IMG/VR virus record: IMGVR_UViG_3300025889_000266
Location: 1-41,092 of that record
Direction: 5' to 3' (one strand)
From: a virus
Length of the DNA stretch: 41,092 nucleotides
Below the pieces are notes generated by a model. It had not been told where the DNA came from, did not search any database, and was given only the letters and a program-made list of their open reading frames with translations. Positions within the stretch are counted from its first letter, which is position 1. Each line of letters starts with the position of its first letter. The translations under genes were made by a program, and so were the position numbers. Positions 1-41,092 of this stretch are shown here, piece by piece.

Positions 1-2
1 GG

Positions 3-1265
3 ACTACCGCTCTTCTGAAAGGCCAACAGATCGGTGGACCTATTGCAGCGCACTGTTTTGAAAAAGCCGGAACATACCCTTGTTCAGTTAGAATTCAAGA
101 TGCTTTTGGGGCTTATGTAGATCGGTACTTCACTGTAATTCTTAGATCGGCGGACGATTATTACAGTGCGGGAAACACTATTTGTATCTCTAAGGCTGGA
201 GATTTTACTGGAGCGCCTAGTGGGGCGACAACAACAACTACGCCTCCTACAGCAGTGACAAGTAATACTCGCTATCTCTATCGGGCAGGAGAAGACTACA
301 GCACAAGTACGTTAAGCATTGCTCATTCTAAGTCTAAGGTTATTGTCGGTTCTTTTGGTAGCGGATCAAAACCAAAAGTTTTGAAAAAATTAGTTCAAAC
401 CCCTCCAAAGACAACAGACACTCTCTTAAACAGTGTCACCTTTATGGATTTAAATGTAAACGACATGGATATACCTTTTGGCGATTACATATCTTTTATA
501 AGATGTGATTCGTTTGACCAAGGGGCTAGCGATCCTTATGTTGCTGGCTGCGGAGAAACAGTGACCTACTATTATAATAACCCTCCTGACAGTACAGACT
601 TATCCGATATTAAGTGGCCTAAGAATTCCGCTTGGATATCTAATACAATTGATGGTAATTTGGTTACAGGGAACGCTGTAGGTATAAGAGGAAATAGGCC
701 GATACTTCTTGGAAATGATATAAAGAATCCCTCTGAACACGATGTAAGGGTGTTTCTTGCTTATAAGTTATTTATGTCCCATAATTTATTGGGTACAATT
801 CAAAACAACACAAAAATGCATTTAAAGTTTCATGCTAAAGGCACAGGAACTTTTACCGAAGATTACGGCTCATCTCCTAATCCCGGATCAAAGTATTCAG
901 TTGTTTCTGATAATTATAATTCAGAGGATAGCGCCAACTGGATTATGGCGCTGGCTCCTCAAAACAACTCTTCTACAGAACTTGTTTCTTATATCATTAT
1001 GGAAAGGAATCAATTTTTGTATGCCTCTGGCGATACTGCGGTAAAAGCTTTTCACATACTTAGCGGACAAAATCTTTGTGTCCGGGATTACACTCTTTCT
1101 GGAACAGTTACTGCGAGAAGGGCGGTTGGTTTTGATGCTTTTTCACAACCAATAGGGACAGGCGCGCTTTCCCCGTATTTTGTTCCAGCAGGAAACCCCT
1201 ATATTGATGGATCAAGGATATTTACGGCAACAGGAGCAGTAACTCCTTCTAAGGCAGGAACATGA
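3..1265 (+). CDS. tail appendage/surface protein, 5'-truncated by window edge
   Basis: The reading frame is open from base 3, so the true start lies outside the window; 420 residues are visible. The first roughly 75 residues look like an Ig/PKD-like beta domain (a GTYPCSVRIQDAFGAYVDR stretch resembles the G-x-Y...V-x-D-x-x-G pattern). A short Thr/Pro-rich linker (TTTTTPPT) follows, and then about 335 residues rich in Ser, Thr, Asn, Gly and aromatics, typical of beta-structured phage tail appendages. I see no catalytic motif. The gene is AT-rich compared with the coat and portal genes and is followed by other appendage genes, with an ATGA overlap to the next one. A virion surface or receptor-binding role is inference from context and composition; beta-helix versus jelly-roll cannot be decided by eye. 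Confidence 0.7.
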   Translation, partial: TTALLKGQQIGGPIAAHCFEKAGTYPCSVRIQDAFGAYVDRYFTVILRSADDYYSAGNTICISKAGDFTGAPSGATTTTTPPTAVTSNTRYLYRAGEDYSTSTLSIAHSKSKVIVGSFGSGSKPKVLKKLVQTPPKTTDTLLNSVTFMDLNVNDMDIPFGDYISFIRCDSFDQGASDPYVAGCGETVTYYYNNPPDSTDLSDIKWPKNSAWISNTIDGNLVTGNAVGIRGNRPILLGNDIKNPSEHDVRVFLAYKLFMSHNLLGTIQNNTKMHLKFHAKGTGTFTEDYGSSPNPGSKYSVVSDNYNSEDSANWIMALAPQNNSSTELVSYIIMERNQFLYASGDTAVKAFHILSGQNLCVRDYTLSGTVTARRAVGFDAFSQPIGTGALSPYFVPAGNPYIDGSRIFTATGAVTPSKAGT

Positions 1266-2146
1266 CAATACCATCTGTTATTTCTAAAGTTACAGGATCC
1301 ACAACTACTGCAACATTAGTTCAAAAAATTATTCTTCCTGAAAATATCCAAAATGGAAATATGCTTGTTGTTTCATTAGGATTAAGAACTCAAGCAGGAA
1401 CTACTACGGAAACATGGGATAATGCTACAGCAGGAACTTTTACTGACGTACTTGCGTATAATAGAGGACTTCTTAGACATGTAATATACTGGAAAATAGC
1501 TGATGGAACAGAATCCAGTTTAACTTTATCAATTGTTACTTCAGTTAGTGCTGGAGGGGCTTGGGTTTCTTTTTGTATAGATAGCCATAATTCTCTTATA
1601 GAAACTACAGTAACAGGAGCTGGTACTGGAAATACTTCTCCAGGAGTTGGTCTTACTCCAACTTGGGGAGCTAAAGACGTTTTGTGGATTTCTGGATATA
1701 CTGGACCCGGAAGTAATATTTTAGCTCCAAGTGGATATAGTTCTACTTATACAGTAGCCGGTTCTGGTTCTACAAGAGTAGGATTAACTACTATTGAAAA
1801 AGGAATATCTAATACTATTTCTGAAAGTTTAGCTCCTAGTTCTTGGGGAATAAATCTTATTTCTGCCGCAGAAAACCAAATTGTTTATTTACTTGGTATA
1901 CAGGGAGCTGCGGCAGGCGGATTCACTATTACTTCCGTTAACGAAGGTAATGATGTTTACTCAGGACAAACTTTTGTAAAAGTAGTAGGCACTGGCCTTA
2001 GCAACGTAACTTCTGCTACTTACAAAGGAGCAGCTTGTTCAGAAATTAGTAAATCAAGCAGTCTCAGTATTACTATGACTTTCCCTAACTTCTTCACCAA
2101 CAATATCAAAGTTGGTGCCCAGCATTCATTAAAAGTCCGAGGATAA
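1262..2146 (+). CDS. putative tail appendage protein with C-terminal IPT/TIG-like domain
   Basis: The 294-residue product begins at an ATG that overlaps the previous stop (ATGA), so the two are probably translationally coupled. The N-terminal part (about 1-215) has the pattern of a beta-sandwich module common in phage tail fibres: a Gly-Asn-Met-Leu-Val-Val strand near residue 33, then alternating hydrophobic strands and Gly/Thr-rich turns. Residues about 220-290 (from FTITSVNEG) resemble an IPT/TIG immunoglobulin-like fold. There is no signal peptide or catalytic signature. Composition is AT-rich, like the preceding gene. A role as a receptor-binding or decoration module on the tail is inferred; the domain calls are by eye. 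Confidence 0.6.
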   Translation: MTIPSVISKVTGSTTTATLVQKIILPENIQNGNMLVVSLGLRTQAGTTTETWDNATAGTFTDVLAYNRGLLRHVIYWKIADGTESSLTLSIVTSVSAGGAWVSFCIDSHNSLIETTVTGAGTGNTSPGVGLTPTWGAKDVLWISGYTGPGSNILAPSGYSSTYTVAGSGSTRVGLTTIEKGISNTISESLAPSSWGINLISAAENQIVYLLGIQGAAAGGFTITSVNEGNDVYSGQTFVKVVGTGLSNVTSATYKGAACSEISKSSSLSITMTFPNFFTNNIKVGAQHSLKVRG

Positions 2147-2149
2147 TTT

Positions 2150-2695
2150 ATGGCTAAGATCACATTCAGTAATATCTCGTCTGGTTATCAAAGTGTCAGC
2201 ACTCTGAACAATAACTTCGACCAGTTGGAGTACGAACTCCAGAACAATGTCCTGTACAGGAATAACCCTACTGGCGAGCCTAACCAGATGAGCAATGATC
2301 TGGACATGAATGGGCACGATATTTTGAATCTAGGTAACGCTACAGTCGTAGCCTCTGCTAGTAGCGTACAAACTATGCTTTGGGGTACGCAACGCGACGG
2401 TACAGGTACGCACAGTCTTAGCGTAGGCGATGTTTACAGAACAGTAGAAGTCTCTGCTAGTTCTTCGGTAACGGCGGTTATGTACCTTACCCTTGCCTCT
2501 ACAGCAGGATGGGTAGGTGGGCAATGGGTCTCTCTTCTTCAGAAAGGAGTAGGTAAGATCCTGGTTACTCCCGCAGCAGGGGTCACGATTAACTGCCCCG
2601 CTACTGTCAAAGGTACTCGTAGGCAGTACGGAACGGTAACACTTCGGTACAAGGGCAGCGATATCTGGTACTTGGATGGGGATGTATCCGTATGA
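2150..2695 (+). CDS. tail fibre-like protein, short
   Basis: The 181-residue product starts four bases after the previous stop. The N-terminal half has a pattern common at the start of podoviral tail fibre or appendage proteins: a conserved FSNISSGYQS/NNNFDQLE segment (about residues 5-28), then PNQMSNDLDMNGHDILNLGN (about 45-64), in which the DLDMNGxDILN motif recurs widely in phage fibre stalks. The C-terminal half is beta-rich and ends in LRYKGSDIWYLDGDVSV, a typical terminal module of appendages that attach other fibres. It is far shorter than full tail fibres, so it may be an adaptor fibre whose tip comes from the neighbouring appendage genes. Stop and next start overlap by four bases. 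Confidence 0.65.
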   Translation: MAKITFSNISSGYQSVSTLNNNFDQLEYELQNNVLYRNNPTGEPNQMSNDLDMNGHDILNLGNATVVASASSVQTMLWGTQRDGTGTHSLSVGDVYRTVEVSASSSVTAVMYLTLASTAGWVGGQWVSLLQKGVGKILVTPAAGVTINCPATVKGTRRQYGTVTLRYKGSDIWYLDGDVSV

Positions 2696-3102
2696 CGGTA
2701 GAGAAGATCACGGGTTCCTACCAGTTCAGGTGTATGACTCGGGAACAGAAGGATATCTATCGCAAGGATTTCCTTGAGATTGCGGATCCTACAGGATTCA
2801 TTTTTGCCGAGAAGTGGTTGGAAGATGGTTACCGCAAGTGGACCTCGTTTATCCACAGTATTGGAGTAAAAGAAGAAATCAAAGAGTGGCAAGAGACGCT
2901 AGCCATTAAACTCCAGGCTACAGCAATTACGCAGATTGCAACTCAACGGGATTCCTTCCAAGCTCTGAAATGGCTGGCAGATCGTGGTTGGGTAGAGAAA
3001 TCAGATAAACGCACTAAGGAAGCTAAAAAAGCAGCAGCAAAAGTTGACGAAGCAGTAGAAGCCGATATGGAAAGACTAGGACTTAAACTTGTCAAATCGT
3101 AG
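2692..3102 (+). CDS. terS: terminase small subunit (putative)
   Basis: This 136-residue, charged, mostly helical protein lies upstream of the large terminase with two small genes between. Residues 20-100 form predicted helices (EQKDIYRKDFLEIADPTGFIFAEKWL and the WQETLAIKLQ region), and the C-terminus is a Lys/Ala-rich segment (TKEAKKAAAKVDEAVEADMERLG) suited to a coiled coil. The RDSFQALKWLADRGW stretch is characteristic of small terminases of T7/phiKMV-like and marine podoviruses as I remember them. The role would be recognition of phage DNA and regulation of the large subunit during packaging. The start overlaps the previous stop as ATGA. Family recognition is good but not certain. Confidence 0.65.
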   Translation: MTVEKITGSYQFRCMTREQKDIYRKDFLEIADPTGFIFAEKWLEDGYRKWTSFIHSIGVKEEIKEWQETLAIKLQATAITQIATQRDSFQALKWLADRGWVEKSDKRTKEAKKAAAKVDEAVEADMERLGLKLVKS

Positions 3103-4006
3103 TAATAATCAACGCACTCGTCAAGGGCGACGGGTACGCAGACAAGAGCTTTATAATGCGGGGATAGTTCCTTCTCCGCACCATAGGATAATTTCTGATT
3201 ATCTTCAGTTCAACGTATCCAATACATATTCTGCCGCTGTCGGGCAACTTGCTTGGAATGTGGATAATGGGACAGTTGATTTAGGGATGGATGGCGGAAA
3301 TGTCACTATGTCTCTGGGTCTTGAGACGTATTTCCATGTGCGGGCGGACTCTACTATTAGTTGCGGCCAAGTAGTTATGGCTACCGGTACACTAGGTAAT
3401 AGCGGAAAGCTAAAAGCTGCTCCAGCGAATATTACGGACCCGGCTCAAGGAATATACATCATTGGTGTGGCAGCAGAGAATATTGCCACTAACGATTTTG
3501 GATACGTGACTTGTTTCGGCATAACACACAATGTCGATACTACTGGGGATGAATCCAGCGAAAGCTGGTCAGACGGTACAATTTTGTTTTATAAGCCTGG
3601 AACAGACGGGAAATTTACTAATGTAAGACCAACAGCGCCTAGTCCGCATGTATTAGTGGCAATGGTAGTTAATAGTGCAAACTCTGGAACAATCTTTGTT
3701 CGCCTTACGCACGGCCTTGCTCTAGGCGATATTAATGGTAACGTAGAATTCAGTACTCTAAGCGACAATGATTTTATTGTCTATAACTCTGGTAATTCTC
3801 GTTGGGAGAATCAATCAGTAAGCGAAGTTAAAGCTGTAATGGGTTTGCCCAGTGCCCTTACTTGGTACTCTGGAAGCGGCTCTCCAGAAGGTGTGGTAAC
3901 TGCGGTAGTAGGTTGTCTGTATTCTAATACAGATAGTGGTGCTACGGATTCTCTTTTTGTAAAGAAAACAGGAACGGGCAACACAGGTTGGACTTCATTA
4001 GGATAA
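3089..4006 (+). CDS. putative virion appendage/head-fibre-like protein
   Basis: This 305-residue product is read from a TTG start at 3089, inside the end of the previous gene. An AGG about eight bases upstream and the good basic N-terminus (MSNRSNNQRTRQGRRVRRQ) support this start; no nearby ATG gives the same N-terminus. Residues about 45-210 are beta-rich with a pattern like capsid-decoration proteins (a GQVVMATG segment, then repeated hydrophobic strands). The C-terminus (SGSGSPEGVVTAVVGCLYSN to TGNTGWTSLG) matches a terminal module widespread in phage fibres and appendages. It is probably a structural surface protein; the exact location on head or tail is unknown. Confidence 0.6.
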   Translation: MSNRSNNQRTRQGRRVRRQELYNAGIVPSPHHRIISDYLQFNVSNTYSAAVGQLAWNVDNGTVDLGMDGGNVTMSLGLETYFHVRADSTISCGQVVMATGTLGNSGKLKAAPANITDPAQGIYIIGVAAENIATNDFGYVTCFGITHNVDTTGDESSESWSDGTILFYKPGTDGKFTNVRPTAPSPHVLVAMVVNSANSGTIFVRLTHGLALGDINGNVEFSTLSDNDFIVYNSGNSRWENQSVSEVKAVMGLPSALTWYSGSGSPEGVVTAVVGCLYSNTDSGATDSLFVKKTGTGNTGWTSLG

Positions 4007-4011
4007 TAAAA

Positions 4012-4269
4012 ATGGAATGGCAAAACCTATTTAATATAGCCGCTTCTTTTGTTGTATTTTTGCTAGGCTGGTTTGTGCGGTTAGCATATGACGCAACAGT
4101 AGCTATGAAAGAAGATATTACAGAACTTGAACGTACTGTATCTAATCATTATGTGCGACGAGAAGATTATAAACAGGATATTCGTGAAATAAAAGATATG
4201 CTTATTTCAATCACTGTTAAAATAGATAACAAAGTTGATAAACATGATTTGAGGTTGCATGACAACTAA
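4012..4269 (+). CDS. small membrane-anchored coiled-coil protein
   Basis: I chose ATG 4012 (85 aa), six bases after the previous stop; an in-frame TTG at 3988 would add eight residues that overlap the upstream gene. Residues about 6-24 form one transmembrane helix (NIAASFVVFLLGWFVRLAY). The rest is charged and heptad-like (EDITELERTV, then QDIREIKDMLISITVKIDNKVDKHD). This architecture recurs as a small conserved protein near phage lysis or packaging genes, function unknown to me. It also resembles an i-spanin (N-terminal anchor plus coiled coil) but is short and has no adjacent lipoprotein partner. The 3' end overlaps the terminase start by 11 bases. Confidence 0.65.
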   Translation: MEWQNLFNIAASFVVFLLGWFVRLAYDATVAMKEDITELERTVSNHYVRREDYKQDIREIKDMLISITVKIDNKVDKHDLRLHDN

Positions 4270-5815
4270 GAATGAAATACGAGAAGCCGCAGAAGCGGAT
4301 CTCTGTACATTTGCAAAACTTGTCAACCCAATGCGGATCTACGGAGAGATCCATGAAAAGGTTTTTCGTTTTTTGCAGCATTCGGAGAACGATCTTAATC
4401 AGCTAATTATGCTGCCCCGGGGACACCAGAAATCTCATTGTCTTGCAGTGTGGTGCGCTTGGTGGATAACAAAGAATCCTGAAACTACGGTTCTGTACAT
4501 TTCAGCTACGGCTCAGTTAGCAGAGGATCAGTTGTATGCCATTAAGTGCATCATTGATTCTCCAGTATATCGTAGGTACTGGCCTGAGATGCTGGATCAG
4601 GACGAAGGTCGCAGAAGCAAGTGGAGTACGACAGCAATTAACGTAGACCATCCATCCAGGATTAAAGAGATGGTTCGAGATAATACTATTCGCACTGCTG
4701 GCCTAACCACAAACACTACAGGATGGCACGCTGATGTGGTTATCGCAGATGACGTAGTAGTTCCTGATAACGCTTATACAGAAGAAGGTCGTAGGAAAAC
4801 TGCCGCTGCTATGTCCCAAATGTCCTCTATCAAGAACGCTGGAGGAATGGTCAAAGCAGCAGGTACTCGGTATCACCCTTCGGACCAATACAGTGTGTGG
4901 CTAAATCAAGAAGAAGCTATATACAACGATGCCGACGAGATTGTGAAATACATTCCTGTCTGGGAAACAATGGAAGAAGTTGTAGAGGTAGACGGGGTAT
5001 TTACTTGGCCGAGAGAAGCGCGGCCTGATGGAAAACGATTTGGTTTTGATCGGAAGATCCTTGCTAGGATTTATGCTGAGTACACTGATAAAACTCAGTT
5101 CTATGCTCAGTACTATAATAATCCTAATGATCCCGAATCTAATCGTGTTGATCGTTCTCGCTTCCAGTACTACGATCAGAAGTTCCTTAAACAAGTATCG
5201 GGCAACTGGTACTTCAAAGAAACCCGACTTAACGTATACGCAGGAGTAGACTTTGCGTTCAGTTTATCAAAAAAATCCGATTATACGGCTATCGTTGTCA
5301 TTGGCGTTGATTCCTCTAACGATATCTATGTACTCGATATTGACCGCTTCAAGAGCGATAAGATCAGCGAGTACTACGATAGGTTGGTGTCAATGTATAA
5401 CAAATGGCAATTCAAAAAGCTCAGAGCGGAAGTCACGACAGCCCAGCAAGTCATCGTCAACGATTTGAAACAAAGGTTCAAGGAAGGCGGTATTTCTCTC
5501 AAGATTGACGAGTACCGTCCTAATAGAAACCAGGGTTCAAAGGAAGAACGAATTGCCGCCGTACTGGAGCCTAGATACCAGCAGCAGGCTATGTGGCACT
5601 ATCGTGGCGGATACATACCCGTGCTTGAGGATGAGATTCTTCTTGCTCGCCCTGCTCACGATGACATTGTGGACACTCTTGCAAGTATTGTAGAGATTGC
5701 CCAGAAGCCGCGAGAGAGAACTGAAAAAGTAAAAACGACTCCTGTATCTGCTTTGTTCAATAAGCGGTTTGGAGGATTTGGAACAACTATGGGTGGAATA
5801 GCATATGGCCGGTAA
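4259..5815 (+). CDS. terL: terminase large subunit
   Basis: This 518-residue DNA packaging motor has an N-terminal ATPase and a C-terminal nuclease. The Walker A-like loop is PRGHQKSH at residues 53-60 (non-canonical, as in T7-type terminases), and the Walker B is VIADD at about 161-165. The ATPase coupling region follows (SSIKNAGGMVKAAGTR). The RNase H-like nuclease shows AGVDFAFS near residue 330 with its catalytic Asp, and a late acidic HDDIVDTLAS near 466. Length and layout fit podoviral large terminases. It acts with the small subunit and the portal encoded directly downstream, whose start overlaps by 11 bases. Confidence 0.95.
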   Translation: MTTKNEIREAAEADLCTFAKLVNPMRIYGEIHEKVFRFLQHSENDLNQLIMLPRGHQKSHCLAVWCAWWITKNPETTVLYISATAQLAEDQLYAIKCIIDSPVYRRYWPEMLDQDEGRRSKWSTTAINVDHPSRIKEMVRDNTIRTAGLTTNTTGWHADVVIADDVVVPDNAYTEEGRRKTAAAMSQMSSIKNAGGMVKAAGTRYHPSDQYSVWLNQEEAIYNDADEIVKYIPVWETMEEVVEVDGVFTWPREARPDGKRFGFDRKILARIYAEYTDKTQFYAQYYNNPNDPESNRVDRSRFQYYDQKFLKQVSGNWYFKETRLNVYAGVDFAFSLSKKSDYTAIVVIGVDSSNDIYVLDIDRFKSDKISEYYDRLVSMYNKWQFKKLRAEVTTAQQVIVNDLKQRFKEGGISLKIDEYRPNRNQGSKEERIAAVLEPRYQQQAMWHYRGGYIPVLEDEILLARPAHDDIVDTLASIVEIAQKPRERTEKVKTTPVSALFNKRFGGFGTTMGGIAYGR

Positions 5816-7583
5816 TGTAGCGCAACTCAAGGAACAACTTCGTCCTGATAACCTTGCAGGGCAAATTTACATGATGTGGAATGATTTCTACAATCAACGA
5901 AAACCTTGGGTAGAAGAACAAAAAGAACTCAGGAACTATCTGTTTGCTACCGATACTAGCAAGACCAGCAACAGAACTCTGCCTTGGCGTAATAGCACAA
6001 CTACGCCTAAGCTCACACAGATCAGGGATAACCTCCATGCTAATTATATGGCTGCGCTCTTTCCTAATGACCAATGGCTCAAGTGGGAGGGTTTCTCGCT
6101 TGATGATGCTACTAAAGCAAAGCGTGAAGCCATCGAATCCTACATGCAAAATAAAACTCGATTGGGTGGATTTCGTACTGTTATTTCTCAGCTATTGTAC
6201 GATTACATTGACTATGGTAATGCTTTTGCGGATGTTGAGTGGGTAAACGAAACTAAAGAAGATCCTCTGACGGGAGAGAAAATTCCTGGATATGTAGGCC
6301 CGAAGGTTGTTCGTGTTTCGCCTCTGGATATCCTCATTAATCCGGCTGCTTCTAACTTCAAGAACACTCCCAAGATGACCCGGAAGGTTATGAACCTCGG
6401 GGAACTCAAGGCCCTTGCAGAAGATTTTCCCAATGAAGGTTGGGTAACAGAAGCTCTGGCTAAGGCTATGAAGTTCCGACATGATATTGCCAATGGGCAG
6501 TATAGCATTGAGGATTTTGATAAAGCAGCAGGCTATACCATTGATGGCTTCGGTAACCTGTACGAGTACTACCAGTCGCCTTATGTAGAGTTGATTGAGT
6601 TCGAGGGAGATTTGTATGATCCTTATACTGATACTCTGCTTCGTAATCATTGTATTACGGTCATTGACCGTTCCAAAGTAATCCGTAAAGAAGTCAATCC
6701 TAGTTGGTTCCCCAAAGGCTCCAAGGCTCACGTTGGCTGGCGTTTGCGTCCTGACAACCTGTACGCTATGGGGCCACTACATAATCTTGTTGGTATGCAG
6801 TACCGGATCGACCATCTGGAAAACATCAAGGCTGACGTATTTGATCTTATTGCGTTCCCTCCGCTGAAGATTAAAGGAGAGATTGAAGAGTTCGATTGGG
6901 CACCGGGTGCCGAGATCCACATGGATGTAGAGGGAGATGTAACTATGCTGGTGCCTGACACTACGGCTCTGGCAGCGGACACACAAATCGCTATTCTCGA
7001 ACAGCGAATGGAGGATTACGCAGGCGCACCTAAGCAGGCTATGGGTATCCGTACTCCTGGTGAGAAGACCGCCTATGAGGTACAAGCACTTGAGAGCGCA
7101 GCGGGCCGTATCTTCCAAGAGAAGATCCAGAACTTTGAGGTGGAACTGCTGGAACCGGTCCTAAATGCCATGCTGGAGATCTCCCGCAGGAATATGGACG
7201 CAGCGGATATCGTCCGAGTATTCGATGACGAGCTTGGTGCCCAGATCTTCTCCACGGTAACCAAGGAGAATATCACAGCTAACGGCAAACTCCGTCCTGT
7301 AGGCGCTCGGCATTTCTTTAGCCAGCAACAATTGATCCAGAATCTGACGGGACTATTCAACAGTCCTGTAGGTCAGTTGATTGCTCCTCATGTATCAGCT
7401 AAACAATTGGCGCGGCTAGCCGAGGATCTCTTTGGCGTAGAGCGATATCAGTTGATCTCTGACAACATTGCCCTGATCGAGCAGTCCGAGCAGCAACGTC
7501 TGATGGCTGTACTTCAAGAACAGGCTGTCGGGGAGGATGCTGCAATGATGGCAGCGGACCAGCAACAGATGCCAATTGGTTGA
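5805..7583 (+). CDS. portal protein (head-tail connector)
   Basis: This 592-residue protein sits immediately after the large terminase, the usual portal position. The N-terminus (QIYMMWNDFYNQRKPWVEEQKELRNYLFAT, in part) and a following segment with WRNSTTTPKLTQIRDNLHANY are typical of podoviral portals, which are about 530-730 aa. The central section (VGWRLRPDNLYAMGPLHNLVG) and the long C-terminal helix-rich part ending in Gln/Met-rich sequence (EQSEQQRLMAVLQEQ) also fit. It would form the dodecameric ring through which DNA is packaged and ejected and to which the adaptor at 10502 binds. A sigma70-like promoter overlaps its stop codon. Confidence 0.88.
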   Translation: MAGNVAQLKEQLRPDNLAGQIYMMWNDFYNQRKPWVEEQKELRNYLFATDTSKTSNRTLPWRNSTTTPKLTQIRDNLHANYMAALFPNDQWLKWEGFSLDDATKAKREAIESYMQNKTRLGGFRTVISQLLYDYIDYGNAFADVEWVNETKEDPLTGEKIPGYVGPKVVRVSPLDILINPAASNFKNTPKMTRKVMNLGELKALAEDFPNEGWVTEALAKAMKFRHDIANGQYSIEDFDKAAGYTIDGFGNLYEYYQSPYVELIEFEGDLYDPYTDTLLRNHCITVIDRSKVIRKEVNPSWFPKGSKAHVGWRLRPDNLYAMGPLHNLVGMQYRIDHLENIKADVFDLIAFPPLKIKGEIEEFDWAPGAEIHMDVEGDVTMLVPDTTALAADTQIAILEQRMEDYAGAPKQAMGIRTPGEKTAYEVQALESAAGRIFQEKIQNFEVELLEPVLNAMLEISRRNMDAADIVRVFDDELGAQIFSTVTKENITANGKLRPVGARHFFSQQQLIQNLTGLFNSPVGQLIAPHVSAKQLARLAEDLFGVERYQLISDNIALIEQSEQQRLMAVLQEQAVGEDAAMMAADQQQMPIG

Positions 7584-7608
7584 CAAATCAACGACATTCT
7601 GCGATAAT
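7580..7608 (+). promoter_or_regulatory. strong sigma70-like promoter for the capsid gene cluster
   Basis: TTGACA (7580-7585) is followed by exactly 17 bases and then GATAAT (7603-7608), a full consensus -35 and a 5/6 -10. It overlaps the portal stop codon and lies just upstream of the gene at 7620. Transcription would start near 7615, after the GGAG at 7610-7613, so the first gene could be read from an almost leaderless transcript. It probably boosts scaffold and coat expression using the host polymerase (inference). Confidence 0.7.
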
Positions 7609-7619
7609 CGGAGACTATT

Positions 7620-7895
7620 ATGGCTAAAAAAGGCGAGTATAAGAAGACGGCTACTGCCGACAGTGTACGTCAACGAAAATATAATAGCCAGCCACAACAA
7701 AAGAAAAACCGCGCTGCCAGGAATCAAGCTCGTAAAGAAGCCATGCGAGATGGCAAGGTATCTAAGGGCGACGGTAAAGATGTTGACCATAAACATCAAC
7801 TAATGGAAGGCGGTACTAATCATAAAGCTAATCGTAGGGTAGTTAGCAGGGGTGCTAATCGAACTCGCGGTGGTCGACTAGGAGGAAAACGATGA
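7620..7895 (+). CDS. small HNH-like basic protein
   Basis: This 91-residue, strongly basic product has a disordered N-terminal half (KKGEYKK, then QQKKNRAARNQARKEAMRDG). Residues about 52-88 keep the skeleton of an HNH domain: DGKDVDHKHQLMEGG, an Asn-x-x-Asn-like NHKANRRVVSRGANR segment and a final Gly/Arg/Lys tail. The Asp-x-x-His...Asn spacing resembles the betabeta-alpha metal core, but the Cys pairs that hold zinc in many HNH enzymes are absent. Small proteins of this type occur beside phage packaging or capsid genes, where HNH proteins often assist the terminase. Nuclease activity is unproven; a DNA-binding virion protein is the alternative. It overlaps the next gene as ATGA. Confidence 0.6.
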   Translation: MAKKGEYKKTATADSVRQRKYNSQPQQKKNRAARNQARKEAMRDGKVSKGDGKDVDHKHQLMEGGTNHKANRRVVSRGANRTRGGRLGGKR

Positions 7896-7999
7896 AAGGC
7901 AAGAAGCACGAAATGAAAGATATGAAGGGCGGAATGTATGGCAAATCCCCTGCTTCCAAAAAGCCTGCTATGAAGAAGGCTAAGAAAGGCAAGAAGTGA
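7892..7999 (+). CDS. 35-residue Lys/Met/Gly-rich peptide
   Basis: A small gene with ATG at 7892 overlapping the previous stop, preceded by a good GGAGG Shine-Dalgarno at about 7881-7885. Nearly half the residues are Lys, with repeated Met-Lys pairs and no hydrophobic core (starts MKGKKHEMKDMKGGMYGKSP). Its stop overlaps the GTG of the next gene (GTGA), so the chain of three couples tightly. I do not recognise a family; similar short Lys-rich peptides occur in phage capsid clusters. It might bind nucleic acid or be a minor virion component (inference). Confidence 0.6.
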   Translation: MKGKKHEMKDMKGGMYGKSPASKKPAMKKAKKGKK

Positions 8000-8253
8000 A
8001 AACAGCTTGGTTCAAGGGCGCTAGGGACGATCAATCTAAAGCGGACAGAAAGTCCCAGATTGTCTCAGCAGCCAAAGCCCTAGAGATTCTGACCGGAATC
8101 CTTGAGGAAAAGATTAAGGAAAAAGAGTCAGAAAGGAATCTGCCGAAATGCTACGAACTCGCAGGGTTCGCGTACTTTCAAGCAGATGCGTCCGGTTATA
8201 TACGGGCGCTTCGGGAAGTTCAAAGCATTATTGACCTACAAGGAAAGGATTAA
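7996..8253 (+). CDS. conserved hypothetical protein before scaffold gene
   Basis: This 85-residue product starts with GTG in a GTGA overlap with the previous stop. It is helical and charged: a Lys/Arg-rich N-terminus (MKTAWFKGARDDQSKADRKSQ), a middle helix (AAKALEILTGILEEKIKEKESER) and a C-terminal segment with Tyr and Ala (AYFQADASGYIRALREVQSI). Proteins with this closing pattern occur just upstream of scaffolding genes in related podoviruses as I recall, without assigned function. There is no membrane segment or catalytic motif. It is three bases from the scaffold start and is probably involved in head assembly (inference from position). Confidence 0.65.
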   Translation: MKTAWFKGARDDQSKADRKSQIVSAAKALEILTGILEEKIKEKESERNLPKCYELAGFAYFQADASGYIRALREVQSIIDLQGKD

Positions 8254-8255
8254 AT

Positions 8256-8972
8256 ATGTCTGAAGAATTCTTGGGCGAGACCACTGCCCAGCCAGCCGAA
8301 ACTAGCCTACCCGCAGTTGAGGCACAAGCGGTAAAGCAAGAAGGGAAAGCCGAATACGGTGAGTTCCTCCAAGCTATTACCAACCCTGAAGGAAAGCCTA
8401 AGTACAAAACTGTGGCGGATGCGTTGATCGGCGCAGCTAAGGCGCAGGAGCATATCCAGCGTATCGAAGCTGAAAACGCTGAACTTCGCAGTGTCGCTAA
8501 GAAGGTTGAGACTATGGAACAACTCCTTCAACGCCTTGAACAAGGTAAGGGTTCCGACCAAACCCCGATTCCGAAAGTCGAGGATCAGGAGCAGATCGTT
8601 CTTTCTGTACTGGAGAGACGAGAACAGGCTCTTCGTGAACGCCAGAACCGTGAACAGGTACTGGAGTCGCTTAAAGGAAAGTTTGGAGATAAAGTCCAGG
8701 ATGTCCTTCAAGCGAAAGCTACTGAACTTGGTCTTAGCGTAGCTGAGATGGGTGCATTGGCTGCACGTTCACCTAAAGCAGTACTTGGTTACTTCGATGC
8801 AAAAACCGTGGCTCCTTCCGTACAAAGTACGGTAAATACGCAGGCTCTTTCTCCAAAACAAACGGAAGTAAAAGCACCTGACAATATCATGTGGGGCGCA
8901 AGCACCAAGGATGTTGTAGGGTTCTTCCGGCAAGTTAAAGAGGAAGTAAACAAGGAACTTGGACTTACCTAA
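8256..8972 (+). CDS. capsid scaffolding protein
   Basis: This 238-residue, acidic and Gln/Glu/Ala-rich protein lies directly before the coat gene. It has a disordered N-terminus (ETTAQPAETSLPAVEAQAV), a long coiled-coil-like central helix (residues about 67-155, including IQRIEAENAELRSVAKKVE), and a compact C-terminal region ending VGFFRQVKEEVNKELGLT. Size, charge and position match T7-type scaffolding proteins, which organise coat subunits and portal into the procapsid and then leave. A 12-base gap carrying an AGGAG Shine-Dalgarno separates it from the coat gene. Confidence 0.85.
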   Translation: MSEEFLGETTAQPAETSLPAVEAQAVKQEGKAEYGEFLQAITNPEGKPKYKTVADALIGAAKAQEHIQRIEAENAELRSVAKKVETMEQLLQRLEQGKGSDQTPIPKVEDQEQIVLSVLERREQALRERQNREQVLESLKGKFGDKVQDVLQAKATELGLSVAEMGALAARSPKAVLGYFDAKTVAPSVQSTVNTQALSPKQTEVKAPDNIMWGASTKDVVGFFRQVKEEVNKELGLT

Positions 8973-8984
8973 CAGGAGAATACT

Positions 8985-9953
8985 ATGTCCAATATGACGC
9001 TGAACTCTGCTGCGTTTATCGAAGCGCAACAGTATAGTCAGTTTATCCTTCGTACCCTGCCGACTGCGATCCTTCCCGCCTCTTTCTATCGGGATGTATC
9101 GGATTTCGGCGCAGGTTCGACGCTAAACATCAAAACCATTGGTACGGCAACGATTCAAGAAGTAGAAGAGGATACTCCTCTTATCTACAACCCGATTGAA
9201 ACCGGCAACATCACTCTCTCAATCACCGACTATGTTGGCGATGCTTGGTACGTTACTGACGTACTGCGTCAAGATGGTTCGCAGATTGAGGCTCTGATGG
9301 CTGCTCGCGCACAGGAAGCTACCCGTGCGATTCAGCAGCGTTTTGAAAGCCGCTTCTATCAAGTTGCCTATGCTGGTCAAACGGCTGCTAACCCCAACAA
9401 CGTAAACGGCTTCGCTCACCGCTTCCGCGCTACTGGCGCTAACTGGACGATGGACGAAGATGACCTGATTGCAATGCGTCTCGCATTCGATAAGGCCAAC
9501 GTACCGCAGTTCGGGCGCGTTGCTATTGTTGATCCCGTGGTTGCAGCAACTTTCCAGAAGAAGGTTGTTATGACCTCGCAGCTTGATCGTCTCCCGGCTT
9601 ATCAGTCGGTACTCGAAAATGGCTTCAACAACGAGCACCAGTTTGTAATGCGAATTCATGGCTGGGATATCTGGACCTCTAACCTTCTGCCCACGGTCGC
9701 CGCTGGCACGAGCGTAGACGGAACCAGCACTCAGTCTGCTAGCACTACCTGTATCGCTAACCTCTTCATGTCCATCGCGGATGACAACACCAAGCCGGTT
9801 ATGTCGGCATGGCGTCAGCCCCCGAAGGTTGAAGGTGAGCGCAACAAGGATCGCCAGCGTGATGAGTTCCTTACGACGGCTCGTTGGGGCATGGGAGTAC
9901 AGCGCCGGGATACCCTCGGTGTAGTTGTAACTTCTGCAACGGCAACGGAATAA
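8985..9953 (+). CDS. major capsid protein
   Basis: This 322-residue protein is preceded by a strong CAGGAG ribosome binding site and follows the scaffold gene. The sequence pattern fits HK97-fold coats of podoviruses: an N-terminal arm (MSNMTLNSAAFIEAQQYSQF), a strand-rich region with GAGSTLNIKTIGTATIQE, a long spine helix (around SQIEALMAARAQEATRAIQQ), then the P-domain with VPQFGRVAIVDPVVAATFQK. It ends in a segment with VQRRDTLGVVVTSATATE. Codon use is markedly more GC-rich than in the tail appendage genes, consistent with high expression. It forms the icosahedral shell around the packaged DNA. Confidence 0.88.
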   Translation: MSNMTLNSAAFIEAQQYSQFILRTLPTAILPASFYRDVSDFGAGSTLNIKTIGTATIQEVEEDTPLIYNPIETGNITLSITDYVGDAWYVTDVLRQDGSQIEALMAARAQEATRAIQQRFESRFYQVAYAGQTAANPNNVNGFAHRFRATGANWTMDEDDLIAMRLAFDKANVPQFGRVAIVDPVVAATFQKKVVMTSQLDRLPAYQSVLENGFNNEHQFVMRIHGWDIWTSNLLPTVAAGTSVDGTSTQSASTTCIANLFMSIADDNTKPVMSAWRQPPKVEGERNKDRQRDEFLTTARWGMGVQRRDTLGVVVTSATATE

Positions 9954-9966
9954 GGAGTAAATAATC

Positions 9967-10422
9967 ATGGCTAAAGAAAATAGTGCAGGTCTTGGTGTAA
10001 GCGCCCGTTATGGTGCCATCTCTCTTCCTGATGGCGCTCGCGGTGAACTCGGACGAGGCGAAGGCGGTATTTATACGCTTGCCGCTGACTTTTCGGCAAA
10101 TCTTATCAACTCCGATTCTATCGGTCAGGCGGTAACGGTTCTGCATCCGGGAACTCTGGTGCTTCGCGGTTGGGCTGAAGTAGAGACGGCTGTCTCTCTG
10201 AGTGCTGCTGGTGCTGCTGTATCCATTGGTCGCCAAGGCGGCCTGGGTACGGATAGTGCCGATCTCTCGGGTTCGGCTGTCGGTGTGGGCTTCAAAGCTC
10301 TGGGCCTCAAGGGGACGTTCTCCACCGGTATCACGGCTACAACGACGGTTGTTGTTGGTATGGCTGCTGGTTCAATCGAAGGTGGCGCTGGGCGTTTGAT
10401 CCTTGAGATCCTCAAGGCTTAA
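9967..10422 (+). CDS. putative capsid decoration or minor head protein
   Basis: This 151-residue product lies 13 bases after the coat gene and just before a strong terminator. It is rich in Gly, Ala, Ser and Val with alternating strands, few charges and no Cys: SARYGAISLPDGARGELG near the N-terminus, then GQAVTVLHPGTLVLRGWAEV, then VGFKALGLKGTFSTGITATT and a final RLILEILKA. The beta-rich, low-charge profile and position suggest a head decoration or cement protein, but I do not recognise a specific family. It shares the high-GC codon use of the coat gene, which suggests strong expression. Confidence 0.7.
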   Translation: MAKENSAGLGVSARYGAISLPDGARGELGRGEGGIYTLAADFSANLINSDSIGQAVTVLHPGTLVLRGWAEVETAVSLSAAGAAVSIGRQGGLGTDSADLSGSAVGVGFKALGLKGTFSTGITATTTVVVGMAAGSIEGGAGRLILEILKA

Positions 10423-10449
10423 CGATAACTACAACGACAACAACTCTTA

Positions 10450-10487
10450 GGGGGAGTTGGGGCGGGTGTCCCGCTCCCCCTTTTTTA
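10450..10487 (+). terminator. Rho-independent terminator after the head genes
   Basis: A very GC-rich hairpin pairs GGGGGAG (10450-10456) with CTCCCCC (10474-10480). Inside it a GCGGG/CCCGC stem closes around TGT, and a run of Ts follows at 10481-10486 with further Ts after it. It separates the capsid genes from the tail genes and would reduce readthrough into the latter. Confidence 0.85.
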
Positions 10488-10501
10488 TTTTTGGAGTCAG
10501 T

Positions 10502-11290
10502 ATGAAACTTACTCTCCTAGAGATAGTTCAAGACATAATGAACGATATGGATGGAGACAATGTTAACTCCATCAATGACACAATTGAAGCGCAGCAAGTT
10601 GCACAGATTGTCAAAACTACGTACCTTGAAATGCTGGCTAATCGCAATTGGCCGCATATGCATTCTCCTTTTAATTGCAATTCCTCTTCGGATTCTTCTT
10701 ATCCTACTAGCCTATCCATACCGGATAATATCAAAGAAGTTAAATGGATTCGGTACAACAAACGCTCCATTACCGACACGAAGGATAAGTATGAAGAGAT
10801 AACGTACCTCCAACCGGAAGACTTCTTCGATCATTGTTCCAGGAGAGACTCTTCTGCAAGCAATGTTCAAATCATTAATCTTAACGGTATGCGAATAAAT
10901 GTTCGCAACGATCAGCCTCCACAATACTGGACAAGTTTCGATGATTCCACCCTCATCATGGATTGTTTCGATAGCAATGTGGATTCAGTGCTACAAGCGG
11001 GAAAGACTTCTTGTTGGGGCGTTAAGAATCCTGAGTGGTCTGGCTTGGATAGCAGCATTCCTGATCTGCCTGCCGAAGCGTTTCCTGCTCTTGTTGAAGA
11101 AGCTAAAAGCACTGCTTTCTATACTCTTAGGCAAGTGGCAAACGAAAAGGCTGAACAGAAGGCTAGCAGACAGCATCGTTGGCTTTCTCGTAAAGCATGG
11201 CGAGCTAAGGGCGGTATCCGTATGCCTAACTATGGTAGGCGCAAGGCTTTCTCTGGTTATGAAAAGAACCCTCTCTTGGATAAAGGCTAA
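10502..11290 (+). CDS. head-tail adaptor (tail tubular protein A-like, gp11-type)
   Basis: I chose ATG 10502 (262 aa), after the terminator and a GGAG ribosome site; an upstream in-frame TTG at 10457 would lie inside the terminator stem. The N-terminus (KLTLLEIVQDIMNDMDGDNV, then INDTIEAQQVAQIVKTTY) and the following NRNWPH motif are strongly characteristic of podoviral adaptor proteins, which form the ring joining portal and nozzle. The C-terminus is basic, with RQHRWLSRKAWRAKGGIRMP. Size is somewhat larger than T7 gp11 (196 aa) but normal for related marine podoviruses as I recall. It overlaps the next start by one base. Confidence 0.82.
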   Translation: MKLTLLEIVQDIMNDMDGDNVNSINDTIEAQQVAQIVKTTYLEMLANRNWPHMHSPFNCNSSSDSSYPTSLSIPDNIKEVKWIRYNKRSITDTKDKYEEITYLQPEDFFDHCSRRDSSASNVQIINLNGMRINVRNDQPPQYWTSFDDSTLIMDCFDSNVDSVLQAGKTSCWGVKNPEWSGLDSSIPDLPAEAFPALVEEAKSTAFYTLRQVANEKAEQKASRQHRWLSRKAWRAKGGIRMPNYGRRKAFSGYEKNPLLDKG

Positions 11291-11553
11291 TGGCTAAATC
11301 ATCAGCTTGGCAACGAAAAGAAGGCAAAGACCCAAAAGGCGGATTGAACGCTAAAGGGCGGGCAGCTTATAACAGAGAGACAGGAGGCAATTTAAAAGCC
11401 CCTGCACCTAACCCTAAAACAAAGAAAGATGCTGGAAGAAGGAAATCTTTTTGCGCTCGTATGAAAGGCATGAAAGAGAAGCTGACCAGCGAGAAAACAA
11501 AGAACGATCCTAACAGTAGGATCAATAAGTCTTTGAGGGCATGGAACTGCTGA
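11290..11553 (+). CDS. small basic protein, DUF6321-like
   Basis: This 87-residue, Lys/Arg/Gly-rich protein begins MAKSSAWQRKEGKDPKGGLN and continues AKGRAAYNRETGGNLKAP, a pattern I recognise as the short DUF6321 family found beside phage tail genes. A central RRKSFCARMKGM segment and a C-terminal SLRAWNC are also typical. Its function is not known; the charge suggests nucleic acid contact, perhaps as a minor virion protein. It overlaps the adaptor stop by one base and lies eight bases before the next gene. Confidence 0.65.
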   Translation: MAKSSAWQRKEGKDPKGGLNAKGRAAYNRETGGNLKAPAPNPKTKKDAGRRKSFCARMKGMKEKLTSEKTKNDPNSRINKSLRAWNC

Positions 11554-11560
11554 GGATTAA

Positions 11561-11785
11561 ATGGAAGTTATTCAAAACGGAAGTTACTGGGTAATTAAGA
11601 ATACCCGAGGGCCGATCCCTAAAGTTCTTGACGGAGACTGGGTATCTAAAGGAAAAGCTGAAGAAGCCATTAAGCTGTTCCAGCAACAAGTACAAAGTCG
11701 AGCAATCAACGTAAGTCAACGTAGCAGAGAGCGCAGAGAACGTGCAATCCCTTCGACAAAAACACAGCCAGACAACAATAGTTGA
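11561..11785 (+). CDS. hypothetical protein overlapping the nozzle start
   Basis: A 74-residue product preceded by GAGGAT. The first 50 residues are a small mixed fold (NGSYWVIKNTRGPIPKVLDG, then SKGKAEEAIKLFQQQVQ); the remainder is Arg/Ser-rich and low in complexity. It has no recognised family. Its last 44 bases overlap the GTG start of the nozzle gene in another frame, which argues for coupled translation. Function unknown; position suggests a minor virion or assembly role. Confidence 0.55.
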   Translation: MEVIQNGSYWVIKNTRGPIPKVLDGDWVSKGKAEEAIKLFQQQVQSRAINVSQRSRERRERAIPSTKTQPDNNS

Positions 11786-13619
11786 GGCTAACAACTGGGT
11801 CGCTGGCCTTGTAACAGAGGCTTCTCCTATCAATTTCCCGGAAGGGGCTTCGGTAGATGAGGAGAACTTTGTGCTGGACAGAGACGGTTCTCGTAAACGC
11901 CGCCTTGGTCTAGGTAAGGTTGGTGATGGTATTCAAGAACTCGGCCATGTATCCGTAAGCGTATCTGGGAGCAGCACTGTATCCAATACGTGCTATGCCT
12001 CTATGAGTTATCTCTGGACTAACGCTGGAGAAAATCCTGCTACAAATATCTTTGTTTATCAGTACGGCAACAAACTGTACTTTTACGATGCTAACTCTGC
12101 TGACAGCGTAGGCAATCCGTATTTCGGGTCCAACATATCTCTTACGGCAACCATAGGGACTAAGTTCTCTTTTTCCAGTATTCAGGGGAATTTGATTGTA
12201 GCTGTAGGGGATCAGCAGCTACGAGTTGTCGAGTACTTGTCTTCTATTTCGTACTCGCTATCGCAAGTGCGTCTTAAAGTACGAGACTTCTGGGGCATAG
12301 ATGACGGGTTTGCTACGGACGAGCGGACAAGTACTCTCACGGATCTTCACGCTTATAATTTATATAACCAAGGCTGGGTACCAGAGTTCTTTTGCTCTTC
12401 TGATCCTGACAACCCTACTACCATGAATAATGGCACAACAGAGGATCCTGTTGAGCGCACGTATCTTTCTCTTGGTGTATATCCCAGCAATGCGGATATC
12501 TTGTTCACTGCGCTTACAATGCTTACTAATGGCCGTAAAGCATACTATCCGCACGCTCTCAAGAACATTGTATCCGGTAATACACCCGCTGCTAATGGGC
12601 ACTACATCATTGATCTCTTTAATCGCAGCCAAGGCCGAAAGGACACTTACGACGAAGATATAGCTGCGGGTTGGACTGCTCGCAGGGATTATAAGAATTC
12701 CATAGTTACGGACCAATCCACTGGAGGTATTAGAAGTATTGCAGCCTACGCTGGCCGTATCTTCTATGCCTGTTCTGCTGGGGAAACTGGAGGAGACTCC
12801 AAGAGTCCCCATATTGGCACATTCGTGCTGTTCTCTAAATTGGTGGACTCAATCCAGGATCTTGGGAAGTGCTATCAAGAAGCGGATCCTACTGCAGAAG
12901 ATATCTCGGATCTGATTGATACAGATGGAGGGTACATACAGCTTCCTGATGCAGTAAACATCAAAGCATTGATACCTTTTAAGAGCGAGCTTCTTGTCTT
13001 TGCGGACAATGGCGTATGGTCTATTGCGGGAGGAGATAGGGGCTTTACGGCTACCGAATACCAGTCAAAGTTTCTCACGAACAATGGGGCTTTGTCTACC
13101 GACAGTATTGTTGTCACGCCGGATGCAGTGCTGTACTGGAGCCGTAACGGTATCTTTGCTCTGGGCGTAGGGCAGACAGGTATTGAATTCCAATCCTTGA
13201 CTGAGTACACGATTCAGCGTCTATATAACGCTATTCCGTACAACTGCAAGAACAACGCTATCGGTATATACGATGACGCATCGTATCGCTGCCGTTGGTT
13301 GTACCAGCAAGAATACAATGCGGATGCGCCTCAAAAGTTCACGCATGAATTGATCCTGGATCTCTCTATGCCTGCATGGAGTCGCTTCAAGTTTTACGAT
13401 CTTTCAGTTACTTTTATCGCTACTCCTAGAGTAACAGGATATTTAACGACGCCAGTAGCATATAGAAACGTAGTTGGCTCTGATTTCCGATATACAGGGC
13501 TTGAAGAACAGGATTCTCATACGTACTCAATGTCTTTATTCTATTACAATAATGAAAACTTTGAGGACTGGTCAGCAGTAGACGCAGCCGCCTATCTTAT
13601 AACGGGGTATCTTCTGTGA
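11742..13619 (+). CDS. tail nozzle (tail tubular protein B-like), body part
   Basis: This 625-residue protein starts at GTG 11742 within the preceding gene. The start SQTTIVEANNWVAGLVTEAS, then PINFPEGASVDEENFVLDRDG, is the signature of podoviral nozzle (gp12-type) proteins, followed by beta-propeller-like repeats (FVYQYGNKLYFYD; FKSELLVFADNGVWSIAGG; DAVLYWSRNGIFALG). It would form the tail tip channel below the adaptor. In relatives as I remember them, the sequence continues beyond the AAYLITGYLL found at this stop into a hinge with an APYL/HF-K-TE pattern and a final W-E-W...KIRGKGRALSF domain. Here those parts lie in the next three ORFs, so this gene appears to be split at its 3' end. Confidence 0.82.
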   Translation: MQSLRQKHSQTTIVEANNWVAGLVTEASPINFPEGASVDEENFVLDRDGSRKRRLGLGKVGDGIQELGHVSVSVSGSSTVSNTCYASMSYLWTNAGENPATNIFVYQYGNKLYFYDANSADSVGNPYFGSNISLTATIGTKFSFSSIQGNLIVAVGDQQLRVVEYLSSISYSLSQVRLKVRDFWGIDDGFATDERTSTLTDLHAYNLYNQGWVPEFFCSSDPDNPTTMNNGTTEDPVERTYLSLGVYPSNADILFTALTMLTNGRKAYYPHALKNIVSGNTPAANGHYIIDLFNRSQGRKDTYDEDIAAGWTARRDYKNSIVTDQSTGGIRSIAAYAGRIFYACSAGETGGDSKSPHIGTFVLFSKLVDSIQDLGKCYQEADPTAEDISDLIDTDGGYIQLPDAVNIKALIPFKSELLVFADNGVWSIAGGDRGFTATEYQSKFLTNNGALSTDSIVVTPDAVLYWSRNGIFALGVGQTGIEFQSLTEYTIQRLYNAIPYNCKNNAIGIYDDASYRCRWLYQQEYNADAPQKFTHELILDLSMPAWSRFKFYDLSVTFIATPRVTGYLTTPVAYRNVVGSDFRYTGLEEQDSHTYSMSLFYYNNENFEDWSAVDAAAYLITGYLL

Positions 13620-14617
13620 AACCTATTCGTAGGATACAATCTTGGAATACACAAAATTTTCAAAATCAACAAGATGGCCAATCAAGTTTTATATCTCCAT
13701 CTAGATATAAAATGGCTCCTTACCTAACCGCGTATTTTAACAGAACGGAAATAATTGTTCCTGATCTTGCGGTACAACCTTGGGAACCTCCTGATAATGG
13801 AGGAGGAGGGGGTGGAGAACCGTATGATGATTATGTTTCTACTTTAAATTTAGATAACTGGTGGAAATTATCAGAGGCTTTCGACTATCCTGACACCAGT
13901 GGAATAAATTCTGGTACTCAAATTTACCCAATAACAAGATCAGGTTCAAGTACAATAGGGCTTGGGTACGAATCTCAAGTAAGTACAGTAACTAACGGAA
14001 CTTACGATAAAAAATCCATAAGATTTTTAGATATTAAAGATCTTTCGATATCTTCTTCAAACGTACCATTTGGATTAGTAACATCTACTGCACTTGGTTC
14101 CGGTTTTACGACTGCTTCTCCTTTTTCATTGCATGGTTGGTTTATTTTAGAGAAGGCCAAAACAAATTATATATTTAGAACCCATAATACGATGTATTAT
14201 CGTGGACTACAATTTTATATAACTTCTGCATTAAAAGCGAGATTAGAGTTTGGAAATGGAGGATTACCTGATCTCCCTAATAGAAGAACTTACGAATCTC
14301 CTGTCTCTGTAGTAAGTTTGGATACACCTACATTTATAGTAGTGAACTGTACTCCAAGTACAGTTGCTGCAAATAATGTTTTCGAGGTTTGGGTTAATGG
14401 TGTAAAAATTAGTATGGCTTATACTAGTGGAACTGCAACTACAACTTCGTGGCCGTCTGGCGATAACACAAATTTTGGAGTATACGGGGCTAATACAGGT
14501 GCACAACCAACCGCTGTAAATTATTCTTTAGTAGGAAAAATAGATCAAATAGGCCATATAAATAGATGGTTAACTCAGACTGAAATTGAAACAATGTGGG
14601 ATTTGGGTAAATTTTAA
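13616..14617 (+). CDS. LamG-like domain protein with nozzle-hinge N-terminus
   Basis: This 333-residue product starts at GTG 13616 (GTGA overlap with the nozzle stop). Its N-terminus contains SRYKMAPYLTAYFNRTE (about residues 30-46), which matches the hinge that follows the body in other nozzle proteins and also matches the start of the next gene. A Gly-rich linker and PYDDY lead into a LamG/concanavalin-like jelly roll (about 70-330): FSLHGWFILEKAKTNYIFR, then ARLEFGNGG, EVWVNGVKISM and a closing LVGKIDQIGHINRWLTQTE. Such domains bind glycans, so a receptor-binding role on the tail tip is likely (inference). The gene is clearly AT-richer than the nozzle body. Confidence 0.72.
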   Translation: MKPIRRIQSWNTQNFQNQQDGQSSFISPSRYKMAPYLTAYFNRTEIIVPDLAVQPWEPPDNGGGGGGEPYDDYVSTLNLDNWWKLSEAFDYPDTSGINSGTQIYPITRSGSSTIGLGYESQVSTVTNGTYDKKSIRFLDIKDLSISSSNVPFGLVTSTALGSGFTTASPFSLHGWFILEKAKTNYIFRTHNTMYYRGLQFYITSALKARLEFGNGGLPDLPNRRTYESPVSVVSLDTPTFIVVNCTPSTVAANNVFEVWVNGVKISMAYTSGTATTTSWPSGDNTNFGVYGANTGAQPTAVNYSLVGKIDQIGHINRWLTQTEIETMWDLGKF

Positions 14618-16324
14618 ATGCGTATAGGTGCATCTCGACAGAAGTACTCTCCGTGGCTTGTTGTGCATTTCAACAAGACTGAAAGCATTTCTGCTGATTC
14701 TCCTGTGGATCCGTTTGGCCCGCCATCAGGCGGAATATACCCGTATGATGATTACGCAAGTGGTTGGTCAGGCGGACCTGCACTTCATTACTGGTGGAAG
14801 ATGCGGTTGGATGTTACAGCAACATCCTCTATATCGCAAACTAATAGAGGAACTGGCGGCACAGCTATTCTGTATAGCAGCGATAGAAATTCAATGAGTA
14901 AGACTTTTGCAGTAACATTAGGAACAGAAGACTCTTCTGCTCTTGTTCCAGCAGGGAGTGCCGATAGAACTGTTATTTATGCGCCTAATGTTGAAATTAA
15001 CGGTACGCAACCTTTTACTGCTGGTATATGGGTAAGACCGAAGGTTCAAAACCAAGGAACCGCTTTGTTATTTCAATCCAATCTTGGATCTCCTGCGGAT
15101 AAACTTGATGCTAGCAGCTACAATGTTTATCGCGGGCTATGGGTTGAATTAGTCAACGGTAAAATTTGGGCGCAATTTGGAAATGGGCGAGGAAACTCAT
15201 ACACTAACAGAATTTCTTTTGAAACAGACTTTAGTTGTGTTGAAAACGATACTGTACAATTTGTAGCAGTTTACTGTGATCCAACCAGCTATCAAACGGC
15301 TGAAGCATCCCTCTGTCCTGTATTTAAATTGTACGCAAATGGAAGGCAAATTCCATACCATAGAAACGGAGGAATAGGTTCTGTTGCTGGCGGGTATTTT
15401 GGAGACTCAGCATACCAAGCCGTTGCTTGGTCAACTTTAACTAATAGTGTTGGACTTAGTGGCGTAGGGTTTCCGGGGACACAAAAAATTTATTGGCATA
15501 ATAACGTAATTGATGAGCCTTTTGTTCATTTTGACGAGATTACTCCGCACCAAATTCGTAGGATGTGGGAAATAGGTATTACTGGAAGTTCCGATTTCAC
15601 TACCGCAAGTGTTGCGTACACAAGCTCGGATCCTTATTTTGATAATGTAGTCTGGCTTATACACGGAGAAGGTACTCTTTCTTCTGTCAATATACAAGAT
15701 AGCAGTAAATATAATTGGCCTGTGACTGTAACTAATAAAGCCTATATAGACACATCAGAGAAAAAATTTGGAATAAGTTCTGTTCGTTTTGCTGGAACTG
15801 GTGTCGCCACTGGTGGAGGCGCTTGTATTGAAAACCCAGGCACTACAGAAATGATGCTTGGTTCTGATGATTGGACTATTGAAACTTGGTTGAATATTAA
15901 ACAAAAATCTACAAACCTAGCTATTATTTTTGATTCTTGTCCTATTAACTTTTATGCTAGGCATAACCAACTAAGACTTTCTCCTGCTGGTGTTCTTGCC
16001 TATAATGTAAATTCAACGTATCTAAGCTCTTCTTTTACACTATCAACAAGCGTCTGGTATCATGTTGCTGTTGTTAAATCCAATAATCTTGTCAAAATGT
16101 ATATAGATGGTCAAAAAACTGGATTAGAGTTGACCGATACGTATTCGTATACAACTGGAAGATTTCGTTGGGGAGCAGATAGCGCAGCCCATGAAACATT
16201 TGATGTGATTGGTTATAGCTTTAATGGATGGATGGAAGAGATGCGAATAACTAAAGGTGTGGCTAGATATACTAGCAATTTTACTCCTCCATCTGCTGCA
16301 TTCCCAGACGGAACTCCTGTTTAA
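14618..16324 (+). CDS. double LamG-domain protein, probable tail-tip receptor-binding module
   Basis: This 568-residue product begins at the base after the previous stop and in the same frame. The N-terminus GASRQKYSPWLVVHFNKTES aligns with the previous protein's hinge and with the region that continues nozzle proteins in relatives. After PYDDY comes LamG domain 1 (about 45-325), paralogous to the previous protein (YRGLWVELVNGKIWAQFGNG; PFVHFDEITPHQIRRMWEIG). LamG domain 2 is of a different subtype (about 335-560): DNVVWLIHGEGTLSSVNIQD, KFGISSVRFAG, DDWTIETWLNIKQ, YHVAVVKSNNLVKMYIDG, MEEMRITKGVARYTSNFTPP. Both domain types are known for carbohydrate or ligand binding. Confidence 0.78.
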   Translation: MRIGASRQKYSPWLVVHFNKTESISADSPVDPFGPPSGGIYPYDDYASGWSGGPALHYWWKMRLDVTATSSISQTNRGTGGTAILYSSDRNSMSKTFAVTLGTEDSSALVPAGSADRTVIYAPNVEINGTQPFTAGIWVRPKVQNQGTALLFQSNLGSPADKLDASSYNVYRGLWVELVNGKIWAQFGNGRGNSYTNRISFETDFSCVENDTVQFVAVYCDPTSYQTAEASLCPVFKLYANGRQIPYHRNGGIGSVAGGYFGDSAYQAVAWSTLTNSVGLSGVGFPGTQKIYWHNNVIDEPFVHFDEITPHQIRRMWEIGITGSSDFTTASVAYTSSDPYFDNVVWLIHGEGTLSSVNIQDSSKYNWPVTVTNKAYIDTSEKKFGISSVRFAGTGVATGGGACIENPGTTEMMLGSDDWTIETWLNIKQKSTNLAIIFDSCPINFYARHNQLRLSPAGVLAYNVNSTYLSSSFTLSTSVWYHVAVVKSNNLVKMYIDGQKTGLELTDTYSYTTGRFRWGADSAAHETFDVIGYSFNGWMEEMRITKGVARYTSNFTPPSAAFPDGTPV

Positions 16325-16333
16325 GGTAATAAC

Positions 16334-16621
16334 ATGGCACTACAGAATCAATCATCATGTCTAGTACAGGCTCGATGGGAATGGACAACCTCCGAAGACT
16401 CTAATCGTTGGGGAAGCGAGTTCCAAGCCTATCGTTTTAGGCAACCTTTATTTGTTGAGGAAACTAACAGCAGCCTTAGCGACGGACTATCTGTTATTAC
16501 TACTCGTAACAAGATACGCGGTAAAGGTAGAGCGTTGTCTTTTCGATTCAGGACAGAACCAGGGAAGGACTGCCAGCTTCTAGGTTGGAGCGTGGAACTA
16601 GGATGGAACCGCGAAGTATGA
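16334..16621 (+). CDS. nozzle C-terminal domain encoded as a separate ORF
   Basis: This 95-residue protein starts at ATG 16334, with AAGG eight bases upstream. It consists of WEWTTSEDSNRWGSEFQAYR, then VITTRNKIRGKGRALSFRFR and GKDCQLLGWSVELGWN. This is the pattern I recall as the very C-terminus of podoviral nozzle (tail tubular B-like) proteins, normally joined to the propeller body. Here it follows two LamG ORFs and is in the same frame as both, with only TAA stops between. It probably still docks onto the nozzle as a separate chain (inference). Its stop overlaps the next ATG (ATGA). Confidence 0.68.
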   Translation: MALQNQSSCLVQARWEWTTSEDSNRWGSEFQAYRFRQPLFVEETNSSLSDGLSVITTRNKIRGKGRALSFRFRTEPGKDCQLLGWSVELGWNREV

Positions 16622-16908
16622 TGTCCGTACTGGATGAGAATCTGTACTGGAGGATCTCGGGAGATCGAGCGCCTACTGGTGAAGTTATCCTGCACTGCAC
16701 AATAAAGAGGTGGACTCACACCGTATACAAGTGCTTGATGGGCCAAGTCTGTCAGTTGCAAATGATGATTAAAGAACCCTTGTATGCTCCTTGGGTATCG
16801 GAGAAACAAGAGAAGTTCATGGCTATGCTGGGATTCTATCCTACCGAGAAATACATGGTAGGAATAGATCAGAATGTTTATCAATTGTTTAAGTTCGAGG
16901 TACATTAA
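16618..16908 (+). CDS. putative gp13-like internal virion or assembly protein
   Basis: The chosen start is ATG 16618, in an ATGA overlap with the preceding stop, giving 96 residues (MMSVLDENLYWRISGDRAPT). The C-terminal part APWVSEKQEKFMAMLGFYPT followed by VYQLFKFEV resembles the last segment of GNAT-like folds and of T7 gp13 (x-F-L-K-x-I-G...Q-L-F), which also sits directly after the nozzle gene. The upstream acetyl-CoA loop expected of an active acetyltransferase is not visible, so activity is unlikely. The assignment rests on position and a short motif. Confidence 0.45.
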   Translation: MMSVLDENLYWRISGDRAPTGEVILHCTIKRWTHTVYKCLMGQVCQLQMMIKEPLYAPWVSEKQEKFMAMLGFYPTEKYMVGIDQNVYQLFKFEVH

Positions 16909-17343
16909 ATGGGTGTTGCAATTATTGCAAGTCTAGTAGGGAGTGTAGGCTCTCAAGTCATGGCTGCAAAAGAAGCCAAGGACGCAGCTAAGGAGCAGCG
17001 TAGGGCACAGAAAGTAGAGACTGCCATCCAGATGGAGCAGAACCGAAAGAGTGCTGTGCAGGCAATTAGAGAGGCTCGTATCCGTTCCGCTATGGTACAG
17101 CAATCCGCTACCAACACCGGAGCTATGGGATCAGGACAAGCTGGCGCTATCGGCAGCATTCAAAGCCAAGCAGGGGCTGCTCTTGGATTCCAGGGTATGC
17201 AGCAGCAAGCAGCAATGAACCAAACACAGTTCTTGGCTAATGCCGCTAGATCGCAAGGCCGTGCTGGTACATATGGAGCAGCGTCGGATATTTTTGGTCA
17301 GCTTGCTAATTTCGGACTCGCGGCGAAACAGGGAAGGCTCTAA
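16909..17343 (+). CDS. internal virion protein, gp14-like
   Basis: This 144-residue protein has a hydrophobic N-terminus (MGVAIIASLVGSVGSQVMAA), a charged helix (KEAKDAAKEQRRAQKVETAIQ) and an Ala/Gln/Gly-rich second half (GSGQAGAIGSIQSQAGAALG; GMQQQAAMNQTQFLANAARS). This matches the T7 gp14-type ejection protein in layout and place, though it is shorter (T7 gp14 is 196 aa). Such proteins leave the virion first and form a pore in the outer membrane during DNA entry. Its stop overlaps the next ATG. Confidence 0.75.
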   Translation: MGVAIIASLVGSVGSQVMAAKEAKDAAKEQRRAQKVETAIQMEQNRKSAVQAIREARIRSAMVQQSATNTGAMGSGQAGAIGSIQSQAGAALGFQGMQQQAAMNQTQFLANAARSQGRAGTYGAASDIFGQLANFGLAAKQGRL

Positions 17344-20300
17344 TGGCTATAGAACTGGAGCAAACGTATTCTATTACGCCTCCTAGGCAAAAGGAGTTGT
17401 ACACTCCTGAGCATTTGGATTCTTTGGCTTTGCAGTTTAGTACAGCTCAAGGAAATCTGTCAGAGAATGCAATGGAACTTAATCGTCTTCGATTAAAGAA
17501 CGGCGATGAACCGTTTATGAAAGAAGAGTTGGTTCAGAAAGCTAACCAAGGTAACAAACAAATTTCTGGGAATATCCTTGACTCTGCTTTAAGAGAAGGA
17601 AATGTAGATCTAGCAGAAGGAGTTGTTAGAGGCGGAGTACCGCAAGAAATTCCTGATATGGTTGTCCATAATCTTGCTGCGGATTATGCGGCAGTAATTA
17701 AAGATTCTGATTTTAGTCAAGTAACTACCCCAGAAGATTTGGGTTTGGATACGCAGAAGAATGCTCGTCTTCTTGCATTGAATAATGCCTTGAACGAGGT
17801 TATGTCAGAATATGACAGGGCTTACGGAATAAACGAAGAAGAGATGCAGCAATACTCTCAGGCAATGGCAATTGCTGGGGGCGCTCTTGCTCCTATGGGC
17901 GCACCTTTTGCGGCAGCGGCGCAACCTAAAGCTGCTAAAATGGGGAAAGATTTGCTGATGACATATGTCAACAGTATTTATTCTTTTGCTAAATCTGGTA
18001 TTGGTGTTTCATTCTTTTTTCCGGGAAGTCAATCCAAAATTACTTCTTCTGAATTGTTCGACCCAAGTATTTCTGATGAAGAATTTATTAAAAGGCTTAA
18101 TGTTGTCAGGGACAATGTTCGAAATTATTATCTGAGCGATGACTTTAAAAACAATCCTTTGGCAGCAACTAATCTTTTGATCGACAGTCTCGGCACGGGC
18201 CAGTTGGATAATCCTGCATTTAAAGAACTTGCAGAGATTAAAACAGTAATTGACGAGGAAGGTAGGAAGCAAGAAAATTTGCTTGGCAAGGTTTTGGATC
18301 CAGAAAGTAAAGTTATGGGCGTACTGATGGAACCTACTTTTCAAAATATAATTGATAACCCTGTTTTAGATATTCCTTTTGCGCTTTCTGGAATAGACCT
18401 AGTTAAAACTGTATACGGGAGTACCACTGCCGCTAAAATTCTTGCTAACCAAATAAAGACAGGAAAGGTTACTGCGGCTAATTGGCGTTCTCTAACTCAG
18501 ATGAATTACCCTCGTGGAATCCAAGATCCCGAACTTCTTTCTAGTGTTCAGAGAAACATAGATACTATTGAAAGCGGTATTGAGCGTACAATTGAGCCGC
18601 TCAGGGTAGAAGCAAGTCCTATGCAGATTGCGGCAGAGCAAGCAAGAATCCAGCGCACAGAATTCTCTGGAAAAGACTTGGCTTATTTTGAACATCTTCC
18701 GGAACAGAACAACCAGTTCATCGGGGTTTACCTTCAAGCGCGTTCTGGCAATCCTTTCTTTAGTGAAGACAGCGCAAGGAAAGCTGCTACTGCAAGGGGG
18801 TTCACTGACTTCGAAGTAGTGCCTAATGCCAGGGGTAATGGATTCCTTATCCAAGTAAAAAGATCCATTGATGAATCTAAATTGATGGATCCAGTGATTC
18901 CGGATGATGAAAGTTTTATAAGAACCCTCTTTGGAGCAGGCAAATACGGATATTCAACAAACGTAACGGGGACTCGCAGTCAAAGGTTTGGGGGAGGTAC
19001 TGGCGCTCTCAAGACTACCGGATACTTAAAACTGTACGATCCTTTGCTAGAGAAATTCTCTAAACTTTCCAGAGAAGATGCAAAAAGTGTAGCGAATGTT
19101 ATTCTTAAAGGTATGCGTACTCCGCATCCAACAGATCCTAGCGGAAGGACGCTGGGAAAATGGTTTGAGACTGAATCAGAACTTAACCAAGCATTCATTG
19201 ATATTTATCAGCGTCCAGCGACCTTTGTAGAAAAGGATGCGTATTACGCTTATCGTATGGCTTCTGATCTTGATTATGTTTTGATGAACAAAGCTAAAAG
19301 AGATTGGATAGTAGCTAATGGATATAACCACATTAAGTTTAACGGTTTAAAGAATCTTACTGAGCCTGTCATTGGAAAGATCGTAGAGAATACTGGGCCA
19401 ATTGCCAAGGACGCCAAGTTTCTTCTGCCTAATGGGCAAGTAGTAGATAAGACTGCTGCCGCCGCCAGCATAGCGAATAAAGACAATGTGGTTGTTAGTG
19501 TATACGGTAGGATGACTTGGGGTGATGATGAGATTACCCACATTATTCATAACCGGAACGATGTAGCTTCTTCTGGCGTTAATAAGTACGTTCTTGGTTA
19601 TACTGAAGGCGGGCCGCGCCGGTACGCAGAAACTCATTTGGTTAAACAAGACGGCATAGACGGGAATTTGATTACTCACGCAATCTTTCCTAGCCGAAAG
19701 AAAGCCCTTGAACATGCAGCGAGGATGGAAGCTGTTTCTAAAGAATTTAAGGATTACAAAGCTGCTGTACAGAAACTTGGCCCTGGTGCTAATGCTCAGG
19801 CGGTTAACGCATTGCGTAGACAACACGATGCTGCCATACAAGCGGCTCACGATGGATATACATTGCAGCGAGTAGAGGACGAAGTACTTCGCGGAAGATT
19901 TAATCCTGATAGCGAGTTCGTGCATTTGTACGATAGAGAAGCAATGCCTCGTGAGGGCATTCTTGGAGATCCTAATCTCCAGTCCTATCAGTACAGAGGT
20001 GGATTGTATTACAGTCCTCGGGGAGAGCATCTTACTAATGGATACCTTGAGCAATACGCTGATTTAATTTCGCCGTTCGAGGCTCTTGGAGATCAGATAG
20101 CGCACGCCTCAAGGATGGCAGGCTTCAATGATTTTGCTATTAAGGAAATTAATTCCTGGATGGCGAAGTACGGAAAGTTTCTTGAACTGAAAGATCCTAA
20201 TATCCGTTTCCCTAGTCCGGAACAAAGATTCCGCGATGGGACATGGAGGCCGAGTATAAATCTTTCTTTAGAAAAGAAAACAATAGCAGAAGCTCAAAGG

Positions 20301-22016
20301 ATGCATATCCTTAGAGAGGTTGGGCACATAAGTGGATTCAATAAAAAAGTTTTAGAAACTAAAACTAATATAGCGAAAGCAATGGCTAACTCTTTGGGGG
20401 ATAAGTCATTTGCTAAGTGGATCCCAAAGGCCGTCAAAAGAGGAACTATTGTAACTGACAACGATGCTGTTAATTTTCTTAAAGCCCTGAACTATATAAG
20501 ATACATGGGTTTTATTTATCCAGGCCAGTTTTTGCTGCAAGGATCTTCTGCTTTGTTAGCAGTGGCAAGAGGCGGGCTTAACGGTATTCCTGCTTTTAAG
20601 GATGCTCCGTTTATTCTAATGGCAAGTGCTAGTGATTTTAATAATAGAGTTGTTAAAATTCTGGACACTGAGGCTTCTCTTGCTCTTGGATATAAGAAAG
20701 GCGATTTCACTAAAATGCTTTATGATTGGCAACGAACCAATCTTAAAGAGATAGGGAAGACGGAAGGTACGCTGGACACAATTGCGGACATAGGTAACCT
20801 AACTGGTCCTATTTCCAGAGCTTTCTCCAAAACAACTGAGTTCGGGCTTATACCTACCTTTGAAGGCGAGAAGTTCGTAAATGCTACCTCTTTTGGTATT
20901 GCTCGAAGAGAAGCAATTGATCTTTCCAAGAAAGGTCAGTTCAAACAAGGAAGCGACGAATACATTGCTTGGATCCAAGGAAGAAGCAATGAACTTCAAA
21001 ACAATGTACGAAGTGGAAACAGTTTTTGGTGGCAAAGAAACGATGCTACTGCGCTAACGATGCAGATGCTTAACTGGTCATGGAAACAAACCGAAAGTCT
21101 TTTATTCCTTGATCGGAGTTTAACTGGAGCAGAAAGACTTCGTTTTATTGCCGCGTCCATTGGACTGTGGGGCGCTAATGGTTTTCCTGGTGGTACAGCT
21201 ATCGCTGATTATTACTTCAAGCAAGCGGCTGAAAGAGCGGAAAAAACTGGAGAAGAGCCTCCCAGCATGGAGGCCATGAAAAAAGTTTATTTGGGCGGCG
21301 TGGATGCTCTTTCCAGAATGTTGGGAATAGACTCGGCGTTCTCTTCTAGAATGGGTAACGGAACTTTGTTAAGTACATTGTACACAGATTTTCTTGAAAC
21401 AAAGCAAAGTGTTCTTGCAGCTTATGGTGGCGTATCTAGTTCGACCGTTATGGATGTATACAATGTATTCCCTGCCCTTGGAGAGATTTTTGCTGCGGCA
21501 AGTTTGCGACAAGCTCAATCCGAAGAAGTAGATTGGGGAGGTGTTTTTGATGCAGGTGATCTTATTTTTAGCGAATTAGCTGGCCTTACTTCAAGTTGGA
21601 ATACTGCATCCAAGGCATATTTTGCAGAGAAACTGGGATTTGAGATCAATAGAAAAAGAAATGCGATTACTAATTATAATGCAGAGGCTTACCCTAATTT
21701 CTTGCGATGGCTTGGAATAGCTAGTGGCGACGAGACTATTGCTTTCAGAGTAAATGAGTGGGATAAAAATAAACAGCAAATGATGTGGGATTACGCCAGT
21801 AGTATTGTAGAGCTAGAAATACGATACGAGGCGGCTTTGCGGGATGGCAGTGTGTCTCGAATGAACCAAGCAAAAGTATCCATGCAGGTTCTATTGGATA
21901 CTATTCCTGACAGTATTCAAGGAGAAGTAGATAGCAAGGCTGCTTCGATTATGCGAAATCCAACTACTCAAAAGAGACTGGAAGAAGCAAAGAAACAAGG
22001 TTTCATTTCTAAATAA
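17343..22016 (+). CDS. giant internal virion/DNA ejection protein (gp16-like position)
   Basis: At 1557 residues this is the largest gene in the window. No lytic transglycosylase motif is visible near the N-terminus, unlike T7 gp16. Hydrophobic Ala/Gly-rich segments lie at about 175-200 (SQAMAIAGGALAPMGAPFAA) and about 1050-1080 (YIRYMGFIYPGQFLLQGSSA), compatible with membrane insertion. The middle (about 450-800) has modules like those of phage large polyvalent proteins (GNPFFSEDSARKAATARGF; KDAYYAYRMASDLDYVLMNK). The C-terminus is charged and helical. By position, size and neighbours (gp14-like before, a 600-aa protein after) it is an ejectosome component that helps carry DNA across the envelope. 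It contains no recognised enzymatic motif. Confidence 0.75.
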   Translation: MAIELEQTYSITPPRQKELYTPEHLDSLALQFSTAQGNLSENAMELNRLRLKNGDEPFMKEELVQKANQGNKQISGNILDSALREGNVDLAEGVVRGGVPQEIPDMVVHNLAADYAAVIKDSDFSQVTTPEDLGLDTQKNARLLALNNALNEVMSEYDRAYGINEEEMQQYSQAMAIAGGALAPMGAPFAAAAQPKAAKMGKDLLMTYVNSIYSFAKSGIGVSFFFPGSQSKITSSELFDPSISDEEFIKRLNVVRDNVRNYYLSDDFKNNPLAATNLLIDSLGTGQLDNPAFKELAEIKTVIDEEGRKQENLLGKVLDPESKVMGVLMEPTFQNIIDNPVLDIPFALSGIDLVKTVYGSTTAAKILANQIKTGKVTAANWRSLTQMNYPRGIQDPELLSSVQRNIDTIESGIERTIEPLRVEASPMQIAAEQARIQRTEFSGKDLAYFEHLPEQNNQFIGVYLQARSGNPFFSEDSARKAATARGFTDFEVVPNARGNGFLIQVKRSIDESKLMDPVIPDDESFIRTLFGAGKYGYSTNVTGTRSQRFGGGTGALKTTGYLKLYDPLLEKFSKLSREDAKSVANVILKGMRTPHPTDPSGRTLGKWFETESELNQAFIDIYQRPATFVEKDAYYAYRMASDLDYVLMNKAKRDWIVANGYNHIKFNGLKNLTEPVIGKIVENTGPIAKDAKFLLPNGQVVDKTAAAASIANKDNVVVSVYGRMTWGDDEITHIIHNRNDVASSGVNKYVLGYTEGGPRRYAETHLVKQDGIDGNLITHAIFPSRKKALEHAARMEAVSKEFKDYKAAVQKLGPGANAQAVNALRRQHDAAIQAAHDGYTLQRVEDEVLRGRFNPDSEFVHLYDREAMPREGILGDPNLQSYQYRGGLYYSPRGEHLTNGYLEQYADLISPFEALGDQIAHASRMAGFNDFAIKEINSWMAKYGKFLELKDPNIRFPSPEQRFRDGTWRPSINLSLEKKTIAEAQRMHILREVGHISGFNKKVLETKTNIAKAMANSLGDKSFAKWIPKAVKRGTIVTDNDAVNFLKALNYIRYMGFIYPGQFLLQGSSALLAVARGGLNGIPAFKDAPFILMASASDFNNRVVKILDTEASLALGYKKGDFTKMLYDWQRTNLKEIGKTEGTLDTIADIGNLTGPISRAFSKTTEFGLIPTFEGEKFVNATSFGIARREAIDLSKKGQFKQGSDEYIAWIQGRSNELQNNVRSGNSFWWQRNDATALTMQMLNWSWKQTESLLFLDRSLTGAERLRFIAASIGLWGANGFPGGTAIADYYFKQAAERAEKTGEEPPSMEAMKKVYLGGVDALSRMLGIDSAFSSRMGNGTLLSTLYTDFLETKQSVLAAYGGVSSSTVMDVYNVFPALGEIFAAASLRQAQSEEVDWGGVFDAGDLIFSELAGLTSSWNTASKAYFAEKLGFEINRKRNAITNYNAEAYPNFLRWLGIASGDETIAFRVNEWDKNKQQMMWDYASSIVELEIRYEAALRDGSVSRMNQAKVSMQVLLDTIPDSIQGEVDSKAASIMRNPTTQKRLEEAKKQGFISK

Positions 22017-22025
22017 GAGGAAAAC

Positions 22026-23828
22026 ATGGCGACAGATTTTAGCATTCAAGCTACTCAGATTAGTCCCGTACAGAACGCTGTTACTCCACAAGCCGGGGCA
22101 GTGGATCAGTCTGGAGCTATTATAGGAAAAGCTATTGCTGGTGCAATTGGCCCAGCAGTAGAACTCTATGGCACTGTCAAAGAACAGGACTTCAAAAGAG
22201 AGGCAGAGAAAGAGTTCCGCATGAATCTTGGATACACTGCGGATCCTCTTGGGCAGCAGTACGAACCAAAAAGTCCTGGTGAAAAGGAATTGGATCAACT
22301 AGCGGATCGTGCCTCTCAAATGGGCGTTATGGGTGTCGGAGATAACGCTGCGCTTGTTCTTGCTGCAAGAGCTAGGGCAAAGATTGCGAAAGAACCTTGG
22401 TTTGCAGAGCGGTACAAAAGAGCCGCTGGACAGATCAACGAAGAGTACGCTCAGACACTCCAGTTGTTGGATGCAGCAGCAGCAAGGGCTGCGGCTAATA
22501 TGTCTGAGGCGGAGAAAATACTTGCCAAGAAAAGAGAAAGTGTTTACACACATGCAGCAGCAGCTGGTATATCTTTTACTAAACCTATTGATCTTATGGA
22601 TGAACAAGAGTTAATAGCAGCAGATCAACAGGCTCTTCTAAAGACATCAGAACTAGCTCATCTTGACGAGTACCGAGCAACCAAAAGAGAAGAAAGAGCC
22701 GTTCGAGCAGATGAAAGAGCGGAAGAACGCCTAGGATTCAGCAGGGATGAATTCCAAGCCGGTCAAACCGATAGGGGAAGAGAAGCGTTTGCTACGTTTA
22801 ACAATAACGTAATGGCAGGGAGAGAAGCGTACTACTCTCAAAAACTGACTGATACGTTGTATTCTTTTATTGACAGCGGATTGCTTACCACTAACCCAGC
22901 AGAAGCGCAAAACCAATTTAATGCGGGAAGCACTCGAATTCTTGCAAATATCCTAACAGAACTTAACAAACCTATTATTGATCCTAATACAGGCCAGCCT
23001 GTATTTCTTGATAGGAAATCGATTGACGATACTTATAGAAGATTGGTGGATCAAGTTGACAGGTACAGAGAATCTTTTTACGGCAAAGGATCCAATGCTG
23101 ATGTAGTTGCTTCTCAAGCAAAAGCTCTAAAAGATAGGTACAATCTAGATATACTGAAAGATCCTGTTCTTGGAAAAATTTTTAGTTATCCTTTTGGAAT
23201 ACAAGAAAGCATTGTTGCTTCGTTGAGATTAACTGAAAACGATATGCCTGAACTCAAAAAATCTATTCGTGGATTGCTTACAACAAATGATAAAGCACAA
23301 GCAATTTCTTCTGTTATGCAAGGAAATCCGGTAGATCCTGCTCTCAACAATGTTGCCACTGCTGCGTCAATTGCAGGAATTGATCCAGCTATTGCTATGC
23401 AAGATCCTCAAGTCTTCCAGAATTTTCTCAGTCAAGTAGCTGGAGAGGTATCTCTAATTAATCGAAACGAACGACCAAAAGCGTACTTAAAAATTGTACG
23501 CCCTGAAATTGCAAACGTTGTAGGGAATCTTCCTAATCCGGAAACAGCTACCGAGAATATCCGTAAGGTTGCACAACAGCAGATAGAGGATCTTCAAAGA
23601 GATATAGGGCCTCTAATCGGAAACCTTAGATACGGGAAGGACGGAGTGTTTGTATCTACGGATCAAAGGGCTAACAATACTGCTGCTGCTCTTAACGGAG
23701 TAATGGGTGTTCTCGAAATAGTTGATAAGCACGGTACTATCCGATACGGATCAAGGGATGAATTGGCTAAGAAGTTCTTCAACGTGAACATTGGTACTGC
23801 TCCTGCCCAAGTCGAGGCAGATCAATGA
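22026..23828 (+). CDS. internal virion protein, gp15-like position
   Basis: This 600-residue protein lies nine bases after the giant ejection protein, with a GAGGA ribosome site. It starts with Gln/Ala-rich, low-charge sequence (FSIQATQISPVQNAVTPQAG; IGKAIAGAIGPAVELYG) and continues as a long helical, charged protein with coiled-coil-like stretches (EEYAQTLQLLDAAAARAAAN; REERAVRADERAEERLGFSR). There are no catalytic motifs. Composition, size (T7 gp15 is 747 aa) and position suit the second large ejectosome subunit; the order relative to the giant protein is reversed from T7. It overlaps the endolysin start as ATGA. Confidence 0.7.
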   Translation: MATDFSIQATQISPVQNAVTPQAGAVDQSGAIIGKAIAGAIGPAVELYGTVKEQDFKREAEKEFRMNLGYTADPLGQQYEPKSPGEKELDQLADRASQMGVMGVGDNAALVLAARARAKIAKEPWFAERYKRAAGQINEEYAQTLQLLDAAAARAAANMSEAEKILAKKRESVYTHAAAAGISFTKPIDLMDEQELIAADQQALLKTSELAHLDEYRATKREERAVRADERAEERLGFSRDEFQAGQTDRGREAFATFNNNVMAGREAYYSQKLTDTLYSFIDSGLLTTNPAEAQNQFNAGSTRILANILTELNKPIIDPNTGQPVFLDRKSIDDTYRRLVDQVDRYRESFYGKGSNADVVASQAKALKDRYNLDILKDPVLGKIFSYPFGIQESIVASLRLTENDMPELKKSIRGLLTTNDKAQAISSVMQGNPVDPALNNVATAASIAGIDPAIAMQDPQVFQNFLSQVAGEVSLINRNERPKAYLKIVRPEIANVVGNLPNPETATENIRKVAQQQIEDLQRDIGPLIGNLRYGKDGVFVSTDQRANNTAAALNGVMGVLEIVDKHGTIRYGSRDELAKKFFNVNIGTAPAQVEADQ

Positions 23829-24160
23829 CACTCTCCCAGAAGCAGAAGCTGTTCTCCAAGATGATTGCAGAGTTGATTCTCTGGGCATACGAGAAAGGCT
23901 ACGAGATCACTCTAGGGGATGCCTACAGGGATCCACGCTTGCACGGAGAACTGGGAGTCAAGATGGGGTACGGAGCTAGGAACTCTTGCCATAAGTTGAG
24001 ACTCGCAATGGATCTCAATCTGTTCGTCAACGGCAAGTACGTTACGGATGGAGAGGCACACAAGCCTCTGGGAGAGAAGTGGGAGTCAATGGGTGGATCC
24101 TGGGGTGGACGATTCAAGGATGCCAACCATTACTCCCTTGAGCATGATGGGTTCAAGTGA
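23825..24160 (+). CDS. endolysin, M15-family peptidoglycan peptidase
   Basis: This 111-residue, single-domain enzyme belongs to the D-Ala-D-Ala carboxypeptidase / L-alanyl-D-glutamate endopeptidase type. Zinc ligands are visible in the family patterns: SCHKLRLAMDLNLF (His and Asp, residues about 59-66) and KDANHYSLEHDG (a His near 103). The core GYEITLGDAYRDPRLHG supplies the usual Arg-containing strand. Its length fits compact endolysins of Gram-negative phages with no separate wall-binding domain. No signal peptide is seen, so it should need a holin, encoded about 16 kb away at 40074. A terminator follows directly. Confidence 0.88.
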   Translation: MTLSQKQKLFSKMIAELILWAYEKGYEITLGDAYRDPRLHGELGVKMGYGARNSCHKLRLAMDLNLFVNGKYVTDGEAHKPLGEKWESMGGSWGGRFKDANHYSLEHDGFK

Positions 24161-24190
24161 CTTTTGCGAAGAGATAGCATCTCTAGCTTG

Positions 24191-24208
24191 ACGCCCCTTC
24201 GGGGGCGT
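24191..24208 (+). terminator. terminator closing the rightward virion and lysis genes
   Basis: ACGCCCC (24191-24197) and GGGGCGT (24202-24208) form a perfect 7-bp stem around a TTCG tetraloop, followed by TTTCTC. It sits between the convergent endolysin gene and the leftward gene ending at 24212. The Ts support rightward termination; the leftward direction lacks a U-tract. Confidence 0.85.
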
Positions 24209-24211
24209 TTC

Positions 24212-24445
24212 TCATTCTGTATCCTCGTAACACTCCAGTACGCTCTGGAGATCCATTCCTAGTCCGCAGTTACAGCAGATAAACCACAGGCCATCTCCTT
24301 TCATGTGGATATTCCATCGGAAGGATTGGATATTGTCATCCGCAGAACATACGTGAGCTAATGGCAAGGCCTCCAGATCGTCAGGAGTCAGCCTCTTTGG
24401 TTTCGGGAAGTTCTTTACCTTTGAGTCCGGTTTATCAGAGTCCAC
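24212..24445 (-). CDS. small Cys-containing hypothetical protein downstream of RNR
   Basis: I chose GTG 24445 (77 aa) because AAAGGAGG lies exactly five bases upstream, inside the last codons of the RNR gene. An ATG at 24469 would add eight residues with a poorer ribosome site. After a charged N-terminus (DSDKPDSKVKNFPKPKRLTP), residues about 31-70 hold HVCSADDNIQSFRWNIHMKG and LWFICCNCGLGMDLQSVLE. The His-x-Cys and Cys-Cys-x-Cys groups could bind a metal. I recognise no family. It is the last gene of the leftward operon. Confidence 0.6.
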   Translation of the reverse strand: MDSDKPDSKVKNFPKPKRLTPDDLEALPLAHVCSADDNIQSFRWNIHMKGDGLWFICCNCGLGMDLQSVLECYEDTE

Positions 24446-26063
24446 AGACGCCTCCTTTACACGCGTCATTTTCTTCGTACACAACTCCTTTGTGCTTCAT
24501 AGCTTCCTTGTAGGATACAGCTTCTAGCGGTTGTCCGCCTCTAGCGCCGTCGGGATAGCAAGTAAAGCCGCGAAGACGGTGAGCGTACTTAGCCAGTATA
24601 TTGGAGAACTCCCCAACGCGATCATCATTATTGAGATCGCTACCCCAAGAGGGGAGATTAATAGTACTAGAGATAGACATATCGACATAATCCTGGACAT
24701 CGGCTTGGAACCTCACTCGGCGTTCCCAGTCAGGAACGAGGTCAATTGCAGTCTCGATCTTGTTAGGATCAATGCCTTCACGGATAAGTGCGTCCGCAGT
24801 AGCATCCACTACGTACTCGTACTTCCACTTGTCCCCGTCTACTAGGTATCGTCTTTTGTAAGCCACCGCAAACAAAGGCTCAATGCCAGTAGTAGTACCA
24901 GCCAGTATACCAATTGACCCAGTGGGTGCGATTGCCCTATAAGCGACAGGGCGACTAATACTGAGACGATCACAAAGACTATTAGCTGCTCGTTCAGACT
25001 CTTCACGATACACCTCCATCCACTGTCGAAGCTCAGGAACCATCTCGTACTTGTAGTTCCGCTTCAGAAGCCATTCATGTATTCCCATGAGTCCAAGACC
25101 CAATCGGCGGTTCTTCTTGCGAACTTCGTATACCTTTTTGTAGGGAAGGTCCGCCGTAATAGTTCCGCATACCAGAAAGCCAGACGCAAGCCGAACGACT
25201 TCCCTGAACTCTTGTAGTGTATCAATCCGGCCAATGTTAATACTACCAAGGTTACACACATCAGAATCATCAGCGGAAGTAACCTCAGTACACGCATTAC
25301 GAAGAGTTTCATTCTCTTTGTCTCCGAAGTTGAACGAGAATCCTGGTTCTCCTGTTGACATAGCTTGTCGGCAATTATCAATAAATACCGACGGAATGTA
25401 TCCTTGCTGGACTGCATCAAGGAATGCATCGTCGTAGTTCAGAGAGATGTTGGTCATATCTAGCGGAGCAGGGAAGTTGAAGTTGTCGTTCTTGGCATCG
25501 TGCAAAGAGTACCCTGCATGGATAGGCATGTCCTTCCAGTTCTTTACCTTCAGGAAGGCTTCTGCGTCCCCGTGTCGCCAATTGATGCTGGCGTAGATGG
25601 CAGAGCGTCTAGAGCCACCTTGCATAACATTTCGTCCGACTTCGTTGATAGAGTGCATGAGAGGGATAGGCCCGCTTGCGCGACCTCCAGTACGGCCCAG
25701 ATTTGCCCCATGAGGACGGAAGACAGAATAATCCACGCCAATCCCGCCCCCAGACATAAGGCAATCGCTGGCCCTTTTAAGGAGCCTACCCCATTCTTCG
25801 CGGGTATCTTCTTCTCCCCTGAGAAGGTAACAGTTGTTGTAGAATCTTGCCTGACGCCCTGCATAGTAAACATACCGACCTCCAGGAATGAACTTGAACG
25901 AGGCGATGAACTTCTCCAAGGCGTCTTGATGATCCTTGGCAAAGAGATTAGTGGTCACATCTTGTACAATATCGTGGGCCTTCTCAGCCCATGTCTGCTC
26001 TGGGCGCAGAGCGTACTTGTTCTTGAATACATTCTCACCGAAGCTGTTCCGGAACTCAGTCAT
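24435..26063 (-). CDS. nrdJ: ribonucleotide reductase, class II (adenosylcobalamin-dependent)
   Basis: This 542-residue enzyme reduces ribonucleotides to deoxyribonucleotides for phage DNA synthesis. I chose ATG 26063, which overlaps the preceding stop as ATGACTGA and follows AAGGAG; an ATG at 26096 is possible. Visible class II features are the PGGRYVYYAG region (substrate), NNCYLL with the first redox Cys, GGIGVDYSVFRPHGA, the NACTE active-site Asn-x-Cys-x-Glu with CNLGSIN after it, GLGLMGIHEWLL, and APTGSIGILAGTTTGIEPLF. The C-terminal tail carries CKGGVCGL, the mobile Cys pair that reloads the active site. No small subunit is needed or seen, so the host must supply B12. Confidence 0.92.
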   Translation of the reverse strand: MTEFRNSFGENVFKNKYALRPEQTWAEKAHDIVQDVTTNLFAKDHQDALEKFIASFKFIPGGRYVYYAGRQARFYNNCYLLRGEEDTREEWGRLLKRASDCLMSGGGIGVDYSVFRPHGANLGRTGGRASGPIPLMHSINEVGRNVMQGGSRRSAIYASINWRHGDAEAFLKVKNWKDMPIHAGYSLHDAKNDNFNFPAPLDMTNISLNYDDAFLDAVQQGYIPSVFIDNCRQAMSTGEPGFSFNFGDKENETLRNACTEVTSADDSDVCNLGSINIGRIDTLQEFREVVRLASGFLVCGTITADLPYKKVYEVRKKNRRLGLGLMGIHEWLLKRNYKYEMVPELRQWMEVYREESERAANSLCDRLSISRPVAYRAIAPTGSIGILAGTTTGIEPLFAVAYKRRYLVDGDKWKYEYVVDATADALIREGIDPNKIETAIDLVPDWERRVRFQADVQDYVDMSISSTINLPSWGSDLNNDDRVGEFSNILAKYAHRLRGFTCYPDGARGGQPLEAVSYKEAMKHKGVVYEENDACKGGVCGL

Positions 26064-26304
26064 GCCGTTGTCTCCTTTCAATTTCACGTTGGACATACCA
26101 CAGAGCTTTCTGTAGGTCTTGTATTGTATCGTCCTTTAGTCCTGCCCTCCAGAGATATTTGATTGCATTACCAACGCAAAAATTAAAGTGTTCCGTTACT
26201 TCGATGGCTTCAATGCCGGAAGGATGCTGAGTGTAGTGTCTAGGATGGTTTACATTATCTCCTGTGTAGTCGCTGAGATTGAAGTCGATTTCGGAATCGT
26301 CCAT
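26056..26304 (-). CDS. DUF3310 family protein
   Basis: An 82-residue protein with the DUF3310 pattern: VNHPRHYTQHPSGIEAIEV (about 18-36), then FCVGNAIKYLWRAGLKDDTI and DLQKALWYVQREIERR at the C-terminus. The family is common in phages, and T7 gp1.7, a nucleotide kinase, carries a related domain; no ATP-binding loop is visible in this short copy, so kinase activity should not be assumed. It is translationally coupled to RNR, with its end overlapping the RNR start, which suggests a link to nucleotide metabolism. Confidence 0.85.
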   Translation of the reverse strand: MDDSEIDFNLSDYTGDNVNHPRHYTQHPSGIEAIEVTEHFNFCVGNAIKYLWRAGLKDDTIQDLQKALWYVQREIERRQRHD

Positions 26305-26305
26305 G

Positions 26306-26395
26306 TCATCCCCATTGATCTGCCATTGCTTGAGCTATGCCGGTAAAGGCATCCCGAACTCTGCCGCTGTACTCGCAAGCTACCAGAACTCTCAT
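26306..26395 (-). pseudogene. 29-codon remnant of a phage DNA methyltransferase-like gene
   Basis: A small ORF starting at ATG 26395 in an ATGA overlap with the metallophosphoesterase stop and preceded by GAGG. It reads MRVLVACEYSGRVRDAF and then TGIAQAMADQWG before TGA. The first 17 residues match, from memory, the opening of phage cytosine-methyltransferase-like proteins (the SAM-binding strand and loop, which normally continue ARGHDAxSCDLLP). Everything after is missing, so this looks like a gene deleted down to its N-terminus but still in the coupled chain. It could instead be a tiny functional peptide. Confidence 0.55.
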
Positions 26396-27159
26396 AGCCA
26401 ATTCCTCAAAAGATAATCAAGAGAAAGAGTAACGATATCGTAGGAGCCGTTCTGTACCTCTGTCAACATCAGAGCGCCGCGCCAATGCTGATTCCCTTGG
26501 AACTGCATATAGTCTTCTTCGTGCTGGTAGAACGCTCCAGCAATGATGCACTGTACGCGAGACCCGTCGGTCTTTACATGAGGAGAGATGTAGTAATCAA
26601 AGGTCTGCTGGTGACCAACTATCCAGGATTCATGCTTCTTGGTAGCGATCAGGTGCGCTCGGGAGATAGGTCTTCCCATGCTCCCTCCTTGTGCATAGTG
26701 ACAGAAATTAACTCCGTTGATTCGGACAGGGCTAAGAAAAGCATGTTCCTCCCAGCCGAAGTATCTACTGAGATTGTAATCTGGCAAGGCCCCCTGCAAA
26801 AAAGGCTCTTGGGCAATGAGTCGGTCCCTTCGATTTTCGTGATTGCCATAGCAGAATACCTTCCTCGGTCGATAAGGTCTGTGTTTGCTCTTGATCTGTT
26901 GATCGTTGTAGCGATTTACAGGAGATAGGAGAGCTTCCATTCCCTCCCATCCAGCCTCCAAGTCAGAGAGCATCCGTGCTCCCTCGTAAACAATGTGCCC
27001 CTTGGAATTATGCTGACCCAAGGATGGCATATCGAAGTGATCGCCTATATGCACGATAACCTCTGGCTTCTTGTCCAAGATGTAGTTACCTAGCGCACTG
27101 AGATGTGTCAAGGGTACATCCGCTTTGACTTGGGTATCTGGTATCACGATTATTCGCAT
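26392..27159 (-). CDS. calcineurin-like metallophosphoesterase
   Basis: The start chosen is ATG 27159 (255 aa; MRIIVIPDTQ), overlapping the upstream stop; a longer in-frame reading has a 13-residue extension with no family match. Metal-binding motifs in order are IPDTQ (residues 6-10, where the usual Asp-x-His has Gln), HIGDHFDMP (about 37-45), YGNHENRRDRL (about 102-112), a His in HYAQGG (about 152) and VGHQQTF near 180. Similar phage enzymes are annotated as phosphatases or nucleases acting on nucleic acid; the substrate is unknown. Position among replication genes favours DNA or nucleotide processing. Confidence 0.8.
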   Translation of the reverse strand: MRIIVIPDTQVKADVPLTHLSALGNYILDKKPEVIVHIGDHFDMPSLGQHNSKGHIVYEGARMLSDLEAGWEGMEALLSPVNRYNDQQIKSKHRPYRPRKVFCYGNHENRRDRLIAQEPFLQGALPDYNLSRYFGWEEHAFLSPVRINGVNFCHYAQGGSMGRPISRAHLIATKKHESWIVGHQQTFDYYISPHVKTDGSRVQCIIAGAFYQHEEDYMQFQGNQHWRGALMLTEVQNGSYDIVTLSLDYLLRNWL

Positions 27160-27329
27160 GACTCTTTGTCCTTGTCGAGATTCCAGAAGTACAGACAAAC
27201 CCCCTCTTCATCGTCATAAGGAGGCATTTCAAAGTACGCTTGTCTTAACTCATGTGAGCTAGCCAGTGCTCGGTAGCACTTGTATCTAAGAGGACAGCCT
27301 TCTCCAGAACACATGCATATATCAGGCAT
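27150..27329 (-). CDS. small Cys-rich protein, putative zinc-binding
   Basis: I chose ATG 27329 (59 aa), with TGGAGA six bases upstream and an 8-base overlap with the previous gene; a longer frame would run into that gene. The protein is MPDICMCSGEGCPLRYKCYR followed by a Tyr/Pro segment (YFEMPPYDDEEGVCLYF). Cys at positions about 5, 7, 12, 17 and a later one fit a zinc site. It belongs to a short phage protein type with a C-x-C...C-P-L-x-x-x-C-Y-R pattern I have seen without function. Confidence 0.65.
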   Translation of the reverse strand: MPDICMCSGEGCPLRYKCYRALASSHELRQAYFEMPPYDDEEGVCLYFWNLDKDKESCE

Positions 27330-27513
27330 ATTTATCTCCAAACAGTTGCTTGAACTGTTGTAGTGCATCCTCTGGTATACCAAGCCTCTGTGCCCATTCC
27401 CTGCACTTCTCTCGGGTAGGTAACTCAGCAGCGCCTATAGCTACTTGCCATAGTTCATTCTCTACCTTCACTCGGGCATTTAGTGACTTAGCGTACAGTT
27501 CCAGATCAGACAT
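27322..27513 (-). CDS. hypothetical helical protein
   Basis: A 63-residue charged helical protein (MSDLELYAKSLNARVKVENE; then REKCREWAQRLGIPEDALQQ) that overlaps both neighbours by eight bases in the leftward chain. There is no membrane segment or known motif. I do not recognise the family. Regular overlaps and good codon structure support it as a real gene. Confidence 0.6.
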   Translation of the reverse strand: MSDLELYAKSLNARVKVENELWQVAIGAAELPTREKCREWAQRLGIPEDALQQFKQLFGDKYA

Positions 27514-27712
27514 CTGCTTCTTTGATCCAAGGACGCTCGATGTGGAACCAAGAAAGGATGCTGTCGATTACAGCGTTAATCATCTTGGCTTCAGCTTTCG
27601 AGTCCTCGTACAGGTAAGCATCATCGTCATCCATGCGACGGAGTTCGTTAAAGCCCTGAGCTACGCCTTCTTCCACTGCCATGATAAGAACCTGGTATTC
27701 ATCAGCTTTCAT
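27506..27712 (-). CDS. hypothetical acidic protein
   Basis: A 68-residue acidic, helical protein (MKADEYQVLIMAVEEGVAQG; NELRRMDDDDAYLYEDSKAE; MINAVIDSILSWFHIERPW). Its ATG shares one base with the upstream stop (TGATG). It has no recognised domain. Similar short acidic proteins of unknown function are common in phage replication clusters. Confidence 0.6.
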   Translation of the reverse strand: MKADEYQVLIMAVEEGVAQGFNELRRMDDDDAYLYEDSKAEAKMINAVIDSILSWFHIERPWIKEADV

Positions 27713-27891
27713 CAGAATTGCTCCTCAAGTTGGATTTGGACAAGACGCTTTCCCTTCTTGGCGAGATCATCCTTATTCATCTCACCAAATCTAGCCTGAC
27801 CGTACAGGAACTCAACGTGCTTATACGTTGCATCCATCTTACGATCTGACCAGAATATCGTATCCTTGGTCTCCACAATGTACACTTTCAT
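27712..27891 (-). CDS. hypothetical 59-residue protein
   Basis: A short gene from ATG 27891 (ATGA overlap with the endonuclease VII stop) to TGA at 27712. It reads MKVYIVETKDTIFWSDRKMD, then ATYKHVEFLYGQARFGEMNK, then a Lys-rich tail ending LVQIQLEEQF. It fills what would otherwise be the only sizeable gap between its neighbours and shares the overlaps seen in the chain. A small alpha/beta fold is likely; function unknown. Confidence 0.65.
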   Translation of the reverse strand: MKVYIVETKDTIFWSDRKMDATYKHVEFLYGQARFGEMNKDDLAKKGKRLVQIQLEEQF

Positions 27892-28316
27892 TTGCGTCTC
27901 CTGCGTTTCCGCTTCTTCCCATGACTCGGATGCATCACAGTTGTCTGTGGAGCCTCCAAGTAGTGTACTACCGCTTTGAGGAATTGAATCTTATCGATCC
28001 CGCTCCTACCAGCCCAGTTCTCAACTCGTCCTAGCACTGCGTTGCACCATCTGTGCAGAACGTACCGTATCATTCCAGTCTTATGGCAGTGGTCCAGTGC
28101 CGCATCATCGAGAGCTATCATCCTTTTGCACAGAGGGCACAAGTACTCCTGATTCTTTAGTTGCTGCTCCCTGTATCCTCGGATCTCAGTCGCTTTGAGA
28201 GCAGGCCCTCGGGTGGCTCCCACAGTACTGGGCTTCCGTCTGCGTGCATCCTTCTTGTCATCCACAGGAGCCTTCCTTGTTCGACGAAGTAATCCTGTAC
28301 GTCGCTTTCGCTCCAT
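27888..28316 (-). CDS. recombination endonuclease VII
   Basis: This 142-residue Holliday-junction/debranching nuclease has a disordered basic N-terminus (MERKRRTGLLRRTRKAPVDD) and a His-Me finger core: CPLCKRMIALDD, then LDHCHKTGMIRYVLHRWCNAVLGR (catalytic Asp-His and Asn, split here only for description). One zinc ligand position holds His (LHRWCN) where T4 endonuclease VII has Cys, a variant I have seen in phages. The C-terminus is a Lys/Arg-rich tail (GKKRKRRRRK). The start is supported by AAGGAA upstream and by conservation of basic N-termini in the family. Its first 160 bases overlap the end of the exonuclease gene. Confidence 0.85.
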   Translation of the reverse strand: MERKRRTGLLRRTRKAPVDDKKDARRRKPSTVGATRGPALKATEIRGYREQQLKNQEYLCPLCKRMIALDDAALDHCHKTGMIRYVLHRWCNAVLGRVENWAGRSGIDKIQFLKAVVHYLEAPQTTVMHPSHGKKRKRRRRK

Positions 28317-28999
28317 TCGACTTCCTTACCGTACTCTTGGTACAACGTCCATATCTCCTCAAGGCGTTCCTGATTGGTATTCAGAGAGTTCAGGATTCGC
28401 TTGGCTTTGGTTTCTGCGACTCCTCCTGACCGTACACCTTCAACTCCCAACCGCTCAACGCTGGCTTGTGCCAATCTCGGCAATCCAGGAACATTGTCTG
28501 ACCTATCGCCAACGACCAACTGGAAGAGGAAATTGTAGTCGGCTTCCGCAATCGTAACGTAGCTCGTAGTCCATTTTCTTGGGTCATAGTTAAAGTGCCA
28601 GCCCGGCGTGTTCCATAGATCCTTATCCATTGCAGCTACAACAACTCCGGATTCCCTATCGCTGTACTCGAACAGGATAGCGGAACAAATATCGTCGGCT
28701 TCCATGCCATCCACTTCCTTTGCGCCATGGACTTCTTTGATGTAGTCCCTAAGCGCAGGGTAATGCGTGGGTACCCTCATGGTTCTGGTGCCCTTGTATG
28801 TACACGATACGGCAATATCTTTTCTGAAGTTGCCTTTCCCTTTTATGTACAGTTCTGCATTGTCAGTGCCTAGACCTTCCTTGATCGATTGGATCTGGAG
28901 CTTCAGATTGTGACAAGCGTGGGATACAGGCTCCCCTTCCGCTGCGAATCCACAACGGTACAGCAGGGAGTCCGCATCTACCACTATGCGGTGGAACAT
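28157..28999 (-). CDS. 5'-3' exonuclease (flap-type, T7 gp6-like)
   Basis: I chose ATG 28999 (280 aa; MFHRIVVDADSLLYRCGFAA), which shares a TGATG overlap with the SSB stop; a longer frame adds residues that read through the SSB gene. Metal-binding acids are seen in IVVDADSLL (about 6-10), MEADDICSAILF (about 103-110), VVAAMDKDLWNTPG (about 125-135) and VVGDRSDNVPGLPRL (about 170-184), the order of the PIN/FEN family. The helix-hairpin-helix region follows. It removes RNA primers and degrades host DNA. The 3' end overlaps endonuclease VII in another frame. Confidence 0.87.
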   Translation of the reverse strand: MFHRIVVDADSLLYRCGFAAEGEPVSHACHNLKLQIQSIKEGLGTDNAELYIKGKGNFRKDIAVSCTYKGTRTMRVPTHYPALRDYIKEVHGAKEVDGMEADDICSAILFEYSDRESGVVVAAMDKDLWNTPGWHFNYDPRKWTTSYVTIAEADYNFLFQLVVGDRSDNVPGLPRLAQASVERLGVEGVRSGGVAETKAKRILNSLNTNQERLEEIWTLYQEYGKEVEWSESDVQDYFVEQGRLLWMTRRMHADGSPVLWEPPEGLLSKRLRSEDTGSSN

Positions 29000-29463
29000 C
29001 AGAAGATGCTCTCTTCTTCCGTAGTTGCCGCAGGAGCCGCTTCCGTGGGCTTGCTGAACTCGGCACGCAGCGCCTGCATGGTCTTGTACACCTTCTTGGT
29101 GTGCTTCGCCCAATCGGCGTAGAAGTCATCATCTCCTACGTTGCGAGGATCGTGCATATTCAACACAAGATCCATCGCCAGCTTGGAAGCATGGCCCAGT
29201 TCCACTCCAAGGTTGGAGTATCCGCCGCCTGAGCTTCCACCGGAGGCTTGGGCAGGAGCGCGAGCAGCGCCTCCCACTACCATCACGGACTTGATGTTCC
29301 GGTACTTGCCCGTCTTGTCAAAGTCCCACTCGATCTGGACTGTGTGCCCCTGCTCGATGTTCTCCAGTCCCTTGCCTTTGAATGCACCGTACCAATCTTC
29401 CCCGATCTTGATCGAAGATCCGTTACGTGCCTTGGATGCTACAGTACCTGTCAATGCTGCCAT
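28999..29463 (-). CDS. single-stranded DNA-binding protein
   Basis: This 154-residue protein has an OB-fold-like N-terminal part (SKARNGSSIKIGEDWYGAFK; then QGHTVQIEWDFDKTGKYRNI), a flexible Gly/Ala/Ser linker (about 66-85) and a helical segment (VYKTMQALRAEFSKP). It ends in an acidic tail (EEESIF) typical of SSBs, which bind partners through such tails. Position between DNA polymerase and exonuclease strengthens the assignment. A ribosome site GAGG precedes the ATG. Confidence 0.78.
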   Translation of the reverse strand: MAALTGTVASKARNGSSIKIGEDWYGAFKGKGLENIEQGHTVQIEWDFDKTGKYRNIKSVMVVGGAARAPAQASGGSSGGGYSNLGVELGHASKLAMDLVLNMHDPRNVGDDDFYADWAKHTKKVYKTMQALRAEFSKPTEAAPAATTEEESIF

Positions 29464-29479
29464 GTGATCCTCCTTTGGA

Positions 29480-31393
29480 TCAGTGAGTTTCAGACCAATT
29501 CTGACCGATCTTGTATTCCCCTGTCAAGGGTACGTTTAGTTTTAACATCTTGCCTGCGGATACGATGGACTGTATCCCAAGCTGCCCTACTTCCTCGGCT
29601 ACATCTTGGCGTGCCTCCCATTGTTCCTCATCGTGATACCGGATAAGTCCATAGGCATCCAGCCCCTTGCCCTTGATCGTCTTGTCGGCAATGACCATAG
29701 CATACTTCATCGTGATCGCCCCTGCCGATTGAAACAGCCGGTTCAGAGCCGAGTGCATGGATTCCACGGGGATACGCCTGCGATCTATGGCGACTAGATA
29801 CCCACGGTTGGCTGCTACCTGAACCCTGCGATGCAGTTCCTTCAGTGCCGGGTTTGCGTTCCAGTACGCTTGGAATACATCCTCTGCATGAGCCTTGGAC
29901 CAGCCGAACTGACTAGCCAGCTTGTTAGGGCTTGCGCCATAGGTGACAGCGTACTTGAAGGTCTTAGCCTGTGCCCTCGTAGGCAGTCCCAGAGCCATCT
30001 GGTTCTTGGTGTGTATGTCACCAGCCAGAAGTTCCTCGCCGTAGGCTCCGCCGTCGATAGGGAAGGTATAGTGCGCCTCCATGCGGGCCTCTAGGGAACT
30101 GGCATCCCATCCAACCATGACGTAGCCCTCCCGCGCAGTGAACAGCCCTCTGATCTCCTCTCCGTAGGCGCTGGATGCCCTTGGAATGTTGGCTATAACC
30201 CGATGCGTGAATCTTCCAGTGACAGCCCCTACTGTGTCCGCATCAGATCCAATCAGGCCATCACGTTTCACCCTAGTATGGTTCAGCCAGCCTGATCCTG
30301 AGTCAGAGGCAAGGACATTGCGACGGTTACGGATCGTCAGGTACTCCTTGATCTTAGCTACCTGATCCGCAGCACCAGGAATCGCATCCAGACCGGGGCA
30401 CATAGCACCGTCATCTCCGTGTAGCTTCGGGGAGGTCTTGGTCTTCTTGCGTGTCTCGGGATCCACCTTGTAATTCCAGATTGTAGGCTTCCAACCCAAA
30501 GCAAGAAGGTATTCCTTCACCTCGTCACTAGATCCTATGTCCAGATGCCTGTGTCGGTTCAGCGCCTGAGCCAGAGGCAGCGGATAACTCATCAGAGAGT
30601 TCTTGCGGGCCTTCCAGCAATCCTCTCGCACTAATTCCCAGCCATTACGCTCGATGTACTTGGTAATCGCTACGCTAGGTCTTCCATCCTTCTTGAACTG
30701 TTGCTTCGGAGGCATATCCAGCTTGTTCTCGGGCACTGGAAGAAGCCCTGCGCCTTCCGCTACTCCCTTGGCTAGGCTATTCATGCGAGCAGTTAAAGTT
30801 TCATGCAGTTCCTTGGCCGCTGTCACGTTAAAGGTTACACCTCGCTCGTGCTGTCCAGCCACGATGCGTGCCACCTGAGTCTCGATGTCCCACACTTGCT
30901 CGGGAATCTTGTTGTTCATGGCATCAGAGATCATCTGCTCGTACAGATAACGGGTTACTTGTACGTCTTCCCTACAGCGAGCCACCATGTCCCCTAATCC
31001 TTCAGAAAGAGGGCGCTTTACCAAGCAGAAATCTTTGTACCATGAATCCAGACTATGGCTTGTGCGCTCAGGGTACATGATCTTGGACATGATCAGAGTA
31101 TCGTGAACCTTGCCATGCTCGTACAGATCCATGCCAAACAGGCGCTTGATTACAGGCGCATCAAAGCGACAGATGTTGTGCCCAACGAAGACAACATCTT
31201 CCTTCTCTGTGCAGTACCGAAAGAAAGCAAAGTTATCCGGTCCGACATCCGTAATAACCTCGGTGTACTCATCGCCGTGGTCATTCACACTGAAGACCAT
31301 GCAAGTAACACGATCAACGGCCATCTGACCAAGATCCTGAAATGCCTTCTGCTCAGGGAAGTTAGTCTCAAGGTCCAGATACACGATCATCAT
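29480..31393 (-). CDS. DNA polymerase, family A, with 3'-5' exonuclease
   Basis: A 637-residue replicative polymerase. Exonuclease motifs: YLDLETNF (5-12), FVGHNICRFDAPVI (about 90-103), and REDVQVTRYLYEQ (about 150-160). Polymerase motifs: A, GWDASSLEARMEAHY (about 425-440); B, AKTFKYAVTYGASPNKLAS (about 475-493); C, IRYHDEEQWEA (about 590-600), where His-Asp-Glu holds the catalytic Asp. Length is shorter than T7 gp5 (704 aa), but all motifs are there. The start could be ATG 31393 or the adjacent ATG 31390; both overlap the preceding stop. It works with the primase-helicase and SSB next to it. Confidence 0.95.
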   Translation of the reverse strand: MMIVYLDLETNFPEQKAFQDLGQMAVDRVTCMVFSVNDHGDEYTEVITDVGPDNFAFFRYCTEKEDVVFVGHNICRFDAPVIKRLFGMDLYEHGKVHDTLIMSKIMYPERTSHSLDSWYKDFCLVKRPLSEGLGDMVARCREDVQVTRYLYEQMISDAMNNKIPEQVWDIETQVARIVAGQHERGVTFNVTAAKELHETLTARMNSLAKGVAEGAGLLPVPENKLDMPPKQQFKKDGRPSVAITKYIERNGWELVREDCWKARKNSLMSYPLPLAQALNRHRHLDIGSSDEVKEYLLALGWKPTIWNYKVDPETRKKTKTSPKLHGDDGAMCPGLDAIPGAADQVAKIKEYLTIRNRRNVLASDSGSGWLNHTRVKRDGLIGSDADTVGAVTGRFTHRVIANIPRASSAYGEEIRGLFTAREGYVMVGWDASSLEARMEAHYTFPIDGGAYGEELLAGDIHTKNQMALGLPTRAQAKTFKYAVTYGASPNKLASQFGWSKAHAEDVFQAYWNANPALKELHRRVQVAANRGYLVAIDRRRIPVESMHSALNRLFQSAGAITMKYAMVIADKTIKGKGLDAYGLIRYHDEEQWEARQDVAEEVGQLGIQSIVSAGKMLKLNVPLTGEYKIGQNWSETH

Positions 31394-31629
31394 GCGTCAC
31401 CCCTTGAACATGCGAGTCCAAAAGATTTTTCGGTTTCGTCTATTGCTTTATAAAAGCGTGGATTATTTGATTCATCTATACCATGATGAAACATCTGATG
31501 AGAGATCTCAGAAATAGTTTTCTTGACAATCAACTCGGCGAACTTTTCCCAATATTGAGGAGGTACATAGTAACCATGAGGCATATCTTTGGTGGCATCC
31601 AGCATCATTTGTTCAATTAGTTTGTTCAT
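31390..31629 (-). CDS. hypothetical protein between helicase and polymerase
   Basis: I chose ATG 31629 (79 aa) with TAGGAGA eight bases upstream; the longer frame reads into the helicase gene. The protein is helical and charged (MNKLIEQMMLDATKDMPHGY; VPPQYWEKFAELIVKKTISE; a FYKAIDETEKSFGL C-terminus). The phrase FAELIVKK resembles short phage proteins linked to T4-like replication clusters but I cannot name it. It overlaps the polymerase start by four bases. Function unknown. Confidence 0.6.
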   Translation of the reverse strand: MNKLIEQMMLDATKDMPHGYYVPPQYWEKFAELIVKKTISEISHQMFHHGIDESNNPRFYKAIDETEKSFGLACSRGDA

Positions 31630-31639
31630 GCGCCATCTC

Positions 31640-33319
31640 CTAACTATATTCAGCTTCCAAATACTCATCCATCGATTGCGGCGTACTCTCAGGGATCTCC
31701 TCATCCACTGGAATCATGCGACCACTGTTATGCACGTACTTACACCGTCCAGCCTGACCAGTGTAGCCCCAAGTCCTGTTCTTGAGTACACGCAAGGATA
31801 CGAAGTCTTCCGATCCATCCTCGGCTTGCTGGTTCCGCTCCATTGCAAGCACACCCCAGCTTAGTTGCTCCAATGCAGCACTGCCACGCAGATCCGTGAG
31901 CGAGACATTCCCTCCCTCGTTCAGCGACTTGCCTGCATCACGGGATTCCCTGCGCTTGAGATGCACTACGTTGATAAGACCAACGCCGGTAGACACTACC
32001 ATCTGTGCGAGATCCGTCATAATCTTGTCGATCTCTTTGCGTTCATTCTGCACATCTGAGCCAGAGATGACCATGCTCAAGTGGTCAAGGATGATGAAGT
32101 CCACGCCTGATCTGGCGTAGTAGAACAGCTTCTCTTTGAACGAACTGCTATCGATACTGCCGAAGTGATTGAAGAAGTACATCTTGCGTACCGTGCGGTC
32201 CATCGAACTTTCAACGAGGCGCATAGGTATGCAACCCGGATCCGTGCGGAACTTACTACTCGGTACATTGTTGTCCATCGCTACATAGCTCGCTGCTGTT
32301 GCTTCGACAACATCTTCCAGTGCAATGTGGCATACCTTCAGGCCATGCCGTACAACCAAGTCATACCCGATCTCCTTGACTAGCGTGGACTTGCCAATGC
32401 CTGAGCCTGCACAGACTGTCAGAATCTCGCCTTTCCGTAGACCGTGCAGTTTGTTGTTCAGACCGGGGAACGGAGTGTCAAAGCCTTCGGGAACGGAGCG
32501 CATGAGATCCTGAATGCTGATCTCCGATCCATGCACGATACCCTCTGGCCGGAACTGTGGCGTAGCCTTCACTGCCTGAGCGAACTCAGCCTTAAAGCCA
32601 CCAACTAGGCAAGCACTCGCATCCTTGTGCGGTACATCGACTAGGCGTACATCCGGCACGAAACCTGAGAGCCATCCAGCAAGTTTCTTTGCTGTTGATT
32701 TGCCGGACTCGTCTGAGTCCAGACACAGGTAAACCTTTTGGTATCTGCGGATGAAGTCAATGTCGGCTTGGACGGAGGCATCGACTCGACCGTCACTGTT
32801 AGCGCCATTAGGAATGGAAACACAGTCATGGACAGAGCCAGGACTATTTCGTAGCATTTCAGCGATGGCAAGTGCATCTTCCTCTCCCTCTGTGATAATG
32901 AGTGCGCCATGCGGCACTTTGTGTGCGACTTGTTTGCCCCATAAACCATTTAGTTTACCGACAACAAAAAACTCTTTGATCTGGATGTTCCGGACCTTGA
33001 ATCCCGTGATCTTTCCATCCCGATCTGCATAGGGATAATAGGTTCGCTTGGGTTTCCCTGTCGCGGTATCGTACACGCACCGTATGCCGTACTTCTTAAC
33101 GATCTCCTCGCTGATCTTACGCTCAGGATCATGTCCTTCTGGTTCGGATAGGCAATCCTGAATCGATACCTTGCTTTCCATCCGTGTCACCTCGCTCGCT
33201 GATCCGGTTATCTTACCGTGACCAGCATGGCAGAACATACCGCCGTCAGGGTAAATCGTGGCATTGTTTCCACGCTGATCCCTTCCTTCGGCCTCACACT
33301 TCGGACACCTTGTCTTCAT
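31640..33319 (-). CDS. fused primase-helicase (T7 gp4-like)
   Basis: This 559-residue replisome motor opens with a zinc-binding module (MKTRCPKCEAEG, ending in CHAGHG, about 5-35). A TOPRIM primase core follows: LIITEGEEDALAIAEML (about 135-151) and YLCLDSDESGKSTAKKL (about 192-208). The DnaB-type helicase shows Walker A AGSGIGKSTLVKE (about 300-312), Walker B FIILDHLSMVISG (about 415-427), and a DLRGSAALEQLSWGVLAMER (about 475-494). It unwinds DNA and makes primers for the polymerase encoded just downstream. An acidic C-terminal tail (EYLEAEYS) is the type that contacts polymerase in T7. Confidence 0.94.
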   Translation of the reverse strand: MKTRCPKCEAEGRDQRGNNATIYPDGGMFCHAGHGKITGSASEVTRMESKVSIQDCLSEPEGHDPERKISEEIVKKYGIRCVYDTATGKPKRTYYPYADRDGKITGFKVRNIQIKEFFVVGKLNGLWGKQVAHKVPHGALIITEGEEDALAIAEMLRNSPGSVHDCVSIPNGANSDGRVDASVQADIDFIRRYQKVYLCLDSDESGKSTAKKLAGWLSGFVPDVRLVDVPHKDASACLVGGFKAEFAQAVKATPQFRPEGIVHGSEISIQDLMRSVPEGFDTPFPGLNNKLHGLRKGEILTVCAGSGIGKSTLVKEIGYDLVVRHGLKVCHIALEDVVEATAASYVAMDNNVPSSKFRTDPGCIPMRLVESSMDRTVRKMYFFNHFGSIDSSSFKEKLFYYARSGVDFIILDHLSMVISGSDVQNERKEIDKIMTDLAQMVVSTGVGLINVVHLKRRESRDAGKSLNEGGNVSLTDLRGSAALEQLSWGVLAMERNQQAEDGSEDFVSLRVLKNRTWGYTGQAGRCKYVHNSGRMIPVDEEIPESTPQSMDEYLEAEYS

Positions 33320-33325
33320 ATCGCC

Positions 33326-33472
33326 TCACACTGACGCCTCTGCGTCATCCAATGCGTTCAACATTTCGGCCAGCATCTCGCGGGTAAACGTCACCGTATC
33401 GTCCCCGAGATCGACCATGACAATATACCGACGCTGCGCGTCACTAAAATCTACGTCCCATTCAATGCTCAT
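33326..33472 (-). CDS. small acidic protein
   Basis: ATG 33472 gives 48 residues and has GGAG seven bases upstream; a longer frame would reach into the upstream gene. Sequence: MSIEWDVDFSDAQRRYIVMV followed by DLGDDTVTFTREMLAEMLNA, a strand pair then a helix. No family is recognised. It sits six bases before the helicase gene and overlaps the previous gene by 11 bases, so it belongs to the same transcript. Confidence 0.6.
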   Translation of the reverse strand: MSIEWDVDFSDAQRRYIVMVDLGDDTVTFTREMLAEMLNALDDAEASV

Positions 33473-33713
33473 CGAAGTTCTCCAATATTGATCCCCACTC
33501 TCGTCCCCTTTCTGGTATTGACCACTCGTCTTCTGGTTCCTGCGGTTCAATGTCCAGCACGATGTCCTCGCTTAGGGACTCCTCGTCCCTTCCTTGCATC
33601 TTGGCACGCATATCCCGTGCTACATAGCTTCGACACAAGTAACATAAGTCCTCGTACCCGCCGTGTTTCGAGCGCAGAACTTCCATTTTCCTGTTACAGG
33701 CCCTGCACCTCAT
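33462..33713 (-). CDS. zinc-ribbon-like small protein
   Basis: An 83-residue protein with two Cys-x-x-Cys pairs in the first 30 residues (MRCRACNRKM and LCYLCRSYVARD), fitting a zinc ribbon. An acidic tail follows (EESLSEDIVLDIEPQEPEDE). Such combinations occur in phage regulators and DNA mimics, but no specific function can be claimed. The start shares an ATGA overlap with the preceding 28-residue gene. Confidence 0.65.
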   Translation of the reverse strand: MRCRACNRKMEVLRSKHGGYEDLCYLCRSYVARDMRAKMQGRDEESLSEDIVLDIEPQEPEDEWSIPERGREWGSILENFDEH

Positions 33714-33796
33714 GGCCAGCGATCCTGTTCATACCAGTGAATAGCCGCAATGAGAGCACACAATCCAAGGAACATCAAGACATCGTTCCCATTCAT
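33710..33796 (-). CDS. 28-residue single-span membrane peptide
   Basis: A tiny gene from ATG 33796 to TGA 33710. It overlaps the stop of the upstream gene (ATGA) and the start of the downstream gene (ATGA), a chain that would be unlikely by chance. The product MNGNDVLMFLGLCALIAAIH followed by WYEQDRWP has one hydrophobic helix (about 6-20). Small membrane peptides in this position may act on host envelope or metabolism; no family recognised. Confidence 0.55.
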   Translation of the reverse strand: MNGNDVLMFLGLCALIAAIHWYEQDRWP

Positions 33797-34011
33797 GGCT
33801 CGAACACCTCAGCGGGAAAACCGACCGACCTGTGCCAGAAGCCTGCGAAGGCCCTCGCCACCTCAACCTCGGGACAATCTCCCGCGTACATTGACATGAG
33901 GTACGCCTGATGCCGATTGATGCAGTAGTTGACCTCGGGATCATCAAGATCCCATCCCCTATTAACCAGGATTTCCTCAATCCAAATCGAGAAGTCACTC
34001 ATCTTGCTCAT
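33793..34011 (-). CDS. hypothetical protein
   Basis: A 72-residue protein (MSKMSDFSIWIEEILVNRGW; VNYCINRHQAYLMSMYAGD; EVARAFAGFWHRSVGFPAEV). It is helical with conserved-looking aromatic residues, and overlaps both neighbours by four bases. I do not recognise it. It belongs to the leftward block of short genes that probably reprogramme the host (inference). Confidence 0.6.
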   Translation of the reverse strand: MSKMSDFSIWIEEILVNRGWDLDDPEVNYCINRHQAYLMSMYAGDCPEVEVARAFAGFWHRSVGFPAEVFEP

Positions 34012-34205
34012 TCGATGACCCCCACTTCAATGATTTTGTACGCTTCGATCCCCATCGGAGGGTATTCCCTGCCATCCAGAACGGACACGAACGGTTTGTT
34101 CAAATCTTGAACGTGTTGCTCTGCTCTCTCGCGAGTTTTGAATAGCACGTTAAATCGCATATTACCGTGCGTGAACTCCGCTTCGACTTGATATAATTTA
34201 AACAT
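34008..34205 (-). CDS. hypothetical protein
   Basis: A 65-residue alpha/beta protein (MFKLYQVEAEFTHGNMRFNV; KTRERAEQHVQDLNKPFVSV; YKIIEVGVIE) with two strands and a helix, resembling small phage proteins of the beta-alpha-beta type with no known function. It overlaps the upstream gene by eight bases and the downstream one by four. Confidence 0.6.
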   Translation of the reverse strand: MFKLYQVEAEFTHGNMRFNVLFKTRERAEQHVQDLNKPFVSVLDGREYPPMGIEAYKIIEVGVIE

Positions 34206-34479
34206 CGAGATACTCCTTGTTTCGTACCCATTCGGTTGCCTCTTCTTCCGCTTTACGCATGAGAATGTCTACCAGCAAGCCACCTATGCGCGAGTGATAT
34301 TCCGGCCCATAACTCGCAGTGATTGCGTTAATCATTGCGTCATCAGTCAAGCCGCCATAATCCAAGACTGATTCAACCCAGCCAAAATCCCCCATTAGAT
34401 CTTCTATCCTTGCTTCGATCATGCGAGCCTCCATTTCAGGAAAAGGATCAGGTTCATCTGCCGTGTACGCATTCCACAT
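34198..34479 (-). CDS. hypothetical acidic protein
   Basis: I chose ATG 34479 (93 aa) with GGAGG upstream; the longer frame runs into the neighbouring gene. The protein is MWNAYTADEPDPFPEMEARM, then IEDLMGDFGWVESVLDYGGL, then a helical C-terminus (GGLLVDILMRKAEEEATEW). Acidic and helical; no known motif. It is one base from the upstream stop. Confidence 0.6.
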   Translation of the reverse strand: MWNAYTADEPDPFPEMEARMIEARIEDLMGDFGWVESVLDYGGLTDDAMINAITASYGPEYHSRIGGLLVDILMRKAEEEATEWVRNKEYLDV

Positions 34480-34480
34480 T

Positions 34481-34690
34481 TCACACCTCCAAAGTAATCG
34501 TAGGTGACGGACTGATATTAGCCCATAGTTTCGCAGTGTCAATCGCTGCATTCAGTTCACGATAGTGTCGAGCATGGGGCAGACACTCTCCAGAATCCAG
34601 ATCCCACAGTGTCACGCTGTACTTGCCGTTTCCGATCTGCTGAATCCTGGATTCCACGCCGTCCTGTTCATTCCTGAATGTCATCTTCAT
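34481..34690 (-). CDS. hypothetical protein, first gene after the 34.7 kb repeat
   Basis: A 69-residue protein starting at ATG 34690 with a GGGGGA ribosome site five bases upstream. The sequence (MKMTFRNEQDGVESRIQQIG; KYSVTLWDLDSGECLPHARH; AAIDTAKLWANI) suggests strands then a helix. It lies just downstream of the TAGTAC-rich repeat element, so it may head a transcription unit. No family recognised. Confidence 0.6.
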   Translation of the reverse strand: MKMTFRNEQDGVESRIQQIGNGKYSVTLWDLDSGECLPHARHYRELNAAIDTAKLWANISPSPTITLEV

Positions 34691-34702
34691 CGTGATCCCC
34701 CT

Positions 34703-34767
34703 TACTAGTACTTAGTACTAGTGATAAACCTTTAGGTTAGTACTTGTACTTACTAGTACTAGTACTG
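34703..34767. repeat. TAGTAC-rich palindromic element, copy 1
   Basis: An AT-rich stretch built from ACTAGTACT/AGTACTAG units around a dyad with arms AACCT and AGGTT (34726-34739). It lies in a 158-base gap immediately upstream, in the leftward direction, of the gene at 34690. Read on the minus strand it contains ACAAGTACTAACCT, matching ACAAGTACTTAAACCT of copy 2 at 38.7 kb. The rest of the gap up to 34848 holds no gene I can support. Confidence 0.75.
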
Positions 34768-34848
34768 TGATAAAAATACTCTGTTCTGTGCGTAAATCCA
34801 ATAAGGTTATCGTGAATACTACCAGTATCGGTGCCATCACCCCATATT

Positions 34849-35031
34849 CTAGCGGTTGACATTGAAACCGGTTCCGTGGTATGGAACGGATGATAGTTGG
34901 CTATGTGCCCACGCTTCGATAGCCGTAGCCTCCCTATCGTAATCCTCGTTCGATACTTGCCCGCGCATATACCGCCGGTCCAGATTATCGAAAGACCACG
35001 CCACCATCTGCTCAATGTCTTGTTCGTTCAT
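34849..35031 (-). CDS. hypothetical protein
   Basis: ATG 35031 (60 aa) has GGGGTG eight bases upstream; a GTG at 35040 overlapping the previous stop (GTGA) is possible and would add three residues. The pattern MNEQDIEQMVAWSFDNLDRR followed by SNEDYDREATAIEAWAHSQL resembles short phage proteins of the form MVAWxFDNLDxRYMRGxVS I have seen, function unknown. The protein is helical and acidic. Confidence 0.6.
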   Translation of the reverse strand: MNEQDIEQMVAWSFDNLDRRYMRGQVSNEDYDREATAIEAWAHSQLSSVPYHGTGFNVNR

Positions 35032-35036
35032 TGCTT

Positions 35037-35243
35037 TCACCCCGCAATTTCCAAATCAGAAACAGGCACCAATGGGCTGTAATACTTGCCTACATACACC
35101 GACGCCGCAGTTTCCTGATACTTGTGCCGTTCCCCATCCTTTCCCGTAACCCAGGATTCTGGACTAATGGATACTACAGTTCCGTATACTTTGGTAAAGG
35201 CGCCTTTTTTTGATCTGACCCTATCGCCCACTCTAATGTTCAT
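35037..35243 (-). CDS. small beta-barrel-like hypothetical protein
   Basis: A 68-residue protein of mostly strand character (MNIRVGDRVRSKKGAFTKVY; GTVVSISPESWVTGKDGERH; SVYVGKYYSPLVPVSDLEIA). GDRVRSKKG resembles the opening of KOW/SH3-like barrels, which bind RNA or protein, but the match is short. It overlaps the downstream GTG by four bases. Confidence 0.55.
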   Translation of the reverse strand: MNIRVGDRVRSKKGAFTKVYGTVVSISPESWVTGKDGERHKYQETAASVYVGKYYSPLVPVSDLEIAG

Positions 35244-35261
35244 AACCCATTCCCTCCAATT

Positions 35262-35543
35262 TCAGGTGGCTACCGATTCCCAATCCGTAAGATTGGTATG
35301 TTCATGCAATGGACCCTTGTGCGTGATGGTAGGCGCAGTGATGGCATAATCCGGATGGGATATCCCCACAGAATAGGCCAAAGACTTGCGCGCCCACATA
35401 TGGGCAATGTCGAAATCCTCATTGTCAAAAGCCTGTACAGCATTGGCAAGGCAGAATCGAGCCGACGATTCCTGAATAGCTGCGCCAAGATTCTTTCTAG
35501 CCAGAACAATCGCCATATGTGCCATAGTGTGAGACATCTCCAT
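35262..35543 (-). CDS. hypothetical Ala/His-rich protein
   Basis: A 93-residue helical protein (MEMSHTMAHMAIVLARKNLG; AIQESSARFCLANAVQAFDN; AHMWARKSLAYSVGISHPDY) with TPR-like spacing of Ala and aromatic residues but too short for certainty. A second ORF overlapping it in another frame is less likely because it is rich in rare codons and has no ribosome site. Confidence 0.58.
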   Translation of the reverse strand: MEMSHTMAHMAIVLARKNLGAAIQESSARFCLANAVQAFDNEDFDIAHMWARKSLAYSVGISHPDYAITAPTITHKGPLHEHTNLTDWESVAT

Positions 35544-35586
35544 TCCCCCTAGCGTGTGGACTCATCAGGGCACGCATCACGTACCG

Positions 35587-35604
35587 ACGCCAGAAACCTG
35601 GCGT
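35587..35604. promoter_or_regulatory. perfect 7-bp hairpin after the gene at 35612
   Basis: ACGCCAG and CTGGCGT pair around AAAC just downstream, in the leftward direction, of the stop at 35612. No U-tract follows on the minus strand, so it is not a standard terminator. It may be an RNA-processing or attenuation hairpin or may protect a 3' end. The surrounding 68-base gap has no supported gene. Confidence 0.45.
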
Positions 35605-35611
35605 TTCGTCC

Positions 35612-35962
35612 TCAGTGTTGACGATAAACGAAACCGTACTTAGTCTCGCCAATCAACATACCCTCGCCGTTCAGATAGTCCCGCATGGCAAGGTTCGCGT
35701 CGTCTTCATCTCTCCCTGCGTATTCTAACCCGTAATTGTTCGCAATCTCCTGTGCTGTGTCATGCGAGAACTCGCAGCACAAGGCGATCACGTCTAGCTC
35801 GTATGCCCCGTCATGCACCTCTTCCAGATGGTCGAACAGGACACGCAGCCCGTCGTACCATCCCACGAGATCATTGTTCTCCGCATGGGTGGCGAAATTG
35901 TACTGTCGCCCCATGTCAACGAAGGCATCTACGAATTGGCTGAAGTTGATGGTCTGATACAT
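35612..35962 (-). CDS. acidic hypothetical protein
   Basis: A 116-residue, strongly acidic protein (MYQTINFSQFVDAFVDMGRQ; NDLVGWYDGLRVLFDHLEEV; AYELDVIALCCEFSHDTAQE; EGMLIGETKYGFVYRQH). The pattern resembles small phage and plasmid proteins sometimes annotated as antirestriction-like, but no conserved motif proves it. Its negative charge would suit a DNA mimic (inference). Well formed start; it precedes the perfect hairpin. Confidence 0.58.
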   Translation of the reverse strand: MYQTINFSQFVDAFVDMGRQYNFATHAENNDLVGWYDGLRVLFDHLEEVHDGAYELDVIALCCEFSHDTAQEIANNYGLEYAGRDEDDANLAMRDYLNGEGMLIGETKYGFVYRQH

Positions 35963-35966
35963 GGCA

Positions 35967-36080
35967 TTACGCTCCCATCAGTTTAAAACAGGCTACAAGG
36001 ACAAGGATTGTATAGGCGATACTCGTCGCATACACAATGCCCGATATAATCTCGTTAGCGATACGGTCTATCGTTTCCAT
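35967..36080 (-). CDS. 37-residue single-span membrane peptide
   Basis: ATG 36080 has GAGGTG as ribosome site and stops at TAA 35967. The product METIDRIANEIISGIVYATS then IAYTILVLVACFKLMGA has one long hydrophobic helix (about 12-32). It lies in the 130-base gap between two leftward genes. A host membrane target is possible; family unknown. Confidence 0.6.
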   Translation of the reverse strand: METIDRIANEIISGIVYATSIAYTILVLVACFKLMGA

Positions 36081-36091
36081 GGTACACCTCT

Positions 36092-36361
36092 TCAATTGTC
36101 AGAATAAGCAGGCGCAATCTCGCGTCCCGAATGGGCGCACATTATCGGATCGCCTTCCCAATGAATAAACACTCCGCAGGGTTTCCATTCGTTCCAATCC
36201 CTGCTGTCTTGTTTCATAGCACGCAGGATCATGCGGTAATTTTCTCGCGCTGCCTGTGCATCTATGCATTCCCCGTCCGCCATTAGCAGAGCACAAGGAT
36301 AGCCCCCCGGCCACGCGTATCCATTGGATCGAATGAATGTCTTCAATTCTTGGGTGTTCAT
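36092..36361 (-). CDS. conserved-looking phage hypothetical protein
   Basis: An 89-residue protein from ATG 36361 with AGGAGG eight bases upstream (MNTQELKTFIRSNGYAWPGG; YPCALLMADGECIDAQAARE; KPCGVFIHWEGDPIMCAHSG). A conserved YAWPGGYP and an Asp/Cys pattern are typical of short early-gene proteins of this kind; no function is known. An overlapping reading frame (36099-36368) lacks the ribosome site and is rejected. Confidence 0.62.
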   Translation of the reverse strand: MNTQELKTFIRSNGYAWPGGYPCALLMADGECIDAQAARENYRMILRAMKQDSRDWNEWKPCGVFIHWEGDPIMCAHSGREIAPAYSDN

Positions 36362-36364
36362 GAT

Positions 36365-36610
36365 TCAAACCTCCTCGTGCGACACGTAGATATGCATGAC
36401 CACGCAGGCACTAGCCCTCTCAGGGGCGACCATGAGGTAGTCCCCCAAATCTACGGCATATGTTCGTCCAGTCCATCCCATCGCTTTCTTTGCCCTGCGA
36501 ACTAACAGAGAATTGGTGCATAACTCAGGCACTACAAATTCCCCGCGCCGCACCCACGAGTAGTTAGCCTCGCCCCCGAAAGTATCTGTGACTTCACATA
36601 TGTATTTCAT
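36365..36610 (-). CDS. hypothetical protein
   Basis: An 81-residue protein, largely beta with a helical middle (MKYICEVTDTFGGEANYSWV; RRGEFVVPELCTNSLLVRRA; KKAMGWTGRTYAVDLGDYL). Its end provides the AGGAGG that serves the next gene. No family recognised; it is part of the leftward short-gene block. Confidence 0.6.
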   Translation of the reverse strand: MKYICEVTDTFGGEANYSWVRRGEFVVPELCTNSLLVRRAKKAMGWTGRTYAVDLGDYLMVAPERASACVVMHIYVSHEEV

Positions 36611-36613
36611 GAT

Positions 36614-36808
36614 TCATTTCCCCTTGTTAAGTTTAGCGATAGCCTGTGCGCGGATCATGTACTCGTCCCGCGCATCAGAGTACCCAAGGATAGCCAAAGC
36701 ATGATCAATGCCCCATATATGGGCGGGCAGGCCTGTACGCGCCTCATGATCTCGTGCAATCGCCACCAATACCGTCACCGTATGAAGACTCTTTGCCAAA
36801 GGTTTCAT
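36614..36808 (-). CDS. hypothetical protein
   Basis: A 64-residue helical protein (MKPLAKSLHTVTVLVAIARD; GLPAHIWGIDHALAILGYSD; MIRAQAIAKLNKGK). Overlaps the upstream gene by four bases. No motif or family can be named. Confidence 0.55.
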   Translation of the reverse strand: MKPLAKSLHTVTVLVAIARDHEARTGLPAHIWGIDHALAILGYSDARDEYMIRAQAIAKLNKGK

Positions 36809-37005
36809 GCTTTGCTCCCAATAATGAGGATTTCAATGGAGTAGTCCCGCGCTGCATTGATCGCCATATAATGGCCCTTAGCCACACGCGCCACCTGATA
36901 CTGCCGCGGATTCGACCACCAATTCCTGAGGATGATAGCTGCCCCGTGTCGAGTTACTTCTTCTATGCCGTAAGGCTGTCTCGTCTCGTGGTACGTGTTC
37001 ATCAT
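36805..37005 (-). CDS. hypothetical protein
   Basis: I chose ATG 37005 (66 aa; an adjacent ATG at 37002 is equal), which overlaps the preceding TAA and follows GGTGGAG. The longer frame runs into the upstream gene. Sequence: MMNTYHETRQPYGIEEVTRH; GAAIILRNWWSNPRQYQVAR; an AINAARDYSIEILII strand. A small alpha/beta protein, function unknown. Confidence 0.57.
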   Translation of the reverse strand: MMNTYHETRQPYGIEEVTRHGAAIILRNWWSNPRQYQVARVAKGHYMAINAARDYSIEILIIGSKA

Positions 37006-37280
37006 TAAACTCCACCTTTTGCCGATTGTGTGGCGTCGATCATGGCGCACCCTGCTAGCACGTCGTCACGGTCGAATCTTGCTACGGCCATGTGCCGGAC
37101 GTGGTGCTCTATCGCGAGCATGTAGTCCGTTTCATCGCACACATGCGACGCGAGGCGCGCGTACAGATCCGCCAGCGCCACACAATCCGCCGTGGGCGAG
37201 ATGCGCGCACATATCCAACCCGCGCGCGGGTTTTCCACTAGTTGACCGGTCAGAATGTCAAAGCCCTTGAATGCACCCAT
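37005..37280 (-). CDS. hypothetical protein, GC-rich
   Basis: A 91-residue protein (MGAFKGFDILTGQLVENPRA; ARISPTADCVALADLYARLA; IEHHVRHMAVARFDRDDVLA) with markedly GC-rich, CGCG-containing codons like its upstream neighbour. It shares one base with the upstream stop. No family recognised. Both this and the DUF7227-like gene may have been acquired together. Confidence 0.57.
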   Translation of the reverse strand: MGAFKGFDILTGQLVENPRAGWICARISPTADCVALADLYARLASHVCDETDYMLAIEHHVRHMAVARFDRDDVLAGCAMIDATQSAKGGV

Positions 37281-38041
37281 TAGATAGCCCTCGCGATCAT
37301 GTTCGCGCCGGCACCGTGCGCCACGATTGCGACACTGCGCGCGCTCTTGCTACTGGTGCCTGCACACAACCCGCAATCCGCGCACGTCGAACGGAAGCCG
37401 GCTTCCGCTGATGCAGGACACAAAACCTCGCGCCCTTTTTCCAGCGTATCGCGCCCCCGCGCTTTCCAATCTGCGCGCGGAATAATTCGGAATGTCCGCG
37501 CGCCATCGCGCCACGCGTCGCGCGCGTCCGCCATAGAATCAGCCGACACCATGACAAGATCCGGCGCAAAATCTGCGCCCAACATCGCGCGTTGATGCGA
37601 GTAGCCCGTATGCCCCACAGCACGCGATAGCAACGCGCGCCACACATGCGAGGGAACGGCGGACGGATCGCCATATGTGCCGAGCCGCACCATACGCGCG
37701 GCTCCGATATTTGCGATAGCGTCAGCGTCAGCGGCCACGCCATACGCGCCGCGATGGAATGCGCGCCACACGATGAGCGGACCCTGTCCGATGGTCACAT
37801 AGCACGCGCGATTTTTCGCAAGCTTGCGCGCCGGGTCATCGGTTGGCGTGCCACGATGAGGACAAGCCCCACATATCGAATAATCCGCGCCGGTTTTGCT
37901 GGCGTCGCGCGGGTCGATATCGGCGCGGAGAATGTAAGTCTGAACCATCGGTCCGGTCTTGGCGTTTTTCGATTTTTTCGCGATGGCAATTACCACTATG
38001 GGCGCGCCATCAATCAACGAAGGACCATTATAGATTATCAT
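37280..38041 (-). CDS. DUF7227-like phage protein
   Basis: I chose ATG 38041 (253 aa; MIIYNGPSLIDGAPIVVIAI), because the family opens with a short strand and G-P-S-x-x-D-G; a longer frame lacks any match. Further family features: KNAKTGPMVQTYILRADI, CGACPHRG (two Cys), a CYVTIGQGPLIVWRAF segment and a late CPASAEAGFRSTCADCGLC cluster of Cys. The four or more Cys suggest metal binding. The family is common in phages and of unknown function. It is the first leftward gene after the control region and has unusually GC-rich codon use. Confidence 0.72.
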   Translation of the reverse strand: MIIYNGPSLIDGAPIVVIAIAKKSKNAKTGPMVQTYILRADIDPRDASKTGADYSICGACPHRGTPTDDPARKLAKNRACYVTIGQGPLIVWRAFHRGAYGVAADADAIANIGAARMVRLGTYGDPSAVPSHVWRALLSRAVGHTGYSHQRAMLGADFAPDLVMVSADSMADARDAWRDGARTFRIIPRADWKARGRDTLEKGREVLCPASAEAGFRSTCADCGLCAGTSSKSARSVAIVAHGAGANMIARAI

Positions 38042-38446
38042 CGGTTTAGTTCTCCCTTTTGCCTTGCCACCTTGGCAACGCCATGACCAGTAGACTAGTT
38101 GAATCCGGACGGAATGCAAGCGATACAGTATCGGGAATGCTGAAATATTTTGACCAATTCTGCTCACCTATTCGGTCGGTCGATTGCATGGATGAACACG
38201 CACGCGCACGCGTAGCAACTATCATGCCAAGAACCTGGACTACTGTATAAATATCCAGATGTACAGATGTACATGCCTCTAGAATCGCCTGAGAAGGGCG
38301 TACAAGCGAGTTTAGGCTAGGTGCTACCCATGCAGCGGGTAGACTGCTAGCGCACTAATGAGAATGGTTCGCATCTCGTGGGTATTCATGGCGTGAATAG
38401 TGGGCCATTGGCCTAATAATGGTTGACGGATCAACGAGTTAGTCAG

Positions 38447-38569
38447 ATGCAGCGTTCGTGCAGGCAGATGTAACGATATGCAGCGATCATGCCACATCAT
38501 GCACAGGCACGGTACTTGCAATCATGCACGAGTGATGCCAATTGCTCTTGCCATGCAGCAATCGTGCCA
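38447..38569 (+). repeat. three iteron-like repeats of ATGCAGC type
   Basis: Copies at 38447-38463 (ATGCAGCGTTCGTGCAG), 38478-38494 (ATGCAGCGATCATGCCA) and 38553-38569 (ATGCAGCAATCGTGCCA) share 17-bp cores; the last two differ at two positions. They lie in the gene-free region and could bind a replication initiator or regulator. Confidence 0.6.
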
Positions 38570-38570
38570 T

Positions 38571-38609
38571 GTGACTCAAAGGTTACGCTCGGTGTGACTC
38601 GCAGGTCAC
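38571..38609 (+). promoter_or_regulatory. paired operator-like dyads
   Basis: GTGACTCAAAGGTTAC (38571-38586) and GTGACTCGCAGGTCAC (38594-38609) are 16-bp elements with GTGAC arms, spaced 23 bases apart, about two helical turns. Such pairing is typical of sites for a dimeric regulator binding cooperatively; the protein is unknown. Confidence 0.5.
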
Positions 38610-38705
38610 AGGCTAGGGCCTACCTGGTATCCCGGGGGTGCGGGTGCGCTTTGTATAGTGCATTACACCTTCACAATTTCTGGCATATTTTTTGACAATC
38701 CGTGA

Positions 38706-38975
38706 TCCGGACTGAATGTCTTTACGTATCTTAGTACTTAGTACTATTACAGTACTTAGTACTAGTACTAGTACAAGTACTTAAACCTTTAGGTTTATAC
38801 TCTAGTACTAGTAAGTACTACTAAGTACTAAGTACTAGTACTGTCCTCCATTTCATTCCGGACTGAATGGTACTCAGTGATTCATTCTCTCGTAGCGTAA
38901 CAAACCAGAGGGGTTTGTTTAAGTAACTAAACGTAAGTCACTTGTCTGACTGCAATGTCCATTCTGGACTGTATG
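38706..38975 (+). repeat. three copies of a GGACTG dyad motif
   Basis: The motif occurs as TCCGGACTGAATG (38706-38718), CATTCCGGACTGAATG (38854-38869) and CATTCTGGACTGTATG (38960-38975), all in the same orientation. The second is a dyad with CATTC and GAATG arms. A weaker relative, TCCGGACGGAATG, is at 38104-38116. Copies flank the TAGTAC element and precede the rightward genes, so they may be activator sites or phage-specific promoters (inference). Confidence 0.6.
38731..38842. repeat. TAGTAC-rich palindromic element, copy 2
   Basis: Dense ACTAGTACT/AGTACTAG units surround a perfect dyad, TAAACCT and AGGTTTA around TT (38782-38797). The part with ACAAGTACTTAAACCT matches copy 1 at 34.7 kb in inverted orientation. 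Each copy precedes a gene transcribed away from it, supporting a role in expression; high self-complementarity would also allow cruciform formation. Confidence 0.7.
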
Positions 38976-39004
38976 AAATAAATATATACTAAGTAAATAA
39001 AACT

Positions 39005-39013
39005 TGATATAAT
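39005..39013 (+). promoter_or_regulatory. extended -10 promoter for rightward genes
   Basis: TG-A-TATAAT is a consensus extended -10 about 40 bases upstream of the GTG at 39054. The -35 region is poor (TATACT at the right distance), which extended -10 promoters tolerate. The last GGACTG dyad is centred about 40 bases further upstream, where an activator could act. Confidence 0.55.
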
Positions 39014-39053
39014 CAATCCTTTCGGTAGCGTAAAACAATAACGGAGGGCCAAA

Positions 39054-39947
39054 GTGGCACGTAAACCAAAAAACGCAAGATCACCAGGGCCGGTAAATCG
39101 TCCTCAAGTTGTTCGCAGGAATGTTCTGACTCCTTCGGAGCGAGCTGACTTCGAGTACTCAAAATACAGGGGAACCGTTACTCCGGCAGAAGCCAAGAGC
39201 TTCGAGGTTCGTTCATTGAGTCAAGCACGAGGCGGTACGGTTAAACCTAAAGGTCAGGCAACGATGACTCCATCGGAAGCCAAGGATTTTGAATCCCGTT
39301 CTTTGAATCGTGCCAGAGGCGGAACTAACAAACCAACCAATAAACCGACTCTGACGCCTAGTGAACGCAAGGACTTTGAATCCAAAAGTCTCAAACAGTC
39401 CAGAGTCAACCCTAAAGTTACCCCTACGCCTAAACCCGCACCTGCTCCCGTGGCTCGTGCAGCAGCAAGCACCGTGGGCAAACGTGGACTTGGAAGGTTG
39501 GCCGCTGGTGTCCTCGGTCGCTTGGCTGGGCCTGTGGGCATTGGATGGGCACTGGGAGAAGCAGTCAAAGATACTTCGCTTGCCCGTAAAGCGCAAGGTG
39601 CTGTCACCAATGCAGCAGCATCGCTCACTGGTCTGGCTGCCAAAGAGCGAGCCGCTATGGGATCCATGAGCATGAAAGTATCTCCTCGGAAGACTACTGC
39701 TGCTCCAGCGCCTTCAACGCCTAGCGTGCCTCCTAAGCCCGTTATGCAGTCCACCAGCACCCCTACTAGCTCTCCTGCTCCGAAAATGGCTCCTAAGCCC
39801 TTACAGAAAGCTACAGGGGCATCCAAGAGCAGGGGCAAAGCTATGTCTGGTGCTGAACTAGCCAATTTCATTGGCTTGCCCCAAAACAACGCAGTTCGGA
39901 CTTACATGGAAACTGGCAAGCATAAATATCCTAGCGGAAAGAAATAG
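39054..39947 (+). CDS. internally repetitive Pro/Ala/Lys-rich protein of unknown function
   Basis: A 297-residue product from GTG 39054 with a GGAGGG ribosome site. Four related units begin at residues 25, 42, 71 and 100 with a T-P-S/A-E-x-K/A-D-F-E-x-x-S-L pattern; the last three are exactly 29 residues apart and two end in ARGGT. A Pro-rich linker follows, then an Ala/Gly-rich hydrophobic stretch (LGRLAAGVLGRLAGPVGIGW, about 146-165), another Pro/Ser/Thr-rich linker and a basic C-terminus (NFIGLPQNNAVRTYMETGKH). It is highly basic. A DNA-condensing internal virion protein or membrane-active factor is possible; family not recognised. Confidence 0.7.
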   Translation: MARKPKNARSPGPVNRPQVVRRNVLTPSERADFEYSKYRGTVTPAEAKSFEVRSLSQARGGTVKPKGQATMTPSEAKDFESRSLNRARGGTNKPTNKPTLTPSERKDFESKSLKQSRVNPKVTPTPKPAPAPVARAAASTVGKRGLGRLAAGVLGRLAGPVGIGWALGEAVKDTSLARKAQGAVTNAAASLTGLAAKERAAMGSMSMKVSPRKTTAAPAPSTPSVPPKPVMQSTSTPTSSPAPKMAPKPLQKATGASKSRGKAMSGAELANFIGLPQNNAVRTYMETGKHKYPSGKK

Positions 39948-39948
39948 T

Positions 39949-40077
39949 ATGCCAAAGATTCTAGAAGACCTTAGGAAGAAGATCCAGAAGACAGGTAAGT
40001 CCAAGTCCTCGGCTTATGCCATTGCAACCTCTGCTCTCCAGAAGCAAGGAAAACTCAAGAAGGCAAAGAAGAAGTGA
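39949..40077 (+). CDS. small Lys-rich phage protein
   Basis: ATG 39949 lies one base after the previous stop and gives 42 residues (MPKILEDLRKKIQKTGKSKS; then SAYAIATSALQKQGKLKKA). The KSSAYAIATSALQKQGK pattern is a common short phage protein of unknown function as I recall. Its stop overlaps the next GTG (GTGA). A longer frame starting inside the upstream gene is not supported. Confidence 0.68.
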   Translation: MPKILEDLRKKIQKTGKSKSSAYAIATSALQKQGKLKKAKKK

Positions 40078-40469
40078 ATCCGCTTCTACTCCAACCAGCA
40101 CTCGATCTAGTATCCAAAGTACTGGATCGAGTCATACCTGATAAAGCTCAAGCTGAGAAGGCTAAGGCAGAGTACGCCCTTCTTGTAGCTAAACAAGATC
40201 AGGATGAAGTTGACAGCTTTCGGAAGTTCGTAGTAGAGTACGAAGGAGAAGGTGCGAGTGTATCCCCTTCTCTACAATTCCTCAGAGGATCAGTCCGTCC
40301 AGTCCTGACGTACCTACTCGCTGGTTTTTATGGTTGGGGTTTTCTACATCCCGGCACCTTTACACCAGAAGGTATGCAAGGACTCTTTCAGTTAAACCTT
40401 ATCTCGCTTGGTTTCTGGTACGGTGAGCGAGCACTATCCAATCTGGGGCTTAATCTATCGAAGAAATGA
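40074..40469 (+). CDS. holin, 3TM-type family
   Basis: A 131-residue membrane protein starting at GTG 40074. A helical, charged N-terminal half (MNPLLLQPALDLVSKVLDRV; AEKAKAEYALLVAKQDQDEV) precedes RGSVRPVLTYLLAGFYGWGF and GLFQLNLISLGFWYGERALS, two hydrophobic helices; the R-x-x-x-R-P turn is characteristic of the Holin_3TMs type. It would form lesions that release the M15 endolysin encoded far away at 23825. Confidence 0.78.
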   Translation: MNPLLLQPALDLVSKVLDRVIPDKAQAEKAKAEYALLVAKQDQDEVDSFRKFVVEYEGEGASVSPSLQFLRGSVRPVLTYLLAGFYGWGFLHPGTFTPEGMQGLFQLNLISLGFWYGERALSNLGLNLSKK

Positions 40470-40477
40470 GGTAATAC

Positions 40478-41092
40478 GTGGAAGAAGATATCCAGGGAAT
40501 GGATGATGAATACAAACAAGGTTTGATTGAAGCCTCGCACTACCATCAATCGTTTATCCAGATGACTGCCCGCAAAGGGCAGTTCGATCCCAAACAAGCC
40601 GCCCAATGCGTTGAAAGAGCAGAAAGCATTTACGCTGAACTCCTTAATCGCAACCCTTCAAATAGTATCGTTCGATACCAACTCGCTACCCTGTACATGC
40701 AGACTAACCGTAACGGTCTAGCCATCAATGTGCTGGAGTTCCTTATCCAGAGTACTCGTAAGCCCGTACTGGAATGGTTCAACAACTTAGGGGCTGCGTA
40801 CCGCAACGAGCACATGAACTCAGAGGCTCGGGCAGCCTTCGAGAAAGCTCTCAAGGTAGAGTACCATCCCGATGTACTAGCTAACCTCTGTGCCCTATGG
40901 GTTAACGAGGGTTACCCAGAGAAGGGTATTCCCTACGGCAGGGAATGCCTGAGACTCTTACCAAGTCACCCCCAAGGGTCATGGAACCTCGGCCTTCTCC
41001 TGATGGAGGATAAGCAGTACGAGGAGGGATTCCAGCACTACGCTAATGGCTTCGAGACTGGAGAAAGGATTATCCGGTACTACAAGAATGCC
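40478..41092 (+). CDS. TPR-repeat protein, 3'-truncated by window edge
   Basis: From GTG 40478 (GAGGT five bases upstream) the frame stays open to the window end: 205 residues. At least three tetratricopeptide-like units are visible: CVERAESIYAELLNRNPSNS, then LEWFNNLGAAYRNEHMNSEA/RAAFEKALK, and PQGSWNLGLLLMEDKQYEEG, each with the W/L-G-Y/A-F-A-P spacing. In some phages a TPR part precedes a glycosyltransferase-type domain, which here would lie beyond the window. The role (tail assembly, host interaction or sugar transfer) cannot be decided. Confidence 0.75.
   Translation, partial: MEEDIQGMDDEYKQGLIEASHYHQSFIQMTARKGQFDPKQAAQCVERAESIYAELLNRNPSNSIVRYQLATLYMQTNRNGLAINVLEFLIQSTRKPVLEWFNNLGAAYRNEHMNSEARAAFEKALKVEYHPDVLANLCALWVNEGYPEKGIPYGRECLRLLPSHPQGSWNLGLLLMEDKQYEEGFQHYANGFETGERIIRYYKNA

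Follow-up and report, generated by a model that had tools for sequence, protein, structure and literature searches.

Organization of the nozzle region

The window, by which we mean the whole 41,092-base stretch of DNA analysed here, is the metagenomic virus record IMGVR_UViG_3300025889_000266 and carries a podovirus structural module (Table 1). Its nozzle region consists of four consecutive ORFs without gaps, comprising a nozzle body, two ORFs termed A and B, and a short C-terminal piece termed C. The body has a GTG start and a TGA stop, and its product ends in TGYLL. Body and C match complementary stretches of one 769-column family, phrog_8094 (“tail appendage”), and a sequence match to the podovirus nozzle family is therefore present over both the body and the C-terminal domain, but the two are encoded in different ORFs rather than forming the single polypeptide chain of podovirus nozzles. 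The profile search thus bears out the original prediction, made from the letters alone, that a nozzle gene is split here into a body and a C-terminal piece; the 95-aa protein matches the nozzle family only, and homologues with body and C joined exist. By analogy, the body would comprise the N-terminal strands of the platform and the beta-propeller.

The two intervening ORFs have related layouts. A starts with a leader of ~28 aa, followed by the hinge strand SRYKMAPYLTAYFNRTE, a Pro/Gly linker and a LamG-like domain, and B carries the hinge strand SRQKYSPWLVVHFNKTE at its extreme N-terminus, followed by two LamG-like domains. Elsewhere in the record there is no second copy of the nozzle, no other ORF matching the body, and no RVT_1 reverse transcriptase that would indicate a diversity-generating retroelement. 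A 111-aa M15-type peptidase (PF13539; 23825–24160) is a candidate endolysin. A host scan against genome contigs gave one marginal, uninformative match.

Table 1. Features of the window and, in the last line, of a fused sister.
Feature	Coordinates	Strand	Evidence or remark
181-aa stub with tailspike N-terminal anchor	2150..2695	+	same place as the two spikes of fused sisters
Terminase gene	starts 4259		structural module
Portal gene	starts 5805		structural module
Scaffold-position gene	starts 8256		structural module
Capsid gene	starts 8985		structural module
Probable adaptor ring protein (tail protein)	10505..11290	+	phrog_7592, E 1e-92; part of co-inherited block
Nozzle body, 625 aa	11742..13619	+	phrog_8094 4–557/769, E 3e-136
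ORF A, 333 aa	13616..14617	+	hinge HMM E 9e-5; homologous to first half of B
Hinge strand in A	13684..13761 (approximate limits)	+	hinge HMM match; K and TE kept
ORF B, 568 aa	14618..16324	+	hinge HMM E 3e-4; PF13385 E 1e-16
Hinge strand in B	14618..14683 (approximate limits)	+	14/37 alignment columns invariant
Nozzle C-terminal domain C, separate 95-aa chain	16334..16621	+	phrog_8094 678–765/769, E 1e-31
Internal virion protein, 1557 aa	17343–22016		downstream of nozzle region
Beta-helix spikes of fused sister L159	L159:1307–2899, L159:2915–4510		before terminase gene

Unsplit relatives and a single origin of the split

Among the fetched viral loci, 122 encode body and C-terminal domain in one ORF (a count of loci, several of which come from the same contig). 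Separate ORFs were found only in the window and six contigs (3300006802_000284, 3300010885_003378, 3300027973_000136, 3300037189_002190, 3300042691_001939 and 3300010370_000340, the last of which ends within B). A query spanning the end of the body, the hinge and C matched 110 phage records, 99 of them in one place with a query coverage of 80% or more. All 60 of the phage-record matches listed consist of a single aligned piece, identifying these records as fused nozzles, and the nozzle of Salinivibrio phage CW02 (Zobellviridae) is annotated as fused.

The closest unsplit sisters (L050–L053) encode a 739-aa nozzle whose body is 67–68% identical to that of the window and whose hinge, GYITAGDSARKKYAPYLTVHCNRTE, continues straight into SSCLIQAQWEW. 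In a tree of 31 body sequences the split members are grouped with support 100/99 and nested inside fused relatives, so that the fission of the nozzle gene most simply happened once, within the fused lineage. The fused relatives and this single origin support the earlier proposal that LamG-carrying ORFs broke up a nozzle originally made as one chain and acquired its hinge. No description of a split nozzle was found in the open-access literature searched. Additional material also occurs in unsplit nozzles: that of a distant relative (L042:7965–10451) contains a CBM5/12 carbohydrate-binding module at residues 216–246, and another of 1112 aa (L028:6794–10132) has a long extra stretch, free of Pfam matches, between the matched body and the hinge.

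The nozzle hinge recurs at the N-termini of A and B

Both A and B begin with the hinge pattern of the nozzle family, K...PYL...F.RTE, and both retain the K, T and E that never vary in the hinges of fused nozzles. A hinge HMM built from fused nozzles only was run over 5,305 ORFs and found A with E 9e-5 and B with E 3e-4, whereas the best ORF other than a nozzle or A/B reached E 0.53 and the best shuffled ORF E 0.058. As the values for A and B lie far below those of the controls, the hinge pattern is more than chance, which upholds the claim that the LamG ORFs carry at their N-termini the hinge missing from the body. Each of five split lineages has exactly two hinge-bearing ORFs in the same order, and 14 of 37 hinge alignment columns are invariant among the split B proteins (n = 5). 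In IMG/VR, the B hinge pattern was found in the six split contigs and nowhere else.

LamG cargo of A and B

That A and B are both LamG ORFs, as had been predicted, holds fully for B, whose C-terminal half is LamG (PF13385, E 1e-16), and in a weaker form for A. Window A has no family match and no Pfam match, but it shares similarity with the N-terminal half of B (tblastn E 3e-12), aligns with LamG in hhalign at E 1e-3 but with a probability of only 20%, a weak profile match, and has PF13385 counterparts at the A position of three relatives (L003, L048 and L049). On this combined evidence we regard window A as LamG-like.

The cargo is variable among the split lineages. PF13385 is found in both A and B of L003, L048 and L049; A contains one LamG-like domain in the window, two LamG domains in L003, one each in L048 and L049 and none in L001, and B contains two in the window and in L049 and one each in L003 and L048. 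Between most lineages the A/B cargo is 27–34% identical, compared with 79–97% for the body and 73–96% for C. A and B accordingly combine a conserved N-terminal anchor with exchangeable C-terminal cargo, the hinge being kept and the cargo swapped or lost. The A of L001 (L001:9875–10057) consists of 60 aa with the hinge only, and B follows directly; it looks like the result of a deletion running between the hinge regions of A and B, and may be a gene in decay instead of a working plug.

An AlphaFold2 (AF2) model of ORF B (pLDDT 46) is confident only in the C-terminal half, the N-terminal half including the hinge being poorly predicted. Foldseek matched the C-terminal half to ConA-like lectin domains, among them lectin domains of sialidases and binding domains of neurotoxins, and we take these matches to show no more than a common ConA-like lectin fold in that half of the model. 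Matches to hemagglutinin were judged to be chance.

The window is a recombinant that received the split nozzle as a block

In the terminase, portal and scaffold-position genes and in everything after C, the nearest relatives of the window are the fused sisters; in between, it is closest to the split lineage. Identities of the window to split L003 and to fused sisters are 96 and 87% for the capsid, 92 and 67% for o151, 89 and 76% for the adaptor, 87 and 68% for the body and 91 and 66% for C; the small gene o74 is an exception within the block (59% to L003 versus 79% to fused). The gene after C is 81% identical to fused sisters versus 60% to split relatives, and at the DNA level the switch falls at ~16,604–16,634, which is the C stop codon. 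In the body tree the window is grouped with L001, L003 and L048 (support 98/97), whereas trees of the two genes after C place it with the fused sisters on a 100/100 branch. These incompatible trees argue that recombination moved a segment ending exactly with C. By these sequence comparisons the window is a recombinant, with the block 8985–16621 (capsid to C, o74 excepted) derived from the split lineage and the flanks from the fused lineage. The right breakpoint at the C stop ties C to the body, A and B independently of sequence similarity. Further downstream, the internal virion protein of the window is 75% identical to that of fused L051 and ~27% to those of split L003, L048 and L049 and of fused L050, pointing to ejection proteins that turn over very fast or are swapped.

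A second region distinguishes the two lineages. Just before the terminase gene, fused sisters encode two proteins of ~530 to 790 aa (where the full region is in the record), which share an anchor of ~70 aa at the N-terminus and then continue into a pectate-lyase-like beta-helix (PF12708), an architecture typical of tailspikes. The window, L001 and L003 encode nothing more at this position than a 181-aa protein with the anchor, and PF12708 was not found anywhere in these three records; conversely, LamG is absent from a 47-kb fused sister. The stub is 85% identical to that of split L003, whereas the terminase in between is closer to the fused lineage, so that the stub region of the window, too, is assigned by sequence to the split lineage. 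The loss of two spikes and the gain of two LamG chains, with the two regions held together within a mosaic genome, is a lead and not proof, as the contrast represents one evolutionary event seen in three split records, two of which are near-identical in the block. At the left edge of the record, an open ORF of 420 aa (3–1265) without family match is possibly a truncated structural or spike protein.

Selection and coding arrangement

pN/pS is 0.10–0.20 for the body and 0.05–0.24 for the separate C. The body stop and the A start overlap as GTGA in all five split lineages, and the starts of B and C lie at, or a few bases from, the upstream stop codon; translation of the operon-like run body-A-B-C is thus probably coupled via overlapping or abutting stop and start codons. 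The low pN/pS in C, the lack of a second nozzle in the record and the overlapping or abutting ORFs together argue against decay. For a metagenomic virus record it might be supposed that the nozzle is decaying or that assembly joined unrelated pieces, but the same arrangement recurs in six other contigs of different sequence and the block was transferred as a unit, which makes such an explanation hardly credible; decay or a second nozzle copy was rejected on pN/pS and the record-wide search. The split nozzle is, as far as these signatures tell, a working arrangement with body and C under purifying selection.

A programmed frameshift or readthrough could in principle still yield a body-A-B-C polyprotein and leave the nozzle as one chain, and window A, B and C do share one common frame with only TAA stops between them. 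However, split relatives differ in the frames that B and C occupy with respect to A, each of the three ORFs has its own start codon at or beside the preceding stop, and a slippery heptamer at the body end was found in none of the split lineages. Because the frames are not conserved and the slippery site is absent, recoding and readthrough were rejected, and we consider a hidden fusion protein very improbable.

A proposed split-hinge model of the nozzle

The AF2 model of the fused relative L050 (pLDDT 85, pTM 0.83), whose hinge includes residues 622–635, has podovirus nozzles as its top matches in the PDB (best E 4e-24), among them cyanophage A4, Pa223, PhiM1, T7 gp12 (E 4e-18), SU10 and P22 gp10. 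As judged on this relative, the family is predicted to have the beta-propeller and platform fold. The C-terminal domain of T7 gp12 is the platform binding to the adaptor ring, and the tip of the nozzle is made by a different element, an insertion in propeller blade 3 (PMC6702177). By this analogy the separated 95-aa piece is more likely adaptor-side platform than tip, near the fibre-docking groove, and the hinge would lie where fibres dock; the “tail tip” placement of the original prediction is therefore not supported.

The reading that we favour, and hold to be probable though well short of certain, is that C completes the nozzle while A and B donate hinge strands and dock as receptor binders. 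The nozzle gene would have been split inside the hinge, with the body and the 95-aa C together rebuilding the subunit non-covalently, and the hinge strand that formerly joined them would have been copied onto the lectin-like A and B. By donating its hinge strand to the nozzle where propeller and platform meet, each of these would hang its LamG domains on the tail as an exchangeable receptor-binding protein, A and B taking the place of the two tailspikes of fused relatives. Strand donation, virion location, stoichiometry, sugar binding and the receptor-binding role are what we infer for A and B; counting against the model is a stoichiometry that it does not account for, with two hinge donors but a single hinge site in each subunit.

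Alternatively, C alone may complement the body, the hinges of A and B being leftovers of insertion or duplication and the two chains attaching otherwise or not belonging to the virion at all. The modest hinge identity of distant members to L049 (36–38% for A, 44–53% for B) and the pN/pS of 0.49–0.86 in those pairs fit such leftovers, but all five lineages keep the hinge in A as well as in B despite cargo replacement, the invariant columns of the B hinge and the K and TE of fused nozzles are retained, and L001 A lost its cargo and kept its hinge; we therefore deem this explanation unlikely. Still less likely, in our estimate, is that the 95-aa chain and the LamG chains form part of a distal tail tip. 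Some nozzles do carry extra tip domains, and the L042 nozzle has its CBM5/12 insert, but in T7 gp12 it is the blade 3 insertion that makes the tip and the C-terminal domain that faces the adaptor (PMC6702177).

A stronger form of the split-hinge model, which we put forward tentatively and rate at somewhat less than an even chance, is that the nozzle subunit is complete only once a LamG chain docks, one strand being supplied in trans by interchangeable receptor binders. If true, there would be a mechanical link from receptor binding to the nozzle gate, and binders could be exchanged in evolution with the nozzle gene untouched. In the usual view the nozzle is a single conserved chain gating DNA release and receptor binders are separate add-ons, whereas here the binder would carry a piece of the gate. 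Should the hinge dock as proposed, the system would offer a natural case for asking how binding of a receptor leads to opening of the nozzle. It also presents the fission of an essential tail gene for which both an unsplit sister and several split lineages are available, and the reciprocal loss of two tailspikes makes a concrete prediction on which proteins recognise the host.

Comparison with known systems

The nearest known counterparts are the Zobellviridae nozzles (phrog_8094; CW02 gp43, ICP2, PA11 and CVT22), which belong to the same family over body and C-terminal domain and share the gene order terminase, portal, capsid, adaptor, nozzle and internal virion protein. They are one chain, whereas here body and C are separate with two LamG chains between them. 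The likeness of the fused homologue to T7 gp12 is at the level of the fold only, no sequence similarity being detected by hhalign. The gp17 fibres of T7 are positioned between the fibre docks of nozzle and adaptor (PMC6702177). The T7 nozzle is intact, however, and its fibres bear no known nozzle-derived strand. In SU10, receptor-binding short tail fibres attach directly to the nozzle via a short N-terminal segment (PMC9509320), which resembles the attachment proposed here, but the SU10 segment binds a Trp-rich dock loop of a one-chain nozzle. PF13385-type domains likewise occur on virion proteins such as the cyanophage gp7 baseplate wedge and other tail proteins; in those cases the domain is fused to the structural protein, whereas the LamG domains described here are on separate chains with a nozzle-derived strand.
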